This document shows positions 1 to 55,071 of a stretch of 55,071 bases of DNA, in pieces. The translations under genes were made by a program, and so were the position numbers. Positions within the stretch are counted from its first letter, which is position 1, and each line of letters begins with the position of its first letter. The stretch is from an uncultured Spiribacter sp. (GTDB lineage: Bacteria; Pseudomonadota; Gammaproteobacteria; Nitrococcales; Nitrococcaceae). Location of the stretch: assembly GCA_913056145.1 (NCBI GenBank), contig CAJXMI010000003.1, forward strand, positions 1 to 55,071, in the 5' to 3' direction. The notes beneath the pieces are model-generated. The model saw only the letters and a list, made by a program, of their open reading frames with translations, did not search any database and was not told the origin of the DNA.

Positions 1-193
1 CCCATATGCCCCCTGCTCGCTCCGCCCCGGCTGGCCCCGCGGCTCGCCCCCCGGCCGCTGCAGCGTGAGTCGCTGCCGGGACAGCGAGACATCGATCCAG
101 GGCGGTTGTGGCACGCGGCGCCTCCTTCAACTGAGCATCAGGATGATAACCTATTGGCCGTTAACCGCGACGACAAAAAGGGCACACGCTGAC
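1..193. other. Leading region without a recognised gene
   Basis: GC-rich sequence before gpmA. No convincing coding region is seen on either strand; an in-frame extension of gpmA back to 65 has no family similarity and is treated as leader. The gpmA promoter is probably here, but no well-spaced -35/-10 pair could be identified. Confidence 0.4.
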
Positions 194-892
194 ATGAAAC
201 GTCTAATCCTGCTGCGCCACGGCCAGAGCACCTGGAACCTTGAAAACCGCTTTACCGGCTGGCACGACGTCGATCTGAGCGATCAGGGCCGGCTCGAGGC
301 CACCCGGGCGGGTGAGCTCATGCAAACGGCCGGTATTGCCCCGCAGATGGTCTTTACCTCGGTGCTCACACGGGCGATCCGCACGGCGTTCATGAGCCTC
401 GATGTCCTCGACCGGCTGTGGGTGCCCATGCTCAAGGACTGGCGACTCAACGAGCGCCACTACGGCGCCCTGACCGGCCTCAACAAATCCGAGACCGCCG
501 CCGAATATGGCGACGAGCAGGTGCATGTATGGCGCCGTAGCTTTGCCACACCGCCACCGCCCCTGGACACCGACGATGCCCGGCATCCCCGGCACGACCC
601 GCGCTATGCCGATCTCGACCCGGCGCAGCTGCCCGGTACCGAATCGCTCAAGGACACCCTTGCCCGTGTGATGCCCTTCCACGCATCCGACATCGTCCCG
701 GCGCTGGAGCGCTACGACTCGGTGCTCATTGCCGCCCACGGCAACAGCCTGCGGGCGCTTGTGAAACACCTGGAGGGGCTCTCCGATGAAGCGATTACCG
801 GCGTCGAGATCGCGACCGGCGACCCGCTGGTCTATGAGTTGAACGCTGACCTGAGCGTGCGCAGCAAGACTTCGCTGCGGGACGGCGCATGA
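194..892 (+). CDS. gpmA: 2,3-bisphosphoglycerate-dependent phosphoglycerate mutase
   Basis: Interconverts 3- and 2-phosphoglycerate in glycolysis and gluconeogenesis in the cytosol, one step before enolase, which is also encoded here (34223-35527). The 232-residue product opens with the phosphohistidine motif RHGQSTWN (catalytic His9), followed by the family's [12 protein letters not shown] segment and, near the C-terminus, the second active-site His in [13 protein letters not shown]. The ATG at 194 was chosen because homology begins at [10 protein letters not shown]; upstream in-frame codons look non-coding. It is slightly shorter than the roughly 250-residue E. coli enzyme. The stop overlaps the moaC start by 4 bp, so the two are probably co-transcribed. 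Confidence 0.95.
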
Positions 893-1362
893 GCGACCTC
901 ACGCATTTGAATGCCCGCGGCGAGGCGCACATGGTCGATGTGGGCGAGAAATCGGCCACCCATCGCGTGGCCATCGCCGAGGGGCGCATTACCATGGCGC
1001 CGGCCACCCTCGAGGCGCTTGTCAGCGGCAATCTGAAAAAGGGGGATGCGCTCGGGACCGCCCGGATTGCCGGCATTATGGCCGCCAAGCGCACGGCCGA
1101 ACTGGTGCCGCTCTGTCACCCCCTGCCGCTCACCCACCTCGATGTGGAACTCACGCCCGACCCAGGCCTCCCGGGCGTGACCTGCGAGGTTCGCGCCGAG
1201 ACCCGTGGACAAACGGGCGTCGAGATGGAGGCACTCGCCGCCGTCCAGACCGCCCTGCTAACCGTCTACGACATGTGCAAGGCGCTGGACCGCGGGATGT
1301 GCATTGATCAGGTGCGGCTCACTCACAAACGCGGTGGCCGCTCCGGCGACTGGAGCCGCTAG
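889..1362 (+). CDS. moaC: Cyclic pyranopterin monophosphate synthase MoaC
   Basis: With MoaA it converts GTP to cyclic pyranopterin monophosphate, the first committed step of molybdenum cofactor synthesis. The 157-residue protein has the usual MoaC length and the signature [17 protein letters not shown] (residues about 67-83), followed by the conserved [20 protein letters not shown] segment and a KRGGRSG tail. It overlaps gpmA by 4 bp and no other moa gene lies in the window. Its 3' end overlaps the convergent pterin dehydratase gene by 4 bp. Confidence 0.95.
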
Positions 1363-1691
1363 CCGTCGACCGCCTGGTTGACCTTGGCGGCATAGATGAA
1401 GTCGTTTTCATGCAGGCCGCCGATCGCGTGGGTGAAAATCTCCACCTCGCACCAGCCCCAGCTAAATCGGATCTCGGGGTGATGGTCCTCCTGCTCGGCC
1501 ACATCCCCCGCCTTGTTGGCAACGGCCTGCGCCTCGGCAAAGTTGCCCGTGCGAAAGCGCCGGGTGATACGGGTTGCATCCTCGCTGAGGGTCCAGCCGG
1601 GTACATCGGCGAGATAGCCCTCGGCGGCGTCCCGCGTCAACGGGTCAATACCCCCCTGGCAGGGCGTGCAGTGTTTGCTGGTCAGGCTCAT
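1359..1691 (-). CDS. phhB: Pterin-4a-carbinolamine dehydratase
   Basis: Predicted to dehydrate 4a-hydroxytetrahydropterin, normally regenerating the cofactor of aromatic amino acid hydroxylases. The 110-residue protein carries the family pattern [19 protein letters not shown] followed by [12 protein letters not shown]. The ATG at 1691 is preceded by a strong GGAGG ribosome site; an in-frame start at 1745 lacks family support. No phenylalanine hydroxylase is visible nearby; the neighbour is moaC, so a role in pterin or molybdopterin metabolism is possible, as proposed for other hydroxylase-free members of the family. Transcribed divergently from lutA. Confidence 0.9.
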
Positions 1692-1710
1692 GGTGCCTCC
1701 GTTGCGTTGT

Positions 1711-1728
1711 CCCGGGTAGCAACCCGGG
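1711..1728. promoter_or_regulatory. Inverted repeat in the phhB-lutA intergenic region
   Basis: Perfect 7-bp inverted repeat (CCCGGGT, 4-nt spacer, ACCCGGG) centred in the 89-bp divergent intergenic region. A weak promoter-like pair for lutA (TTGTCC at 1707 and TACAGT at 1731, 18-bp spacer) straddles it. It could be an operator for the lactate operon or simply an mRNA hairpin. Confidence 0.25.
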
Positions 1729-1780
1729 GTTACAGTCACGAACAAAACACTACCTAATCATCCCGGGGAGGATTCCTGCA

Positions 1781-2557
1781 ATGGGCGAAGCGGCAACCAA
1801 CGCACCCCGCGTCGGGCTGTTTGTAACCTGCCTGGTGGATTTCTTCCGCCCCGAGGTCGGATTTGCAACGGTCAATCTGCTCGAGTCGGCGGGCTGTCAC
1901 GTCGATGTCCCCGAGGCTCAGACCTGTTGCGGCCAACCGGCGTACAACAGCGGCGATCTCGATGACACCCGGGCCATTGCCCGCCAGGTGATCGAAACCT
2001 TCTCTGCCTACGACTACGTGGTGGTGCCCTCGGGCTCATGCGCCGGTCAGCTCCACAAGTATCCGGAGCTGTTTGCCGAAGACGATGACTGGCACCGGCG
2101 GGCGCGGGATCTGGTCGGCCGCACCTGGGAGCTCCTGTCGTTCCTGACTGACGTGCTTGCGATTGATCCGCCCGAGACCCCGGCAAGAGGCTGCTTTACC
2201 TATCACGACAGTTGCTCGGGCCTGCGCCAGCTGGGTATCCATGGCCAGCCCCGGCAATTGCTGGCGGGTAGCCCGGATATTGAGCTTCGCGAAATGGATG
2301 ACAGCACGGTGTGCTGCGGTTTTGGCGGCACTTTCTGTGTGAAATACCCGGAGATATCCGAGCGCATGGTCGATGAGAAGATCCGCAACATCACCGCAAC
2401 GGGTGCGGATACCCTGCTGGGCGGCGACCTTGGCTGTCTTATGAACATTGCCGGGCGCCTGCAGCGTCAGGGCAAGCCGGTTGCCGTGCGCCATGCCGCC
2501 GAGGTCCTTGCCGGACAGCTCGACACACCCCCCATCGGGGCGAGGGAGACAGACTGA
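1781..2557 (+). CDS. lutA: Lactate utilization protein A (Fe-S oxidoreductase subunit)
   Basis: First gene of a LutABC (YkgEFG-type) L-lactate oxidation complex. The 258-residue protein has two cysteine-rich CCG domains: CLVDFF near residue 12 with CCGQPAYNSGD near residue 50, then CSGLRQLG and CCGFGGTFCVKYPEIS in the second half. These ligate an unusual Fe-S cluster, as in heterodisulfide reductase HdrB. The ATG at 1781 has a GGGGAGGA ribosome site. The stop overlaps the lutB start, and the three genes form a compact operon. No lactate permease or GntR-type LutR regulator lies next to it. Confidence 0.92.
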   Translation: MGEAATNAPRVGLFVTCLVDFFRPEVGFATVNLLESAGCHVDVPEAQTCCGQPAYNSGDLDDTRAIARQVIETFSAYDYVVVPSGSCAGQLHKYPELFAEDDDWHRRARDLVGRTWELLSFLTDVLAIDPPETPARGCFTYHDSCSGLRQLGIHGQPRQLLAGSPDIELREMDDSTVCCGFGGTFCVKYPEISERMVDEKIRNITATGADTLLGGDLGCLMNIAGRLQRQGKPVAVRHAAEVLAGQLDTPPIGARETD

Positions 2558-3981
2558 TGGCCGTCAGACAGGCTGATTTTCGGGCCCGCGCCCAGGCCGC
2601 GCTGCAGGATGACAACCTGCGTGATGCGCTGGACAAGGCCAAGGGCGGCTTCGTGGACAAACGGGCCAGCGCCATCCTCGACCTGCCCGGGTTTGAGACG
2701 CTGCGCGAGCGCGGCCGGCAGATCAAGGATCACACCCTTGCCCATCTGGACACCTATCTCGAGACGTTCGAGCAGAACGTCGAGCGCAACGGCGGCCAGG
2801 TCCACTACGCCGCCGATGCCGAGGCGGCCCGCGAGGCGGTGCTTGCGATCTGTCGCGATGCAAGCGCACGCCAGGTCATCAAGGCCAAAACCATGGCCGG
2901 CGAGGAGGTCGGCCTCAACGAGGCCCTGGAGCACGAGTTCGAAACCGTCGAGAGCGATCTGGGGGAGTACATCATCCAGCTCGCCGAAGAACCGCCCAGC
3001 CACATCATCGCCCCTGCCGTGCATAAAACGCGGGCCGAGATCACCGCCCTGTTCGATCGTCATCACCACCAGCGTGAGGGCGGGCCGCTGCGCGAGACTC
3101 CGGATCTGGTTGATGAGGCCCGCGGCGTTCTGCGCCAGAAATTCCTGGGGGCGGACATCGGGATCAGTGGCGCCAATTTCCTCATCGCCGAGACCGGTTC
3201 CATTGCCCTCGTTACCAATGAAGGCAATGCGGATCTCTCCACCAGTCTGCCGCGGGTGCACATCGCCATTGCGGGCATCGAGAAACTGGTCCCGGGCCTC
3301 GAGGAGGCATCGTCAATGCTGCGACTGCTCGCGCGCAGCGCGACCGGCCAGCAGATCACCGCCTACACCACCTTTATTACCGGAGCGCGGCGGGAGGCCG
3401 ACCCGGACGGGCCCGAGGAATTCCACCTGGTCCTGCTCGATAACGGCCGCAGCCGCATGCTCGGCGACGAGTTCCGCGAGATGCTTCGCTGTATCCGCTG
3501 CGGCGCCTGCATGAACCACTGCCCGGTCTATAGCGCCATCGGCGGCCATGCCTACGGCTGGGTCTATCCCGGGCCGATGGGCGCGGTGCTGACCCCGATG
3601 TTCCAGGGCCTGGACAAGTCGCGCGACCTGCCCAATGCCTGCACGCTCAACGGCCGCTGCCAGAGCGTCTGCCCGGTCAAGATCCGCTTGCCAATGCTCA
3701 TCCGTCGCCTGCGCGATCATGAGTTTGAACAGCGTCTGACCCCAACAGGCACGCGCTGGGCCCTGCAAGCGTGGGCCTGGCTGGCCCGGCGCCCGCGGCT
3801 CTACCAGCTCGCGACACGCTCGGCCGGCACGGTTCTGCGCACGCTGGGCAAGGGCCGGGCGCGGCGCGTGCCGCTGGCGGGTGCGTGGACGGCGGCGCGC
3901 GACCTGCCATTACCCAGCGCTGGCGGGACGTTTCAGCAGCGCTGGCGCGCGGCGCGGACATCGCGGGGTGAGCAGGCATGA
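2557..3981 (+). CDS. lutB: Lactate utilization protein B (two-[4Fe-4S] subunit)
   Basis: The 474-residue product matches LutB/YkgF: an N-terminal LUD domain (residues about 60-300, including LIAETGSIALVTNEGNADL) and a ferredoxin-like pair of Fe-S motifs, CIRCGACMNHCPVY near residue 312 and CTLNGRCQSVCPVKI near residue 363. It probably relays electrons from lactate oxidation towards quinone together with LutA and LutC. It starts on the last base of the lutA stop and overlaps lutC by 4 bp, indicating translational coupling. The last 60 residues are Arg/Ala-rich and poorly conserved. Confidence 0.92.
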   Translation: MAVRQADFRARAQAALQDDNLRDALDKAKGGFVDKRASAILDLPGFETLRERGRQIKDHTLAHLDTYLETFEQNVERNGGQVHYAADAEAAREAVLAICRDASARQVIKAKTMAGEEVGLNEALEHEFETVESDLGEYIIQLAEEPPSHIIAPAVHKTRAEITALFDRHHHQREGGPLRETPDLVDEARGVLRQKFLGADIGISGANFLIAETGSIALVTNEGNADLSTSLPRVHIAIAGIEKLVPGLEEASSMLRLLARSATGQQITAYTTFITGARREADPDGPEEFHLVLLDNGRSRMLGDEFREMLRCIRCGACMNHCPVYSAIGGHAYGWVYPGPMGAVLTPMFQGLDKSRDLPNACTLNGRCQSVCPVKIRLPMLIRRLRDHEFEQRLTPTGTRWALQAWAWLARRPRLYQLATRSAGTVLRTLGKGRARRVPLAGAWTAARDLPLPSAGGTFQQRWRAARTSRGEQA

Positions 3982-4634
3982 GTACGGCACGCAGCACGGT
4001 GATGGCACGGATTCGCGAGGCGCTGGGCCGAACCCAACCGCCCTCGCTGGCCGAGGCACGCGCTGATCTTGCCCGGCGAGTCCCCGACGCCATTCCCCGC
4101 CCGATCTGGGATGAACCGCAGGTCGAGCGCTTCGTGGCCCGACTTGAGGCGTCGGCGGCCACCTGGGCGCGCGTCAATGGCCGGGCGGACATCCCCGGGG
4201 CGGTCGGTGATTATCTGCAGGACGCGGCTGAGGAGTTGATCGGCATTGCGGCCCATCCGCTTCTCACCGAGCTCGCCTGGCCGCCTGCATGGTCGATATC
4301 GCATGACATGGAAAACGCCGCCTCGTGGCATACGGCCATTGCCGTTGCGCGTGCGGGCATCGCCGAGACAGGCTCGCTGGTGATGGGGTCAGGGCCGGCC
4401 TCGCCGACCACGCTCAACTTCCTGCCCGACCGGCATATCGTGGTGATTGCGGCCGACGAGATCGTCGACTACATGGAAGAGATCTGGGAGCGCTTTCGCG
4501 CCGATGGCTCCATGCCCCGCACCATCAATGTCATCACCGGGCCCTCACGCACTGCCGATGTCGAGCAGACACTGCAACTGGGCGCGCATGGCCCGCGCAG
4601 CCTGCATGTCCTGATTGTCAATTCTGCGTCCTAG
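3978..4634 (+). CDS. lutC: Lactate utilization protein C (LUD domain)
   Basis: Third subunit of the LutABC complex, 218 residues, consisting of a LUD domain. Family landmarks are IAETGSLVMGSG (about residues 130-140), LNFLPDRHIVVI, and the C-terminal TINVITGPSRTADVEQTLQLGAHGPRSLHVLIV, which also occurs in YkgG. It overlaps lutB by 4 bp at its 5' end and the convergent mazG gene by 17 bp at its 3' end. Confidence 0.92.
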   Translation: MSTARSTVMARIREALGRTQPPSLAEARADLARRVPDAIPRPIWDEPQVERFVARLEASAATWARVNGRADIPGAVGDYLQDAAEELIGIAAHPLLTELAWPPAWSISHDMENAASWHTAIAVARAGIAETGSLVMGSGPASPTTLNFLPDRHIVVIAADEIVDYMEEIWERFRADGSMPRTINVITGPSRTADVEQTLQLGAHGPRSLHVLIVNSAS

Positions 4635-5436
4635 CGTCTAGCGCCTTGGCCTGCTGGTAGGCGGCCTCAAGGCGGTCAAAGTCGACCGTCTCGGGTGTCT
4701 CGCCAACCGCCTGCAGAATGGCCTCAAGCCCCCGGAAGCGCCGTTCGAACTTTGCGTTGCCAGCGCGCAGGGCCTGCTCGGGGTCAACCCCCAGCCTGCG
4801 CGCCAGATTCACACAGGCCAACAGCACATCCCCCATTTCCTCGGCGACATGCTCGGGATCATTGGGCTGGTGGTTCATCGCCTCTTCCAGCTCGCCGAGC
4901 TCTTCCTGGATCTTGCCGATCACCTGATGCGAGTCGGGCCAGTCAAAACCCACTCGGGCCGCCCGGGACTGGAGCTTGCGAGCGCGGGTGAGCGCGGGCA
5001 GCGCGAGCGGCACGTCATCGAGCGCACCCGGCGGTGCCGAGGTCTCACCGCCGCCGGGCCGCGCCGCGCGCTCCTCGGCCTTGATGGCCTCCCAGACCGC
5101 GCGCTGGCCATCGCGGGTGGTCGGCCCGGCATCGCCAAACACATGCGGATGGCGGCGAATCAGCTTATCCCTTACGCCCGCGGCGATCGCCTCGAAATCG
5201 AAGCTGCCCTCCTCTTCGGCGATCCGGGCATAGAAGACCACCTGAAACAGTAGATCCCCCAGTTCATCCTGCATGTCGGCCCGGTCACCCCGCTCCATCG
5301 CATCAGCGACCTCGTAGGCCTCCTCGAGCGTGTGCGGCACGATGCTCGCAAAGGTCTGTTCCCGATCCCAGGGGCAACCCGCTGCCGGATCGCGCAGACG
5401 GGCCATCACTCCCAGTAGATCGTCGAGCGCGCTCAT
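4618..5436 (-). CDS. mazG: Nucleoside triphosphate pyrophosphohydrolase MazG
   Basis: Hydrolyses (d)NTPs to NMP and pyrophosphate, acting in nucleotide-pool housekeeping and, in E. coli, (p)ppGpp-linked responses. The 272-residue protein has two tandem MazG domains, each with metal-binding EExxxxD motifs: EEAYEVADAM with DELGDLLFQVVF in the first, and EELGELEEAM with EEMGDVLLACVN in the second. Length matches E. coli MazG (263). It starts within the 3' end of no other gene but its own start codon overlaps the downstream glutathione transferase operonically: that gene lies just 5' on the same strand and overlaps it by 4 bp. Confidence 0.93.
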   Translation of the reverse strand: MSALDDLLGVMARLRDPAAGCPWDREQTFASIVPHTLEEAYEVADAMERGDRADMQDELGDLLFQVVFYARIAEEEGSFDFEAIAAGVRDKLIRRHPHVFGDAGPTTRDGQRAVWEAIKAEERAARPGGGETSAPPGALDDVPLALPALTRARKLQSRAARVGFDWPDSHQVIGKIQEELGELEEAMNHQPNDPEHVAEEMGDVLLACVNLARRLGVDPEQALRAGNAKFERRFRGLEAILQAVGETPETVDFDRLEAAYQQAKALDARTQN

Positions 5437-6125
5437 CGCTGCTGGTACTGGGTGCTGCCAAAGAGCTGCTCACGCGCCTTGTCATCGAGTTGTGGCGGCC
5501 GCGCATCGGCTAGCACGGCAACCCCCCGCTCCACGGCCGGGCGTGCGGCAATGGCATCAAACCAGCGCTTGAGGTTGGGGAAATCGGCCAGCGACTGGCC
5601 CTGGTTGTCATGCGGGCGGATCCAGGGGAAGCAGGCAATGTCGGCAATCGTGTACTGCCCGGCGGCCAGCCACTCGTGGTCGGCAAGGCGGCGATCCATC
5701 ACCCCGTAGAGGCGCGCCGCCTCGTTGGTGTAGCGATTAACCGCGTAGTCGATGGTCTCGGGGGCATACTGTCGAAAGTGATGCGCCTGCCCCAGCATGG
5801 GACCCAGCCCGCCCATCTGGAACATCAGCCACTCCATCGTCTCGTGGCGGCCACGGGCATCCCGGGGCATCAGCTGGCCGGTTTTCTCGGCCAGATAGAG
5901 CAGGATGGCACCGGATTCAAACAACGAGATCGGTTGTCCCCCGGGCCCGTCCGAATCAATCATGGCCGGGATCTTGTTGTTGGGGCTGATCCGCAGGAAC
6001 TCCTCGGTAAACTGATCCCCCTGGCCGATGTTGATCGGATGCACCTCGTGCGCCAGCTCGAGCTCTTCGAGCGCGATATGCACTTTGTGACCATTCGGTG
6101 TCGGCCAGCTGTAGACGTCGATCAT
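5433..6125 (-). CDS. Glutathione S-transferase, YghU/YfcG (nu-class) type
   Basis: The 230-residue protein has a thioredoxin-like N-terminal domain with the TPNGHKV motif of nu-class disulfide-bond oxidoreductase GSTs (which use a Thr/Asn pair in place of catalytic Cys or Ser) and the [12 protein letters not shown] cis-Pro loop. A helical C-terminal domain follows, with [11 protein letters not shown]. Such enzymes reduce disulfides or peroxides with two bound glutathiones. The ATG at 6125 has a GGAG site; a start at 6146 would add seven unconserved residues. It is co-transcribed with mazG (4-bp overlap) and lies only 28 bp from the divergent ispG. Confidence 0.88.
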
Positions 6126-6153
6126 GTCAGCTCCATCCTTTATCATTGCAGGT

Positions 6154-7407
6154 ATGAACGATATTTGCGGTTATCAGAGGCGCACTAGTGTGCCGGTACA
6201 GGTCGGTCACGTCACGGTGGGCGGCGATGCGCCGGTGGTGGTCCAGTCCATGACCAACACCGACACGGTCGATGAAATCCGCACCGCCATCCAGGTGGCC
6301 GAGCTGGCAAAGGCGGGCTCGGAGCTGGTGCGGATCACGGTCAACAACGAGGATGCCGCGCGCGCGGTTCCCGCGATTCGGCAGCGCCTCGATGACATGG
6401 GCGTCGATGTCCCTCTGGTCGGCGATTTCCATTTCAACGGCCACAAACTGCTACGCGCAGTCCCTGCCTGTGGCGAGGCGCTTGGCAAGCTGCGCATCAA
6501 CCCCGGCAATGTCGGCAAGGGCAGCCGACGCGACCCGCAGTTTGCCGAACTCATTGAACTGGCCCGCGATCTGGATCGGCCCATTCGCATTGGCGTCAAT
6601 TGGGGCAGCCTTGATCAGGATCTTCTGGCGCGGCTCATGGATGAAAACGCCCGCCAGGCGGCGCCCAAACCACCCGAGGCAGTCATGCGCGATGCAGTGG
6701 TGACCTCGTCGCTGCAAAGTGCCGAGCGCGCCGAGGCGCTGGGGCTTCCGCATGACCGCATCATCATCTCCTGCAAGACCAGCCGGGTGCAGGATCTGAT
6801 CAGCGTCTATCAGGATCTCGCGGCGCGCTGCGACTACCCGCTGCATCTGGGGCTTACCGAAGCGGGCATGGGCTCGAAGGGCATCGTCGCCTCCACGGCG
6901 GGGCTGGCGGTACTGCTGCAGCAGGGTATTGGCGATACCATTCGTATCTCGCTTACCCCCGAGCCCGGCGGTGATCGCACCCAGGAGGTGATTGTCGCCC
7001 AGGAGATCCTGCAGACCATGGGGCTGCGCTCGTTTACGCCCATGGTGGCCGCCTGCCCCGGCTGTGGTCGCACCACCAGCACGTTCTTCCAGGAGCTGGC
7101 CGACCAGATCCAGTCGCATGTGCGCGAACGCATGCCGGAGTGGCGCGAGGTGTATCCGGGCGTCGAGTCGATGAGCCTTGCGGTAATGGGCTGTGTGGTC
7201 AACGGCCCCGGTGAATCGCGTCAGGCCGACATCGGGATCAGCCTGCCGGGCACGGGCGAACGCCCGGTTGCCCCGGTCTACGAGGACGGCGAGAAGACCG
7301 TCACGCTAAAGGGCGACACGATTGCCGATGACTTCAAGGACATTGTGGAGCGCTATGTGGCGCGGCGCTATGGCGGGGGTGCGTCAGGCCCGGCACCACG
7401 CGAATAA
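6154..7407 (+). CDS. ispG: (E)-4-hydroxy-3-methylbut-2-enyl-diphosphate synthase IspG
   Basis: Penultimate step of the MEP isoprenoid pathway; ispD and ispF of the same pathway lie at 32.7-34 kb. The 417-residue protein has the N-terminal TIM-barrel signature [11 protein letters not shown] and the C-terminal [4Fe-4S] ligands in ACPGCGRT and [12 protein letters not shown]. The start at 6154 is the ATG before NDICGYQRR; an earlier ATG at 6124 overlaps the divergent glutathione transferase start and is less likely. The ribosome site is weak (AGG). The gene ends exactly where the convergent fdxA begins, with no spacer. Confidence 0.95.
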
Positions 7408-7734
7408 TCAGCGCTCACGCAGCTCATCGGCTTTCGCCGTTACATCGGCCCAGTCATCGGCATCCGCCGGCGGCTCCTCGCGACGGTTGATAACCGGCCA
7501 CTCCTGCGCAAGGCGGGCATTCAGCTCAAGATAGTGTGACTGGCTGGCCGGCACCTCATCATCCGGGTAAATCGCATCAACCGGGCACTCCGCGACGCAC
7601 ACCGCGCAATCAATGCACTCCACCGGGTCAATGACCAAAAAGTTGGGCCCGCCGTGAAAACAATCAACCGGGCAGACCTCCACACAATCGGTGTAGCGGC
7701 AGCGTATGCACGGCTCGGTGACGACGTAGGTCAT
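7408..7734 (-). CDS. fdxA: 7Fe ferredoxin FdxA ([3Fe-4S][4Fe-4S])
   Basis: Small cytosolic electron carrier, 108 residues. The N-terminal [18 protein letters not shown] and the second [17 protein letters not shown] motif match the Azotobacter FdI/FdxA pattern in which one cluster is [3Fe-4S] and the other [4Fe-4S]. A roughly 50-residue acidic C-terminal extension is typical. The ATG at 7734 overlaps the stop of the upstream Rrf2 regulator by 4 bp, so regulator and ferredoxin are translated from one mRNA. A start at 7800 would lie inside the regulator gene and is rejected. Confidence 0.93.
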
Positions 7735-8216
7735 CCGCCCGCCTCCGAGGCCGGCGGGTGGCGACGGGTTGCAAGGCCGCCACACACGTCGCAACGCCAC
7801 TGCCGCCCCGAATACTGGCGGAGAATGGCCTCGCGAATCTGTGGACGAGTCACAAAATCGGCCAGCGTAATGCCGCGCAGAAACCCGTCGATGCGCTCGG
7901 TGAGTTCACCCCACAGGGCATTATCCAGCGGCGAACCCCGGCGCTGGCGACTGCCATCGCTGTCCATCAGGGCAATGACTTCGCCAATGGAGATGGCATC
8001 GGGCTCGCGCCCCAGCCGATAGCCACCACCGGGCCCCGGCGTGCCCTGCACCAGATGCGCCCGGCGCAGGCGCCAGAAGATCTGATCAATGTACGACATC
8101 GAGATGCCCTGGCACACGGACACCTCGGCCAGCGGCACGGCCCCGGCATCACGATGCATTGCCAGATGCATGAGCGCACTGACGGCATAACGGCTTTTGG
8201 CGGATAATCGAATCAT
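7731..8216 (-). CDS. Rrf2-family transcriptional regulator lacking the IscR cluster cysteines
   Basis: The 161-residue protein has the IscR-type winged helix: [11 protein letters not shown], the recognition helix [19 protein letters not shown], and the wing [10 protein letters not shown]. It also keeps the dimer-helix segment [23 protein letters not shown]. The loop that in IscR holds three Cys ligands and a His for [2Fe-2S] is shortened here and has no Cys or His (residues about 86-100). Its only cysteines are Cys35 and the C-terminal pair in CDVCGG (142, 145). It may sense by another route or act as a cluster-free regulator. It overlaps thiD and fdxA by 4 bp each. Confidence 0.85.
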
Positions 8217-9019
8217 ATGCCCTCCGGCCTGACCGTATGGCTGTGGTTCACGGGCCCATGGCCCGTGCCGAGCGGCACGGCCGTCTCGAGCGCTGTTTGC
8301 AGGTAGGCGCGGCCGCGCTCGACGGCGGCCTCCAGAGCGAGGCCCCGACCAATGCCCTCGGCGATGGCGGAGGCCAGCGTGCAGCCGGTACCGTGATCAC
8401 AGGTTGTGTCAATGCGCGGATGACGCCGCTCGATCACGCCAGCCGGGCTTGCCAGCACGTCCACCAGCACGTCGCCGGCGAGATGCCCGCCCTTGAGCAG
8501 CACCGCCTCGCAGCCCAGATCGCGCAGTGCAACAGCGGCCGCTGGCATGTCCCGGGCGTCGCTGATCGTCTGCCCGAGCAGAGCCTCCGCCTCGGGGATA
8601 TTGGGCGTGATCAGCCTGGCGCGGGGTATCAGTCGCTCCCGCAGCCGGTGTAATGCCGCATCGCTGACCAGGCGATCACCGCTCTGTGCCACCATGACCG
8701 GATCAACGACCAACGGTACCGCCGAGGCCAGCGCCTCGAGCCCCTCGGCAACCGTGTCTATTACCTCGGGCGAATGCAGCATGCCTGTCTTGACGCAATC
8801 GGCTCCCAGGTCGGGAAGGACCGCTTGCATCTGCGCGGCGATAAACGCCTCCGGCACCGGCATGACATCTTCGACCCCCTGTGTGTTCTGCGCAGTCAGC
8901 GCGGTGATTGCGGTCATCGCATAGCCACCCAGGGCTGTCACCGCTTTGATATCCGCCTGTATCCCGGCCCCGCCCCCGGAGTCGGAGCCGGCAATAATTA
9001 GAATACGCGCCAGGTTCAA
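8213..9019 (-). CDS. thiD: Hydroxymethylpyrimidine/phosphomethylpyrimidine kinase ThiD
   Basis: Phosphorylates HMP and then HMP-phosphate in thiamine synthesis. The 268-residue ribokinase-fold protein begins ILIIAGSDSGGGAGIQADIK, the ThiD substrate loop, and contains TGMLHSPEVI, LITPNIPEAEALLG and the C-terminal GTGCTLASAIAEG anion hole. No thiamine riboswitch or other thi gene is seen beside it. It is the second gene of a four-gene chain of 4-bp overlaps (acyl-CoA ligase, thiD, Rrf2 regulator, fdxA), which is not a standard thiamine operon. Confidence 0.94.
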   Translation of the reverse strand: MNLARILIIAGSDSGGGAGIQADIKAVTALGGYAMTAITALTAQNTQGVEDVMPVPEAFIAAQMQAVLPDLGADCVKTGMLHSPEVIDTVAEGLEALASAVPLVVDPVMVAQSGDRLVSDAALHRLRERLIPRARLITPNIPEAEALLGQTISDARDMPAAAVALRDLGCEAVLLKGGHLAGDVLVDVLASPAGVIERRHPRIDTTCDHGTGCTLASAIAEGIGRGLALEAAVERGRAYLQTALETAVPLGTGHGPVNHSHTVRPEGI

Positions 9020-10611
9020 GGCTTATCTCCTGGTAATTCTTGCATTTGTTGATCTTTGGCGGCACGCCGGTTCAGCTTGCCCGCTCCCGTTAGCGGGAGT
9101 GCCTCCACCACCCGGATGAGCGTCGGGCGCTTGAACCCTGCCAGTCGCCCGGATAACCACTCCGCAATCCCCGACGGCGTGATTGCCGTACCGGGGTGGC
9201 GTGTCACCCACGCCGCCGGCCGCTCCCCCCAACGATCATGGGGCAGACCAAACACCAGGGCGCCGGTGACGGCCGGGTGTTCGCGCAGCGCGGCCTCGAG
9301 CTCCTCCGCGGCCACGTTCTCACCGCCGCTCACAATGACATTATCCAGCCGCCCGATCACCTGAACACCGCCTTCGGGCCGCTCAACGGCAAGATCACCG
9401 CTGCGCACCCAGCCACCCGGCAGCATCCGCTCGGCGGTTGCGGTGGCGTCGTCCAGATACCCATCAAAGCTGTGCGGGCTTCGCAGCCTGAGCTCACCCG
9501 GTGTTCCGATATCGACCTCGTCGCCGCTAACGGGGTCGACGATGCGGTAGTCGCAGTGAAAAAAGCTGCTGCCCACGCTGGCATAGTCGCCCCGCAGGGA
9601 CGCAATCGACTGCCCGTCGCGGCCGTGGATGAAGTTGGACGGCCCCGCCTCGGTAAGCCCGTATGACTGGCTTACCGGGATGCCGCGCGCAAAAAACGGC
9701 GCCATGCTGGCCTCGGCACAGGGAGCCCCGGCGGTGGTAATCCCGGCCAGGCTGGAAAGATCGGTGTCGCCAAACTCGGGAGCCGACGTCATGGCCTGGA
9801 GCATGGCCTCGACGGCGCCAAGATGGTTGACGCCGTAGCGCGCAATGGCCGCCAGTGTCGCGGCCGGGTCGAACCCCGCCTGCAAGACCACGCAGCCACC
9901 GCCGTAGAGCACCGGAAGGACCGTGTTCCAGCCCCCGATATGGAACAGCGGAAAGAGCACCAGCTCGCGCCGACCGCCAAGGCCGTCAGGCGCGGCGACC
10001 AGAAGCTCGATCGCATTCCAGACCATCTGCCGATGACTGATCTGGCAAAGCTTGGGAAGGCCGGTGCTGCCGCCGGTGTGCACGATCAAAGCCGTGTCAC
10101 TCAGTGCAAGGGCCTCCCCAATACGCTGGGGTTCCGGCGCAAGGAGCATGCGCGCATGATCGCTGTCGGGCCCGTCAAGGCAAAATCGCGGAATCGCCTC
10201 GCGTTGTGCCCCAAGCCGTGCCACAAAATCCGCGCTAGCGGCGTCGTGGAAAAGGCACTGCGGGGCAAGCCGTGCCAGCAGCGCCGCCGCTTCACGGGGC
10301 GCCAGGCGGTGGCTCACCGGCGCCACGACAATGCCAAGCTTGCCGCAGGCAAGGGCCAATTCGACGGCCTCGAGCCGGTTGCCGCTGATCAGGGCCACCA
10401 CATCGCCCTTGCCCAGCCCGGCCTCGTCCCGCAGCCAGGCCGCAACGCGCTTTACGCGTGTATCGAGCGTGACGTAGTCGAAATGGCGGTCATTGTCGGC
10501 GTCGATCACTGCCAGGCGATGAGGCGTGAGGGCCCGACGCCGCCCGGCCCAGTCGCCCACCCAGTCCATGGGAAGGTCGTCGCTCACGGTGGTATGCGCT
10601 CTGTGGTTCAT
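9016..10611 (-). CDS. AMP-dependent acyl-CoA synthetase (ligase)
   Basis: Adenylate-forming enzyme of 531 residues, predicted to activate a carboxylic acid to its CoA thioester. It has the ATP loop HTGGSTGLPK (a variant of the common TSGTTGxPK), the SYGLTEAG motif, the hinge SGDLAVERPEGGVQVIGRLDNVIVSGGEN region and the C-terminal catalytic Lys in LPLTGAGKLNRRA. Substrate cannot be inferred; a medium or long-chain fatty acid or an aryl acid is possible. The ATG at 10611 is chosen because homology starts just after it; longer in-frame starts would overlap tatD on the other strand. The 3' end overlaps thiD by 4 bp. Confidence 0.85.
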   Translation of the reverse strand: MNHRAHTTVSDDLPMDWVGDWAGRRRALTPHRLAVIDADNDRHFDYVTLDTRVKRVAAWLRDEAGLGKGDVVALISGNRLEAVELALACGKLGIVVAPVSHRLAPREAAALLARLAPQCLFHDAASADFVARLGAQREAIPRFCLDGPDSDHARMLLAPEPQRIGEALALSDTALIVHTGGSTGLPKLCQISHRQMVWNAIELLVAAPDGLGGRRELVLFPLFHIGGWNTVLPVLYGGGCVVLQAGFDPAATLAAIARYGVNHLGAVEAMLQAMTSAPEFGDTDLSSLAGITTAGAPCAEASMAPFFARGIPVSQSYGLTEAGPSNFIHGRDGQSIASLRGDYASVGSSFFHCDYRIVDPVSGDEVDIGTPGELRLRSPHSFDGYLDDATATAERMLPGGWVRSGDLAVERPEGGVQVIGRLDNVIVSGGENVAAEELEAALREHPAVTGALVFGLPHDRWGERPAAWVTRHPGTAITPSGIAEWLSGRLAGFKRPTLIRVVEALPLTGAGKLNRRAAKDQQMQELPGDKP

Positions 10612-10641
10612 TGTGTCTCGCAATTCGAGCAGAATGCCCCG

Positions 10642-11454
10642 ATGCAATACAACGGTCTTATCGACATCGGCGTCAACCTCACTCATTCGCGTTTTGCCAG
10701 CGACCGCACTGCAGTCATTGAGCGTGCGCTTGCGGCCGGCGTACAGCAAATGGTTCTCACCGGCGTCAACGTGGCCGAGTCACAAGCCGCGGCGATGCTT
10801 GTGGGCAGTCACTCCGCGCTTGCCGGCGCGACCGCCGGCATCCACCCCCATCATGCCAGTGAATGGGACAGCGCGAGCGATGACCGCCTTGGCGAGTTGC
10901 TGGATCGGCCCGAGGTGGTGGCCGCGGGTGAAACCGGACTCGACTATTTTCGTGATTTCGCGCCCCGTGCGGCCCAGCGCGAGGCATTTGCGGCGCAGCT
11001 TGCACGCGCGGCGCGGCACGGCAAACCGGCCTTTCTCCATCAGCGCGACGCCGAGGCCGATTTTCTTGCCATTGTGGCGGAGTACCGCGATGCCCTGCCG
11101 GCAGCGGTGCTGCATTGTTTTACCGCCGATCAGGCCTTCCTGCATCGCTGTCTCGATCTGGATCTGCACATTGGGATCACGGGCTGGGTCTGCGACGAGC
11201 GCCGCGGCGGGGCATTGCGCGCCAGCGTTGTCGACATCCCGGATAACCGGCTGATGATCGAGACCGATGCGCCGTTCCTGCTGCCGCGCGATCTGCCCGA
11301 CAAACCCGCCAACCGCCGTAACGAGCCCGCCTTCCTCCCGCATGTGCTCGAAGCGGTGGCCACGCTCCGCCAGGCCGACCCGGCGGTGCTTGCTGAGCGC
11401 ACCACAACCACTAGCCGGGCCTTTTTTGGCCTTTGCGACAGCGGCGTTGGTTAA
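10642..11454 (+). CDS. tatD: TatD-family metal-dependent DNase
   Basis: TIM-barrel hydrolase of 270 residues in the TatD/YcfH/YjjV family. It has GIHPHHAS (metal His), AAGETGLDYFRDFAP (metal Glu), FLHQRDAEADF, AVLHCFTA and ETDAPFLLPRD. These match E. coli TatD, a 3'-5' exonuclease and apurinic endonuclease linked to DNA repair and fragmentation. The ATG at 10642 starts the conserved GLIDIGVNL strand; an open frame extending far upstream is antisense to the ligase and not coding. It overlaps the convergent dusA by 4 bp. Confidence 0.92.
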   Translation: MQYNGLIDIGVNLTHSRFASDRTAVIERALAAGVQQMVLTGVNVAESQAAAMLVGSHSALAGATAGIHPHHASEWDSASDDRLGELLDRPEVVAAGETGLDYFRDFAPRAAQREAFAAQLARAARHGKPAFLHQRDAEADFLAIVAEYRDALPAAVLHCFTADQAFLHRCLDLDLHIGITGWVCDERRGGALRASVVDIPDNRLMIETDAPFLLPRDLPDKPANRRNEPAFLPHVLEAVATLRQADPAVLAERTTTTSRAFFGLCDSGVG

Positions 11455-12467
11455 CTCACGGCCTCGGCAATGGCGCCATGGCGCGCGCCGACAGCCTGCC
11501 AGCGCTCGATGGCCTGTTCGATGACATCGGGGCCGGCGCCGGGGCGGGCGGCGCCTTCGCTGAGTGCCCGCCGCCACACGCGTGCCCCGGGCAGGCCCTG
11601 GAAGAGTCCGACCAGATGCCGGGTGTAGCGCGAGATTGGAACGCCAGTGCGATGCTGGCCCGCTACCCAGTGCTGATACTGACGGGCCACCTGGAGCCGG
11701 TCGCTTGCCCGCGGCGCACTCGCATCAAAGAGCCGCGTATCGGCCTGTGCGAGTAGCCAGGGGTTGTGATACGCCTCGCGCCCGATCATCACGCCATCAA
11801 CACGATCCAGCCAGGCCGCTGCCGTGTCGAGGTCTTTGACGCCGCCGTTCAGCACAATCGCGAGCTCGGGGAAGTCCGCCTTGAGCGCGGCCACAACATC
11901 GTGTCGCAGCGGCGGTACTTCGCGGTTTTCCTTTGGCGAGAGGCCCTGCAGCCAGGCCTTGCGCGCATGCACGATCAGCGCATCGGCCCCCGCGGCCAGC
12001 ACGCCCTCGGTGAATCGGCAGAGCTGGTCGTAGCGATCATCGTTATCCACACCGATGCGGGATTTAACGGTAACGGGGCGATCGGTCTCGGCACGCATGA
12101 CGCGCACGAGCTCGCCGACGAGCTTGGGCTCGCGCATCAGGCAGGCGCCAAAGCGCCCGGATTGGACCCGATCACTTGGGCAGCCCACATTGAGATTGAT
12201 CTCATCAAAGCCCCATTCGGCGGCAAGACGGGTGCCGTAGGCGATTTGCGCCGGATCACTGCCGCCCAGTTGAATGGCCACCGGATGTTCGCTGCTGTCG
12301 TGATCCAGAAAGCGCTCGGCCCTGCCGTGCCAGAGGGCCTGGGCCGGCACCATTTCGGTGTACAGACGGGTATGGCGGGTGATCAGCCGGAGCAAATAGC
12401 GGCAGGCCGGGTCGGTCCAGTCCATCATTGGTGCGACGCTCAGTCGCAAATCGGGGACGGTGCGCAT
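11451..12467 (-). CDS. dusA: tRNA-dihydrouridine(20/20a) synthase DusA
   Basis: FMN enzyme that reduces uridine to dihydrouridine in the tRNA D-loop. The 338-residue protein has SVAPMMDWTDPACRYLLR near its start, EINLNVGCPSDRVQSGRFGA with the catalytic Cys, VKSRIGVDNDDRYDQL and HARKAWLQGLSPKENR, the last two typical of DusA rather than DusB or DusC. The ATG at 12467 is used; an in-frame ATG at 12488 (seven residues longer, weak GGTGG site) is an alternative. Convergent with tatD and divergent from a glutaredoxin-like gene 58 bp away. Confidence 0.92.
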   Translation of the reverse strand: MRTVPDLRLSVAPMMDWTDPACRYLLRLITRHTRLYTEMVPAQALWHGRAERFLDHDSSEHPVAIQLGGSDPAQIAYGTRLAAEWGFDEINLNVGCPSDRVQSGRFGACLMREPKLVGELVRVMRAETDRPVTVKSRIGVDNDDRYDQLCRFTEGVLAAGADALIVHARKAWLQGLSPKENREVPPLRHDVVAALKADFPELAIVLNGGVKDLDTAAAWLDRVDGVMIGREAYHNPWLLAQADTRLFDASAPRASDRLQVARQYQHWVAGQHRTGVPISRYTRHLVGLFQGLPGARVWRRALSEGAARPGAGPDVIEQAIERWQAVGARHGAIAEAVS

Positions 12468-12525
12468 GATCGACTTTGCAGTTATCATTAAAAAAGACCA
12501 CCCAAGAATAGCACGGAGCCGGTCC

Positions 12526-12762
12526 ATGAATGCCCTGCGCTTCTACACCACGGCGGGCTGCACACTCTGCGACAAGGCGCTGGAGGCTGTCCGCCCGGTT
12601 GCGCAACGCCTTGATATCGAACTGCATATCATCGACATCATGGATGACCCCGCACTCGAGCAGCGCCTCGGCGAGCGCATTCCCGTGGTCGAGCGCCGGC
12701 CCGATGGCAAAGCGCTCGGCTGGCCATTCACCGCGGCCGATGTCTATCGGCTCGCTTTCTGA
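12526..12762 (+). CDS. Glutaredoxin-like thioredoxin-fold protein
   Basis: A 78-residue protein with the redox motif CTLCDKA (Cys12, Cys15) at the end of the first strand and a cis-Pro turn in RIPVVERRPDG. It matches the small glutaredoxin-like family (DUF836) often found as stand-alone genes in Proteobacteria. Function is probably thiol-disulfide exchange; the partner is unknown. It has a CGGAG ribosome site and lies 2 bp before an L,D-transpeptidase gene, with which it is probably co-transcribed. Confidence 0.85.
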   Translation: MNALRFYTTAGCTLCDKALEAVRPVAQRLDIELHIIDIMDDPALEQRLGERIPVVERRPDGKALGWPFTAADVYRLAF

Positions 12763-12764
12763 CC

Positions 12765-13334
12765 ATGCGCCGCGCCCTCCTCGCTCTGGCCACTCTAGCC
12801 GTCCTGGGTGTCGCGGCGGGCGGCGCCGGTAGCGCCACTGCCACGCCCTATGACGGCGTCTGGATTCGTGTGGATACCGAGCGCTCGGTGACCGAGGTCC
12901 TGCGCAACCAGAAATCGCTCCTGGTGCTTGACCGTGTGGCGTTTGGCCGGGGCGGGGTCGCAAACCTGCGGCTGCGGGGTGGCAACAAGACACCGCTTGG
13001 CGAATTCCGTATCAGTCGCGTCAACCGCGAGAGCCGGTTTCACTTGTTTCTGGGTATCGACTACCCCCGTCTGGAGCACATCGATGCCGCCTACCGCCGC
13101 GGTATCCTTACCCCGGAAGAATATCAACGCTCACTTGACCATGGGCTTCGACATGGTCAATTCCCGCAGAATGGCCCGCTCGGTGGGCATATCGGCTTCC
13201 ATGGCATTGGACGTGGGGACCCGGACATCCATGACCGGTTTCACTGGACCGAGGGCTGCATCGCGATGACCAACGAGCAGATTGAGAAACTCCACCGTCT
13301 GGTGGATGTTGGAACACCGGTCGTCATCCAGTAG
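12765..13334 (+). CDS. L,D-transpeptidase (YkuD) family protein, exported
   Basis: A 189-residue protein with a signal peptide (hydrophobic residues about 4-22) and one YkuD domain. The active-site pattern is seen as HIGFHGIG (His) and HWTEGCIAMTN (catalytic Cys; a variant of the usual SHGC). PLGEFRISRVN is the typical substrate-strand turn. It may form 3-3 peptidoglycan cross-links or act on lipoprotein-peptidoglycan bonds. No LysM domain. It follows the glutaredoxin-like gene and precedes lpp by 126 bp. Confidence 0.87.
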   Translation: MRRALLALATLAVLGVAAGGAGSATATPYDGVWIRVDTERSVTEVLRNQKSLLVLDRVAFGRGGVANLRLRGGNKTPLGEFRISRVNRESRFHLFLGIDYPRLEHIDAAYRRGILTPEEYQRSLDHGLRHGQFPQNGPLGGHIGFHGIGRGDPDIHDRFHWTEGCIAMTNEQIEKLHRLVDVGTPVVIQ

Positions 13335-13421
13335 TCACTGCTCAGGGGTTGAATCAAGATCAGACCCGCGCAATCATGCCTTGGACGATACGAGGGGGCA
13401 CCTCCCTTGTTGGGGTCATCA

Positions 13422-13435
13422 ACGATTGCAATCGT
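13422..13435. promoter_or_regulatory. Perfect 14-bp palindrome upstream of lpp
   Basis: ACGATTGCAATCGT reads the same on both strands and ends 25 bp before the lpp start codon, between the likely promoter region and the ribosome site. Its position fits a dimeric repressor site or an mRNA leader hairpin. No confident -35/-10 pair was identified around it. Confidence 0.3.
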
Positions 13436-13460
13436 AAAACCAAAGTACAGGAGTTCAACA

Positions 13461-13730
13461 ATGAACCAGTCGCTCAAGACTCTGCTCAAGCTGGCCGTTG
13501 CCGGCGCCGCGATGGGCGTGTTGGTGGGCTGTGCCACCAAGGCATCGTCCGACACCATGCAGTCGGAGCTCGACGAGGTCCGCGCCATGGCCGAGGCGGC
13601 GATGGACGAGGCCAGCACGGCAATGATCACCGCCGAAGGTGCGGAGACGCTTGCTAGCGGTGCTCAGGATACCGCTAACGAGAACAGCGAGAAGATCGAT
13701 CGCATGTTCGAGCGCTCGATGTACAAATAA
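13461..13730 (+). CDS. lpp: Murein lipoprotein, Lpp/OprI type
   Basis: An 89-residue outer membrane lipoprotein. It has a signal peptide with lipobox LVGC (Cys24), then an alanine-rich heptad coiled coil (residues about 32-80) and the C-terminal RMFERSMYK ending in Lys, the residue that L,D-transpeptidases link to diaminopimelate in peptidoglycan. The length and ending resemble Pseudomonas OprI more than E. coli Lpp (58 mature residues). A strong AGGAG site precedes the ATG and a strong terminator follows, fitting a highly expressed single gene. Two L,D-transpeptidase genes flank it. Confidence 0.92.
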   Translation: MNQSLKTLLKLAVAGAAMGVLVGCATKASSDTMQSELDEVRAMAEAAMDEASTAMITAEGAETLASGAQDTANENSEKIDRMFERSMYK

Positions 13731-13756
13731 GCCCGGTTCATTGATCCGGCCTTGCC

Positions 13757-13783
13757 AAAGCCCCGTCGCGGCGGGGCTTTTTT
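13757..13783 (+). terminator. Rho-independent terminator of lpp
   Basis: Perfect 9-bp stem (AAAGCCCCG / CGGGGCTTT) with a 6-nt loop followed by further T residues. It serves lpp. The T run overlaps the stop codon of the convergent L,D-transpeptidase gene, so it may also terminate that transcript, less efficiently. Confidence 0.9.
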
Positions 13784-14789
13784 ATTGAGCGCCTGGAAAA
13801 TCGGAAAGCCGGCTGATGCGCTCGTCGCGCGAGATAACACCCGGGAGCCCATCCGCCGTATTAACCGCGGCGGCGAGGCGTTCGTGGTCCACCCGACCTT
13901 CCCCCTGCTGAAGCACCCGGGCCACGACCAGCACCGCCTCTTCAAGGGACGGCGGCTCAAGCGGGTCAAAGGCATTCTCGGCCTCTTCAGGAAGGATCGG
14001 ATGCACTTCCACCCATAACTCATTGCCCCGCCAGCCCGCTTTGACCGGCTGATTGACAATATTGACGCGCGTCCCCGAGGGCAGGCGGTTGAACAATGAC
14101 TCGACGTCTTCCGGGAACATGCGGATGCAGCCGTGGGTGACGCGCATACCGATGCCGCGGGGCTCGTTGGTGCCGTGGATGAGATAGGCGCCACCGGGGA
14201 TATCGAGGCGGATTTTATGCCGCCCCAACGGGTTGTCCGGCCCGGGCGGAACGGCCTCGGGCAATGGCCGGCCCTGTGCGGCCCGCTCGGTCAGAATCGA
14301 CTCGGGCGGGAACCAGTACGGGTTTTCGGTCTTTTCGGTGATTTGGCTCTCGCCAAGCGGTGTCGACCAGTCCATGCGCCCCACGCTGATCGGGTAGGTC
14401 TCGACCTGGCCGGCATTGGGCTGACCCTCTCCAGGGTAGTAGTAGAGGCGCATTTCGGCCAGATTGATGACCACGCCCTCACGCTGTGCCGCCGGCAGGA
14501 TAAACCGGCTTGGGATGGTAACCGGGGTGCCTTCGCCGGGCAGCCAGACATCAACATCGGGGTTGGCGCGGCGCATCTCTTCATAGCCAACGCCATGGCG
14601 CCGGCCCAGGGCAAGTAATGTGTCCTCTTCCTTGGCCGGGATTACCTGCACCTCGCCGACAATATCGCTGTCACCGTCCGGCAGAGGGAATACCAGGGCT
14701 GAAGCCATGCCCGGCACTATCCACAGGCCCGCTGCGAGGGCGATCATCATCCGCCGCCAACGGCCGGTACGCATTGTGGAGTGAGGCAT
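13782..14789 (-). CDS. LysM-L,D-transpeptidase, ErfK/YbiS/YcfS type
   Basis: A 335-residue periplasmic enzyme: signal peptide (hydrophobic residues about 10-25), an N-terminal LysM-like module (EEDTLLALGRRHGVGYEEM, residues about 45-90) and a YkuD domain with IHGTNEP and the active site THGCIRMFPED. This architecture is that of E. coli LdtA/B/C, which tether Braun lipoprotein to peptidoglycan. The substrate, lpp, lies directly opposite and convergent, which supports that assignment. ATG 14789 is preceded by GGGAG at good spacing. The C-terminal 60 residues are an extra acidic extension. Confidence 0.92.
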   Translation of the reverse strand: MPHSTMRTGRWRRMMIALAAGLWIVPGMASALVFPLPDGDSDIVGEVQVIPAKEEDTLLALGRRHGVGYEEMRRANPDVDVWLPGEGTPVTIPSRFILPAAQREGVVINLAEMRLYYYPGEGQPNAGQVETYPISVGRMDWSTPLGESQITEKTENPYWFPPESILTERAAQGRPLPEAVPPGPDNPLGRHKIRLDIPGGAYLIHGTNEPRGIGMRVTHGCIRMFPEDVESLFNRLPSGTRVNIVNQPVKAGWRGNELWVEVHPILPEEAENAFDPLEPPSLEEAVLVVARVLQQGEGRVDHERLAAAVNTADGLPGVISRDERISRLSDFPGAQ

Positions 14790-14878
14790 CTTTCGCTCCC
14801 TACCCTGCATTAACGTTGCGCTTTAGTGGCATCATTGCCCCAAGTATCGACCATCGAGAACGCTGGAGGAAGCACCCC

Positions 14879-15124
14879 ATGGATGATCAGACCCGCACCG
14901 AACTTGAAGCCGCGGCATTCCGGACCCTGGTCGAGCACCTGCGGACTCGAACTGATGTCCAGAATATCGACCTCATGGAGCTTGCCGGGTTCTGCCGCAA
15001 TTGCCTGTCGCGCTGGTATGCCGAGGCCGCCGAGGCGCGCAATATCCCTCTCGACAAGGAGGAGGCTCGCGAGATCGTCTATGGGATGCCTTACTCCGAG
15101 TGGAAGGCCAACTATCAGAAATAG
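14879..15124 (+). CDS. DUF1244 (SMc04008-like) family protein
   Basis: An 81-residue conserved protein of unknown function. It matches the DUF1244 family throughout: EAAAFRTLVEHL, NIDLMELAGFCRNCLSRWY and EAREIVYGMPYSEWKANYQ. The two cysteines in GFCRNC are a family hallmark and might bind metal. The ATG at 14879 has a strong GGAGG site; a longer open frame beginning at 14618 overlaps the divergent transpeptidase and is not coding. It is followed 47 bp later by an outer membrane protein gene. Confidence 0.88.
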   Translation: MDDQTRTELEAAAFRTLVEHLRTRTDVQNIDLMELAGFCRNCLSRWYAEAAEARNIPLDKEEAREIVYGMPYSEWKANYQK

Positions 15125-15171
15125 ATTGCAAAGGGCTTCGCATTCCGTGCTCGGTGGTGGATAATAGCGCC

Positions 15172-15750
15172 ATGGGAACGTTATCGCGCCATCTTTGCGT
15201 ATCGCTTCTGGGGCTGTCACTTGTGACGGCCTCCTCGACGGCGTTTGCCGAGATGGCTGACTGGAGTGGCGGCGTGCAGCCCGAGCTCGAGCTTACCTCG
15301 CATCTCAACGATCGGCTCGATATCCGCTTCGGGGTCAACGTCGATCGGCCCGTGGAACACGGGTATCGTACGAGCGGCTTCGCATCGGACCACGATGGCC
15401 CGCTGTTCTCGGCACTTGTCGACTGGTCGCCCTCGGATGGTGGCCTTCGCATGACGGGTGGCGCTCTCTACGGCGAGCATCTGTTCTCCTCGGGCGACAT
15501 CATCCCCATGCCCGACCTCAGCATCGATGCCATGCGCCCCTACGTCGGCGTCGGTTACGACAACGACTTCGGAACGAATGGCCGCTTCGGCCTGTCACTG
15601 GACATGGGTCTTACGTTCAACAGCGTATCGAGCACCGGCCCATCCACGGACACACAAGACGACGAGCCATCCGATGCCGCGCTGGGCAGCCGGTTTGAGA
15701 GCTTCCGCTACACGCCGAGTTTCTCGGCCGGCGTTGAATACCGCTTCTAA
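15172..15750 (+). CDS. Small outer membrane beta-barrel protein, unknown function
   Basis: A 192-residue exported protein with a signal peptide cleaved near STAFAE (residue 23-24). Alternating polar/apolar strands follow, including SALVDWSPSDGGLRMTGGALY, YVGVGYDNDF and RFGLSLDMGLTF, and it ends in the aromatic YRF, the C-terminal signature recognised by BamA (encoded at 51534-53828). The pattern resembles a family of small proteobacterial outer membrane proteins without known function. An acidic Asp/Glu-rich loop (residues about 160-175) is unusual and could fit a halophile. Confidence 0.75.
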   Translation: MGTLSRHLCVSLLGLSLVTASSTAFAEMADWSGGVQPELELTSHLNDRLDIRFGVNVDRPVEHGYRTSGFASDHDGPLFSALVDWSPSDGGLRMTGGALYGEHLFSSGDIIPMPDLSIDAMRPYVGVGYDNDFGTNGRFGLSLDMGLTFNSVSSTGPSTDTQDDEPSDAALGSRFESFRYTPSFSAGVEYRF

Positions 15751-15763
15751 CCGGGATTGATTC

Positions 15764-15868
15764 GGCCCTCCGGGCCTCACCCTTCGGGCGCCACGCTTCG
15801 CGCGGCGTCCCAACTGCCTCACGGCAGTTGGTCGAACCCACATTGCTTGCTCCGGGGGTTCGAACCCC
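15764..15868 (-). repeat. Array of short hairpins with T-arm-like palindrome downstream of tRNA-Ser
   Basis: Five inverted repeats in about 105 bp: GGCCC/GGGCC (15764-15776), CCC/GGG (15780-15788), GCC-CGC/GCG-GGC with one internal mismatch (15790-15806), a perfect 9-bp stem CCAACTGCC/GGCAGTTGG with a 4-nt loop (15810-15831), and the palindrome GGGGTTCGAACCCC (15855-15868), which looks like a tRNA T-arm. A second T-loop-like GTCGAACCCA begins at 15831. They lie beyond the tRNA terminator on the same strand. They could be a tRNA-linked repeat element or relics of a tRNA array. Confidence 0.6.
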
Positions 15869-15877
15869 ACCTTGCTT

Positions 15878-15920
15878 CAGGCAAAGAAAAAGGGGCACAG
15901 GGCCCCTCTTTCTTTGCCTG
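15878..15920 (-). terminator. Terminator hairpin of tRNA-Ser
   Basis: A 19-bp inverted repeat with one mismatch around a 5-nt loop, starting at the encoded CCA end of the tRNA. On the minus strand the distal arm contains a TTTTTCTTT run. The long stem overlaps the last bases of the mature tRNA gene by two positions. It should stop leftward transcription of the tRNA and could also act on rightward transcripts from the outer membrane protein gene. Confidence 0.75.
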
Positions 15921-16007
15921 GCGGAGAGGGAGGGATTCGAACCCCCGGAGCCCTTTGGGCTCAACGGATTTCAAGTCCGCCGCATTCGACCACTCTGCCA
16001 CCTCTCC
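15919..16007 (-). tRNA. tRNA-Ser (anticodon UGA)
   Basis: Class II tRNA gene of 89 nt including an encoded CCA. The acceptor arms are GGAGAGG and CCTCTCC with G discriminator, as expected for serine. The anticodon stem GGCGGA/TCCGCC closes the loop CTTGAAA, giving anticodon TGA. A long variable arm (TTGAGCCCAAAGGGCTC) and the T-arm GGGGGTTCGAATCCCTCC follow. Short open frames across this region are artefacts of the RNA gene. Confidence 0.96.
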
Positions 16008-16060
16008 AGCAGCGGTATTGTCGCTGGCGGGGCGGCGGGGGGCAAGGGTTTGGGTGCGGG

Positions 16061-17080
16061 CTACCGGCCTGAGGCGCGGATGGCGCGGGCCGACTCGGCG
16101 ATCAGGGGTGGACCGTGGTAGATGAATCCGGTGTAGAGCTGGATCAGATTAGCGCCTGCCTGCATTTTCTCTACCGCATCGGCGGCTGACATGATGCCGC
16201 CGACCGCGATGATGGGCAGTTGCGGCCCGGCCTGTTCGCGCACGCGCTGGACGACGGCAGTGGCGCGTTCGGTGAGTGGGCGACCGCTCAGCCCGCCAGC
16301 CTCATTCGCGTGGCGATGGCCTGCCACGGCATCACGGGCCAGGGTGGTGTTGGTCGCGGTAATCCCGTCGATCCCGCATTCCATCAATGCATCCACCGTG
16401 GCACTGAGGTCGTCATCGGCTAGATCCGGGGCGATTTTGACGAGCACGGGCACGCGGCGGTCTGAGGCGGCGGCGAGCTCGTCGCGGCGCGCCAGCAGGG
16501 GCCGGATCAGATCGGTGAGTTCGCGGGCCGCCTGGAGGCTTCGCAGACCGGGGGTGTTGGGTGACGAGAGGTTGACGACGACATAGTCAGCCAGCGCGTA
16601 CACCGCATCCAGACAGTGCAGGTAGTCATCCAGGGCGGCCTCGAGCGGTGTATCGCGGTTCTTGCCGATGTTGATGCCAAGGGGTACATCAACATCGGCC
16701 CGGGCTACCCGTTCGATCAGGTGCTCCACGCCCTGATTGTTGAAGCCGAGGCGATTGATAAGGGCGTCGTGGCTTGGCAGACGGAACAGGCGGGGGCGTG
16801 GATTGCCTGGCTGGGGTCGTGGCGTGACGGTGCCGAGCTCGAGGAAGCCAAAGCCCGCCGCGGCGAGGCCTGCGATATGCTCGCCGTCCTTGTCGAGTCC
16901 CGCCGCAAGGCCCACGGCATTGCGAAAGGTAATGCCCATGACCTCGCGCGGGTCTTCCACCCGGTCGCCGATGTAGCCGGCCAGATGCAGTCGCGCTGCC
17001 AGGTCCAGCCCGGCAAACGCAATGGCATGGGCCCGCTCTGGCGGGAGGGTGAACAGGAGTTGGCGGACTGCGCGAAACAT
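16061..17080 (-). CDS. pyrD: Dihydroorotate dehydrogenase (quinone), class 2
   Basis: Oxidises dihydroorotate to orotate in pyrimidine synthesis, passing electrons to quinone at the inner membrane. The 339-residue protein has the class-2 N-terminal helical extension (residues 1-35), NAVGLAAGLDKDGEHI (FMN site), NRLGFNNQG, NIGKNRDT, VVNLSSPNTPGLRSLQ (the catalytic Ser region), LVKIAPDL, TNTT and GGLSGRPL. Length matches E. coli PyrD (336). Stands alone, divergent from a ParA gene 75 bp away. Confidence 0.95.
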   Translation of the reverse strand: MFRAVRQLLFTLPPERAHAIAFAGLDLAARLHLAGYIGDRVEDPREVMGITFRNAVGLAAGLDKDGEHIAGLAAAGFGFLELGTVTPRPQPGNPRPRLFRLPSHDALINRLGFNNQGVEHLIERVARADVDVPLGINIGKNRDTPLEAALDDYLHCLDAVYALADYVVVNLSSPNTPGLRSLQAARELTDLIRPLLARRDELAAASDRRVPVLVKIAPDLADDDLSATVDALMECGIDGITATNTTLARDAVAGHRHANEAGGLSGRPLTERATAVVQRVREQAGPQLPIIAVGGIMSAADAVEKMQAGANLIQLYTGFIYHGPPLIAESARAIRASGR

Positions 17081-17155
17081 GATGCCTCTCGACCTGGGTA
17101 CACGGCCCGCCTAGACTGAATGGCGGATGCACGAATGATAGCAGGGGGATGGCGC

Positions 17156-17923
17156 ATGCGCCGTGTGGTATTCAATCAGAAAGGGGGCGTCGGCAAGTCG
17201 ACGATCACCTGCAATCTGGCGGCCATGGCGGCTGCATCGGGATTGCGCACGCTGGTCATCGATCTGGACGCGCAGGGCAATGCGTCCCATTACCTGCTGG
17301 GGCATAACCCGACAGCGGCAGAACACACGATTGCCGGTTACTTTGAGGATACGCTCAGTCATCGGATCTACCCGCGTGGGTTGGCCGACTTTACCCATGC
17401 AAGTCCGTTTCCCGACCTCGCCGTACTGCCCTCCCACCCCGACCTCGAGACGCTTCAGGGGCGGCTGGAGTCGCGCTACAAGATCTACAAGCTGCGCGAG
17501 TCGCTCGAAGCCCTGGAGGGGTATGACCGGGTGTACATTGATACCCCGCCGGCGCTCAACTTCTATACGCGCTCGGCGCTGATCGCAGCCGATCGCTGTC
17601 TGATCCCCTTTGACTGTGATGCCTTTGCGCGCCAGGCCCTCGAGGAGCTGATGAGCAGCGTGCGCGAGCTGCAGGCCGATCATAATCGCGACCTGACGGT
17701 CGAGGGCGTTATCGTCAATCAGTTCCAGGCGCGCGCCCGCCTGCCAAAGACGCTGGTGGAGGCGTTGCGAGCCGATGGCAATCAGGTGCTCGAGCCGTTT
17801 CTGTCGGCGTCGGTCAAGGTGCGCGAGTCGCATGAGGCCGCGACACCGCTGCTGCATCTGGCACCGCGGCATAAGCTGACGGCCGAGTTCCAGGCCTTGC
17901 ATGCAGCGCTGGAGTCGGCATGA
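17156..17923 (+). CDS. Orphan ParA-family ATPase
   Basis: A 255-residue deviant Walker ATPase: KGGVGKST (residues 9-16) with the signature Lys, VIDLDAQGNASHYLLG (Walker A') and YIDTPPALNF (switch II). ParA proteins position DNA or protein cargo along the nucleoid. No parB follows; the partner is a conserved gene overlapping by 4 bp, so this is not the chromosomal parAB locus. The ATG at 17156 has a GGGGGA ribosome site and starts one residue-set before the strand RRVVFNQKGG; a start at 17120 is possible but unsupported. Confidence 0.85.
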   Translation: MRRVVFNQKGGVGKSTITCNLAAMAAASGLRTLVIDLDAQGNASHYLLGHNPTAAEHTIAGYFEDTLSHRIYPRGLADFTHASPFPDLAVLPSHPDLETLQGRLESRYKIYKLRESLEALEGYDRVYIDTPPALNFYTRSALIAADRCLIPFDCDAFARQALEELMSSVRELQADHNRDLTVEGVIVNQFQARARLPKTLVEALRADGNQVLEPFLSASVKVRESHEAATPLLHLAPRHKLTAEFQALHAALESA

Positions 17924-18405
17924 GTGGCTCGTCGGTGGTCGCCATTACCACCATGCTGACCACCGTGGTGGCGGAGGCTGGCGCCGAGGCCCCGCTGCTG
18001 ATCAGTGACCGCGACGAACTGCGTGCCGCTATCAACGCGCTGCCCGGGGGGCGCAGCTGGCACGGCATCGAGGCAACCGATGCAGCCCTGGAGGCGGTCC
18101 GCGCCGATCTTGCTCTGCTGGATGCCGATGCCGCATTGCCCGCCGGTACGGCAACCACTCTGGTCAGTCGGCTGCGCGATGTGCATGTGCAGCGGGTGGT
18201 GGTGATCGCTGCCGCGGGCGGCCGCGGCGAGCTGTCACGCCAGGCCCTGATCGGGCTTGGCTTTCACCGCCTTGGCAGTAGCATGGATGCGGACCGGCGC
18301 CGTCATTGGTATGAGTTTGATCTGGCCTCATACAAAGTGACGCCCGACTGGCTCAGTCCGCGTAACTGGGCCAACCCCGAGCTCTGGGACAAGTACCGCT
18401 GGTAG
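17920..18405 (+). CDS. Conserved hypothetical protein paired with ParA (DUF6231-like)
   Basis: A 161-residue protein whose start overlaps the ParA gene by 4 bp. It has a Rossmann-like alternation of strands and helices (LLDADAALPAGTATTLVSRL, VVVIAAAGGRGELSRQALIGLGF) and a distinctive C-terminus, YKVTPDWLSPRNWANPELWD. From memory this ending is shared with gammaproteobacterial proteins annotated DUF6231, often beside a ParA gene; that recall is unverified. No enzymatic motif is recognised. It may be the cargo adaptor or regulator of the orphan ParA. Confidence 0.65.
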   Translation: MSGSSVVAITTMLTTVVAEAGAEAPLLISDRDELRAAINALPGGRSWHGIEATDAALEAVRADLALLDADAALPAGTATTLVSRLRDVHVQRVVVIAAAGGRGELSRQALIGLGFHRLGSSMDADRRRHWYEFDLASYKVTPDWLSPRNWANPELWDKYRW

Positions 18406-18433
18406 GGCTGACCGCGCTGGCGGACCGGCGGCT

Positions 18434-19282
18434 TTAGTAGATGCCCTCGGCCCACAGCCCGCGCAGAATGGTGTCGGCCAGATCATGCCAGTCAGGCTCC
18501 AGCATCATGGCATGCCCCATTGCCGGCATCTCCTCCCAGTCCACATTCCACATCTGTGCCGTCAGCTGCGTCTCGGAGGGCGCAAACAACGCATCGCGCT
18601 CCGCTGCAATGACGCGCATGGGCGGGCGTGAACTGACCAGCCATGGCCGGCCACCGCTTGCCGATGTGGACATCTCCCACAGGGCCCGTTGCGACTCGGC
18701 CTGCACCCGCGCTGCGTGCTGCTCGAGCGCCGCCGCTGTGAGGCGATCGGAGAACACCGCACGGCGGGCAATATCGCTGGTAATGAAACGACTGCCCGCG
18801 GCCTGCATGATGCCGAACTGGGTAAATAGCGCCGGGTCACCCCACATCATGCGCAGCGTCGAAGGCAACAGCCCCTGCGGCGGGACGGGCGCGAGGAGCA
18901 CGGCGGCAGCGGCACTCCCCTGCTCCAGGTAGCGTTGCACGACCAATGCGCCCATTGAGTGCCCGACCAGAATCGGAGGCGGCCCCGCGAGCTCGTCGAC
19001 AACGCGTGTCAGATCCGCGACATACTCGCGTATCCCGGCATGGGCCAGATGGCCTTGACTGTCGCCATGGCCGCGAAGACTCGGGGCAAGCGCATGAAAG
19101 CCATGGGCTGCAAAATAGTCGAGAAAATGCGCCTCCCAGCACCATGCACCCACAAACGCCCCATGCACAAAGACAATCGGCGTGCGCCGCGCGGGTGCCT
19201 CTGCATGAGGCCTGCGCTGCAGGATTTCGAGCTCGGGCGGTCGGGAGAGTTGGCCGTAAGGCCAGATAAAATCCGCGAACAT
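18434..19282 (-). CDS. Alpha/beta hydrolase
   Basis: A 282-residue alpha/beta-hydrolase fold protein. It has the oxyanion region VFVHGAFVGAWCWE, the SLRGHGDS turn, the nucleophile elbow GHSMGALVVQ (Ser near residue 110), a candidate acid in AAERDALF and the catalytic His in MPAMGHAMML. No signal peptide. Substrate unknown; lysophospholipase- or esterase-like activity is possible. It is a single-gene unit, convergent with the ParA-partner gene (28-bp gap) and divergent from prc. Confidence 0.82.
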   Translation of the reverse strand: MFADFIWPYGQLSRPPELEILQRRPHAEAPARRTPIVFVHGAFVGAWCWEAHFLDYFAAHGFHALAPSLRGHGDSQGHLAHAGIREYVADLTRVVDELAGPPPILVGHSMGALVVQRYLEQGSAAAAVLLAPVPPQGLLPSTLRMMWGDPALFTQFGIMQAAGSRFITSDIARRAVFSDRLTAAALEQHAARVQAESQRALWEMSTSASGGRPWLVSSRPPMRVIAAERDALFAPSETQLTAQMWNVDWEEMPAMGHAMMLEPDWHDLADTILRGLWAEGIY

Positions 19283-19349
19283 TGGTTCCCCTGTTGTAAA
19301 CCTCGGGCTACGCTACCAGAACACGACGGGGATTTTCCCGCGCAGAGCG

Positions 19350-21488
19350 ATGTCACACTTTATGACCGATAGTGCCATGCGAGACGTTAACTTGACTCAT
19401 ACACCGCTATACCGGCTGCTCGTCGCCGTTTTTGTCGCGCTGCTGCTGCTACCGCCGGCGGCAATGGCCGATGCGGAGCTCAGGCCCGAGCCGATACATG
19501 CGGATGCGGCACCCGTGGTGGGTCAGCTGCTCTCGCGCTATCACTACCGCGATCAAGCACTTGGCGACAGCTTGTCGCGCGAGGTCTACGAGGCCTACTT
19601 CGAGGCACTCGACCCCGAGCGGCATTATTTCCTGGCGAGCGATCTGCAGGACTTTCGCTATCACGAACAGGCGCTTGACGATGAGTTGCGTCAGGGCCGG
19701 CTCGATACCGCGTTCGCCATCTTCAAGCGCTATCGCGAGCGGGTGAAGGAGCGCAGCGAGTACGCCCTCGAGGTATTGGCCGAGCCATTGCCGTTCGACA
19801 CCACTGAGCGCCTCGAGCTCGATCGGCGTGACGCCGCCTGGGCGACCGACAGCCAGGAGCTCGATACGCTGTGGCGCAAACGCGTGATCCATGATGCGCT
19901 GACCCAGAAGCTGAGCGGGCGTGAGCTCGACGACATCCGGGAGTCACTGGGCGCGCGCTATGAGCGGCTTGCCCGTACGCTCGAGCAGTACAGCCCGGAC
20001 GATGTCTTCCAGGCCTACATGAGCACCTGGGCCAGCCGCTTTGACCCGCATAGCAGCTACATGTCGCCGCGCCGATCCGAGAACTTCGACATCAACATGC
20101 GACTGTCGCTGGAGGGCATTGGCGCCATGCTTCGCAGCGAAGGCGACTTTGTCGAAATCGTCGAGCTCATCACGGGCGGACCGGCCGCCGCCAGCGGTGA
20201 GCTCTCGCCTGGTGATCGTATTGTCGGGGTGGGCCAGAGCCGCGACTCGATTGAGGATGTGGTTGGCTGGCGCCTGGGCGACGTGGTCGATCTGATTCGT
20301 GGCCCCAAGGACTCCAAGGTCTATCTGCGCACGCTGGCAGCGGGGTCGGATGCCCGCGAGACGACGGTGGTGATCACGCGTAACCGCGTCGAGCTCGACG
20401 CACAGGCCGCGCAGGCCGAGGTCCGCGAGGTCGTGCGCGATGGCACCGGTTATCGAATCGGGGTGATCGACCTGCCCGCGTTCTATGCCGACTTTGCCGC
20501 GGCCAATGCCGGCGAAGAGGATTACCGCAATACAACGGCCGATGTCGAGCGCCTGCTTGCCTCGGACACACTCAGCGACATTGACGGGCTGATTATTGAT
20601 CTGCGCGGCAACACCGGCGGCTCACTCGAGGAGGCCGTGCGCTTGACCGGCCTGTTCATCGACTCCGGCCCCGTTGTCCAGGTCCACCGGAGCAATGGGC
20701 GCCGTGAGGTCCTGAGCGATCCGGAAGGCGCACCGGCGCGCTATACGGGCCCCCTCGGCGTGATGGTGGACCGCCATAGTGCCTCGGCCTCCGAGATCTT
20801 CGCCGCGGCCATGCAGGATTATGGCCGGGGCGTCGTGATGGGCGATCAGACATTTGGCAAGGGCACCGTTCAGACGCTGGTCGGGCTCGACCGCTTTGGT
20901 GTAGGCAATGAGCAAACGCCCTCGGGGCGCCTCAAGCTCACAATCGCCAAGTTCTATCGCATCAACGGCAACAGCACTCAGCTCGAGGGCGTGATGCCTG
21001 ATCTCGAGATGCCCTACCCTCATGCCAATGGCGAGAGCGGCGAGCGTGCGGCGGACAACGCCCTGCCCTGGGATACCATCCGCTCGGCCGACTATCGGCG
21101 CAGCGGCGCGCTCGATGAATACCTCTCGGAACTGCGCCGTCGACACGATCGACGGCTACAGGCCGACCCCGCCCTGGTCAGTGTGGCGCGCGAGGCCGAT
21201 CGCATTCAGGGCGAACAGGCCCGGACCTGGGTCAGCCTTAACGAAAGCGAACGTCGCGAGCGCATTGATGCCAGCGAGAATGCAAGGCTCGAGGCTGTCA
21301 ATGACCAGCTGCGCGCCTACGGCCTCGACCCGCTGGAGAACCTCGATGCGCTCGAGCCCGATACCCTGCCGGACATCCTGCTCGACGAGGGTGCGGAGGT
21401 CCTGGCGGATCTGGTCGAGCTGATGGCATCACCCGGTCAGCTGGCCGCGGCGCCCGATCAGACAACGGCTCAGGCGGGCGCCAGGTAG
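19350..21488 (+). CDS. prc: Carboxy-terminal (tail-specific) processing protease Prc
   Basis: Periplasmic S41 protease that, in E. coli, trims FtsI and degrades ssrA-tagged proteins and the endopeptidase MepS. The 712-residue protein has a signal segment (YRLLVAVFVALLLLPPAAMA), a helical N-terminal domain, a PDZ domain (about 240-330) and the protease core with the Ser-Lys dyad in SASASEIF (Ser479) and FGKGTVQ (Lys504). A C-terminal helical domain follows. Alternative starts at 19362 and 19377 would shorten the N-region slightly. The 3' end overlaps convergent recJ by 19 bp. Confidence 0.93.
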   Translation: MSHFMTDSAMRDVNLTHTPLYRLLVAVFVALLLLPPAAMADAELRPEPIHADAAPVVGQLLSRYHYRDQALGDSLSREVYEAYFEALDPERHYFLASDLQDFRYHEQALDDELRQGRLDTAFAIFKRYRERVKERSEYALEVLAEPLPFDTTERLELDRRDAAWATDSQELDTLWRKRVIHDALTQKLSGRELDDIRESLGARYERLARTLEQYSPDDVFQAYMSTWASRFDPHSSYMSPRRSENFDINMRLSLEGIGAMLRSEGDFVEIVELITGGPAAASGELSPGDRIVGVGQSRDSIEDVVGWRLGDVVDLIRGPKDSKVYLRTLAAGSDARETTVVITRNRVELDAQAAQAEVREVVRDGTGYRIGVIDLPAFYADFAAANAGEEDYRNTTADVERLLASDTLSDIDGLIIDLRGNTGGSLEEAVRLTGLFIDSGPVVQVHRSNGRREVLSDPEGAPARYTGPLGVMVDRHSASASEIFAAAMQDYGRGVVMGDQTFGKGTVQTLVGLDRFGVGNEQTPSGRLKLTIAKFYRINGNSTQLEGVMPDLEMPYPHANGESGERAADNALPWDTIRSADYRRSGALDEYLSELRRRHDRRLQADPALVSVAREADRIQGEQARTWVSLNESERRERIDASENARLEAVNDQLRAYGLDPLENLDALEPDTLPDILLDEGAEVLADLVELMASPGQLAAAPDQTTAQAGAR

Positions 21489-23224
21489 TCGATGAGCAAC
21501 TGAAGGCTCTCGCGCCCCCGAAAGCGATTCACGTCCAGTCGGAATGCCGCCAGGATCCATCCGGCGGCCGTGTGCACATCCCACCCCTGCTCGAGGGCAT
21601 TGAAAGCAATGGCATCGAGCGGTGGCGTTGCCTCACCCTCGGGCACCAGACTGAGCTTGAGATGATGGCTGCCCACCACCCGCTGCCCGGCAACCCGAAA
21701 CCGGCCACGGAAGCACGGCTCGGGAAAGCCGGGCCCCCAGGGGCCGGCGTAGCGGATTGCGCGGGCGGTAGTCAGCGTGTAGGCGTTCGCGGTCAACTCG
21801 CCATCGGTGTCGATAACCTCCCCGAGCGGGCGCTCGCCCAGTTGCTCGCGGGCAATCGCCTGTAGTTCGTCCCGGAATGCCGCATAGTCATCGGGCCGGA
21901 TGCTAAGCCCGGCCGCCATTGCGTGCCCGCCAAAGCGCTGTATGAGACGCCCGTCAGTGCGAGTGTCAATGGCTTCGAGAAGATCCCGAAGGTGGACACC
22001 ACTCACCGATCGCCCCGAGCCTTTGAGCTGTCCCGCCTCGCCGGGTGCAAAGGCAATGACCGGGCGCTGAAAGCGCTCCTTGATCCGCGAGGCCACGATC
22101 CCTACCACGCCCTGATGCCAGTCCTCGCGATACAGGCAGAGCACCGGCGCCGGGTCATCCGGGTCGGCGAGCGTATCGGCCTCGATACCCGCAAGCGCTT
22201 CCTCACGCATCGACTGCTCGAGCGTCCGGCGTTCGCGATTGAGGGCGTCCAGTTCGGCAGCGCGATCCCGCGCCTGGGTAGCGGAATCGCACAGCAGCAG
22301 TTCAATGCCAATGCCCATATCGCCAAGCCGGCCGGCTGCGTTCAACCGTGGACCGGCCGCAAACCCCAGATCGCTTGCAATGCAATCGGCCGGATCCCGG
22401 CCGGCGGCCTCCAGCAACGCGGCAACGCCAGGAGTACCCTCGCCCGCGCGAATGCGCCGCAGCCCCTGTTCGACAAGCGTGCGGTTGACGCTGTCCATGG
22501 GCACGACATCGGCCACGGTGCCCAGTGCGACCAGATCAAGCTGCTCGACAAGCGCTGGTTCCGCGCGCTGAGGCCCAAACCAGCCCCGCTCCCGCAATGC
22601 GCTGCGAATACCCAGCATGAGATAGAAACACACGCCGACGCCCGCCAGGCTCCGTCCTGCAAAGCCCTGCGTGTCGAGCTGGGGGTTAACGATGGCCGCC
22701 GCCTCGGGGAGCGTCGCGCCGGGCAGGTGGTGATCGGTCACCACCACCGGGATACCGGCTGCGTTGGCCGCATCCACGCCCGCATGCGCCGAGATACCGT
22801 TATCAACGGTCAGGATCAGATCGGGCGAGCGCTCCCGGGCCACAGCCACCAGTTCAGCACTGAGCCCGTAGCCGAACTCGAAGCGATTCGGCACCAGATA
22901 GTCGACGCGCGTCGCGCCGAGGGCCATGAGCGCGCGCACGGCAAGCGCGGTGCTGGTGGCGCCATCGGCGTCAAAATCGCCCACGACCAGCAGGCGTTGC
23001 CCGCGCATGATGGCATCGGCCATGACCGCGGAGGCCGCGGCCAGTCCCGAAAGACCTGCCGGGTGCGGCAGAGTCGCCAGCCGATAGTCGATATCGCTCG
23101 GCCCCTCGACACCACGCGCGGCGTAGAGCCGGGCGAGCAGCGGCGAGACGCCCGCTCCCAGTGCGGGGAGCGCGGCCGGCACGTCACGGTCACGCAATCG
23201 GGGCGTCAGCGCCTCGCGCGTCAC
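21470..23224 (-). CDS. recJ: Single-stranded-DNA-specific exonuclease RecJ
   Basis: 5'-3' ssDNA exonuclease of RecF recombination and mismatch repair. The 584-residue DHH-family protein has VVGDFDADGATSTALAV (motif I), VVTDHHLPG (DHH motif III), and the C-terminal DHHA1 GSGRSVSGVHLRDLLEA and RFGGHAMAAGLSI. A GTG at 23224 overlaps the stop of the preceding gene as GTGA, giving a length close to E. coli RecJ (577). A longer frame to 23317 would overlap that gene and adds unconserved residues. Ends inside the 3' end of prc. Confidence 0.94.
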   Translation of the reverse strand: MTREALTPRLRDRDVPAALPALGAGVSPLLARLYAARGVEGPSDIDYRLATLPHPAGLSGLAAASAVMADAIMRGQRLLVVGDFDADGATSTALAVRALMALGATRVDYLVPNRFEFGYGLSAELVAVARERSPDLILTVDNGISAHAGVDAANAAGIPVVVTDHHLPGATLPEAAAIVNPQLDTQGFAGRSLAGVGVCFYLMLGIRSALRERGWFGPQRAEPALVEQLDLVALGTVADVVPMDSVNRTLVEQGLRRIRAGEGTPGVAALLEAAGRDPADCIASDLGFAAGPRLNAAGRLGDMGIGIELLLCDSATQARDRAAELDALNRERRTLEQSMREEALAGIEADTLADPDDPAPVLCLYREDWHQGVVGIVASRIKERFQRPVIAFAPGEAGQLKGSGRSVSGVHLRDLLEAIDTRTDGRLIQRFGGHAMAAGLSIRPDDYAAFRDELQAIAREQLGERPLGEVIDTDGELTANAYTLTTARAIRYAGPWGPGFPEPCFRGRFRVAGQRVVGSHHLKLSLVPEGEATPPLDAIAFNALEQGWDVHTAAGWILAAFRLDVNRFRGRESLQLLIDYLAPA

Positions 23225-24255
23225 TCGCGGGTAATCCGCTTGGCGAGTGGGCCCGGACGGCGCCAGAAGCGCCAGCGCGCTCCCGCCCCGAGCGTGTAGA
23301 CAAGGCCATTGCCACAAAACAGCCGCAGCCCGAGCTGCCCCCTGGCCGCCATTGGTGCGAGCGGCCCGGCCACATCCCGCTCAAAGCGCTGCAGCGCATC
23401 AAGCCAGCCCGGCGCGTCCCCGCCCGTCAGAGCTGCCTCGGCGTCCGTCCAGACCATGAGGGCGCTCTGCGACCCGGCCGCGTTGCTGGATGCCATGGCG
23501 TCATGATGACCGGCCAGTGCCTCGATGCCGGCAAGCGCGGCGTCCCCCGGACGAGTCAACCCGCGGCTGAGGGCATCCGTACCAATCACCGCCCCTGGCA
23601 GCGGGACCGCGGGGGCCGCAGAGGGCCCGCCACCCCAAAACCACAGGCCGTTAATGGCCGCCTCGCCGCGGGCCTCCCGCGCCTGATTGACCGGATGCTC
23701 GTGCAGCATCATCTGCACCTCGTTGAGCAACTGCCGCCAGGGGCGCGCTGCGGCATCCGTTGGCAGCACGGTATCCATGTACTGCCCTGCCACTCGGGTG
23801 AGGGGCGGAAGGTCGGGCCCTGGCGGCGCCTTGGCAAACAACAGCCAGTCACCATCGGCCACGGTCAGCGAGAGCCCGTCTTCAGCAAACGCCGCATTAA
23901 ACTCATCGACCAGTCGCAGCGCATCTTCGGGATCGGGTTCGAGGGCCTCGCCCGCAAACAACAAAAGGCGATCACGATCGGCACGCAAATGCACCGGCGC
24001 AGCGCGATAGCAGTGGGAGTCAGGCGCAAGCCCATGGCCGGCGGCAACCAATGGCCCGGGGGCCGGCAAGCCATCGATACAGTTGGCGAGCAGCGACTCG
24101 GCACTGTCACCGGCTGCAGGCGCGGAGTTGGCCCGCGCCAGAAGCCACGCCAGATTGGGGAACTCGCCCGCTGTGCGCACTGCATCAGCGAGCGTGGCGG
24201 GCACCGGCCCCAGCAACCGCGGCGCGATGCAATCAAGCTGCAGCAGCGTGCTCAT
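23221..24255 (-). CDS. RpfE-type regulatory protein (phosphoglycerate mutase-like)
   Basis: A 344-residue protein resembling Xanthomonas RpfE, a family distantly related to cofactor-independent phosphoglycerate mutases. The recognisable core is LLNEVQMMLHEHPVNQAREARGEAAINGLWFWGGG (residues about 178-212) and the C-terminal [24 protein letters not shown]. It is coupled to recJ through a GTGA overlap, and rpfE-recJ adjacency also occurs in Xanthomonas. No DSF synthesis genes (rpfB, rpfF) are present, so a quorum-sensing role is not implied. Biochemical function is unknown. Confidence 0.75.
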   Translation of the reverse strand: MSTLLQLDCIAPRLLGPVPATLADAVRTAGEFPNLAWLLARANSAPAAGDSAESLLANCIDGLPAPGPLVAAGHGLAPDSHCYRAAPVHLRADRDRLLLFAGEALEPDPEDALRLVDEFNAAFAEDGLSLTVADGDWLLFAKAPPGPDLPPLTRVAGQYMDTVLPTDAAARPWRQLLNEVQMMLHEHPVNQAREARGEAAINGLWFWGGGPSAAPAVPLPGAVIGTDALSRGLTRPGDAALAGIEALAGHHDAMASSNAAGSQSALMVWTDAEAALTGGDAPGWLDALQRFERDVAGPLAPMAARGQLGLRLFCGNGLVYTLGAGARWRFWRRPGPLAKRITRE

Positions 24256-24259
24256 GGCG

Positions 24260-25396
24260 TTAGTCTAGCCGCTGGAGAATCGCCCTGCGCACCGAGTCAG
24301 CATCCGCATCCACCGTGCTCACTGCAGCCTCGGCATGGCGCTGGGCGACGTCGGGATCCTTCAGACCATGCCCGGTGAGGGTGCATACCACGGTGCTACC
24401 GGCCTCGATGCGACCCGCGCGGATATCCCGCAGGGCGCCGGCAACGGACACGGCCGACGCCGGCTCGCAGAACACCCCCTCCTGGCTGGCGAGCAGCCAC
24501 TGCGTCTCGAGGATGTCATCATCGGTAAACTCATCGAACCATCCCCCCGACTCGCGCGACGCCGCCAGCGCCTGCGACCAGCTCTGCGGGGCACCGATAC
24601 GAATTGCCGTGGCCACCGTCTCGGGCTGCGCGACCGGCTCACCGCGCAGAAACGGCGCCGAACCGCTTGCCTGATAGCCCACCATGACCGGGCGCGTGCT
24701 GACGGCCTGCTGATGATACTGACAGTCGCCCTGACAGAAGCTGCAGGCCGCCGTGCCGGTTTGCCCGGGCGCAAGGGCCATCTCGCTGTAGCCCATCCAA
24801 TAGGCGGTGATATTGCCGGCATTGCCGACCGGCAGGCAGTGATAGTCGGGCGCCCGGCCCAGGGCCTCGCAGATCTCGAATGCCGCGGTTTTCTGGCCCT
24901 GCAGGCGATAGGGGTTAACAGAGTTGACCAGGCTGACGGGAGCGGTCTGGGCCATTTCCTTGACGATGCGCATGCCATCGTCAAAGTTGCCGCGAATCTG
25001 CAATACCGTGGCCCCGTGCATGATGGCCTGGGCCAGCTTGCCCATGGCGATCTTGCCATCGGGGATGAGCACAAAGGCGCTGATGCCGGCGCGGGCGGCA
25101 TAGGCCGCCGCAGAGGCCGAGGTATTGCCGGTGGAAGCGCAGATGATGGCCTCGCTGCCCTCGGCAACCGCCTGGGTGACCGCCACCGTCATCCCGCGAT
25201 CCTTGAACGACCCGGTGGGGTTCAGGCCCTCGTATTTCACATAGAGCGCGACGTCGACGCCCAGCGAGTCGGTGAGGTTATGCAGCCGCACGAGCGGTGT
25301 ATTGCCCTCGCCAAGGCTGATCGGGCGCGCATCGGCCGCAAGCGGCAGGCGATCGCTATAGGCGCCGATAAGCCCGGTGTAACGTGACTCGCTCAT
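24260..25396 (-). CDS. thrC: Threonine synthase
   Basis: PLP enzyme converting O-phosphohomoserine to threonine. The 378-residue protein is of the shorter class, with the PLP Lys in [11 protein letters not shown] (near residue 62), [19 protein letters not shown] and the phosphate-cradle [13 protein letters not shown]. Starts 4 bp inside the end of hom. No homoserine kinase gene (thrB) lies between hom and thrC, so the kinase must be elsewhere. Part of the alaC-hom-thrC-rpfE-recJ transcription unit. Confidence 0.94.
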
Positions 25397-26703
25397 GCCA
25401 GCGCCTCCACGCGGATGCGAACGATGTTGCCGTGTATGGCCTCGAGGGCCTCGATGCGCTCGCAGGCGTCGTTCATCCGCGCCTCGCGCACCCGGTGCGT
25501 GAGCAGGATGACCGGCACGGTCTCGGCCGATGGCGCCGGTTGTTTCTGGATAATGGCCTCAATGCTGATCCCGGCCTGGCTCAGGATGCTGGTGACCTCG
25601 GCAAGCACGCCCGGCTCGTCCTGGGCCTCAAGCCGGAGGTAGTAGGCGGTTTCAACCGAATCGACGCCCACCACGGGCTCATCGGACAGGGCATGCGCCT
25701 GAAAGGCAAGGTACGGGACGCGATTCTCGGGCTCGAGCGTGAACTCGCGCACCACATCGACCAGATCGGCCACCACCGCCGAGGCCGTGGGCTCGGCACC
25801 GGCACCCGCTCCGTAGTAGAGCGTGGGCCCCAGCGGATCGGCATTGACCATGACCGCGTTCATCACCCCATCCACGTTGGCAAGCAACTGGCGCTCGGGC
25901 AGCAACGTAGGGTGCACCCGCAGCCCGATGCCGTCGCCCTCGCGCCGGCAGATGCCAAGATGCTTGATCCGGAAGCCAAGCTCCCGGGCATAGGCGACAT
26001 CGTCGGTGCTGATCTGGCCGATGCCCTCCATGTAGACCTTGTCGAACTGCAGCGGGATCCCGAAGGCAATCGAGGCCAGGATGGTGAGCTTGTGCGCGGC
26101 ATCCACACCCTCTACATCGAAGGTGGGGTCGGCTTCGGCATAGCCGAGGCGCTGGGCCTCGGCGAGTACGTCCCCGAAGGCACGGCCTTCGTAGAGCATC
26201 TCGCTCAGGATGAAGTTGCTCGTGCCGTTGATGATGCCGGCAAGCCATTGGATGCGATTGCCAACCAGTCCCTCGCGCACCGCCTTGATGATGGGGATGC
26301 CGCCGGCCACGGCCGCCTCGAACCCCACCGTCACGCCATTCTCGCGTGCGCGGGCAAAGATTTCATTGCCATGCAGGGCGATCAGCGCCTTGTTGGCGGT
26401 GACGACATGCTTGCCCCGATCAATGGCCCGCAGCGTGAGTTCGCGCGCCAGATCGGTGCCACCGATCAACTCGACAATGATCTCGGTCTCGGGGTCATCC
26501 ACCACGGCAAAGGCATCGTACTCGAGCCGCATATCCGCGGTAGAGCAGGTGCGCGGGCGATCCGGATGCCGCGCGGCGGCATGCACGACATCGATCGGTC
26601 GGCCCGCCCTGCGGGTGATCTCGTCGCGATTGCGCTCGAGAAGGTTGACGGTCCCCCCGCCAACAGTGCCCAGGCCCAGCAGGCCTACCTTTACCGGCTG
26701 CAA
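25393..26703 (-). CDS. hom: Homoserine dehydrogenase (monofunctional)
   Basis: Reduces aspartate semialdehyde to homoserine for threonine and methionine. The 436-residue protein has the NAD(P) loop [25 protein letters not shown], the substrate region [18 protein letters not shown] and a C-terminal ACT domain ([23 protein letters not shown]), which usually mediates threonine feedback. It appears to start at a TTG (26703), the first in-frame start with an AGGGAG site at proper spacing; a nearby ATG is in another frame. It lies 16 bp after alaC and overlaps thrC. Confidence 0.93.
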
Positions 26704-26719
26704 CGCATTTCTCCCTGTT

Positions 26720-27943
26720 TTAGATTGAGTGGCCGTCGCGACGGAGCATCTGCTTGATGCCGCGCACGGCCTGTCGTGTCCGATGCTGATTTTCGATGAG
26801 GCCGAAGCGTACGTACTCATCGCCATACTCGCCAAACCCGACCCCCGGCGAGGCGGCAACCCCCGCGTCACGCAGGAGCTTCTTGGCAAACTCAAGCGAG
26901 CCCATCTCCCGATACGGCTCGGGGATACGCGCCCAGACAAACATCGTCGCGCGCGGCTTGTTCACCGGCCAGCCGGCGGCCTCAAGCCCCTCGCACAGGA
27001 CATCACGCCGCCCCTGGTAGGTATCCCGAATCTCGGTCACGCACTCCTGCGGCCCCTCAAGCGCCTGAATGGCGGCCACCTGAATGGGCGTGAACATCCC
27101 GTAGTCGAGATATGACTTCATCCGCGCAAGGGCGGCAATGACGGTGGCATTCCCGCACATGAACCCCACCCGCCAGCCAGGCATGTTGTAGCTCTTGGAC
27201 AGCGAAAAGGACTCGACGGCCACCTCCCGCGCGCCCTCGACCTGGAGGATGGACGGCGCCTCGTAGCCGTCATACACCAAATCAGCGTAGGCCAGATCGT
27301 GCACCACCCAGATGCCATGCTCGCGGCAGATCGCCACGACACGCTCAAAAAACCCCAGATCGACGCACTGCGCGGTCGGGTTGGCGGGGAAATTGAGGAT
27401 GAGCATCTTGGGCTTGGGCCAGGTGTCCTTGATGGCCTTTTCGAGCTCGGTAAAGAAGTCGCCACCCTCCACCAGCGGCACATGGCGGATGTCGGCCCCC
27501 GCGATCACCACACCGTAGGGGTGAATCGGATAGGCGGGGTTGGGGACCAGCACGGCATCGCCAGGCCCCAGAGTGGCCAGCGCGAGGTGCGCAAGCCCCT
27601 CCTTGGAGCCAATCGTGACGATGGCCTCCGTCTCGGGGTCGAGCGCCACGTCGTAGCGGCGGTGATACCAGCGGGTGATGGCCCGCCGCAGCCGCGGGAT
27701 ACCACGCGATACCGAATAGCGATGGGTGTCGGGGCGTTGTGCCGCCTCGACCAGCTTTTCGACGATATGCGACGGGGTCGGGAGATCGGGGTTGCCCATG
27801 CCGAAATCCACGATGTCCTCGCCCCGCGCTCGGGCCTGTGCCTTTAGCTCGTTGACGATGTTGAACACGTACGGCGGCAGGCGCTTGATGCGCTGGAATT
27901 CCTCGTTCAAAACGACACCCCGGGCAGACTTCAGGACCAACAC
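26720..27943 (-). CDS. alaC: Alanine transaminase AlaC-like class I/II aminotransferase
   Basis: PLP aminotransferase of 407 residues, matching AlaC/YfdZ from [18 protein letters not shown] to the C-terminus. Landmarks are [41 protein letters not shown] and the PLP Lys in [15 protein letters not shown]. Start is uncertain: GTG at 27943, which sits at the base of a GGGGG/CCCCC hairpin, or TTG at 27910, which matches family N-termini and has GGGGTG upstream. First gene of the alaC-hom-thrC operon; the enzyme may supply alanine or act with aspartate-family metabolism. Confidence 0.9.
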
Positions 27944-27984
27944 GGGGGCCTTTCCCCCGACAACCGGCTCATGATAACCCTTGA

Positions 27985-28013
27985 ACGCTAATTCTGCCCC
28001 CCATCGCTGTCAA
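27985..28013 (-). promoter_or_regulatory. Candidate sigma-70 promoter of the alaC-hom-thrC operon
   Basis: A consensus -35 TTGACA (28013-28008 on the minus strand) followed after exactly 17 bp by TAGCGT (27990-27985) as -10. It lies 42 bp before the GTG start of alaC and is the best promoter match seen in the window. The -10 box matches the consensus at only three positions. Confidence 0.5.
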
Positions 28014-28056
28014 CTAATCCTTGCTCCAGCCGGTGGCGCATCGCTATCGTGTTGGC

Positions 28057-28446
28057 ATGAAGATGAGCATGGACAGCGCCGAGGGCGCCTATCGCATTCT
28101 TGGCTACAGTGAGGGCGCGGTCCGAATCAACGACCAGCACCTGCACGCCAGTCTATTGGTGAGCCCCGATACACTGATATCCGACTGGGGCCCGGGCGCC
28201 TTGGAGCAGATGACGCCAACCCACCTCGAGGCCGTGCTTGAGCTCGAGCCCGAGGTGGTATTGCTGGGCACGGGCCGGCAACAGACCTTCCCGGCGCGCC
28301 AGTTGATGCTGACCGTTATCCAGGCAGGCATTGGCCTCGAGGTCATGGACACCGCCTCGGCCTGTCGCACCTACAACGTTCTGATGGCCGAAGGCCGGCG
28401 GGTCGTGGCCGCCCTCATTCTCGAGGCAGATAGTCCAGCGGATTGA
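28057..28446 (+). CDS. Mth938-domain (DUF498/NDUFAF3-like) protein
   Basis: A 129-residue single-domain protein of the Mth938 family. Visible family segments are LLVSPDTLISDWGP, EPEVVLLGTGRQQTFP and IGLEVMDTASACRTYNVLMAEGRRVVAALIL. The eukaryotic relative NDUFAF3 assists complex I assembly; the bacterial role is unknown. ATG 28057 is used; in-frame ATGs at 28063 and 28069 are alternatives. The 3' end overlaps convergent nlpD by 32 bp. Confidence 0.85.
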   Translation: MKMSMDSAEGAYRILGYSEGAVRINDQHLHASLLVSPDTLISDWGPGALEQMTPTHLEAVLELEPEVVLLGTGRQQTFPARQLMLTVIQAGIGLEVMDTASACRTYNVLMAEGRRVVAALILEADSPAD

Positions 28447-29161
28447 CCGGATCGCCCTGCTGCCGGATCTCAAAATGGAGCTCGCCGGCCCGCCGATCGC
28501 TCGACCCCACCCGCGCGATGGCCTGACCGCCACTGACCCGCTCGCCCTCGGCCACGAGCAGCTCGCGGTTGTAGCCGTAGGCGGTCAGAAACCGCTCGTT
28601 GTGCTTGATAATGAGGAGGTTGCCGTAGCCACGCAGGCCATCACCGCTGTACACCACCGCGCCGGATGCGGCCGCCACCACCGCCGTGCCCGGCTCGGCG
28701 GCGATGCTGATGCCGCGCTTGCCCGCCGAGTTGCCGTCATAGGCCCGGATCACCTCGCCGCTGAGCGGCCAGCGCCAGGCCACCGGACCACTGAGCGGTG
28801 CGCTGCTGGCACCGCCGCCCACGCCCGCATCGACGGGTTCACGCCCGCTGGTGCCCGTGGAACTGAGCACAAGGCGCTGTCCCGGATAGATCACGTAGGG
28901 CGGCCCGATGCTATTCCAGCGAGCCAGGTCGCGGAAGTCGAGCCCGTACTGCCAGGCAATCTGATAGAGGGTGTCGCCGCGCTCCACCGTATGCGCGCCC
29001 GTCGCCACAACGGCTCGATCGGCCTCGCGCAGATGCCGATCGGCCGCATAATCAAACTCCGTGCACCCGCTGACGAGCAGGAGCAGCAGTGCAATGCCGG
29101 CGCTCGGGCCTAGAGCGAGAGGGCCAGCACGGCGATGACCAGCAGCAATACCGTCAGCCAA
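28415..29161 (-). CDS. nlpD: NlpD-type lipoprotein with LysM and degenerate LytM (M23) domain
   Basis: A 248-residue lipoprotein: lipobox VSGC (Cys33), one LysM repeat (HTVERGDTLYQIAWQYGLDFRDLARWN, residues about 57-100) and a C-terminal M23/LytM domain (about 130-245). The metal ligands of active M23 peptidases are missing: KRGISIAAEPG replaces the HxxxD motif and the usual YxHL His is lost in TAYGYNREL. It is therefore predicted to activate a cell-wall amidase at division, as E. coli NlpD does, and not to cut peptidoglycan. It starts at TTG 29161 inside yqaA, overlapping it by 52 bp. rpoS, its usual neighbour, is absent. Confidence 0.88.
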   Translation of the reverse strand: MADGIAAGHRRAGPLALGPSAGIALLLLLVSGCTEFDYAADRHLREADRAVVATGAHTVERGDTLYQIAWQYGLDFRDLARWNSIGPPYVIYPGQRLVLSSTGTSGREPVDAGVGGGASSAPLSGPVAWRWPLSGEVIRAYDGNSAGKRGISIAAEPGTAVVAAASGAVVYSGDGLRGYGNLLIIKHNERFLTAYGYNRELLVAEGERVSGGQAIARVGSSDRRAGELHFEIRQQGDPVNPLDYLPRE

Positions 29162-29691
29162 CCAATGCGCTCCATATAACGCCGCAGCCAGGGCTCCATG
29201 CGTGGCCCGCCCCAGGCCAGCAGCCCGGCCACCAGAAAAAACCGCGCGCCACGACCGATGAATGAGGCCAGCATGAAGGGCAGCCAGGCAATGGCCATGG
29301 CCCCGGCGGCAATCGTAAAGACCTTGTAGGGCACTGGCGAGAAACCGGCCACCAGGACCACCCAGAACCCCCAGTCCATGAACCAGCCCTGCGCCGTTGC
29401 ATACACGCTGGCATACCCCAGGTCATTGACGATCGGCAGAGCAAGCTCCAGGGCAAGGGCCCCGATGAGATAACCCAGCATCCCGCCGGCCACCGAGGCC
29501 AACGTGGTCAGTAGCGCAAGCCGCATGGCCCGGGCCGGGCGTGCCATGCTCATTGGCGCGAGCATCACATCCGGGGGAATCGGAAAGAACGACGACTCGG
29601 CAAAACTGATCGCGCCCAACAGCCAGGGCGCGCGCCGATGCGCGGCCCAGCGCAGTACATGTTCATAAAGCCAGGTAAACGGGCGCATCAC
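29110..29691 (-). CDS. yqaA: DedA/YqaA-family inner membrane protein
   Basis: A 193-residue polytopic membrane protein with about four hydrophobic segments. It carries the family pattern SFAESSFFPIPPDVMLAPMSMA near the N-terminus and GFSPVPYKVFTIAAGAM with ASFIGRGARFFLVA, characteristic of the VTT/DedA YqaA branch. DedA proteins are implicated in phospholipid flipping and envelope homeostasis; YqaA itself is uncharacterised. It overlaps pcm by 4 bp and nlpD by 52 bp within the surE-pcm-yqaA-nlpD unit. Confidence 0.88.
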   Translation of the reverse strand: MMRPFTWLYEHVLRWAAHRRAPWLLGAISFAESSFFPIPPDVMLAPMSMARPARAMRLALLTTLASVAGGMLGYLIGALALELALPIVNDLGYASVYATAQGWFMDWGFWVVLVAGFSPVPYKVFTIAAGAMAIAWLPFMLASFIGRGARFFLVAGLLAWGGPRMEPWLRRYMERIGWLTVLLLVIAVLALSL

Positions 29692-30350
29692 TCGGTACCG
29701 GCGCGCATCGGCACGAAGCTGACGGGCTCGACGCCCTCCTCGATCACCCGCTCGCCCTCGCGCCGGTAGACACGCAGCTCCTGCGCCTCGCTGTCGCCCA
29801 CCGGGGCAAGGAGCTCTCCACCCTCGGCCAGCTGCGCAAACAGCCCCTCGGGGATGGAGAGGGGCGCCGCCGTCAGCAGGATCGCATTGAACGGCCCGGC
29901 ACTTGCCCAGCCATCATGTCCGTCCCCCAACCGCGTGCGGATGTTGCCGAGCCCGAGCTGGCGAAAGAGCTGGCGACTGCGCTCATGCAAAGCACGAATC
30001 CGCTCGATGGTGTGCACCCGCCCCACAAGTGCCGCCAGCACCGCTGCCTGATAGCCCGACCCGGTCCCGATCTCGAGCACTCGCTCCGGCAGCCCGCGGC
30101 GGATGAGGATTTCGGTCATGCGGGCCACCACAAAAGGCTGGGAGATCGTCTGGCCATGGCCGATCGGGAGTGCCGTATCCTCATAGGCGCGCGATGACAG
30201 TGCCTCGTCGACAAACAAATGGCGCGGAATATGCCGAATCACATTGAGCACATGCACGTCGCGAATGCCGGCATCCCCCAGCCGCGCGGCCAGGCGCTCA
30301 CGGGTTCGCTGCGAGGTCATCCCGATGCCGTCGCGCCGGCGCGTATCCAT
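29688..30350 (-). CDS. pcm: Protein-L-isoaspartate O-methyltransferase
   Basis: Repairs isoaspartyl damage in proteins using S-adenosylmethionine. The 220-residue protein has the class I methyltransferase motif VLEIGTGSGYQAAVLAAL, the Pcm signature GHGQTISQPFVVARMTE and NAILLTAAPLSIPEGLFAQL. The ATG overlaps the surE stop by one base (TGATG). The first ten residues may not be conserved; an internal ATG at residue 11 (30320) is an alternative start. Confidence 0.94.
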   Translation of the reverse strand: MDTRRRDGIGMTSQRTRERLAARLGDAGIRDVHVLNVIRHIPRHLFVDEALSSRAYEDTALPIGHGQTISQPFVVARMTEILIRRGLPERVLEIGTGSGYQAAVLAALVGRVHTIERIRALHERSRQLFRQLGLGNIRTRLGDGHDGWASAGPFNAILLTAAPLSIPEGLFAQLAEGGELLAPVGDSEAQELRVYRREGERVIEEGVEPVSFVPMRAGTE

Positions 30351-31099
30351 CAGCCGAGGCCCCCGATCCAGCCCGAGATCTGATCAAGCGCCGCGTACCG
30401 GGTGAGGTCGACCTCGATGGGGGTCACCGAGACAAACCCCCGGCGAATGGCATCAAAATCGGTCCCCGGGCCGGCGTCCTGCTGCGCTCCTGGTGGCCCG
30501 ATCCAGTAAATCGGCCGGCCGCGGGGATCATGCGTGCGGATGGCCGCCTCGGCGCGATGGCGCTGCCCCAGTCGCGTTGCCTCAAAACCGCGAATGTCCG
30601 CCCAGGGCAGATCGGGCACGTTGATGTTGAGGATGGTGTTGGCGGGCAGCGGGTCGTCATGCAGCCGCTGAATCATTCGCCGCGCCACCTCCGCCGCCGT
30701 GTCGTAATGCTGTGCCTCGTGTCCAACCAGCGAGATCGCCACTGCCGGCAGACCGAGCGTGCGCCCCTCCATGGCCGCCGCGACGGTGCCACTGTAGAGC
30801 ACATCATCCCCCAGGTTGGCCCCGGCGTTGATCCCGGAGACCACCATGTCGGGGATCTGCTCGAGCAGCCCGGTGATGGCAAGATGCACACAGTCGGTGG
30901 GGGTGCCGTCGACCCGGTATACCGCCCCCTGCTCGTGCGTGGCGCGGATGGGCCATTCGAGCGTGAGCGAGTTACTGGCACCGCTGCGGTCGCGGGATGG
31001 GGCCACCACGGTCACCTCGGCGCGCTCGGCCAGTGCCGCTGCCAGCGTTTGAATGCCGGTGGAGTCATAGCCATCGTCGTTGCTGACGAGAATCCTCAT
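30350..31099 (-). CDS. surE: 5'/3'-nucleotidase SurE
   Basis: Metal-dependent nucleotidase/exopolyphosphatase of stationary-phase survival. The 249-residue protein starts [16 protein letters not shown] with the metal-binding NDDG, followed by [28 protein letters not shown] and [25 protein letters not shown]. Length is typical. First gene of the surE-pcm-yqaA-nlpD unit. A TATAGT box on the minus strand 36 bp upstream is a candidate -10. Confidence 0.95.
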
Positions 31100-31108
31100 T
31101 GCGCTCCC

Positions 31109-31140
31109 TTGTCGTCGTGGGTGATCGCCCGTGTACTATA
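31109..31140. promoter_or_regulatory. Candidate divergent promoter region surE / smr
   Basis: In the 70-bp divergent region, the minus strand shows TATAGT (31140-31135) as a good -10 for surE, with no clear -35. The plus strand shows TTGTCG (31109-31114) and TACTAT (31134-31139) with a 19-bp spacer for the Smr gene. The two -10 boxes overlap, so the promoters may compete. Confidence 0.3.
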
Positions 31141-31169
31141 CCGATCCATGAGCCTTGCGGGAGCCAGCA

Positions 31170-31706
31170 ATGCAGGATGATGATCCTGATACCGCCCTCT
31201 TCCGGGCGGCCATGGCGGATGTGCGCCCGCTGCAAAACCAGCAGACGGCCGAGCTCAAACGCCGCCGACCGCCCCCCATCCCGGGCCAGCGCCATGCCGA
31301 TGATCGGGCTGTGTTGCGCGAGCTCAGTCACGGCGAGCGCGACGAAAACCCGCTGGGCGCCGAGCTGGGTGAAGCACTTGCCTATGCCAGGCCCGGGCTC
31401 CAGAGACGCACTCTGCGGCGCCTTCGCCGCGGCGAGTTCAGCGTCATGGCCGAGCTCGATCTCCACGGCCAGACGGTCGAGCCCGCGCGGCGGCTGCTGC
31501 ATGACTTTCTCAATGAATGCGCCCGCCGCCACCTGGGGTGTGTGCGCGTCATTCATGGCAAGGGACGGCGCTCCAGTAACGCGGGCCCCGTGCTCAAGGG
31601 TCAGGTCGATCGCTGGCTTCGCCAGCGCGACGATGTGCTGGCCTTTTGCTCGGCACGCCCGGTTGACGGAGGTACCGGCGCGCTTTACGTGCTATTGCGC
31701 CGCTGA
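31170..31706 (+). CDS. Smr-domain protein (SmrA/B-like putative nuclease)
   Basis: A 178-residue protein with a charged N-terminal half and a C-terminal Smr domain carrying the two family motifs ELDLHGQTV (LDLHG) and VRVIHGKGRRS (HGKG). Smr proteins are endonucleases; E. coli SmrB cleaves mRNA on collided ribosomes. The N-terminal LFRAAMADVRPL segment is typical of SmrA/YdaL-type proteins. ATG 31170 has a GGGAG site. The 3' end overlaps convergent truD by 15 bp. Confidence 0.88.
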   Translation: MQDDDPDTALFRAAMADVRPLQNQQTAELKRRRPPPIPGQRHADDRAVLRELSHGERDENPLGAELGEALAYARPGLQRRTLRRLRRGEFSVMAELDLHGQTVEPARRLLHDFLNECARRHLGCVRVIHGKGRRSSNAGPVLKGQVDRWLRQRDDVLAFCSARPVDGGTGALYVLLRR

Positions 31707-32750
31707 GTCGCCCAGCAGTTCGCGCACCACGGTCGTCGCAAACCCACCGGAAGGCAGGGTGAACTCGAGCACCAGGACATCCGCTGCGCGCCAGTGCCAG
31801 CCAAGCGCGCCCACCGTCATCCGCAACGCGCGGCGCCCCGCCTCCACGCCCTGTTCGTCAAGCGCCGCGGTCAATGCCGCAAGCTCGGCGCTTGCGCCCG
31901 CCTCGCGGGCAGCCAGTGCGTGCGGGACGGGGGCCTTGCTGCCCGGGCGCCCCGGCAGCGGCCCGGTTGGATGAATCGAAAGCCCGGCGGCGCGCTGGCG
32001 AAGGCGTGCCGGTGACTCAGTGGCCGCCAGGAAGATACTCCCGCGGCCATCGAGCATCATGACGTCATCAGTGCCCGGGCGGTTCCAGTCGTTTGCCGCA
32101 ACCCGCTCTGCCAGCACGCGGTTGAAGCACTCGCTGCGGGCGGTCGACAGTAGCATGCCGCGATCCGTGCGGCCGCGCGGGCGAATACGGGCCTCAACAA
32201 GCCAGGCCCAGGCACGCTCAAGGTTGCTGCCGTTGCGCCCGAATCGCTGGGGGCCGAAGTAGTTGGGAACACCGCCCATGGCGATGGCCTGCAGGCGTGC
32301 GTTCAGCGCCGCGCGCGGTGCGTTGACATCGCGCAGTACCAGTCGAAATCGATTGCCCGTGTGCGCGCCCACGCGCAGCTTGCGGCGGTGACGGGCCCGG
32401 CCCAGCACCTGCAACTGCGGATTAATGGCGCCCGCAGGCGGAAGCGCCTTGCCATCCGGCCAGGGCACGCTGAGCCACTGACGCGTGACTGCCTGCCGGT
32501 CCTTGCGGCCGGCATGCCCGATGTCCCGCGCCGCCACGCCCCAGGCCGCTGCCAGTTGCTGCGAGGCCTCGGCCGTGCTCAGCTCCGTTTTCTGGATCTG
32601 GACAAGCAAATGCGGGCCATCCTGGCTTGCACCAAATCCGAGCTGCTCATCGACCAGGAAATCGGCGGGCTCCGCCGCGACCCGCGCGTGACCCAGCACC
32701 TCGCCCCAGGCCGTGGGGCCGGCAAGCGGCGCCGGTGCCAAAGCACTCAC
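31692..32750 (-). CDS. truD: tRNA pseudouridine(13) synthase TruD
   Basis: Converts U13 of tRNA-Glu to pseudouridine. The 352-residue protein has the TruD active-site motif [17 protein letters not shown] with the catalytic Asp, the RNA-binding segment [22 protein letters not shown] and [20 protein letters not shown]. Starts at GTG 32750, which overlaps the ispF stop as GTGA. Located after ispD-ispF as in many Gammaproteobacteria. Confidence 0.94.
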
Positions 32751-33244
32751 GAAGTCACGGAATCCGGCCGATCAAGCAGGACGACGGCCATGGCGGCAAT
32801 CCCCTCACCGCGGCCGGTAAACCCCATCCACTCCAGCGTGGTGGCCTTGACGTTGACCGCATGCGGCGGCACGCCCAGATCGTCTGCCACATTGGCGCGC
32901 ATCGCGGCAACATGGGGCTGGAGTCTGGGCCGCTGCGCGATGACCGTTGCATCCACGTTCACCACCCGATCGTGGGGTGAAGCCACCTCCGCTATCACCT
33001 GCCGCAGGAGCATCCGGCTATCCGCACCCGCCCAGGCCGCCTCGGTATCGGGGAAATGAGCCCCGATATCGCCCGCGCCCAGAGCGCCCAGGATAGCGTC
33101 GGTCACCGCATGCAACAGCACATCGCCATCCGAGTGGGCCATCAGACCCTGCTCGAAGGGAATATCAACACCGCCAATCACCAGACGCCGACCTGCCTCG
33201 AGCCGATGGGCGTCCACGCCCTGGCCTACACGCACCCCCATCAT
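32747..33244 (-). CDS. ispF: 2-C-methyl-D-erythritol 2,4-cyclodiphosphate synthase
   Basis: MEP pathway enzyme, 165 residues. It has the metal-binding GQGVDAHRL, the [20 protein letters not shown] signature with GDIGAHFPD, and the C-terminal [22 protein letters not shown]. Overlaps both ispD and truD by 4 bp, so the three are translationally coupled. Confidence 0.95.
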
Positions 33245-33951
33245 CGCCCCCCATGGTTGCTGGTCAGAATCGACTCAAGCCAGGCATCGTCCGCCGGCCA
33301 GGTATATTTGATGTTGGTTGCGCGGCAGGGCACCAGACGCGGCTGCGCCCCCATGTGCTCCATGGCCTGCGCCTCATCGGTGATCTTCGCGCCGGCCGCA
33401 GCGGCGCTGTCAAGGGCATGCAGCAGCCGGCCGAGCGGAAAGAGCTGCGGCGTCATGGCCTGCCAGAGATCATCACGCGGTACGGTCGCCACCACCCGGG
33501 CGTCGGCACTCCCGCGCTTTAGCGTGTCACGGACCGGCACCGCCAGCAGCCCCCCATCGGGGTCCGCCCCGGCCTCGGTCAGCAATGTGGCGATATCCTC
33601 CGCGGACACCGCCGGCCGGGCGGCATCATGCACCAGCACCCGATCGGCCGGCGCCGCACCCCGGGCAAGCAGGGCCTGGAGCGCCGCGCGTATGGTATCC
33701 GCCCGCTCAGCGCCACCACGACAGCGCCATACGCGCGAGTCACTGGCCTCCGCCACGTCATCGGCGTGGGTATCGCCGCTGGCAAGGGCGAGCATGACCC
33801 CACGGATATCCGGCACCGCGAGCATGGCCCGAAGGGACCAGGCCAATACCGTCGATCCGGCGATGAGATGGTATTGCTTGGGCTGTGTGCCGCCAATTCG
33901 GCAGCCGGCGCCGGCGGCGGCAACCAGCCCCCACACAGGATTAGCGGTCAT
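33241..33951 (-). CDS. ispD: 2-C-methyl-D-erythritol 4-phosphate cytidylyltransferase
   Basis: Transfers CMP to methylerythritol phosphate in the MEP pathway. The 236-residue nucleotidyltransferase has the CTP loop [18 protein letters not shown] near its start (the usual Arg/Met position reads CRI), [26 protein letters not shown] and [11 protein letters not shown]. Overlaps ftsB by 11 bp and ispF by 4 bp. Confidence 0.94.
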
Positions 33952-34222
33952 CGTTATCGATCACCAGATAGAAGCGCTCGCCCTCGCCCACCATGCCCAG
34001 TTCGCGTCGCGCCCGCTCCTCAATGCCATCCACGCCCTGGCGCAGATCGGCAACATCGGCGGCGAGGGCGCGGTTGCGCTCGTCAAGCTCGGCATTCTCG
34101 GCGCGCTGGGCGTCGACCGCGCTGTCGAGCCGGAGCACCGCCGGGACACTGCCATCGCCTGTCCACAACCGCGTCTGCAGCAGGAGCAGGATGAGCAACA
34201 GCCCGGCGGCAACCCAGCGCAT
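33941..34222 (-). CDS. ftsB: Cell division protein FtsB
   Basis: Small bitopic division protein of 93 residues that complexes with FtsL and FtsQ to activate septal peptidoglycan synthesis. One N-terminal membrane segment ([17 protein letters not shown]) is followed by a periplasmic coiled coil (residues about 32-70) and the conserved [16 protein letters not shown]. Directly abuts eno, the usual gammaproteobacterial arrangement eno-ftsB-ispD. Confidence 0.92.
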
Positions 34223-39497
<5,275 letters not shown>

Positions 39498-39509
39498 GGG
39501 CGCTGAGGC

Positions 39510-40475
39510 TTAGTCGCGGAAATGCCCGAGCCGCATGAGACGTTCATAGCGAGTTGCCAGGCGGTGTTCGGAGTCGAGCGCGCAAATGTCGGCCAGATGC
39601 CGGCGCAGCGCATCGGCAAGCCCCGTGGCCGCCGCTCCCCAGTCGCGATGCGCACCCCCCAGGGGCTCGTTGATTACCTCATCCACCAGCCCCAGTTCGT
39701 TGAGGCGGGTGGCCGTGATGCCCATGGCCTCAGCGGCATCCGCCGCTTTGTCGGCACTCTTCCAGAGGATGGACGCGCAGCCCTCGGGCGAGATCACCGA
39801 ATAGGTGCTGTATTGCAGCATGAGCAACCGGTCGCCTACACCAATGGCCAGTGCCCCGCCCGAGCCGCCCTCGCCAATCACAGCGCAGAGTACCGGAATG
39901 CGCAGACGCGACATGGTGGCGAGGTTGCGCGCGATGGCCTCACTCTGGCCTCGCTCCTCGGCACCCACGCCCGGGTAGGCGCCGGGCGTGTCGATAAAGG
40001 TGATCAGCGGCAGCTCGAAGCGCTCGGCCATTTCCATGAGCCGCTTGGCCTTGCGATAGCCCTCGGGCCGCGGCATACCGAAATTGCGGGCGATCTTCTC
40101 GCGCGTACCCCGTCCTTTCTGCTCGCCGACAACCATGACCGGGCGGCCCTCGAACCGGGCAAGGCCACCGATAATCGCGGCATCATCGGCATACGCGCGA
40201 TCGCCGTGTAGCTCCTCGAAATCGGTGAAAACCGCATCAATGTAGTCACGCGCATACGGCCGCTGCGGATGGCGGGCGAGCTGTGAGACCTGCCAGGGGG
40301 TGAGGTTGCGAAAAATCTGCTCGGTGAGCTGCTGGCTCTTGGTTTGCAGGCGCGCCAGCTCGTCACTGATGCTGACCCTGGCATCATCGCTTACGTGCCT
40401 GAGCTCGTCGATCTTGGCTTCGAGTTCGGCGATAGGCCGTTCGAATTCAAGGAAATTCAGGTCGCTGGACGCCAA
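39510..40475 (-). CDS. accA: Acetyl-CoA carboxylase carboxyltransferase subunit alpha
   Basis: Alpha subunit of the carboxyltransferase that makes malonyl-CoA, first step of fatty acid synthesis. The 321-residue protein has a helical N-terminus ([14 protein letters not shown]-type start), [66 protein letters not shown] and [15 protein letters not shown]. It follows dnaE by 63 bp, the conserved gammaproteobacterial order. Confidence 0.96.
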
Positions 40476-40538
40476 GGGATCTGCTCCATGGTTGCTGACG
40501 GCGTCATCGTATCACGCCCCCTTCACGCCGCCACCCGG

Positions 40539-43500
40539 CTAGCGGTGATAATCGAGCTGCACCGACTGCTCGGGCAGCAGTGTCGTGAGCCGCTCGATCA
40601 GGGCCGCCTCGGGGCGTACACGCCAGGCCTCGCCCAAGCGGACGCGCGCGCTCGCCCCCGCACCCTCGTAGTCGATACAAACCGTGCAGTCCCCGTTTTG
40701 GTAGGGCTCGAGGGCCTTATGGAGATGGCCGATAAAGCCATTACCCGCCTTTGCCGCATCAACGCGCAACACCAGGCGTCGGGCAAATGCCATGCGCGCA
40801 CCGGCCAGATCGTGCACACGCTCGGCCGAGACCCGATAGCCGTCGCTGAACTCGTCATAACCGAGATCCCCCTCGACCACGATCAGGCGGTCTTTTTCGA
40901 GCAGGTGGCGATAGCGCTGGTAGACATCGCCAAAGAGGATGACCTCGAGCCGTGCCGTGCGGTCATCGAGGGTGACAAAGCCAAGTCGCCGCCCGCTTTG
41001 TGTAATCCGACTGCGCACGGCCACGACAAGGCCGGCGAGGACCACGCGCTTTTCCCGCTCGCGCCGACTGCCCTTGCCACCCGCCTCGACACCTGCCCCG
41101 CTGGCAGCCTGCACCAGGCGGGCGGTTGTGAACCCCGCCAGCTCGTCTTCGTACTCGCTGATGGGGTGACCGGTGAGATAGAGGCCCAGGGTTTCCTTTT
41201 CGGCCGCCAGGCGCTCGGCCTCGTCCCATTCCGCCATGCCGGGCGCGGTCTCGGCGCCGGCATCGGGCGCGGCCACCGTGCCCAGGCCAAAGAGGTCGTC
41301 CTGGCCCAGCTCGGTGTTGCGTGTCTGCTGCTCGGCGGCCTGCAGGGCGGGGCTTAGCATATGCATGGCCGTTGCCCGGTTGCTGCAGATCGAGTCGAGG
41401 CTCCCCGAGCGGATGAGCGCCTCGAGCACGCGGCGGTTTACCCGGCGCAAATCGACGCGTCGACACAAATCATGCAAATCGGCAAACGCCCCGCCGGCGT
41501 TGCGCGCATCAACAATGGCCTCCACGGCTGAATACCCCACGCCCTTGACGGCGCCCAGGCCATAGACAATTCGCCCCTCGCTTGCCGCCTGAAACATCCA
41601 CTCCGAGCTATTGATATCCGGTGGATCAACCGCGAGAGCCATTGCCCGACATTCCTCAATGAGAATGACAACCTTGTCCGTGTTATCCATATCGGAGGAC
41701 AGCACCGCGGCCATGAACGCGGCGGGGTAATGGGTCTTGAGCCAGGCGGTCTGGTACGACAGCAGCGCATAGGCGGCCGAGTGCGACTTGTTAAAGCCGT
41801 ACCCCGCGAACTTCTCCATGAGGTCGAACAGGCCCTCGGCATGCTCGCGGCGCAGTCCCTGGCCAACCGCACCCTCCAGGAAGATGCTGCGCTGGCGCGC
41901 CATTTCCTCGGGCTTTTTCTTGCCCATTGCACGGCGAAGCAGATCGGCCGCGCCCAGGCTGTAGCCCCCCACCGCCTGTGCGATCTGCATCACCTGCTCC
42001 TGGTAGAGGATGACGCCATAGGTAGGCTGGAGAATGGGCTTGAGCGCATCGTGATGCAGCTCGGGGGTGGGATAGGCCACCGGTTTGCGGCCGTGTTTGC
42101 GGTCGATGAAATCCTCGACCATGCCCGATTGCAGCGGACCGGGCCGGAACAGCGCGACGAGTGCGACGATGTCCTCGAATGAATCGGGCTGCAGGCGGCG
42201 GATCAAATCCTTCATGCCGCGGGATTCAAGCTGAAACACTGCCGTGGTCTGACAGGCCTGCAGCTGGCGGAAGGTCTCGCGATCGGCGAGCGGGATGGTC
42301 GCGATGTCGAGCGGTGTCTCGCCGGCCGCCGTGCGCAGCGTATTCACCGCCCGGACCGTCCAGTCGATGATCGTGAGGGTGCGCAGCCCCAGAAAATCGA
42401 ATTTGACGAGCCCCACGGCCTCGACGTCGTCCTTGTCGAACTGGGTTGCAAGCCCCGCCCCGCCCGGCTCGCAGAACAGCGGTGCAAAGTCGGTGAGATC
42501 GGAGGGCGCGATGACCACACCGCCGGCATGTTTGCCGACGTTGCGCGACAGCCCCTCGAGCCGTCCGGCAAGGTCCAGCAGGAAGTGCACATCCTCATCC
42601 TGCTCGTAGAGCTCGCGCAGATCGGCCTCCTGCGCGAGTGCCTTGTCGAGCGTCATGCCAAGCTCAAACGGGATAAGCTTGGCAATGCGGTCGACATAGC
42701 CGTAGCCATGCCCGAGCACGCGGCCAACGTCGCGAACCACGGCCCGGGCCGCCATCGTGCCGTGAGTGGCAATCTGCGAGACCTTTTCACGGCCATAGCG
42801 CTCGGCCACATAGTCGATCACGCGGTCGCGCTTTTCCATGCAGAAGTCGACATCGAAGTCGGGCATGGACACCCGCTCGGGGTTGAGAAAGCGCTCGAAG
42901 AGCAGATCGTAACGCAGCGGATCCAGGTCGGTAATCTCAAGCGCGTAGGCCACCAGTGAGCCCGCCCCGGAGCCGCGCCCCGGCCCCACGGGGATGTCCT
43001 GCGATTTTGCCCAGCGAATGAAATCGGCAACGATCAGGAAGTATCCGGGAAAGCCCATCTGCTCGATAACGCCCAGCTCGTGGTCCAGGCGCGCGTCATA
43101 GTCGGCCGGGTCGCCACCGGGAGTGCCCAGCGCGGCAATGCGGCGCTCCAGCCCTGCCTTGGCTTCGGAGCGAAGATGCGCCTCGATGCTGCGTCCCTCG
43201 GGCACCGGAAAATCCGGCAGCACATTCTGGCCGAGGGTCAGGCTGAGGTTGCAGCGCTGCGCAATGGCAACAGTGTTCTCAAGCGCCTCCGGCAGGTCGC
43301 TGAACAGCGCGGCCATTTCCTCCGGGCTGCGCAGATACTGCGCCTCGGCATAGTGCCGCGGGCGCTGGTCATCGTGGAGGATGCGACCGTCATGAATGCA
43401 CACCCGCGCCTCATGCGCCTCGAAATCGTCGCGCTCCAGAAAGCGGACATCGTTGCTGGCCACCACCGGCGTCTGGGTAGCGCCGGCCAGCGCAACCGCC

Positions 43501-44048
43501 GCGTGGACATGGTCCTCGTCACCGGGCCGCCCGGTGCGCTGGACTTCAAGGTAGTACCGCCCGGGAAAATGCGTATGCCAAAATGCCAGACGCTGCCGGG
43601 CCAGGCGTTCGTCCTGATTGAGCAAGGCCTGGCCAACGTCACCCCGAGCGCCTCCGGAGAGAACGATGAGCCCCTCGTTCCAGCGCTCGAGCCAGGCGCG
43701 CTCCACCAAAGGCAGGCCCTGGCCCTGGCCGTCGAGGTAGCTGGCGGTGATCAGTCGTGTCAGCGCGGCGTATCCGGCGTTGTTCATGCACAGAAATGTC
43801 AGCGCGTGGTGGCCGCCGCCCCCCTCCTCGCTGGCCACCCGCAGGTCGGCGCCAATAATGGGCTTGACCCCGGCTCGAAGGGCGGCTTCGTAGAATTTGA
43901 CCATCCCGAACAGATTGCCCTGATCGGTGATGGCCACCGCTGGCATCCCGTACCCGGCCACGCCCTCGACCAACGGGGCCACCCGGACGGTGCCGTCGAT
44001 GAGCGAGAATTCGGTGTGCAGATGAAGATGAACGAATGCCGGTGCCAT
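40539..44048 (-). CDS. dnaE: DNA polymerase III alpha subunit
   Basis: Replicative polymerase of the C family, 1169 residues (E. coli 1160). Domains: PHP (HLHTEFSLIDG near residue 9, up to about 280), polymerase palm with the catalytic aspartates in PDFDVDF (Asp399, Asp401), GRGSGAGSLVAYAL just before it, fingers with GYGFNKSHSAAYALLSYQTAWLK, then helix-hairpin-helix and an OB domain (VVLAGLVVAVRSRITQSGRR, residues about 990-1080). The beta-clamp and tau-binding tail lies at the C-terminus. In most relatives rnhB lies directly upstream; here a divergent lpxA-gnnA-gnnB cassette separates them. Confidence 0.97.
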   Translation of the reverse strand: MAPAFVHLHLHTEFSLIDGTVRVAPLVEGVAGYGMPAVAITDQGNLFGMVKFYEAALRAGVKPIIGADLRVASEEGGGGHHALTFLCMNNAGYAALTRLITASYLDGQGQGLPLVERAWLERWNEGLIVLSGGARGDVGQALLNQDERLARQRLAFWHTHFPGRYYLEVQRTGRPGDEDHVHAAVALAGATQTPVVASNDVRFLERDDFEAHEARVCIHDGRILHDDQRPRHYAEAQYLRSPEEMAALFSDLPEALENTVAIAQRCNLSLTLGQNVLPDFPVPEGRSIEAHLRSEAKAGLERRIAALGTPGGDPADYDARLDHELGVIEQMGFPGYFLIVADFIRWAKSQDIPVGPGRGSGAGSLVAYALEITDLDPLRYDLLFERFLNPERVSMPDFDVDFCMEKRDRVIDYVAERYGREKVSQIATHGTMAARAVVRDVGRVLGHGYGYVDRIAKLIPFELGMTLDKALAQEADLRELYEQDEDVHFLLDLAGRLEGLSRNVGKHAGGVVIAPSDLTDFAPLFCEPGGAGLATQFDKDDVEAVGLVKFDFLGLRTLTIIDWTVRAVNTLRTAAGETPLDIATIPLADRETFRQLQACQTTAVFQLESRGMKDLIRRLQPDSFEDIVALVALFRPGPLQSGMVEDFIDRKHGRKPVAYPTPELHHDALKPILQPTYGVILYQEQVMQIAQAVGGYSLGAADLLRRAMGKKKPEEMARQRSIFLEGAVGQGLRREHAEGLFDLMEKFAGYGFNKSHSAAYALLSYQTAWLKTHYPAAFMAAVLSSDMDNTDKVVILIEECRAMALAVDPPDINSSEWMFQAASEGRIVYGLGAVKGVGYSAVEAIVDARNAGGAFADLHDLCRRVDLRRVNRRVLEALIRSGSLDSICSNRATAMHMLSPALQAAEQQTRNTELGQDDLFGLGTVAAPDAGAETAPGMAEWDEAERLAAEKETLGLYLTGHPISEYEDELAGFTTARLVQAASGAGVEAGGKGSRREREKRVVLAGLVVAVRSRITQSGRRLGFVTLDDRTARLEVILFGDVYQRYRHLLEKDRLIVVEGDLGYDEFSDGYRVSAERVHDLAGARMAFARRLVLRVDAAKAGNGFIGHLHKALEPYQNGDCTVCIDYEGAGASARVRLGEAWRVRPEAALIERLTTLLPEQSVQLDYHR

Positions 44049-44152
44049 GAATGCGCCCTGTCTTGACCGTCGGCTATGCTACCGCCGAACGGGCCCGCAC
44101 CGATAGACGCAGGACTGGCCGGACGCTGCCGTTTCGGCCATCATGACAGCGC

Positions 44153-44938
44153 ATGACCAACGCCAGTATTCACGCCAGCGCCATTGTTGATCCGGACGCG
44201 CAGCTCGGGGAGCGCGTGCGCATCGGACCCCATGCCGTGATTGGCGCGGGAGTGCGCATTGGCGACGATTGCGAGGTGGGTGCCAGCGTGGTTCTGAGTG
44301 GCCCGCTAACACTTGGAGCCCGCAATCGCCTGCATGCCCATGCCGTCCTTGGCGAGCCTCCGCAGGATGTCAGCTACCGCGATGAGCCAACGCAACTGGT
44401 CGTTGGCGATGACAACACCTTTCGCGAATTTGTGACCGTGCATCGAGCCAGCACCAAAGAGGCCGGCGTGACCGCCATCGGGGATCGCAACCTGCTGATG
44501 GTCGCAAGCCATGTGGGCCATGACTGTCAGCTCGGCAATGACATCATTATTGCCAACAGCAGCCAGCTCGGGGGGCATGTGCATATTGATGACCGGGCGT
44601 ATATATCCGCCGCCTGCGCCATCCATCAGTTCGTGCACATCGGGGCACTCGCCATGCTGGGCGGCGGCGCCATCATATCCCGCGATGTCGCGCCCTACTG
44701 CATGGCGGCCGGTAACCGTGCCAGGCTGCGGGGGCTCAATGTACGCGGTCTCAAGCGCGCGGGCATCTCACCCGCAAGTCAGCGCGCCCTGAAGGCGGCC
44801 TATCGCGCCTTCTTTCGCGCGGGCCACGGCACCGAGACGGCCATTGCGGCCATCGAGGCCGGCGAACTACACCACCATCCCGAGGTTGCCCGGTTTGTGG
44901 CATTCGTTCGGGCGAGCGAACGGGGAATACTGCGATGA
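44153..44938 (+). CDS. lpxA: Second UDP-GlcNAc/GlcNAc3N acyltransferase (LpxA paralogue)
   Basis: A 261-residue left-handed beta-helix acyltransferase, full length for LpxA, which transfers a 3-hydroxyacyl group from ACP to a UDP-GlcNAc-type acceptor as the first step of lipid A synthesis. It keeps the catalytic His (SHVGHDC, His123, equal to E. coli His125), GEPPQDVSY, AIHQFVHIG and the C-terminal helical domain ending RGILR. The chain-length ruler position has Gly171 (E. coli Gly173). Changes near the acceptor site include NVRGLKR where E. coli has NIEGLKR, and HRAST for HRGTV. It overlaps gnnA by 4 bp, so it probably acylates the 3-amino sugar made by the next two genes; this is inference. 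Confidence 0.9.
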   Translation: MTNASIHASAIVDPDAQLGERVRIGPHAVIGAGVRIGDDCEVGASVVLSGPLTLGARNRLHAHAVLGEPPQDVSYRDEPTQLVVGDDNTFREFVTVHRASTKEAGVTAIGDRNLLMVASHVGHDCQLGNDIIIANSSQLGGHVHIDDRAYISAACAIHQFVHIGALAMLGGGAIISRDVAPYCMAAGNRARLRGLNVRGLKRAGISPASQRALKAAYRAFFRAGHGTETAIAAIEAGELHHHPEVARFVAFVRASERGILR

Positions 44939-45882
44939 ACCGGCTGCGAACGGCCGTCGTGGGTGCCGGCTATCTGGGCCGCTTCCATGCCCTTAAATAC
45001 GCGGCGCACCCCGAGTGCGAGCTGGTCGCTGTGGTGGATGCCGATGCGCAGCGCGCGCAGGCCGTGGCCGATGAGTGCGGCTGCAAGGCCTTCACCGATG
45101 CAGCGGAGCTGCCCGGCGCGGTGGATGCGGCCAGCATGGCCACGCCCACCCGGTTGCATCATGCCCTGGCGCTGCCATTGCTTGAGGCGGGCATTCACAT
45201 GCTCATCGAAAAGCCCATGACCACCACGCTGGCCGAAGCGGATGCGCTGATTGCCGCGGCCCGCGCCCGTGAGTGCGTGCTGCAGGTGGGGCATCTGGAG
45301 CGCTTCAACCCGGCCATGGTGGCGGCCGCCAGCGAGATCCGCCAGCCGCGCTTTATCGAATCGCACCGCATTGCCCCGTTCAATCCGCGCGGTGCCGATG
45401 TCAGTGTCGTCCTCGATCTCATGATCCATGACATTGATCTGATCCTGGAGCTGGTGGATTCACCGCTCGAGCGCCTCGATGCAAGCGGCGCCCGGGTTAT
45501 CTCGGAGGACATCGACATTGCCAACGCGCGCCTCGGGTTTGCCGACGGCTGCGTGGCCAACGTGACCGCGAGTCGGGTCAGCCCCAAGGCCGAGCGCCGA
45601 CTGCGGTTGTTTCAGGAAAATGCCTATTTTGCGCTGGATCTGCAGGCCGGCACACTCGATGTCCAGCGCCGGCGACCCGATGCCGCCGGGCCGCCCACCA
45701 TGGATCAGATCACGCGTGAGCAGCGATCCCCCGGGCGCAGCGATGCCCTGGCCGACGAAATCAATGCGTTCGTGCGTGCCATTCACGAGGGCTCACGCCC
45801 CGTGGTCAGCGGTGACGACGGTCGCCGCGCGCTTGCCGCTGCGATCGAAATCGGACGCCAACTCAACAGGAACCCCGCATGA
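44935..45882 (+). CDS. gnnA: Gfo/Idh/MocA oxidoreductase, GnnA-like
   Basis: A 315-residue NAD-dependent sugar oxidoreductase: Rossmann motif VVGAGYLGRFHALKY, ATPTRLHHALALPLLEAGIHMLIEKPM (the family EKP motif), QVGHLERFNP and the active-site VLDLMIHDIDLIL. Known GnnA oxidises the 3-OH of UDP-GlcNAc to a ketone. The assignment rests on its place between an lpxA copy and an aminotransferase, with 4-bp overlaps on both sides. It could alternatively serve an O-antigen sugar (WbpB-like), but the lpxA linkage argues for lipid A. Confidence 0.82.
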   Translation: MNRLRTAVVGAGYLGRFHALKYAAHPECELVAVVDADAQRAQAVADECGCKAFTDAAELPGAVDAASMATPTRLHHALALPLLEAGIHMLIEKPMTTTLAEADALIAAARARECVLQVGHLERFNPAMVAAASEIRQPRFIESHRIAPFNPRGADVSVVLDLMIHDIDLILELVDSPLERLDASGARVISEDIDIANARLGFADGCVANVTASRVSPKAERRLRLFQENAYFALDLQAGTLDVQRRRPDAAGPPTMDQITREQRSPGRSDALADEINAFVRAIHEGSRPVVSGDDGRRALAAAIEIGRQLNRNPA

Positions 45883-46997
45883 GCCACCCCATCCCCATGG
45901 TCGACCTGACCGCGCAGTACCCACTGCTGCGCGACGACATCGAGGCAGGCCTCAAACAGGCACTCGACGAGGCCCGCTTCATTCTGGGACCCAATGTCCA
46001 GGCCCTCGAGCAGGAGGTGGCGGATTACCTGGGCGTGGCCCATACCGTTGCGGTGGCCTCGGGCACCGACGCCCTCCACCTGGCACTACGGGCCGCCGGG
46101 GTGGGCGAAGGCGACGAGGTGATCACGACCCCGTTCAGCTTTATCGCAACGGCCGAGGCCATTTGCTACGTGGGTGCGCAGCCGGTCTTTGTCGATATCG
46201 ACCCGGCCACGTTCAACATCGACCCCCAGGCCGTGGCCGGCGCCATCACCCCGCGAACCCGGGCCATCCTTCCGGTGCACCTCTTTGGCCAGCCCGCCAA
46301 TCTGCCCGCCCTTGGCCAACTGGCCGAGCAGCATGGTCTGGCGCTTGTTGAAGATTGTGCGCAGTCCTTCGGCGCCAGCATCGATGGCCGGCAGACCGGT
46401 AGCATCGGCGTGACCGGGGCGTTCAGCTTCTTTCCCAGCAAAAATCTGGGCGGCTATGGCGATGGCGGGCTTGTGAGCACCGATGACCCCGCGGTGGCCG
46501 ACAGGGCCCGCGCACTGCGCAACCACGGCAGTCGCAGGCGCTACTACCATGACGAGGTGGGCTACAACAGTCGCCTCGATGAGCTGCAGGCGGTCATCCT
46601 GCGCGCCAAGCTGCCGCATATCGACGCCTTCAACGATGGCCGCCGGCGTGTCGCCGCGCGCTATGCCGAACGGCTGGGACAGTCCGAGCGGGTCGCCATC
46701 CCGCATGCGGATGGCATTGGCCGGCATGTCTACCACCAGTACACCCTGCTTTGCGCCGATGAGGCCGAGCGCGATCAGCTGATGGCAGCACTTGGCGAGG
46801 AGCGGATTGCCTCGGCCGTCTACTACCCGGTGCCACTCCATCATCAACGTGCGTTTGCCGAGCACTACGGCGATGCCGGACCGCCGAGCCTGCCTGTTGC
46901 CGAGGCAACAGCGCGCCGCTGTCTGTCACTGCCGATCTACCCCGAACTGGCGCTGACCGATGTGGATCGGATCTGCGAGGTCATTCTGCGGCGATGA
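45879..46997 (+). CDS. gnnB: DegT/DnrJ/EryC1 sugar aminotransferase, GnnB-like
   Basis: A 372-residue PLP aminotransferase with [57 protein letters not shown], the PLP Lys in [14 protein letters not shown] and [12 protein letters not shown]. Known GnnB transaminates the 3-keto sugar with glutamate to give UDP-GlcNAc3N. WbpE-type enzymes of O-antigen synthesis are close relatives, so the name depends on context. Last gene of the cassette; its 3' end overlaps rnhB on the other strand by 17 bp. Confidence 0.83.
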
Positions 46998-47547
46998 GAT
47001 CGCGTACCGGCGCGAACGAGCGTCGGTGAACCGGACAGATACCGCACTCGCGCAGGCGCGCGCGATGCTCGGCCGTGGGATAGCCGCTGTGACGGTCAAA
47101 GCCATAGGCCGGATAGAGGGTGTGCAACCGGCGCATATGCGCATCCCGGTAAACTTTGGCAATAATGGAGGCTGCCGCAATGGCAGGAACCTGGTTGTCC
47201 CCGCCGACGATCGCCTCGCCGGGACAGGGGAGCGCCGGGAGATCGCGCCCATCCACCAGTACGCGCTGCGGCGCGACCTTCAGGCCGGCGACGGCACGCT
47301 GCATGGCAAGGAGCGTGGCCTGGCGGATATTGAGCGCGTCGATCTCGGCCGCATCGACCTCGGCAATCGCCCAGGCCCGCGCATTGGCCTGAATGTGCTG
47401 AGCGAGCACCTCCCGCCGCCGCGTGCCAAGGCGCTTTGAGTCGCGAACACCCGACCAGTCCGGCCCCGGCTGCAGAATAACGGCAGCAGCCACCACCGGA
47501 CCGGCGATCGGCCCGCGGCCCACCTCATCCACACCGGCCTCAGTCAT
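46981..47547 (-). CDS. rnhB: Ribonuclease HII
   Basis: Removes RNA from RNA-DNA hybrids and initiates ribonucleotide excision. The 188-residue protein begins [21 protein letters not shown] with the catalytic Asp-Glu pair, followed by [49 protein letters not shown] and [12 protein letters not shown]. The ATG at 47547 overlaps the lpxB stop by 8 bp; a longer frame to 47715 is inside lpxB. Confidence 0.95.
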
Positions 47548-48673
47548 GCTCGAGAAGCTCGGCAACGGCAGCTGCGGCCTGCTCACTGGCGCCACGCCGC
47601 AGCCCCTTGTGCAGCGAGTGAAAGCGCCCGGCAATGCGCTCGCGCTCGCCGGGTTTATCAAGCAGCCCCGCCAGCGCAGGCGCAATGACGTCGGCTCTGG
47701 CCTGCTCCTGGACAAACTCGGGCATCAGCATCTCGCCGGCCATCAGGTTGGGCATGGCAAAAAAGGGTATGCGGATCGAGCGCCGTGCCACCGCCGCCGT
47801 GAGCGCATTGACCCGATAGGCCATTAATGCCGGACAGCCCAGCAGCATGGCCTCGAGTGTAGCCGTTCCCGACGCCACCAGCCCGGCATCGGCGGCTGCA
47901 AGCACCTGGCGGGCGCGCCCCTCGGTGACGGTGACCGGGAGCGCCGGTGACCGCGCCAGCTCGGCACTGACAATCGCCTCAATGGCAGGGGTAGCGGCCG
48001 GCACCACAAAGCGGGCGCCGGGCCGCTCGGCAGCCAACCGCGCGGCAACCTCGAGGAAGACCGGCAGCAGGCGTTGCACCTCGCCCGGCCGGCTGCCCGG
48101 CAGCAGTGCGACAAGGGTTTGGTCTGGCCCGATATCGAGCTCGGCACGCGCCGCCGCGTGCTCCACCGACAGCGGGATTTCGTCAGCCAGCGGATGCCCG
48201 ACAAAAACGGAGTCCATGCCGCGGGCGGCATAGAAATCATGCTCGAAGGGATAGATGCACAACACCCGATCGATGGCATTGCGAATCCCGCGCAACCGCC
48301 CCTCGCGCCAGGCCCAGACCGTGGGGCTCACATACTGCACGGTCGGCACCCCGCCGGCGCGCAACCGGCGTGCGAGCCCCAGATTGAAGTCGGGTGCATC
48401 CACTCCGATAAAGACATCCGGCGGGTTCGCCAGCCAATACCGCCGCAGCTCTGCCCGAATCCGCAGCAGCCGCGGCAAGTGCCGGAGCACCTCCACCAGC
48501 CCCATTACCGAGAGCGCCGCCATGGGGTGACGCGAGACAAGGCCAGCCGCCTCCATATGCGGGCCACCAATGCCCTCGAACCGCGCCTGCGGATAGCGCG
48601 CCGCCAGTGCGCGCACCAACCCGCCGCCCAGATAATCCCCCGATGGCTCGCCTGCAACGAGGCCGATCCGCAT
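47540..48673 (-). CDS. lpxB: Lipid-A-disaccharide synthase
   Basis: Joins lipid X and UDP-diacylglucosamine to form the lipid A disaccharide. The 377-residue GT-B glycosyltransferase has the N-terminal [69 protein letters not shown] and [20 protein letters not shown] 48673 is at the start of homology. It lies 10 bp after lpxA in the standard order. Confidence 0.95.
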
Positions 48674-48683
48674 TGCCGACGGC

Positions 48684-49460
48684 CTAGCGGACAATGCCGC
48701 GCGACGAGTCACGAACAAACCGGATCAGATCGGCAATGGCCGCATCATGGTCCGCATCGGCCTCAAGCACGTCCAATGCCTCGTTGAGCCGCAGGCCCTG
48801 GCGATACAGCGTGCGATAGGCGGCGCGCAGCCGCTGCTGTCCCGCGCTGTCAAACCCGGCCCGTCGCAGCCCCTCGCTGTTCGTTCCATGCGGGCGGGCC
48901 GGATCACCGGCCACCATCACCCAGGGCGGGACATCGCGGCGAATGCAGCTGCCCATCGAGGCAAAGGCCCCGCGCCCGAGGCGGCAGAACTGATGGACAA
49001 GGGTAAAGCCCCCCAGCGTGGCGCCGTCCCCCACCTCGACATGACCGGCCAGAGACGCGCCGTTGGCAAACACCGCGCCATCGTGGACCACACAGTCATG
49101 GGCGATATGCACATAGGCCATGATCCAGTTGTCGTTGCCGATCCGCGTGACGCCGCCGCCATCGCGGGTGCCGCGATTGATGGTGACAAACTCGCGAATG
49201 GTGTTGTTGGCGCCGATCTCAAGCCGGCTGTCCTCGCCGTCAAACTTTTTATCCTGAGGGACCTCGCCGACCGACGCGAACTGAAACACCCGGGTGCCCG
49301 CGCCGATCCGGGTGGGGCCACGGATGACGGAATGCGGCCCGATCACGCAACCACTGCCAATCTCGACCCCGGCATCGATGACGGCGTAGGGGCCCACCTC
49401 GACATCGGCTGCCAACGACGCACCCGGGTCAACCGAGGCCGTGGGATCAATACCGCTCAC
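48684..49460 (-). CDS. lpxA: UDP-N-acetylglucosamine O-acyltransferase (ordinary-locus LpxA)
   Basis: A 258-residue hexapeptide-repeat acyltransferase in its conserved place between fabZ and lpxB. It has FQFASVGEVPQD, VTINRGTRDGGG, the catalytic His in VHIAHDC (His121, equal to E. coli His125), LVHQFCRLG and the C-terminal SEGLRRAGF. The chain-length ruler position is Met169, as in the C10-selective Pseudomonas aeruginosa LpxA, predicting 3-hydroxydecanoate as the primary chain. Overlaps fabZ by 4 bp. A second, divergent copy lies at 44153-44938. Confidence 0.95.
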   Translation of the reverse strand: MSGIDPTASVDPGASLAADVEVGPYAVIDAGVEIGSGCVIGPHSVIRGPTRIGAGTRVFQFASVGEVPQDKKFDGEDSRLEIGANNTIREFVTINRGTRDGGGVTRIGNDNWIMAYVHIAHDCVVHDGAVFANGASLAGHVEVGDGATLGGFTLVHQFCRLGRGAFASMGSCIRRDVPPWVMVAGDPARPHGTNSEGLRRAGFDSAGQQRLRAAYRTLYRQGLRLNEALDVLEADADHDAAIADLIRFVRDSSRGIVR

Positions 49461-49924
49461 GCTTCCCTCATCGTGCAGCGGATGCCGGCGCTCGCAGCGG
49501 TGGCCCCGTCCACCTCTACCCGCGCCTGGAAAAGCCAGATCCCGCGCACCACGCGGTCGAGCGTTGCCGCCAGCTCTGCGGTCTCGCCGGGCTCAATGGG
49601 CCGCTTGAAGCGGGCGTTGTCCACCCCCACCAGGAAGAACAGGGGCGCCTCGGGCGGCATCTCGGCATCGGGCTCGGCCTCGCGGGTCACAAAGGCCAGC
49701 AGACCACAGGCCTGCGCCATGGCCTCGACGAGCAGCACACCGGGCATGATCGCCCGTTCGGGGAAATGCCCGCTCACCCAGGGCTCGTTGGCTGTGACCT
49801 GCTTGATGGCCCGCAGCGACTCGCCGGGCTGATAGTCAATGACCCGATCGACGAGCAGGAAGGGATAACGATGGGGTAGCCGGCGCTTGATACCGTCCGG
49901 GTCAAGGGTCTTCGGGTTGCTCAT
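49457..49924 (-). CDS. fabZ: 3-hydroxyacyl-[acyl-carrier-protein] dehydratase FabZ
   Basis: Hot-dog fold dehydratase of fatty acid elongation, competing with LpxA and LpxD for 3-hydroxyacyl-ACP. The 155-residue protein has RLPHRYPFLLVDRVID with the catalytic His, SGHFPERAIMPGVLLVEAMAQACG with the catalytic Glu, and FFLVGVDNARFKRPIEPGE. It starts 23 bp inside lpxD and overlaps lpxA by 4 bp. Confidence 0.95.
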   Translation of the reverse strand: MSNPKTLDPDGIKRRLPHRYPFLLVDRVIDYQPGESLRAIKQVTANEPWVSGHFPERAIMPGVLLVEAMAQACGLLAFVTREAEPDAEMPPEAPLFFLVGVDNARFKRPIEPGETAELAATLDRVVRGIWLFQARVEVDGATAASAGIRCTMREA

Positions 49925-50960
49925 TCAGTGTCCTCTCAAGCGCCTTTTCGAGCTGTTCGATGCGCCTTGCCATGGTGTCGAGTTGTCGGAAGCGCACGGC
50001 GTTGCGCCGCCAGTCGCGCGCCGGCATGGCGGGAATGCCCGAGGAATACACCCCGGCCTCACGGACACTGCCTGTCACCATGGCCATGCCGGTAAAGGTT
50101 GTTCCCGCCGCAATTTCAAGATGCCCGGCCATGCCTACCTGACCCGCGATGGTACAGCAGCGCCCGATTCGCGTGCTGCCCGAGATTCCCGTGCACGCGG
50201 CAATGACCGTGTGCTCGCCAACCCGGACGTTATGGGCAATCTGCACGAGGTTGTCGATCTTGCAGCCATTCTCTACCACGGTATCGCCCTGCGATCCGCG
50301 ATCGATCGTGGTGTTGGCCCCAATGTCGACATCATCGCCAATGACCACCGTGCCGAGCTGCGGGACGGGCTCCCAGCCCTCGCCGTCGTGGGCAAAACCA
50401 AAGCCCTCGCCGCCAATCACGGCGCCGGGGTTGATATGCACACGCTCACCAATGCGGCAGCGCGCCGCGATGGTGACGTTGCCATCAATGCGGCAGTCAT
50501 TGCCGATGACCGCCTCGTCCTCCACCACCGCGCCAGGGCCAATCCGAGTGCCCGCGCCAACAACGGCTCCTGCACCAACGAATGCGCCGGGCGCAATCTC
50601 CGCCGCCGGGTCCACCGCCGCGTCGGCCGCCACCCAGGCCCCATCGGCAACACCGGGGCTTACCGGGGGCAACGGGTTGAGGAGCCTCGCGACGCGGGCA
50701 AAGGTCAGGTAGGGGTTGTCGCTGCGCAGGCTTGCCCCCGTGAGCGCCTGATCGTCGAGATCCACCGGCACGATAACCGCGGACGCCTGTGTATCGGCCA
50801 GCTCGCGCCGATAGCGCGAGTTGGCAAGGAAACTGATCTGCCCCGGCCGGGCCTGTGACAACGCCGCCACCTGATCAATGCGGATGTCGGGATCGCCCTC
50901 GAGTCGGCTGTTGGTGAGCTCGGCGAGCTCACCGAGCGTGTAGGACTGTCTGGCCACCAC
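49902..50960 (-). CDS. lpxD: UDP-3-O-(3-hydroxyacyl)glucosamine N-acyltransferase
   Basis: Adds the second 3-hydroxyacyl chain in lipid A synthesis. The 352-residue protein has an N-terminal uridine-binding domain (residues 1-100), a left-handed beta-helix of hexapeptide repeats (about 105-315) with the catalytic His in VQIAHNVRVGEHTVIAA, the MVTGSVREAGVYSSGIPAMPARDWRRN segment, and a C-terminal coiled helix. It starts at GTG 50960, 11 bp after skp. Confidence 0.95.
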   Translation of the reverse strand: MVARQSYTLGELAELTNSRLEGDPDIRIDQVAALSQARPGQISFLANSRYRRELADTQASAVIVPVDLDDQALTGASLRSDNPYLTFARVARLLNPLPPVSPGVADGAWVAADAAVDPAAEIAPGAFVGAGAVVGAGTRIGPGAVVEDEAVIGNDCRIDGNVTIAARCRIGERVHINPGAVIGGEGFGFAHDGEGWEPVPQLGTVVIGDDVDIGANTTIDRGSQGDTVVENGCKIDNLVQIAHNVRVGEHTVIAACTGISGSTRIGRCCTIAGQVGMAGHLEIAAGTTFTGMAMVTGSVREAGVYSSGIPAMPARDWRRNAVRFRQLDTMARRIEQLEKALERTLNEQPEDP

Positions 50961-50971
50961 CCGCTGCCCCG

Positions 50972-51532
50972 CTAGCCGTCGTCGCCCTGTCGATCTTCAT
51001 ACTGACGCTGGAGGCGCTCAATAATCCGGTCAGTAATGTTCACGGCATCGCTCGCATAGACCACCCCATCACTGACCACCAGGTCATAGCCCTGCTCCTC
51101 GGCGAATTCGCCGACAACACGCAGGATGCGCCGCTGCAAATCGCCGAGCGCCTCATTCCGGCGCATGTTGAAATCTTCGCGGAAGGCCTCCTGCTGGCGC
51201 TGGATCTCGCGCCGCCGAGTCACAATCTCACGCTGCAGCTCCTGCTGCGCGTCCTGATCCAGGCTGAGCCGCTGCTCGGCCAGACGATCCTCAAGGGCGC
51301 GAAGCTGATCCTGCATTGCCAGGATATCTTCGTCCCGCGGCGCAAACTCCTCCTGCAGCCGTGCCCGCGCCGCGTCGGCCTGCGGCGCCTCATCCGACAC
51401 CCGGCCCGGATCGACATAACCGATCCGAGGAGCACCATCCGCATCAGGGCCGCCCTGCGTTTCCTGCGCTGCCACCCCCGCGGGGAGGACAAGGGCCAGC
51501 GTTAGCGCCAATGCCGTTGTTGCGCCTCGCAT
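50972..51532 (-). CDS. skp: Periplasmic chaperone Skp/OmpH
   Basis: Trimeric periplasmic holdase for unfolded outer membrane proteins. The 186-residue protein has a signal peptide (ATTALALTLALVLPAGVAAQ), then IGYVDPGRV and a long charged helical hairpin (residues about 55-135, rich in Gln, Glu and Arg). The C-terminal GYDLVVSDGVVYASDAVNITDRIIERL is typical of the OmpH family. ATG 51532 lies 1 bp beyond the bamA stop; a longer frame into bamA is rejected. A Gln/Gly/Asp-rich insertion follows the signal peptide. Confidence 0.92.
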   Translation of the reverse strand: MRGATTALALTLALVLPAGVAAQETQGGPDADGAPRIGYVDPGRVSDEAPQADAARARLQEEFAPRDEDILAMQDQLRALEDRLAEQRLSLDQDAQQELQREIVTRRREIQRQQEAFREDFNMRRNEALGDLQRRILRVVGEFAEEQGYDLVVSDGVVYASDAVNITDRIIERLQRQYEDRQGDDG

Positions 51533-51533
51533 G

Positions 51534-53828
51534 CTAGAAAAACGCCCCGATCGTGAACTGGAAGAACTGCGTGTCATCGCCTTCTTCATCGTTCAGCGGC
51601 CGGGCAACACTGGTGGTCAGGGGCCCGATCGGCGAGTAGTAGACAAGCCCGACGCCGGCGGAGTAGCGGACATCACTGGTATTGATATCGCCATACTCAT
51701 CCACATTGGCGCGTTCGGTATCCCAGACCTGGCCGCCGTCAATGAAGGTGCTCAGGCGCAGGTTACCGGCCTCGTCCTCAAGCGAGAGGGGGAAGCGCAG
51801 CTCGGCCCGGCCAAGCAGGCGGACGTTGCCGCCCACCGGGTCGTCCCGGCTGTCGCGCGGGCCCAGCGAGTTGCGATCATAACCTCGCACCGTGCGTATG
51901 CCGCCCGCATAGAAGTTCTCATAGAACGGCAGAACATCGGTATCACCAAAGCCCGCCCCGTAGGACAGCGTACCGTCCAGGACCAGGGTAAAGCGCTCGC
52001 TCAGCTCGAAATAGCGCGACTGCTCGTAGCTGAGGCGGTAGTAGTCGAGATCTGAAATCCCCGGCGCGGTGACTTCCAGCCGCGTTTCCTGGCGGCCGCC
52101 CTGCGACGGGAAGATGGCGCGGTTGCGCGTGTCGCGCGTCCAGAACAGGCTGCCGCGGATCACCTGGTTTCCCGTGCCGTTGCGATTGATCTCGGTACGC
52201 AGATAATCGGTGGCGTCGGGCGGCAACTCGATATCAACCTCGTCAAATTCGGCGTCGATACCCACCCGGTCGTTGGACGACACCGGAATCCGGTAGCCGT
52301 AACTGGCCGTGGCCGACTGCAGGCCATAGTCGGTGAGATCAAGCTCATCGGCATCACGATCGCGGAATGACACGGCATAGCGCCGGTCGATCCCGCTCAT
52401 GGTGTGGTTGCGCTCCAGGTAGGACAGCCGGTAGACCGTATCCGAGTCGTCACTGTTGGCCACAAACTCGGCGCGATCACCGGTACCGAATACGTTGTCC
52501 TGCTGAATGCCCAGGTTGAGGATCAGGCCCTGATCACTCCCAAAGCCCACGCCGGCTCGCAGACTGCCGGACAGACGCTCAGTGGTCTCGACCTCGATGT
52601 CGACCTGATCGCTGCTACCGGGCACGCGCGGGGTGGTGATGCGCACATCGCCAAAGAACCCGGTACGCCCCAGGCGGTTTTCGGACTCCTGCAGATCGGT
52701 GGTGGAAAGCCAGGTGCCTTCAAACTGCCGGAGCTCGCCGCGCACCACGTCGTCGCGAGTGGTCTCGTTGCCGCTGATCCGGATGCGGCGCACATACACC
52801 CGGCTTGCCGGGTCGATGAAAAAGGTCAGATCAACGGCGCGCTCGGCCTCGCGAATCTCCGGAACCGGGTTGACGCGCGCAAGCGCATAACCCTGCTCAC
52901 CGAGCTTGTCGCGCAGCGCCTCGACCGTGCGCGTGATGCCGCGCTGGGTGTAGACCTCGCCCGACTCGACCTCGAGGAGCGGGCGCAGCTCGGCCTCGCT
53001 GAACACAAGATTGCCGGCCAGCTCGATATCGCCCACGGCATAGCGTGGCCCCTCGTTGAGGTTAACGGTCACATGGATGCGCTGACGATCGGGGCTGATC
53101 GTGACCTGCGTGGACTCGATCCGGAAGCTGGCATGGCCACGATCGCGGTAGAACGCCCGCAAGCGTTCGAGATCAGCGGACAGTCGCTCACGCGAGTATT
53201 TATCGCGATTGGACAGGAACGCCCACCAGGGCGCCGGCCCCATCTCGAACTGGTCGCGTAGCCGGTCGGTGTCGAAGCTGCGATTGCCAATAAAGCGAAT
53301 GGGCTGCACCGAGGCAGGCTGCCCTTCCTCGATATCAAGGCGCAGGCTCACCCGGTTGCGCGGCAGGGGCGATACCGTGCTGTCGACAGCGATATCGTAG
53401 TAGCCCCGCGCAAAATACTGCTGTTCGAGTTCGCGCTCGATGCGCGCGAGCAGCGACCGGTCAAAACTCTGCCCCTCGCCAAGCCCGGCATCGGCCAGGC
53501 CCTCCCGCAGCAGATCGCCATCCAGCTGCTCGTTGCCCGAGAACTCGATCTGCGCGATGGCCGGCCGCTCCCGGACCTCGACAATCAAGGTCGTGCCATC
53601 CCGCAGCAGCTCGACATCATCGAAGAAGCCGGTATCAAACAGCGCTTCGAGCGCATCGGCGCTGGCCGCGCCGTCGACCTCATCGCCCACTTCGAGCGGC
53701 AGGTAGTTGAGCACCGTCCCCTCGGAAATACGCTCGAGACCGCGAATGCGGATGTCGTCAATGGTAAAGGCCTGAACCGTGGTCGCGGTCAGGAAAAACA
53801 ACAGGGCTGCCAGTGTAAGTCGCATCAT
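51534..53828 (-). CDS. bamA: Outer membrane protein assembly factor BamA
   Basis: Central component of the BAM complex that folds beta-barrels into the outer membrane. The 764-residue protein has a signal peptide (residues 1-20), five POTRA domains (about 21-420: FTIDDIRIRGLERISEGTVLNYLPL in the first, FFIDPASRVYVRRIRISGNETTRDDVVRGEL in the last) and a 16-strand barrel containing the lid-lock motif GGIRTVRGYDRNSLGP, a variant of VRGF. It ends in the aromatic FTIGAFF. Rich in Asp and Glu. 13 bp after rseP. Confidence 0.96.
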   Translation of the reverse strand: MMRLTLAALLFFLTATTVQAFTIDDIRIRGLERISEGTVLNYLPLEVGDEVDGAASADALEALFDTGFFDDVELLRDGTTLIVEVRERPAIAQIEFSGNEQLDGDLLREGLADAGLGEGQSFDRSLLARIERELEQQYFARGYYDIAVDSTVSPLPRNRVSLRLDIEEGQPASVQPIRFIGNRSFDTDRLRDQFEMGPAPWWAFLSNRDKYSRERLSADLERLRAFYRDRGHASFRIESTQVTISPDRQRIHVTVNLNEGPRYAVGDIELAGNLVFSEAELRPLLEVESGEVYTQRGITRTVEALRDKLGEQGYALARVNPVPEIREAERAVDLTFFIDPASRVYVRRIRISGNETTRDDVVRGELRQFEGTWLSTTDLQESENRLGRTGFFGDVRITTPRVPGSSDQVDIEVETTERLSGSLRAGVGFGSDQGLILNLGIQQDNVFGTGDRAEFVANSDDSDTVYRLSYLERNHTMSGIDRRYAVSFRDRDADELDLTDYGLQSATASYGYRIPVSSNDRVGIDAEFDEVDIELPPDATDYLRTEINRNGTGNQVIRGSLFWTRDTRNRAIFPSQGGRQETRLEVTAPGISDLDYYRLSYEQSRYFELSERFTLVLDGTLSYGAGFGDTDVLPFYENFYAGGIRTVRGYDRNSLGPRDSRDDPVGGNVRLLGRAELRFPLSLEDEAGNLRLSTFIDGGQVWDTERANVDEYGDINTSDVRYSAGVGLVYYSPIGPLTTSVARPLNDEEGDDTQFFQFTIGAFF

Positions 53829-53841
53829 CGGCCTTTTTGTT

Positions 53842-55071
53842 TCATCCCCCGCTCACAAACAGGCGATGCAGGTCGTTGTAGAACGCGAGCGCCATCAGCA
53901 TGAAAAGCAGCGCCAGCCCGATTTGCTGGCCGATTCCCTGAGCTGCCTCCGACAGCGGGCGCCCCCGCACCCATTCAATCGCGTTGTAGAGAAGATGCCC
54001 GCCATCCAGTACCGGCACCGGTAACAGGTTAAGGATACCAAGACTGATGCTGACGATGGCGAGGAACTTCAGAAACGGTGCCAGACCAAGCGATACGCTG
54101 TCTCCCGCATACTGCGCGATGTTGATCGGACCGCTCAGGTTTTTGACCGACGCCTCGCCAATGACCATCCGCGCGAGCACCTCCACGGTGAGCGCGCCCG
54201 CCTGCCAGCTTGCCTGGATCGCCTCGGGGACGGCTGCCAGCGGACCATAGCGCACCTCGCGCTGCATCGACTCGAATGTGCCGTCGGGGATTTCCGGCAC
54301 CACGCCCAGCACACCGGTACGCGCCGCACCCTCGCCACGAGCGCCCAGGGTGGCCGTCAGCTCACGTGCCCCCGACGGGCCATCCACCTGTAGCGCCACC
54401 GTTTCCCCGGGACGCGGCCGGACGGCCTCGACTAAATCGCGCCATTGCGCGATGGGTTCGCCGGCTATCTGCTGGATGCGCTCACCCGGCTCGATGCCCG
54501 CGGCGGCCGCTGCACTGCCGTCTGCCACGCGCGCAACCACCGGTGGTATCCGCGGCTGCCAGGGCTGGAAGCCGATGCGCTGCAGCACCTCACCCTCTTC
54601 GTCAAGAAGCCGGGCATCGGCCAGATCAAGTGCAAGCTCCGCACGCGTGCCGTCCTGGCGCTCGACCGCAACAACCACCGGCGAGCGGTTGGCGGCCCGA
54701 ATCAGGGTAATCACCGCCTGGTCCCAGGCCTCGACCTCGGTGCCGTTGATTGCGCGCAGCTCGTCGCCTTCCTGGAACCCGGCGGCGGCCGCCGGCGTGT
54801 CCGGAATCACCGGCCCGATCAGCGGCCGGGGCTCGGTCGCGCCGGTAACAAACACCAGCCAGTAGGCCAGAATCGCGAGGGCAAAGTTAAACGCCGGGCC
54901 GGCCGCGATCACCGCGTTGCGCGCCCAGAGCGGTTTGTTGTTAAAGGCCACATGCTGCTGGTCGGAGGGCACTTCGCCCTCGCGCTCATCGAGCATCTTG
55001 ACGTAGCCGCCAAGCGGGATGGCTGCGAGCACGTACTCGGTACCGTCGGCCCCGACCCGTTTGAGCAGCGG
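53842..55071 (-). CDS. rseP: Site-2 intramembrane protease RseP (5' end beyond window)
   Basis: Inner membrane zinc protease that cleaves anti-sigma factor RseA and signal-peptide remnants. The frame runs to the window edge, about 410 residues present; the N-terminal HExxH zinc motif is outside. Visible are AAIPLGGYVKMLDEREGEVP, the membrane segment AFNFALAILAYWLVFV, two PDZ domains (about residues 115-290) and the third zinc-ligand region NLLPVPVLDGGHLLYNAIEW, then a C-terminal membrane helix. First gene visible of the rseP-bamA-skp-lpxD-fabZ-lpxA-lpxB-rnhB operon. Confidence 0.95.
   Translation of the reverse strand, partial: PLLKRVGADGTEYVLAAIPLGGYVKMLDEREGEVPSDQQHVAFNNKPLWARNAVIAAGPAFNFALAILAYWLVFVTGATEPRPLIGPVIPDTPAAAAGFQEGDELRAINGTEVEAWDQAVITLIRAANRSPVVVAVERQDGTRAELALDLADARLLDEEGEVLQRIGFQPWQPRIPPVVARVADGSAAAAAGIEPGERIQQIAGEPIAQWRDLVEAVRPRPGETVALQVDGPSGARELTATLGARGEGAARTGVLGVVPEIPDGTFESMQREVRYGPLAAVPEAIQASWQAGALTVEVLARMVIGEASVKNLSGPINIAQYAGDSVSLGLAPFLKFLAIVSISLGILNLLPVPVLDGGHLLYNAIEWVRGRPLSEAAQGIGQQIGLALLFMLMALAFYNDLHRLFVSGG

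Follow-up and report, generated by a model that had tools for sequence, protein, structure and literature searches.

Two LpxA copies of an uncultured Spiribacter differ at an acyl-chain ruler residue and probably in their sugar acceptor

The window analysed here is a whole stretch of 55,071 nucleotides from an uncultured Spiribacter sp. It carries the usual operon on the minus strand, in the order bamA, skp/ompH, lpxD, fabZ, lpxA, lpxB and rnhB. The operon copy of lpxA, lpxA1 (48684–49460), begins with a GTG codon, encodes a 258 aa protein and is recognised by TIGR01852 (325.0 bits) and by the order lpxD–fabZ–lpxA–lpxB–rnhB. Its companions on the same strand are lpxD (49902–50960; TIGR01853), fabZ (49457–49924; NF000582, 158.3 bits with a cut-off of 113), lpxB (47540–48718; TIGR00215) and rnhB (46981–47715, an ORF as listed whose true start is unsure and whose place is conserved). 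A three-gene cassette on the plus strand, transcribed opposite to the lpx operon, lies between rnhB and dnaE (40539–44048, minus strand; PF07733 and other families). It comprises lpxA2 (44153–44938; 261 aa; TIGR01852, 307.6 bits), a gnnA-like gene for an NAD-dependent oxidoreductase (44935–45882; PF01408, 1.2e-31) and a gnnB-like gene for a DegT/DnrJ aminotransferase (45879–46997; PF01041, 1.3e-124); the ends of neighbouring genes overlap by four bases at both junctions. The two LpxA proteins are 41% identical. The original prediction compared two LpxA copies under the interval 48684–49460, which holds the operon copy alone; the cassette copy is the plus-strand gene just described.

Both lpxA genes are intact, and both products exceed the cut-off of the LpxA equivalog model TIGR01852 (231.05 bits) as well as that of the LpxA model NF003657 (226 bits; 335.3 for the cassette copy and 348.2 for the operon copy). 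The lpxA2 product is full length and includes the C-terminal PF13720 domain. The cassette sets a Gfo/Idh dehydrogenase and a DegT aminotransferase next to lpx genes, as expected of GnnA and GnnB; the two names are putative, resting on family and gene context. The NCBIfam model nearest to the gnnA-like gene is NF040723 (an archaeal UDP-GlcNAc 3-dehydrogenase), which gives 184.2 bits with a cut-off of 450. Pairs of a Gfo/Idh dehydrogenase and a DegT aminotransferase also occur in diacetamido-sugar pathways. The cassette might, then, supply O-antigen or some other glycan with a diacetamido sugar in the manner of WlbA/B/E, its LpxA-like protein acting outside lipid A synthesis, and this protein has a weak match to 8e62, an acetyltransferase of a diacetamido pathway. 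That match reaches 69.6 bits, as against 233.3 for the best LpxA match. The full-length product with PF13720, its scores above both LpxA cut-offs and the position of the cassette beside the lpx operon in all nine genomes of the genus that possess it also count against this reading, which is highly improbable.

Swap experiments by Wyckoff et al. in 1998 reportedly identified Gly173 of E. coli LpxA as an acyl-chain ruler. Pseudomonas aeruginosa has a single LpxA. In that enzyme, Met169 limits the chain to C10 (PMC6820557; PMC7072397), and the ruler places named are P. aeruginosa Met169 (C10), Leptospira Lys171 (C12) and E. coli His191 (C14) (PMC7072397), which alignments locate at E. coli columns 173, 176 and 191. 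The window copies were aligned with E. coli K-12 LpxA (NC_000913) by MAFFT, each protein keeping its own numbering. The catalytic His125 of E. coli corresponds to His123 in the cassette copy and His121 in the operon copy, so the catalytic histidine is kept in both, as originally predicted; His144 and His160 are likewise present in both, as are His122 and Gln161, read off HMMER alignments. The difference at the E. coli Gly173 column is confirmed, with the residues and numbers given before: Met169 in the operon copy (ATG codon, 48954–48956, minus strand), the column of P. aeruginosa Met169, and Gly171 in the cassette copy (GGC codon, 44663–44665, plus strand). The assignment of the ruler positions rests on ungapped sequence alignment, as the HMMER alignments of the window copies to 1lxa and 5dem are gap-free through the ruler stretch.

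At E. coli positions 173, 176 and 191 the operon copy has Met, Cys and Pro. Its Met169 and Pro187 match P. aeruginosa LpxA, which has Pro at the 191 place and is its best match in the PDB (5dem, 261.8 bits; 4eqy gives 261.1 bits). The likeness to the C10-specific P. aeruginosa enzyme is thus borne out; the operon copy looks C10-type, the case for a short chain on this side is strong, and transfer of 3-OH-C10 is predicted. The cassette copy has Gly171, Ile174 and Arg189 at the same positions and agrees with the C14 set of E. coli (Gly173, Gly176, His191) only at 173. In the PDB it is matched best by LpxA of Burkholderia thailandensis (4eqy, 233.3 bits), and Leptospira LpxA (3hsq) ranks 13th with 188.7 bits. 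Because Ile174 and Arg189 depart from E. coli, C12 and C14 are indistinguishable for this copy; what can safely be predicted is a chain longer than C10. Of the claim that the copies add chains of different length, the short operon side stands, the long side is partly supported and the assignment of C14 to the cassette copy is not established.

The same residues could mean that the copies differ in sugar acceptor and little in chain length, with Ile174 and Arg189 keeping the LpxA2 chain within about C10 to C12 and Gly171 simply inherited from the subfamily. The cassette copies of the lineage have I, M or V at E. coli position 176 and R at 191 (H in L033), unlike Gly176 and His191 of E. coli, and C12 is reported to be set by Lys171, the Leptospira residue at the 176 place (PMC7072397). 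This reading is nevertheless unlikely in view of residue conservation and donor supply, both described below. Structure models, built on shallow alignments, bear nothing on groove geometry, since the operon model (mean pLDDT 68.8) falls below 50 at residues 168–194, that is, at the ruler, and the cassette model (mean pLDDT 80.3), the one used in the fold search, finds LpxA or LpxD chains at ranks 1–24 (Z 16.9–19.2) with an rmsd as high as 12 to 14 Å.

Leptospira LpxA prefers UDP-GlcNAc3N. The title of the 3hsq entry refers to sugar nucleotide and acyl chain selectivity, and in the alignment this L. interrogans protein has Gly at 76, Val (Val195) at 200, Ala at 205 and Gly at 173; the cassette copy of the window differs from it in having Ser74, Arg198 and Ile174, the last in place of the Leptospira C12 ruler Lys171. 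In P. aeruginosa LpxA, Lys72 (E. coli 76) bonds the 6-OH of GlcNAc and Glu196 (E. coli 200) is close to uracil (PMC7072397). For the Lys72 place in Leptospira LpxA, the text of that paper gives Phe72 and its Table 1 gives Gly71; our alignment has Gly71. A signature drawn up in this analysis, and not a published definition, is the replacement of both Lys76 and Glu200. Both are replaced in the cassette copy of the window and in all 11 cassette copies of the lineage. The reported difference SEGLRR versus VRGLKR is correct in the alignment, and the segment forms part of the uridine pocket (PMC7072397). Together with the GnnA/GnnB-like neighbours, the loss of Lys76 and Glu200 upholds the proposal that the copies act on different sugars; different sugar acceptors are, as a prediction, well supported.

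Within the genus, 14 genomes were sampled (G000, the window's own, and G009–G021). The cassette is present in nine of them and absent from five; column 173 is Met in 14/14 operon copies and Gly in 9/9 cassette copies. The Met/Gly pair also occurs in G008, of another genus of the same family, and in L033, a MAG labelled Ectothiorhodospiraceae. At E 1e-20, eight other family members (G001–G007, G022) show a single LpxA, with Phe at column 173. At the corresponding loci (L013, L014, L018–L022, L024) this sole LpxA has Phe, His and Arg at 173, 176 and 191. When the operon copies (16) and cassette copies (11) of the lineage are compared, only five of 262 columns (99, 153, 173, 194 and 223) are invariant in each set yet different between the sets. 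Gly171 is invariant in the 11 cassette copies despite a mean pairwise identity of 60%, which argues against its being merely inherited.

A tree of joined core proteins, in which the rows of G019 (16%) and G016 (33%) are thinly filled, requires two changes of cassette state. As L033 and G008 lie outside the genus, both changes are read as losses, of which G014 accounts for one and the ancestor shared by G009, G012, G020 and G021 for the other. In the five genus genomes lacking the cassette (L123–L127), the rnhB and dnaE matches are 65 to 81 bases apart, consistent with clean losses. A gene set lost twice in one genus would be dispensable, and LpxA2 could thus be an alternative enzyme that serves under particular conditions of salt or temperature, instead of contributing to a hybrid lipid A at all times. 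The orientation of the cassette, opposed to that of the operon, is compatible with such use, and the two LpxA of Psychrobacter have been linked to temperature, as speculation (PMC4557000). This account, which we regard as rather doubtful, departs from the explanation favoured below in the use of LpxA2, not in its enzymology.

A wider survey covered 184 genomes of one class, presumably Gammaproteobacteria, namely the window's own and others at least 90% complete. GnnA (E 1e-40) is found in 69/184 and at least two LpxA (E 1e-20) in 28/184; two or more LpxA occur in 26 of the 69 genomes with GnnA versus 2 of the 115 without it, and in one of these two (G171) the second match is weak and partial. 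LpxA proteins were extracted, among the matches listed, from 148 of the 184 genomes; the other 36 lacked a match, ranked below those listed, yielded no protein from the stretch taken or were not retrieved (at least G049). The two-copy set consists of 25 GnnA genomes besides the window's own, with 26 second copies (two in G182) and 26 fabZ-adjacent, operon copies (two in G195); it should be read bearing in mind that the surveyed genomes include close kin (G074 and G195 share a genus, as do G062 and G189). At column 173 the second copies have Gly (19), Ala (6) or His (1), giving a small residue in 25/26, and the operon copies have Met (17), Phe (4), Leu (3), Arg (1) or Ile (1), giving a small residue in 0/26. 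The His, in the second copy of G063, goes against the pattern. In these 25 genomes the residues of second and operon copies at 173 do not overlap, which also speaks against a difference in acceptor alone, and by mutual information column 173 ranks first among 262, tied with 67 and 65.

The acceptor signature is distributed similarly in the two-copy genomes: Lys76 and Glu200 are both lost in 24 of the 25 readable second copies, a count that leaves out one G182 fragment with a gap at 76, versus 1 of 26 operon copies. One or other of the two residues is missing in 7/26 operon copies, which goes against the pattern. Among single copies, both are lost in 12/32 with GnnA (G000 excluded) and 0/89 without GnnA (G171 included), and, again contrary to the pattern, both are kept in 8/32 of the former. 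Lys76 by itself is lost in 13/32 versus 0/89, with at least eight changes on the single-copy tree; an independent-pairs test of GnnA against Lys76/Glu200 in the 121 single-copy LpxA found just three pairs on supported branches and had no power. A small residue at 173 is present in 4/32 single copies with GnnA and in 16/121 overall. Since it does not track GnnA there, the split at the ruler is a property of LpxA2 as a subfamily and not of GnnA as such.

This subfamily was delineated in an LpxA tree of 98 rows, built by a quick method with the root not inferred, which included eight of the lineage's 11 cassette copies, 25 of the 26 second copies, 24 of the 26 operon copies and samples of single copies. 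One group (SH-aLRT 98) unites 24 of the 25 second copies with the eight cassette copies and L087; the other (SH-aLRT 99) contains 59 rows of operon-type copies, including E. coli. Contrary to the pattern, the second copy of G186 falls outside LpxA2 and keeps Lys76 and Glu200. In that genome (L215:1495-3310) a second LpxD-like gene comes after the second LpxA (Lys76, Glu200, Ala173). For one LpxA2, from G129, L. interrogans LpxA (3hsq) is the top match in the PDB. Judging by these groupings, LpxA2 is an old subfamily in its own right and did not arise by recent duplication of the lpxA gene nearby. As its members are of one old origin, the 25 genomes do not count as so many independent tests. 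What is new in this analysis is the old LpxA2 subfamily, with its ruler and sugar signatures occurring together; searches of open-licence literature turned up no gammaproteobacterial LpxA2 subfamily in which ruler and acceptor signatures are linked.

The lipid A of Spiribacter salinus M19-40T, a strain that appears to belong to the window's genus and to correspond to G014, contains 10:0(3-OH) at positions 3 and 3′, with 14:0(3-OH) at 2 and 14:0(3-oxo) at 2′, and yields two C14 amides after ammonia treatment (PMC5923411). G014 has one LpxA, with Met at 173, and no cassette. The 3-OH-C10 at 3 and 3′ fits a Met-ruler LpxA without the cassette, and further supports the C10-type assignment of the operon copy. 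The C14 amides at 2 and 2′ imply that C14 donors exist in such a cell (PMC5923411), a point against LpxA2 being confined to short chains. LpxD and LpxB give a single match in each of 15 genomes; the window's own genome, where one copy of each was found, is 87.7% complete, and a second lpxD or lpxB could be absent from its assembly. Of the 15 genomes, 12 have two late acyltransferases (PF03279), G013 and G016 have one each and G019 has none; G016 and G019 are drafts less than 90% complete. With one LpxD and one LpxB, both LpxA products should share the later enzymes, which would give a mixed or hybrid lipid A.

The explanation we consider probable is that the two LpxA represent two old subfamilies, one (LpxA1) using a short chain and UDP-GlcNAc and the other (LpxA2) a longer chain and UDP-GlcNAc3N. 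LpxA1, whose acyl groove Met169 would close, would acylate UDP-GlcNAc at its 3-OH with a short (R)-3-hydroxyacyl chain, C10 being the likeliest length. UDP-GlcNAc would be converted to UDP-GlcNAc3N by GnnA and GnnB, and LpxA2, whose Gly171 would leave the groove open beyond C10, would add a longer chain (C12 to C14) to the 3-amine of this sugar as an amide. Passing through the shared LpxD and LpxB, both products may enter a GlcN/GlcN3N lipid A, mixed or hybrid, with short esters and longer amides at 3 and 3′.

Capnocytophaga belongs to a phylum other than that of the window's bacterium. As reported in 2012, two LpxA with GnnAB and unlike chains are already known there (PMC3342949): Capnocytophaga canimorsus resembles the window in having lpxA and lpxA′ together with gnnA and gnnB and a hybrid GlcN3N–GlcN backbone, and the authors tied the unlike 3 and 3′ acylation to the two lpxA genes. 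Unlike in the window, lpxA and lpxA′ cluster there with lpxC and lpxD (PMC3342949). Segatella copri likewise has two LpxA, about 45% identical and proposed to add different chains; it differs in that acylation is proposed at the 3-OH of glucosamine, and gnnA is not mentioned there (PMC12643348). For Psychrobacter, too, chain diversity has been proposed to stem from two LpxA (PMC4557000). A broader generalisation, possible and put forward tentatively, is that in Gammaproteobacteria the LpxA2 subfamily joins long chains to the 3-amino sugar and the operon LpxA short chains to the 3-hydroxy sugar; in many unstudied bacteria the long chains at position 3 would then all be amides and GnnA activity would set the average length. 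If true, linkage (amide or ester) and chain length at 3 and 3′ would be set jointly by the LpxA that acts, and both could be read off a few residues. The genus itself is a natural testing ground, since some of its closely related members have the cassette and others lack it, one of them probably with a published lipid A.

Other arrangements of these genes were seen in the survey. At L042, L057, L062, L063 and L067, a gnnA–gnnB–lpxB set lies between rnhB and lpxA, its LpxB being 33 to 41% like that of the window. In G178 and G048 (L217, L226), lpxA1–gnnA–lpxA2–lpxB form one run inside the operon. Simiduia aestuariiviva (L051:16285-17830) has two tandem operon-type LpxA with Met at 173 in both and different residues at 191 and 200.
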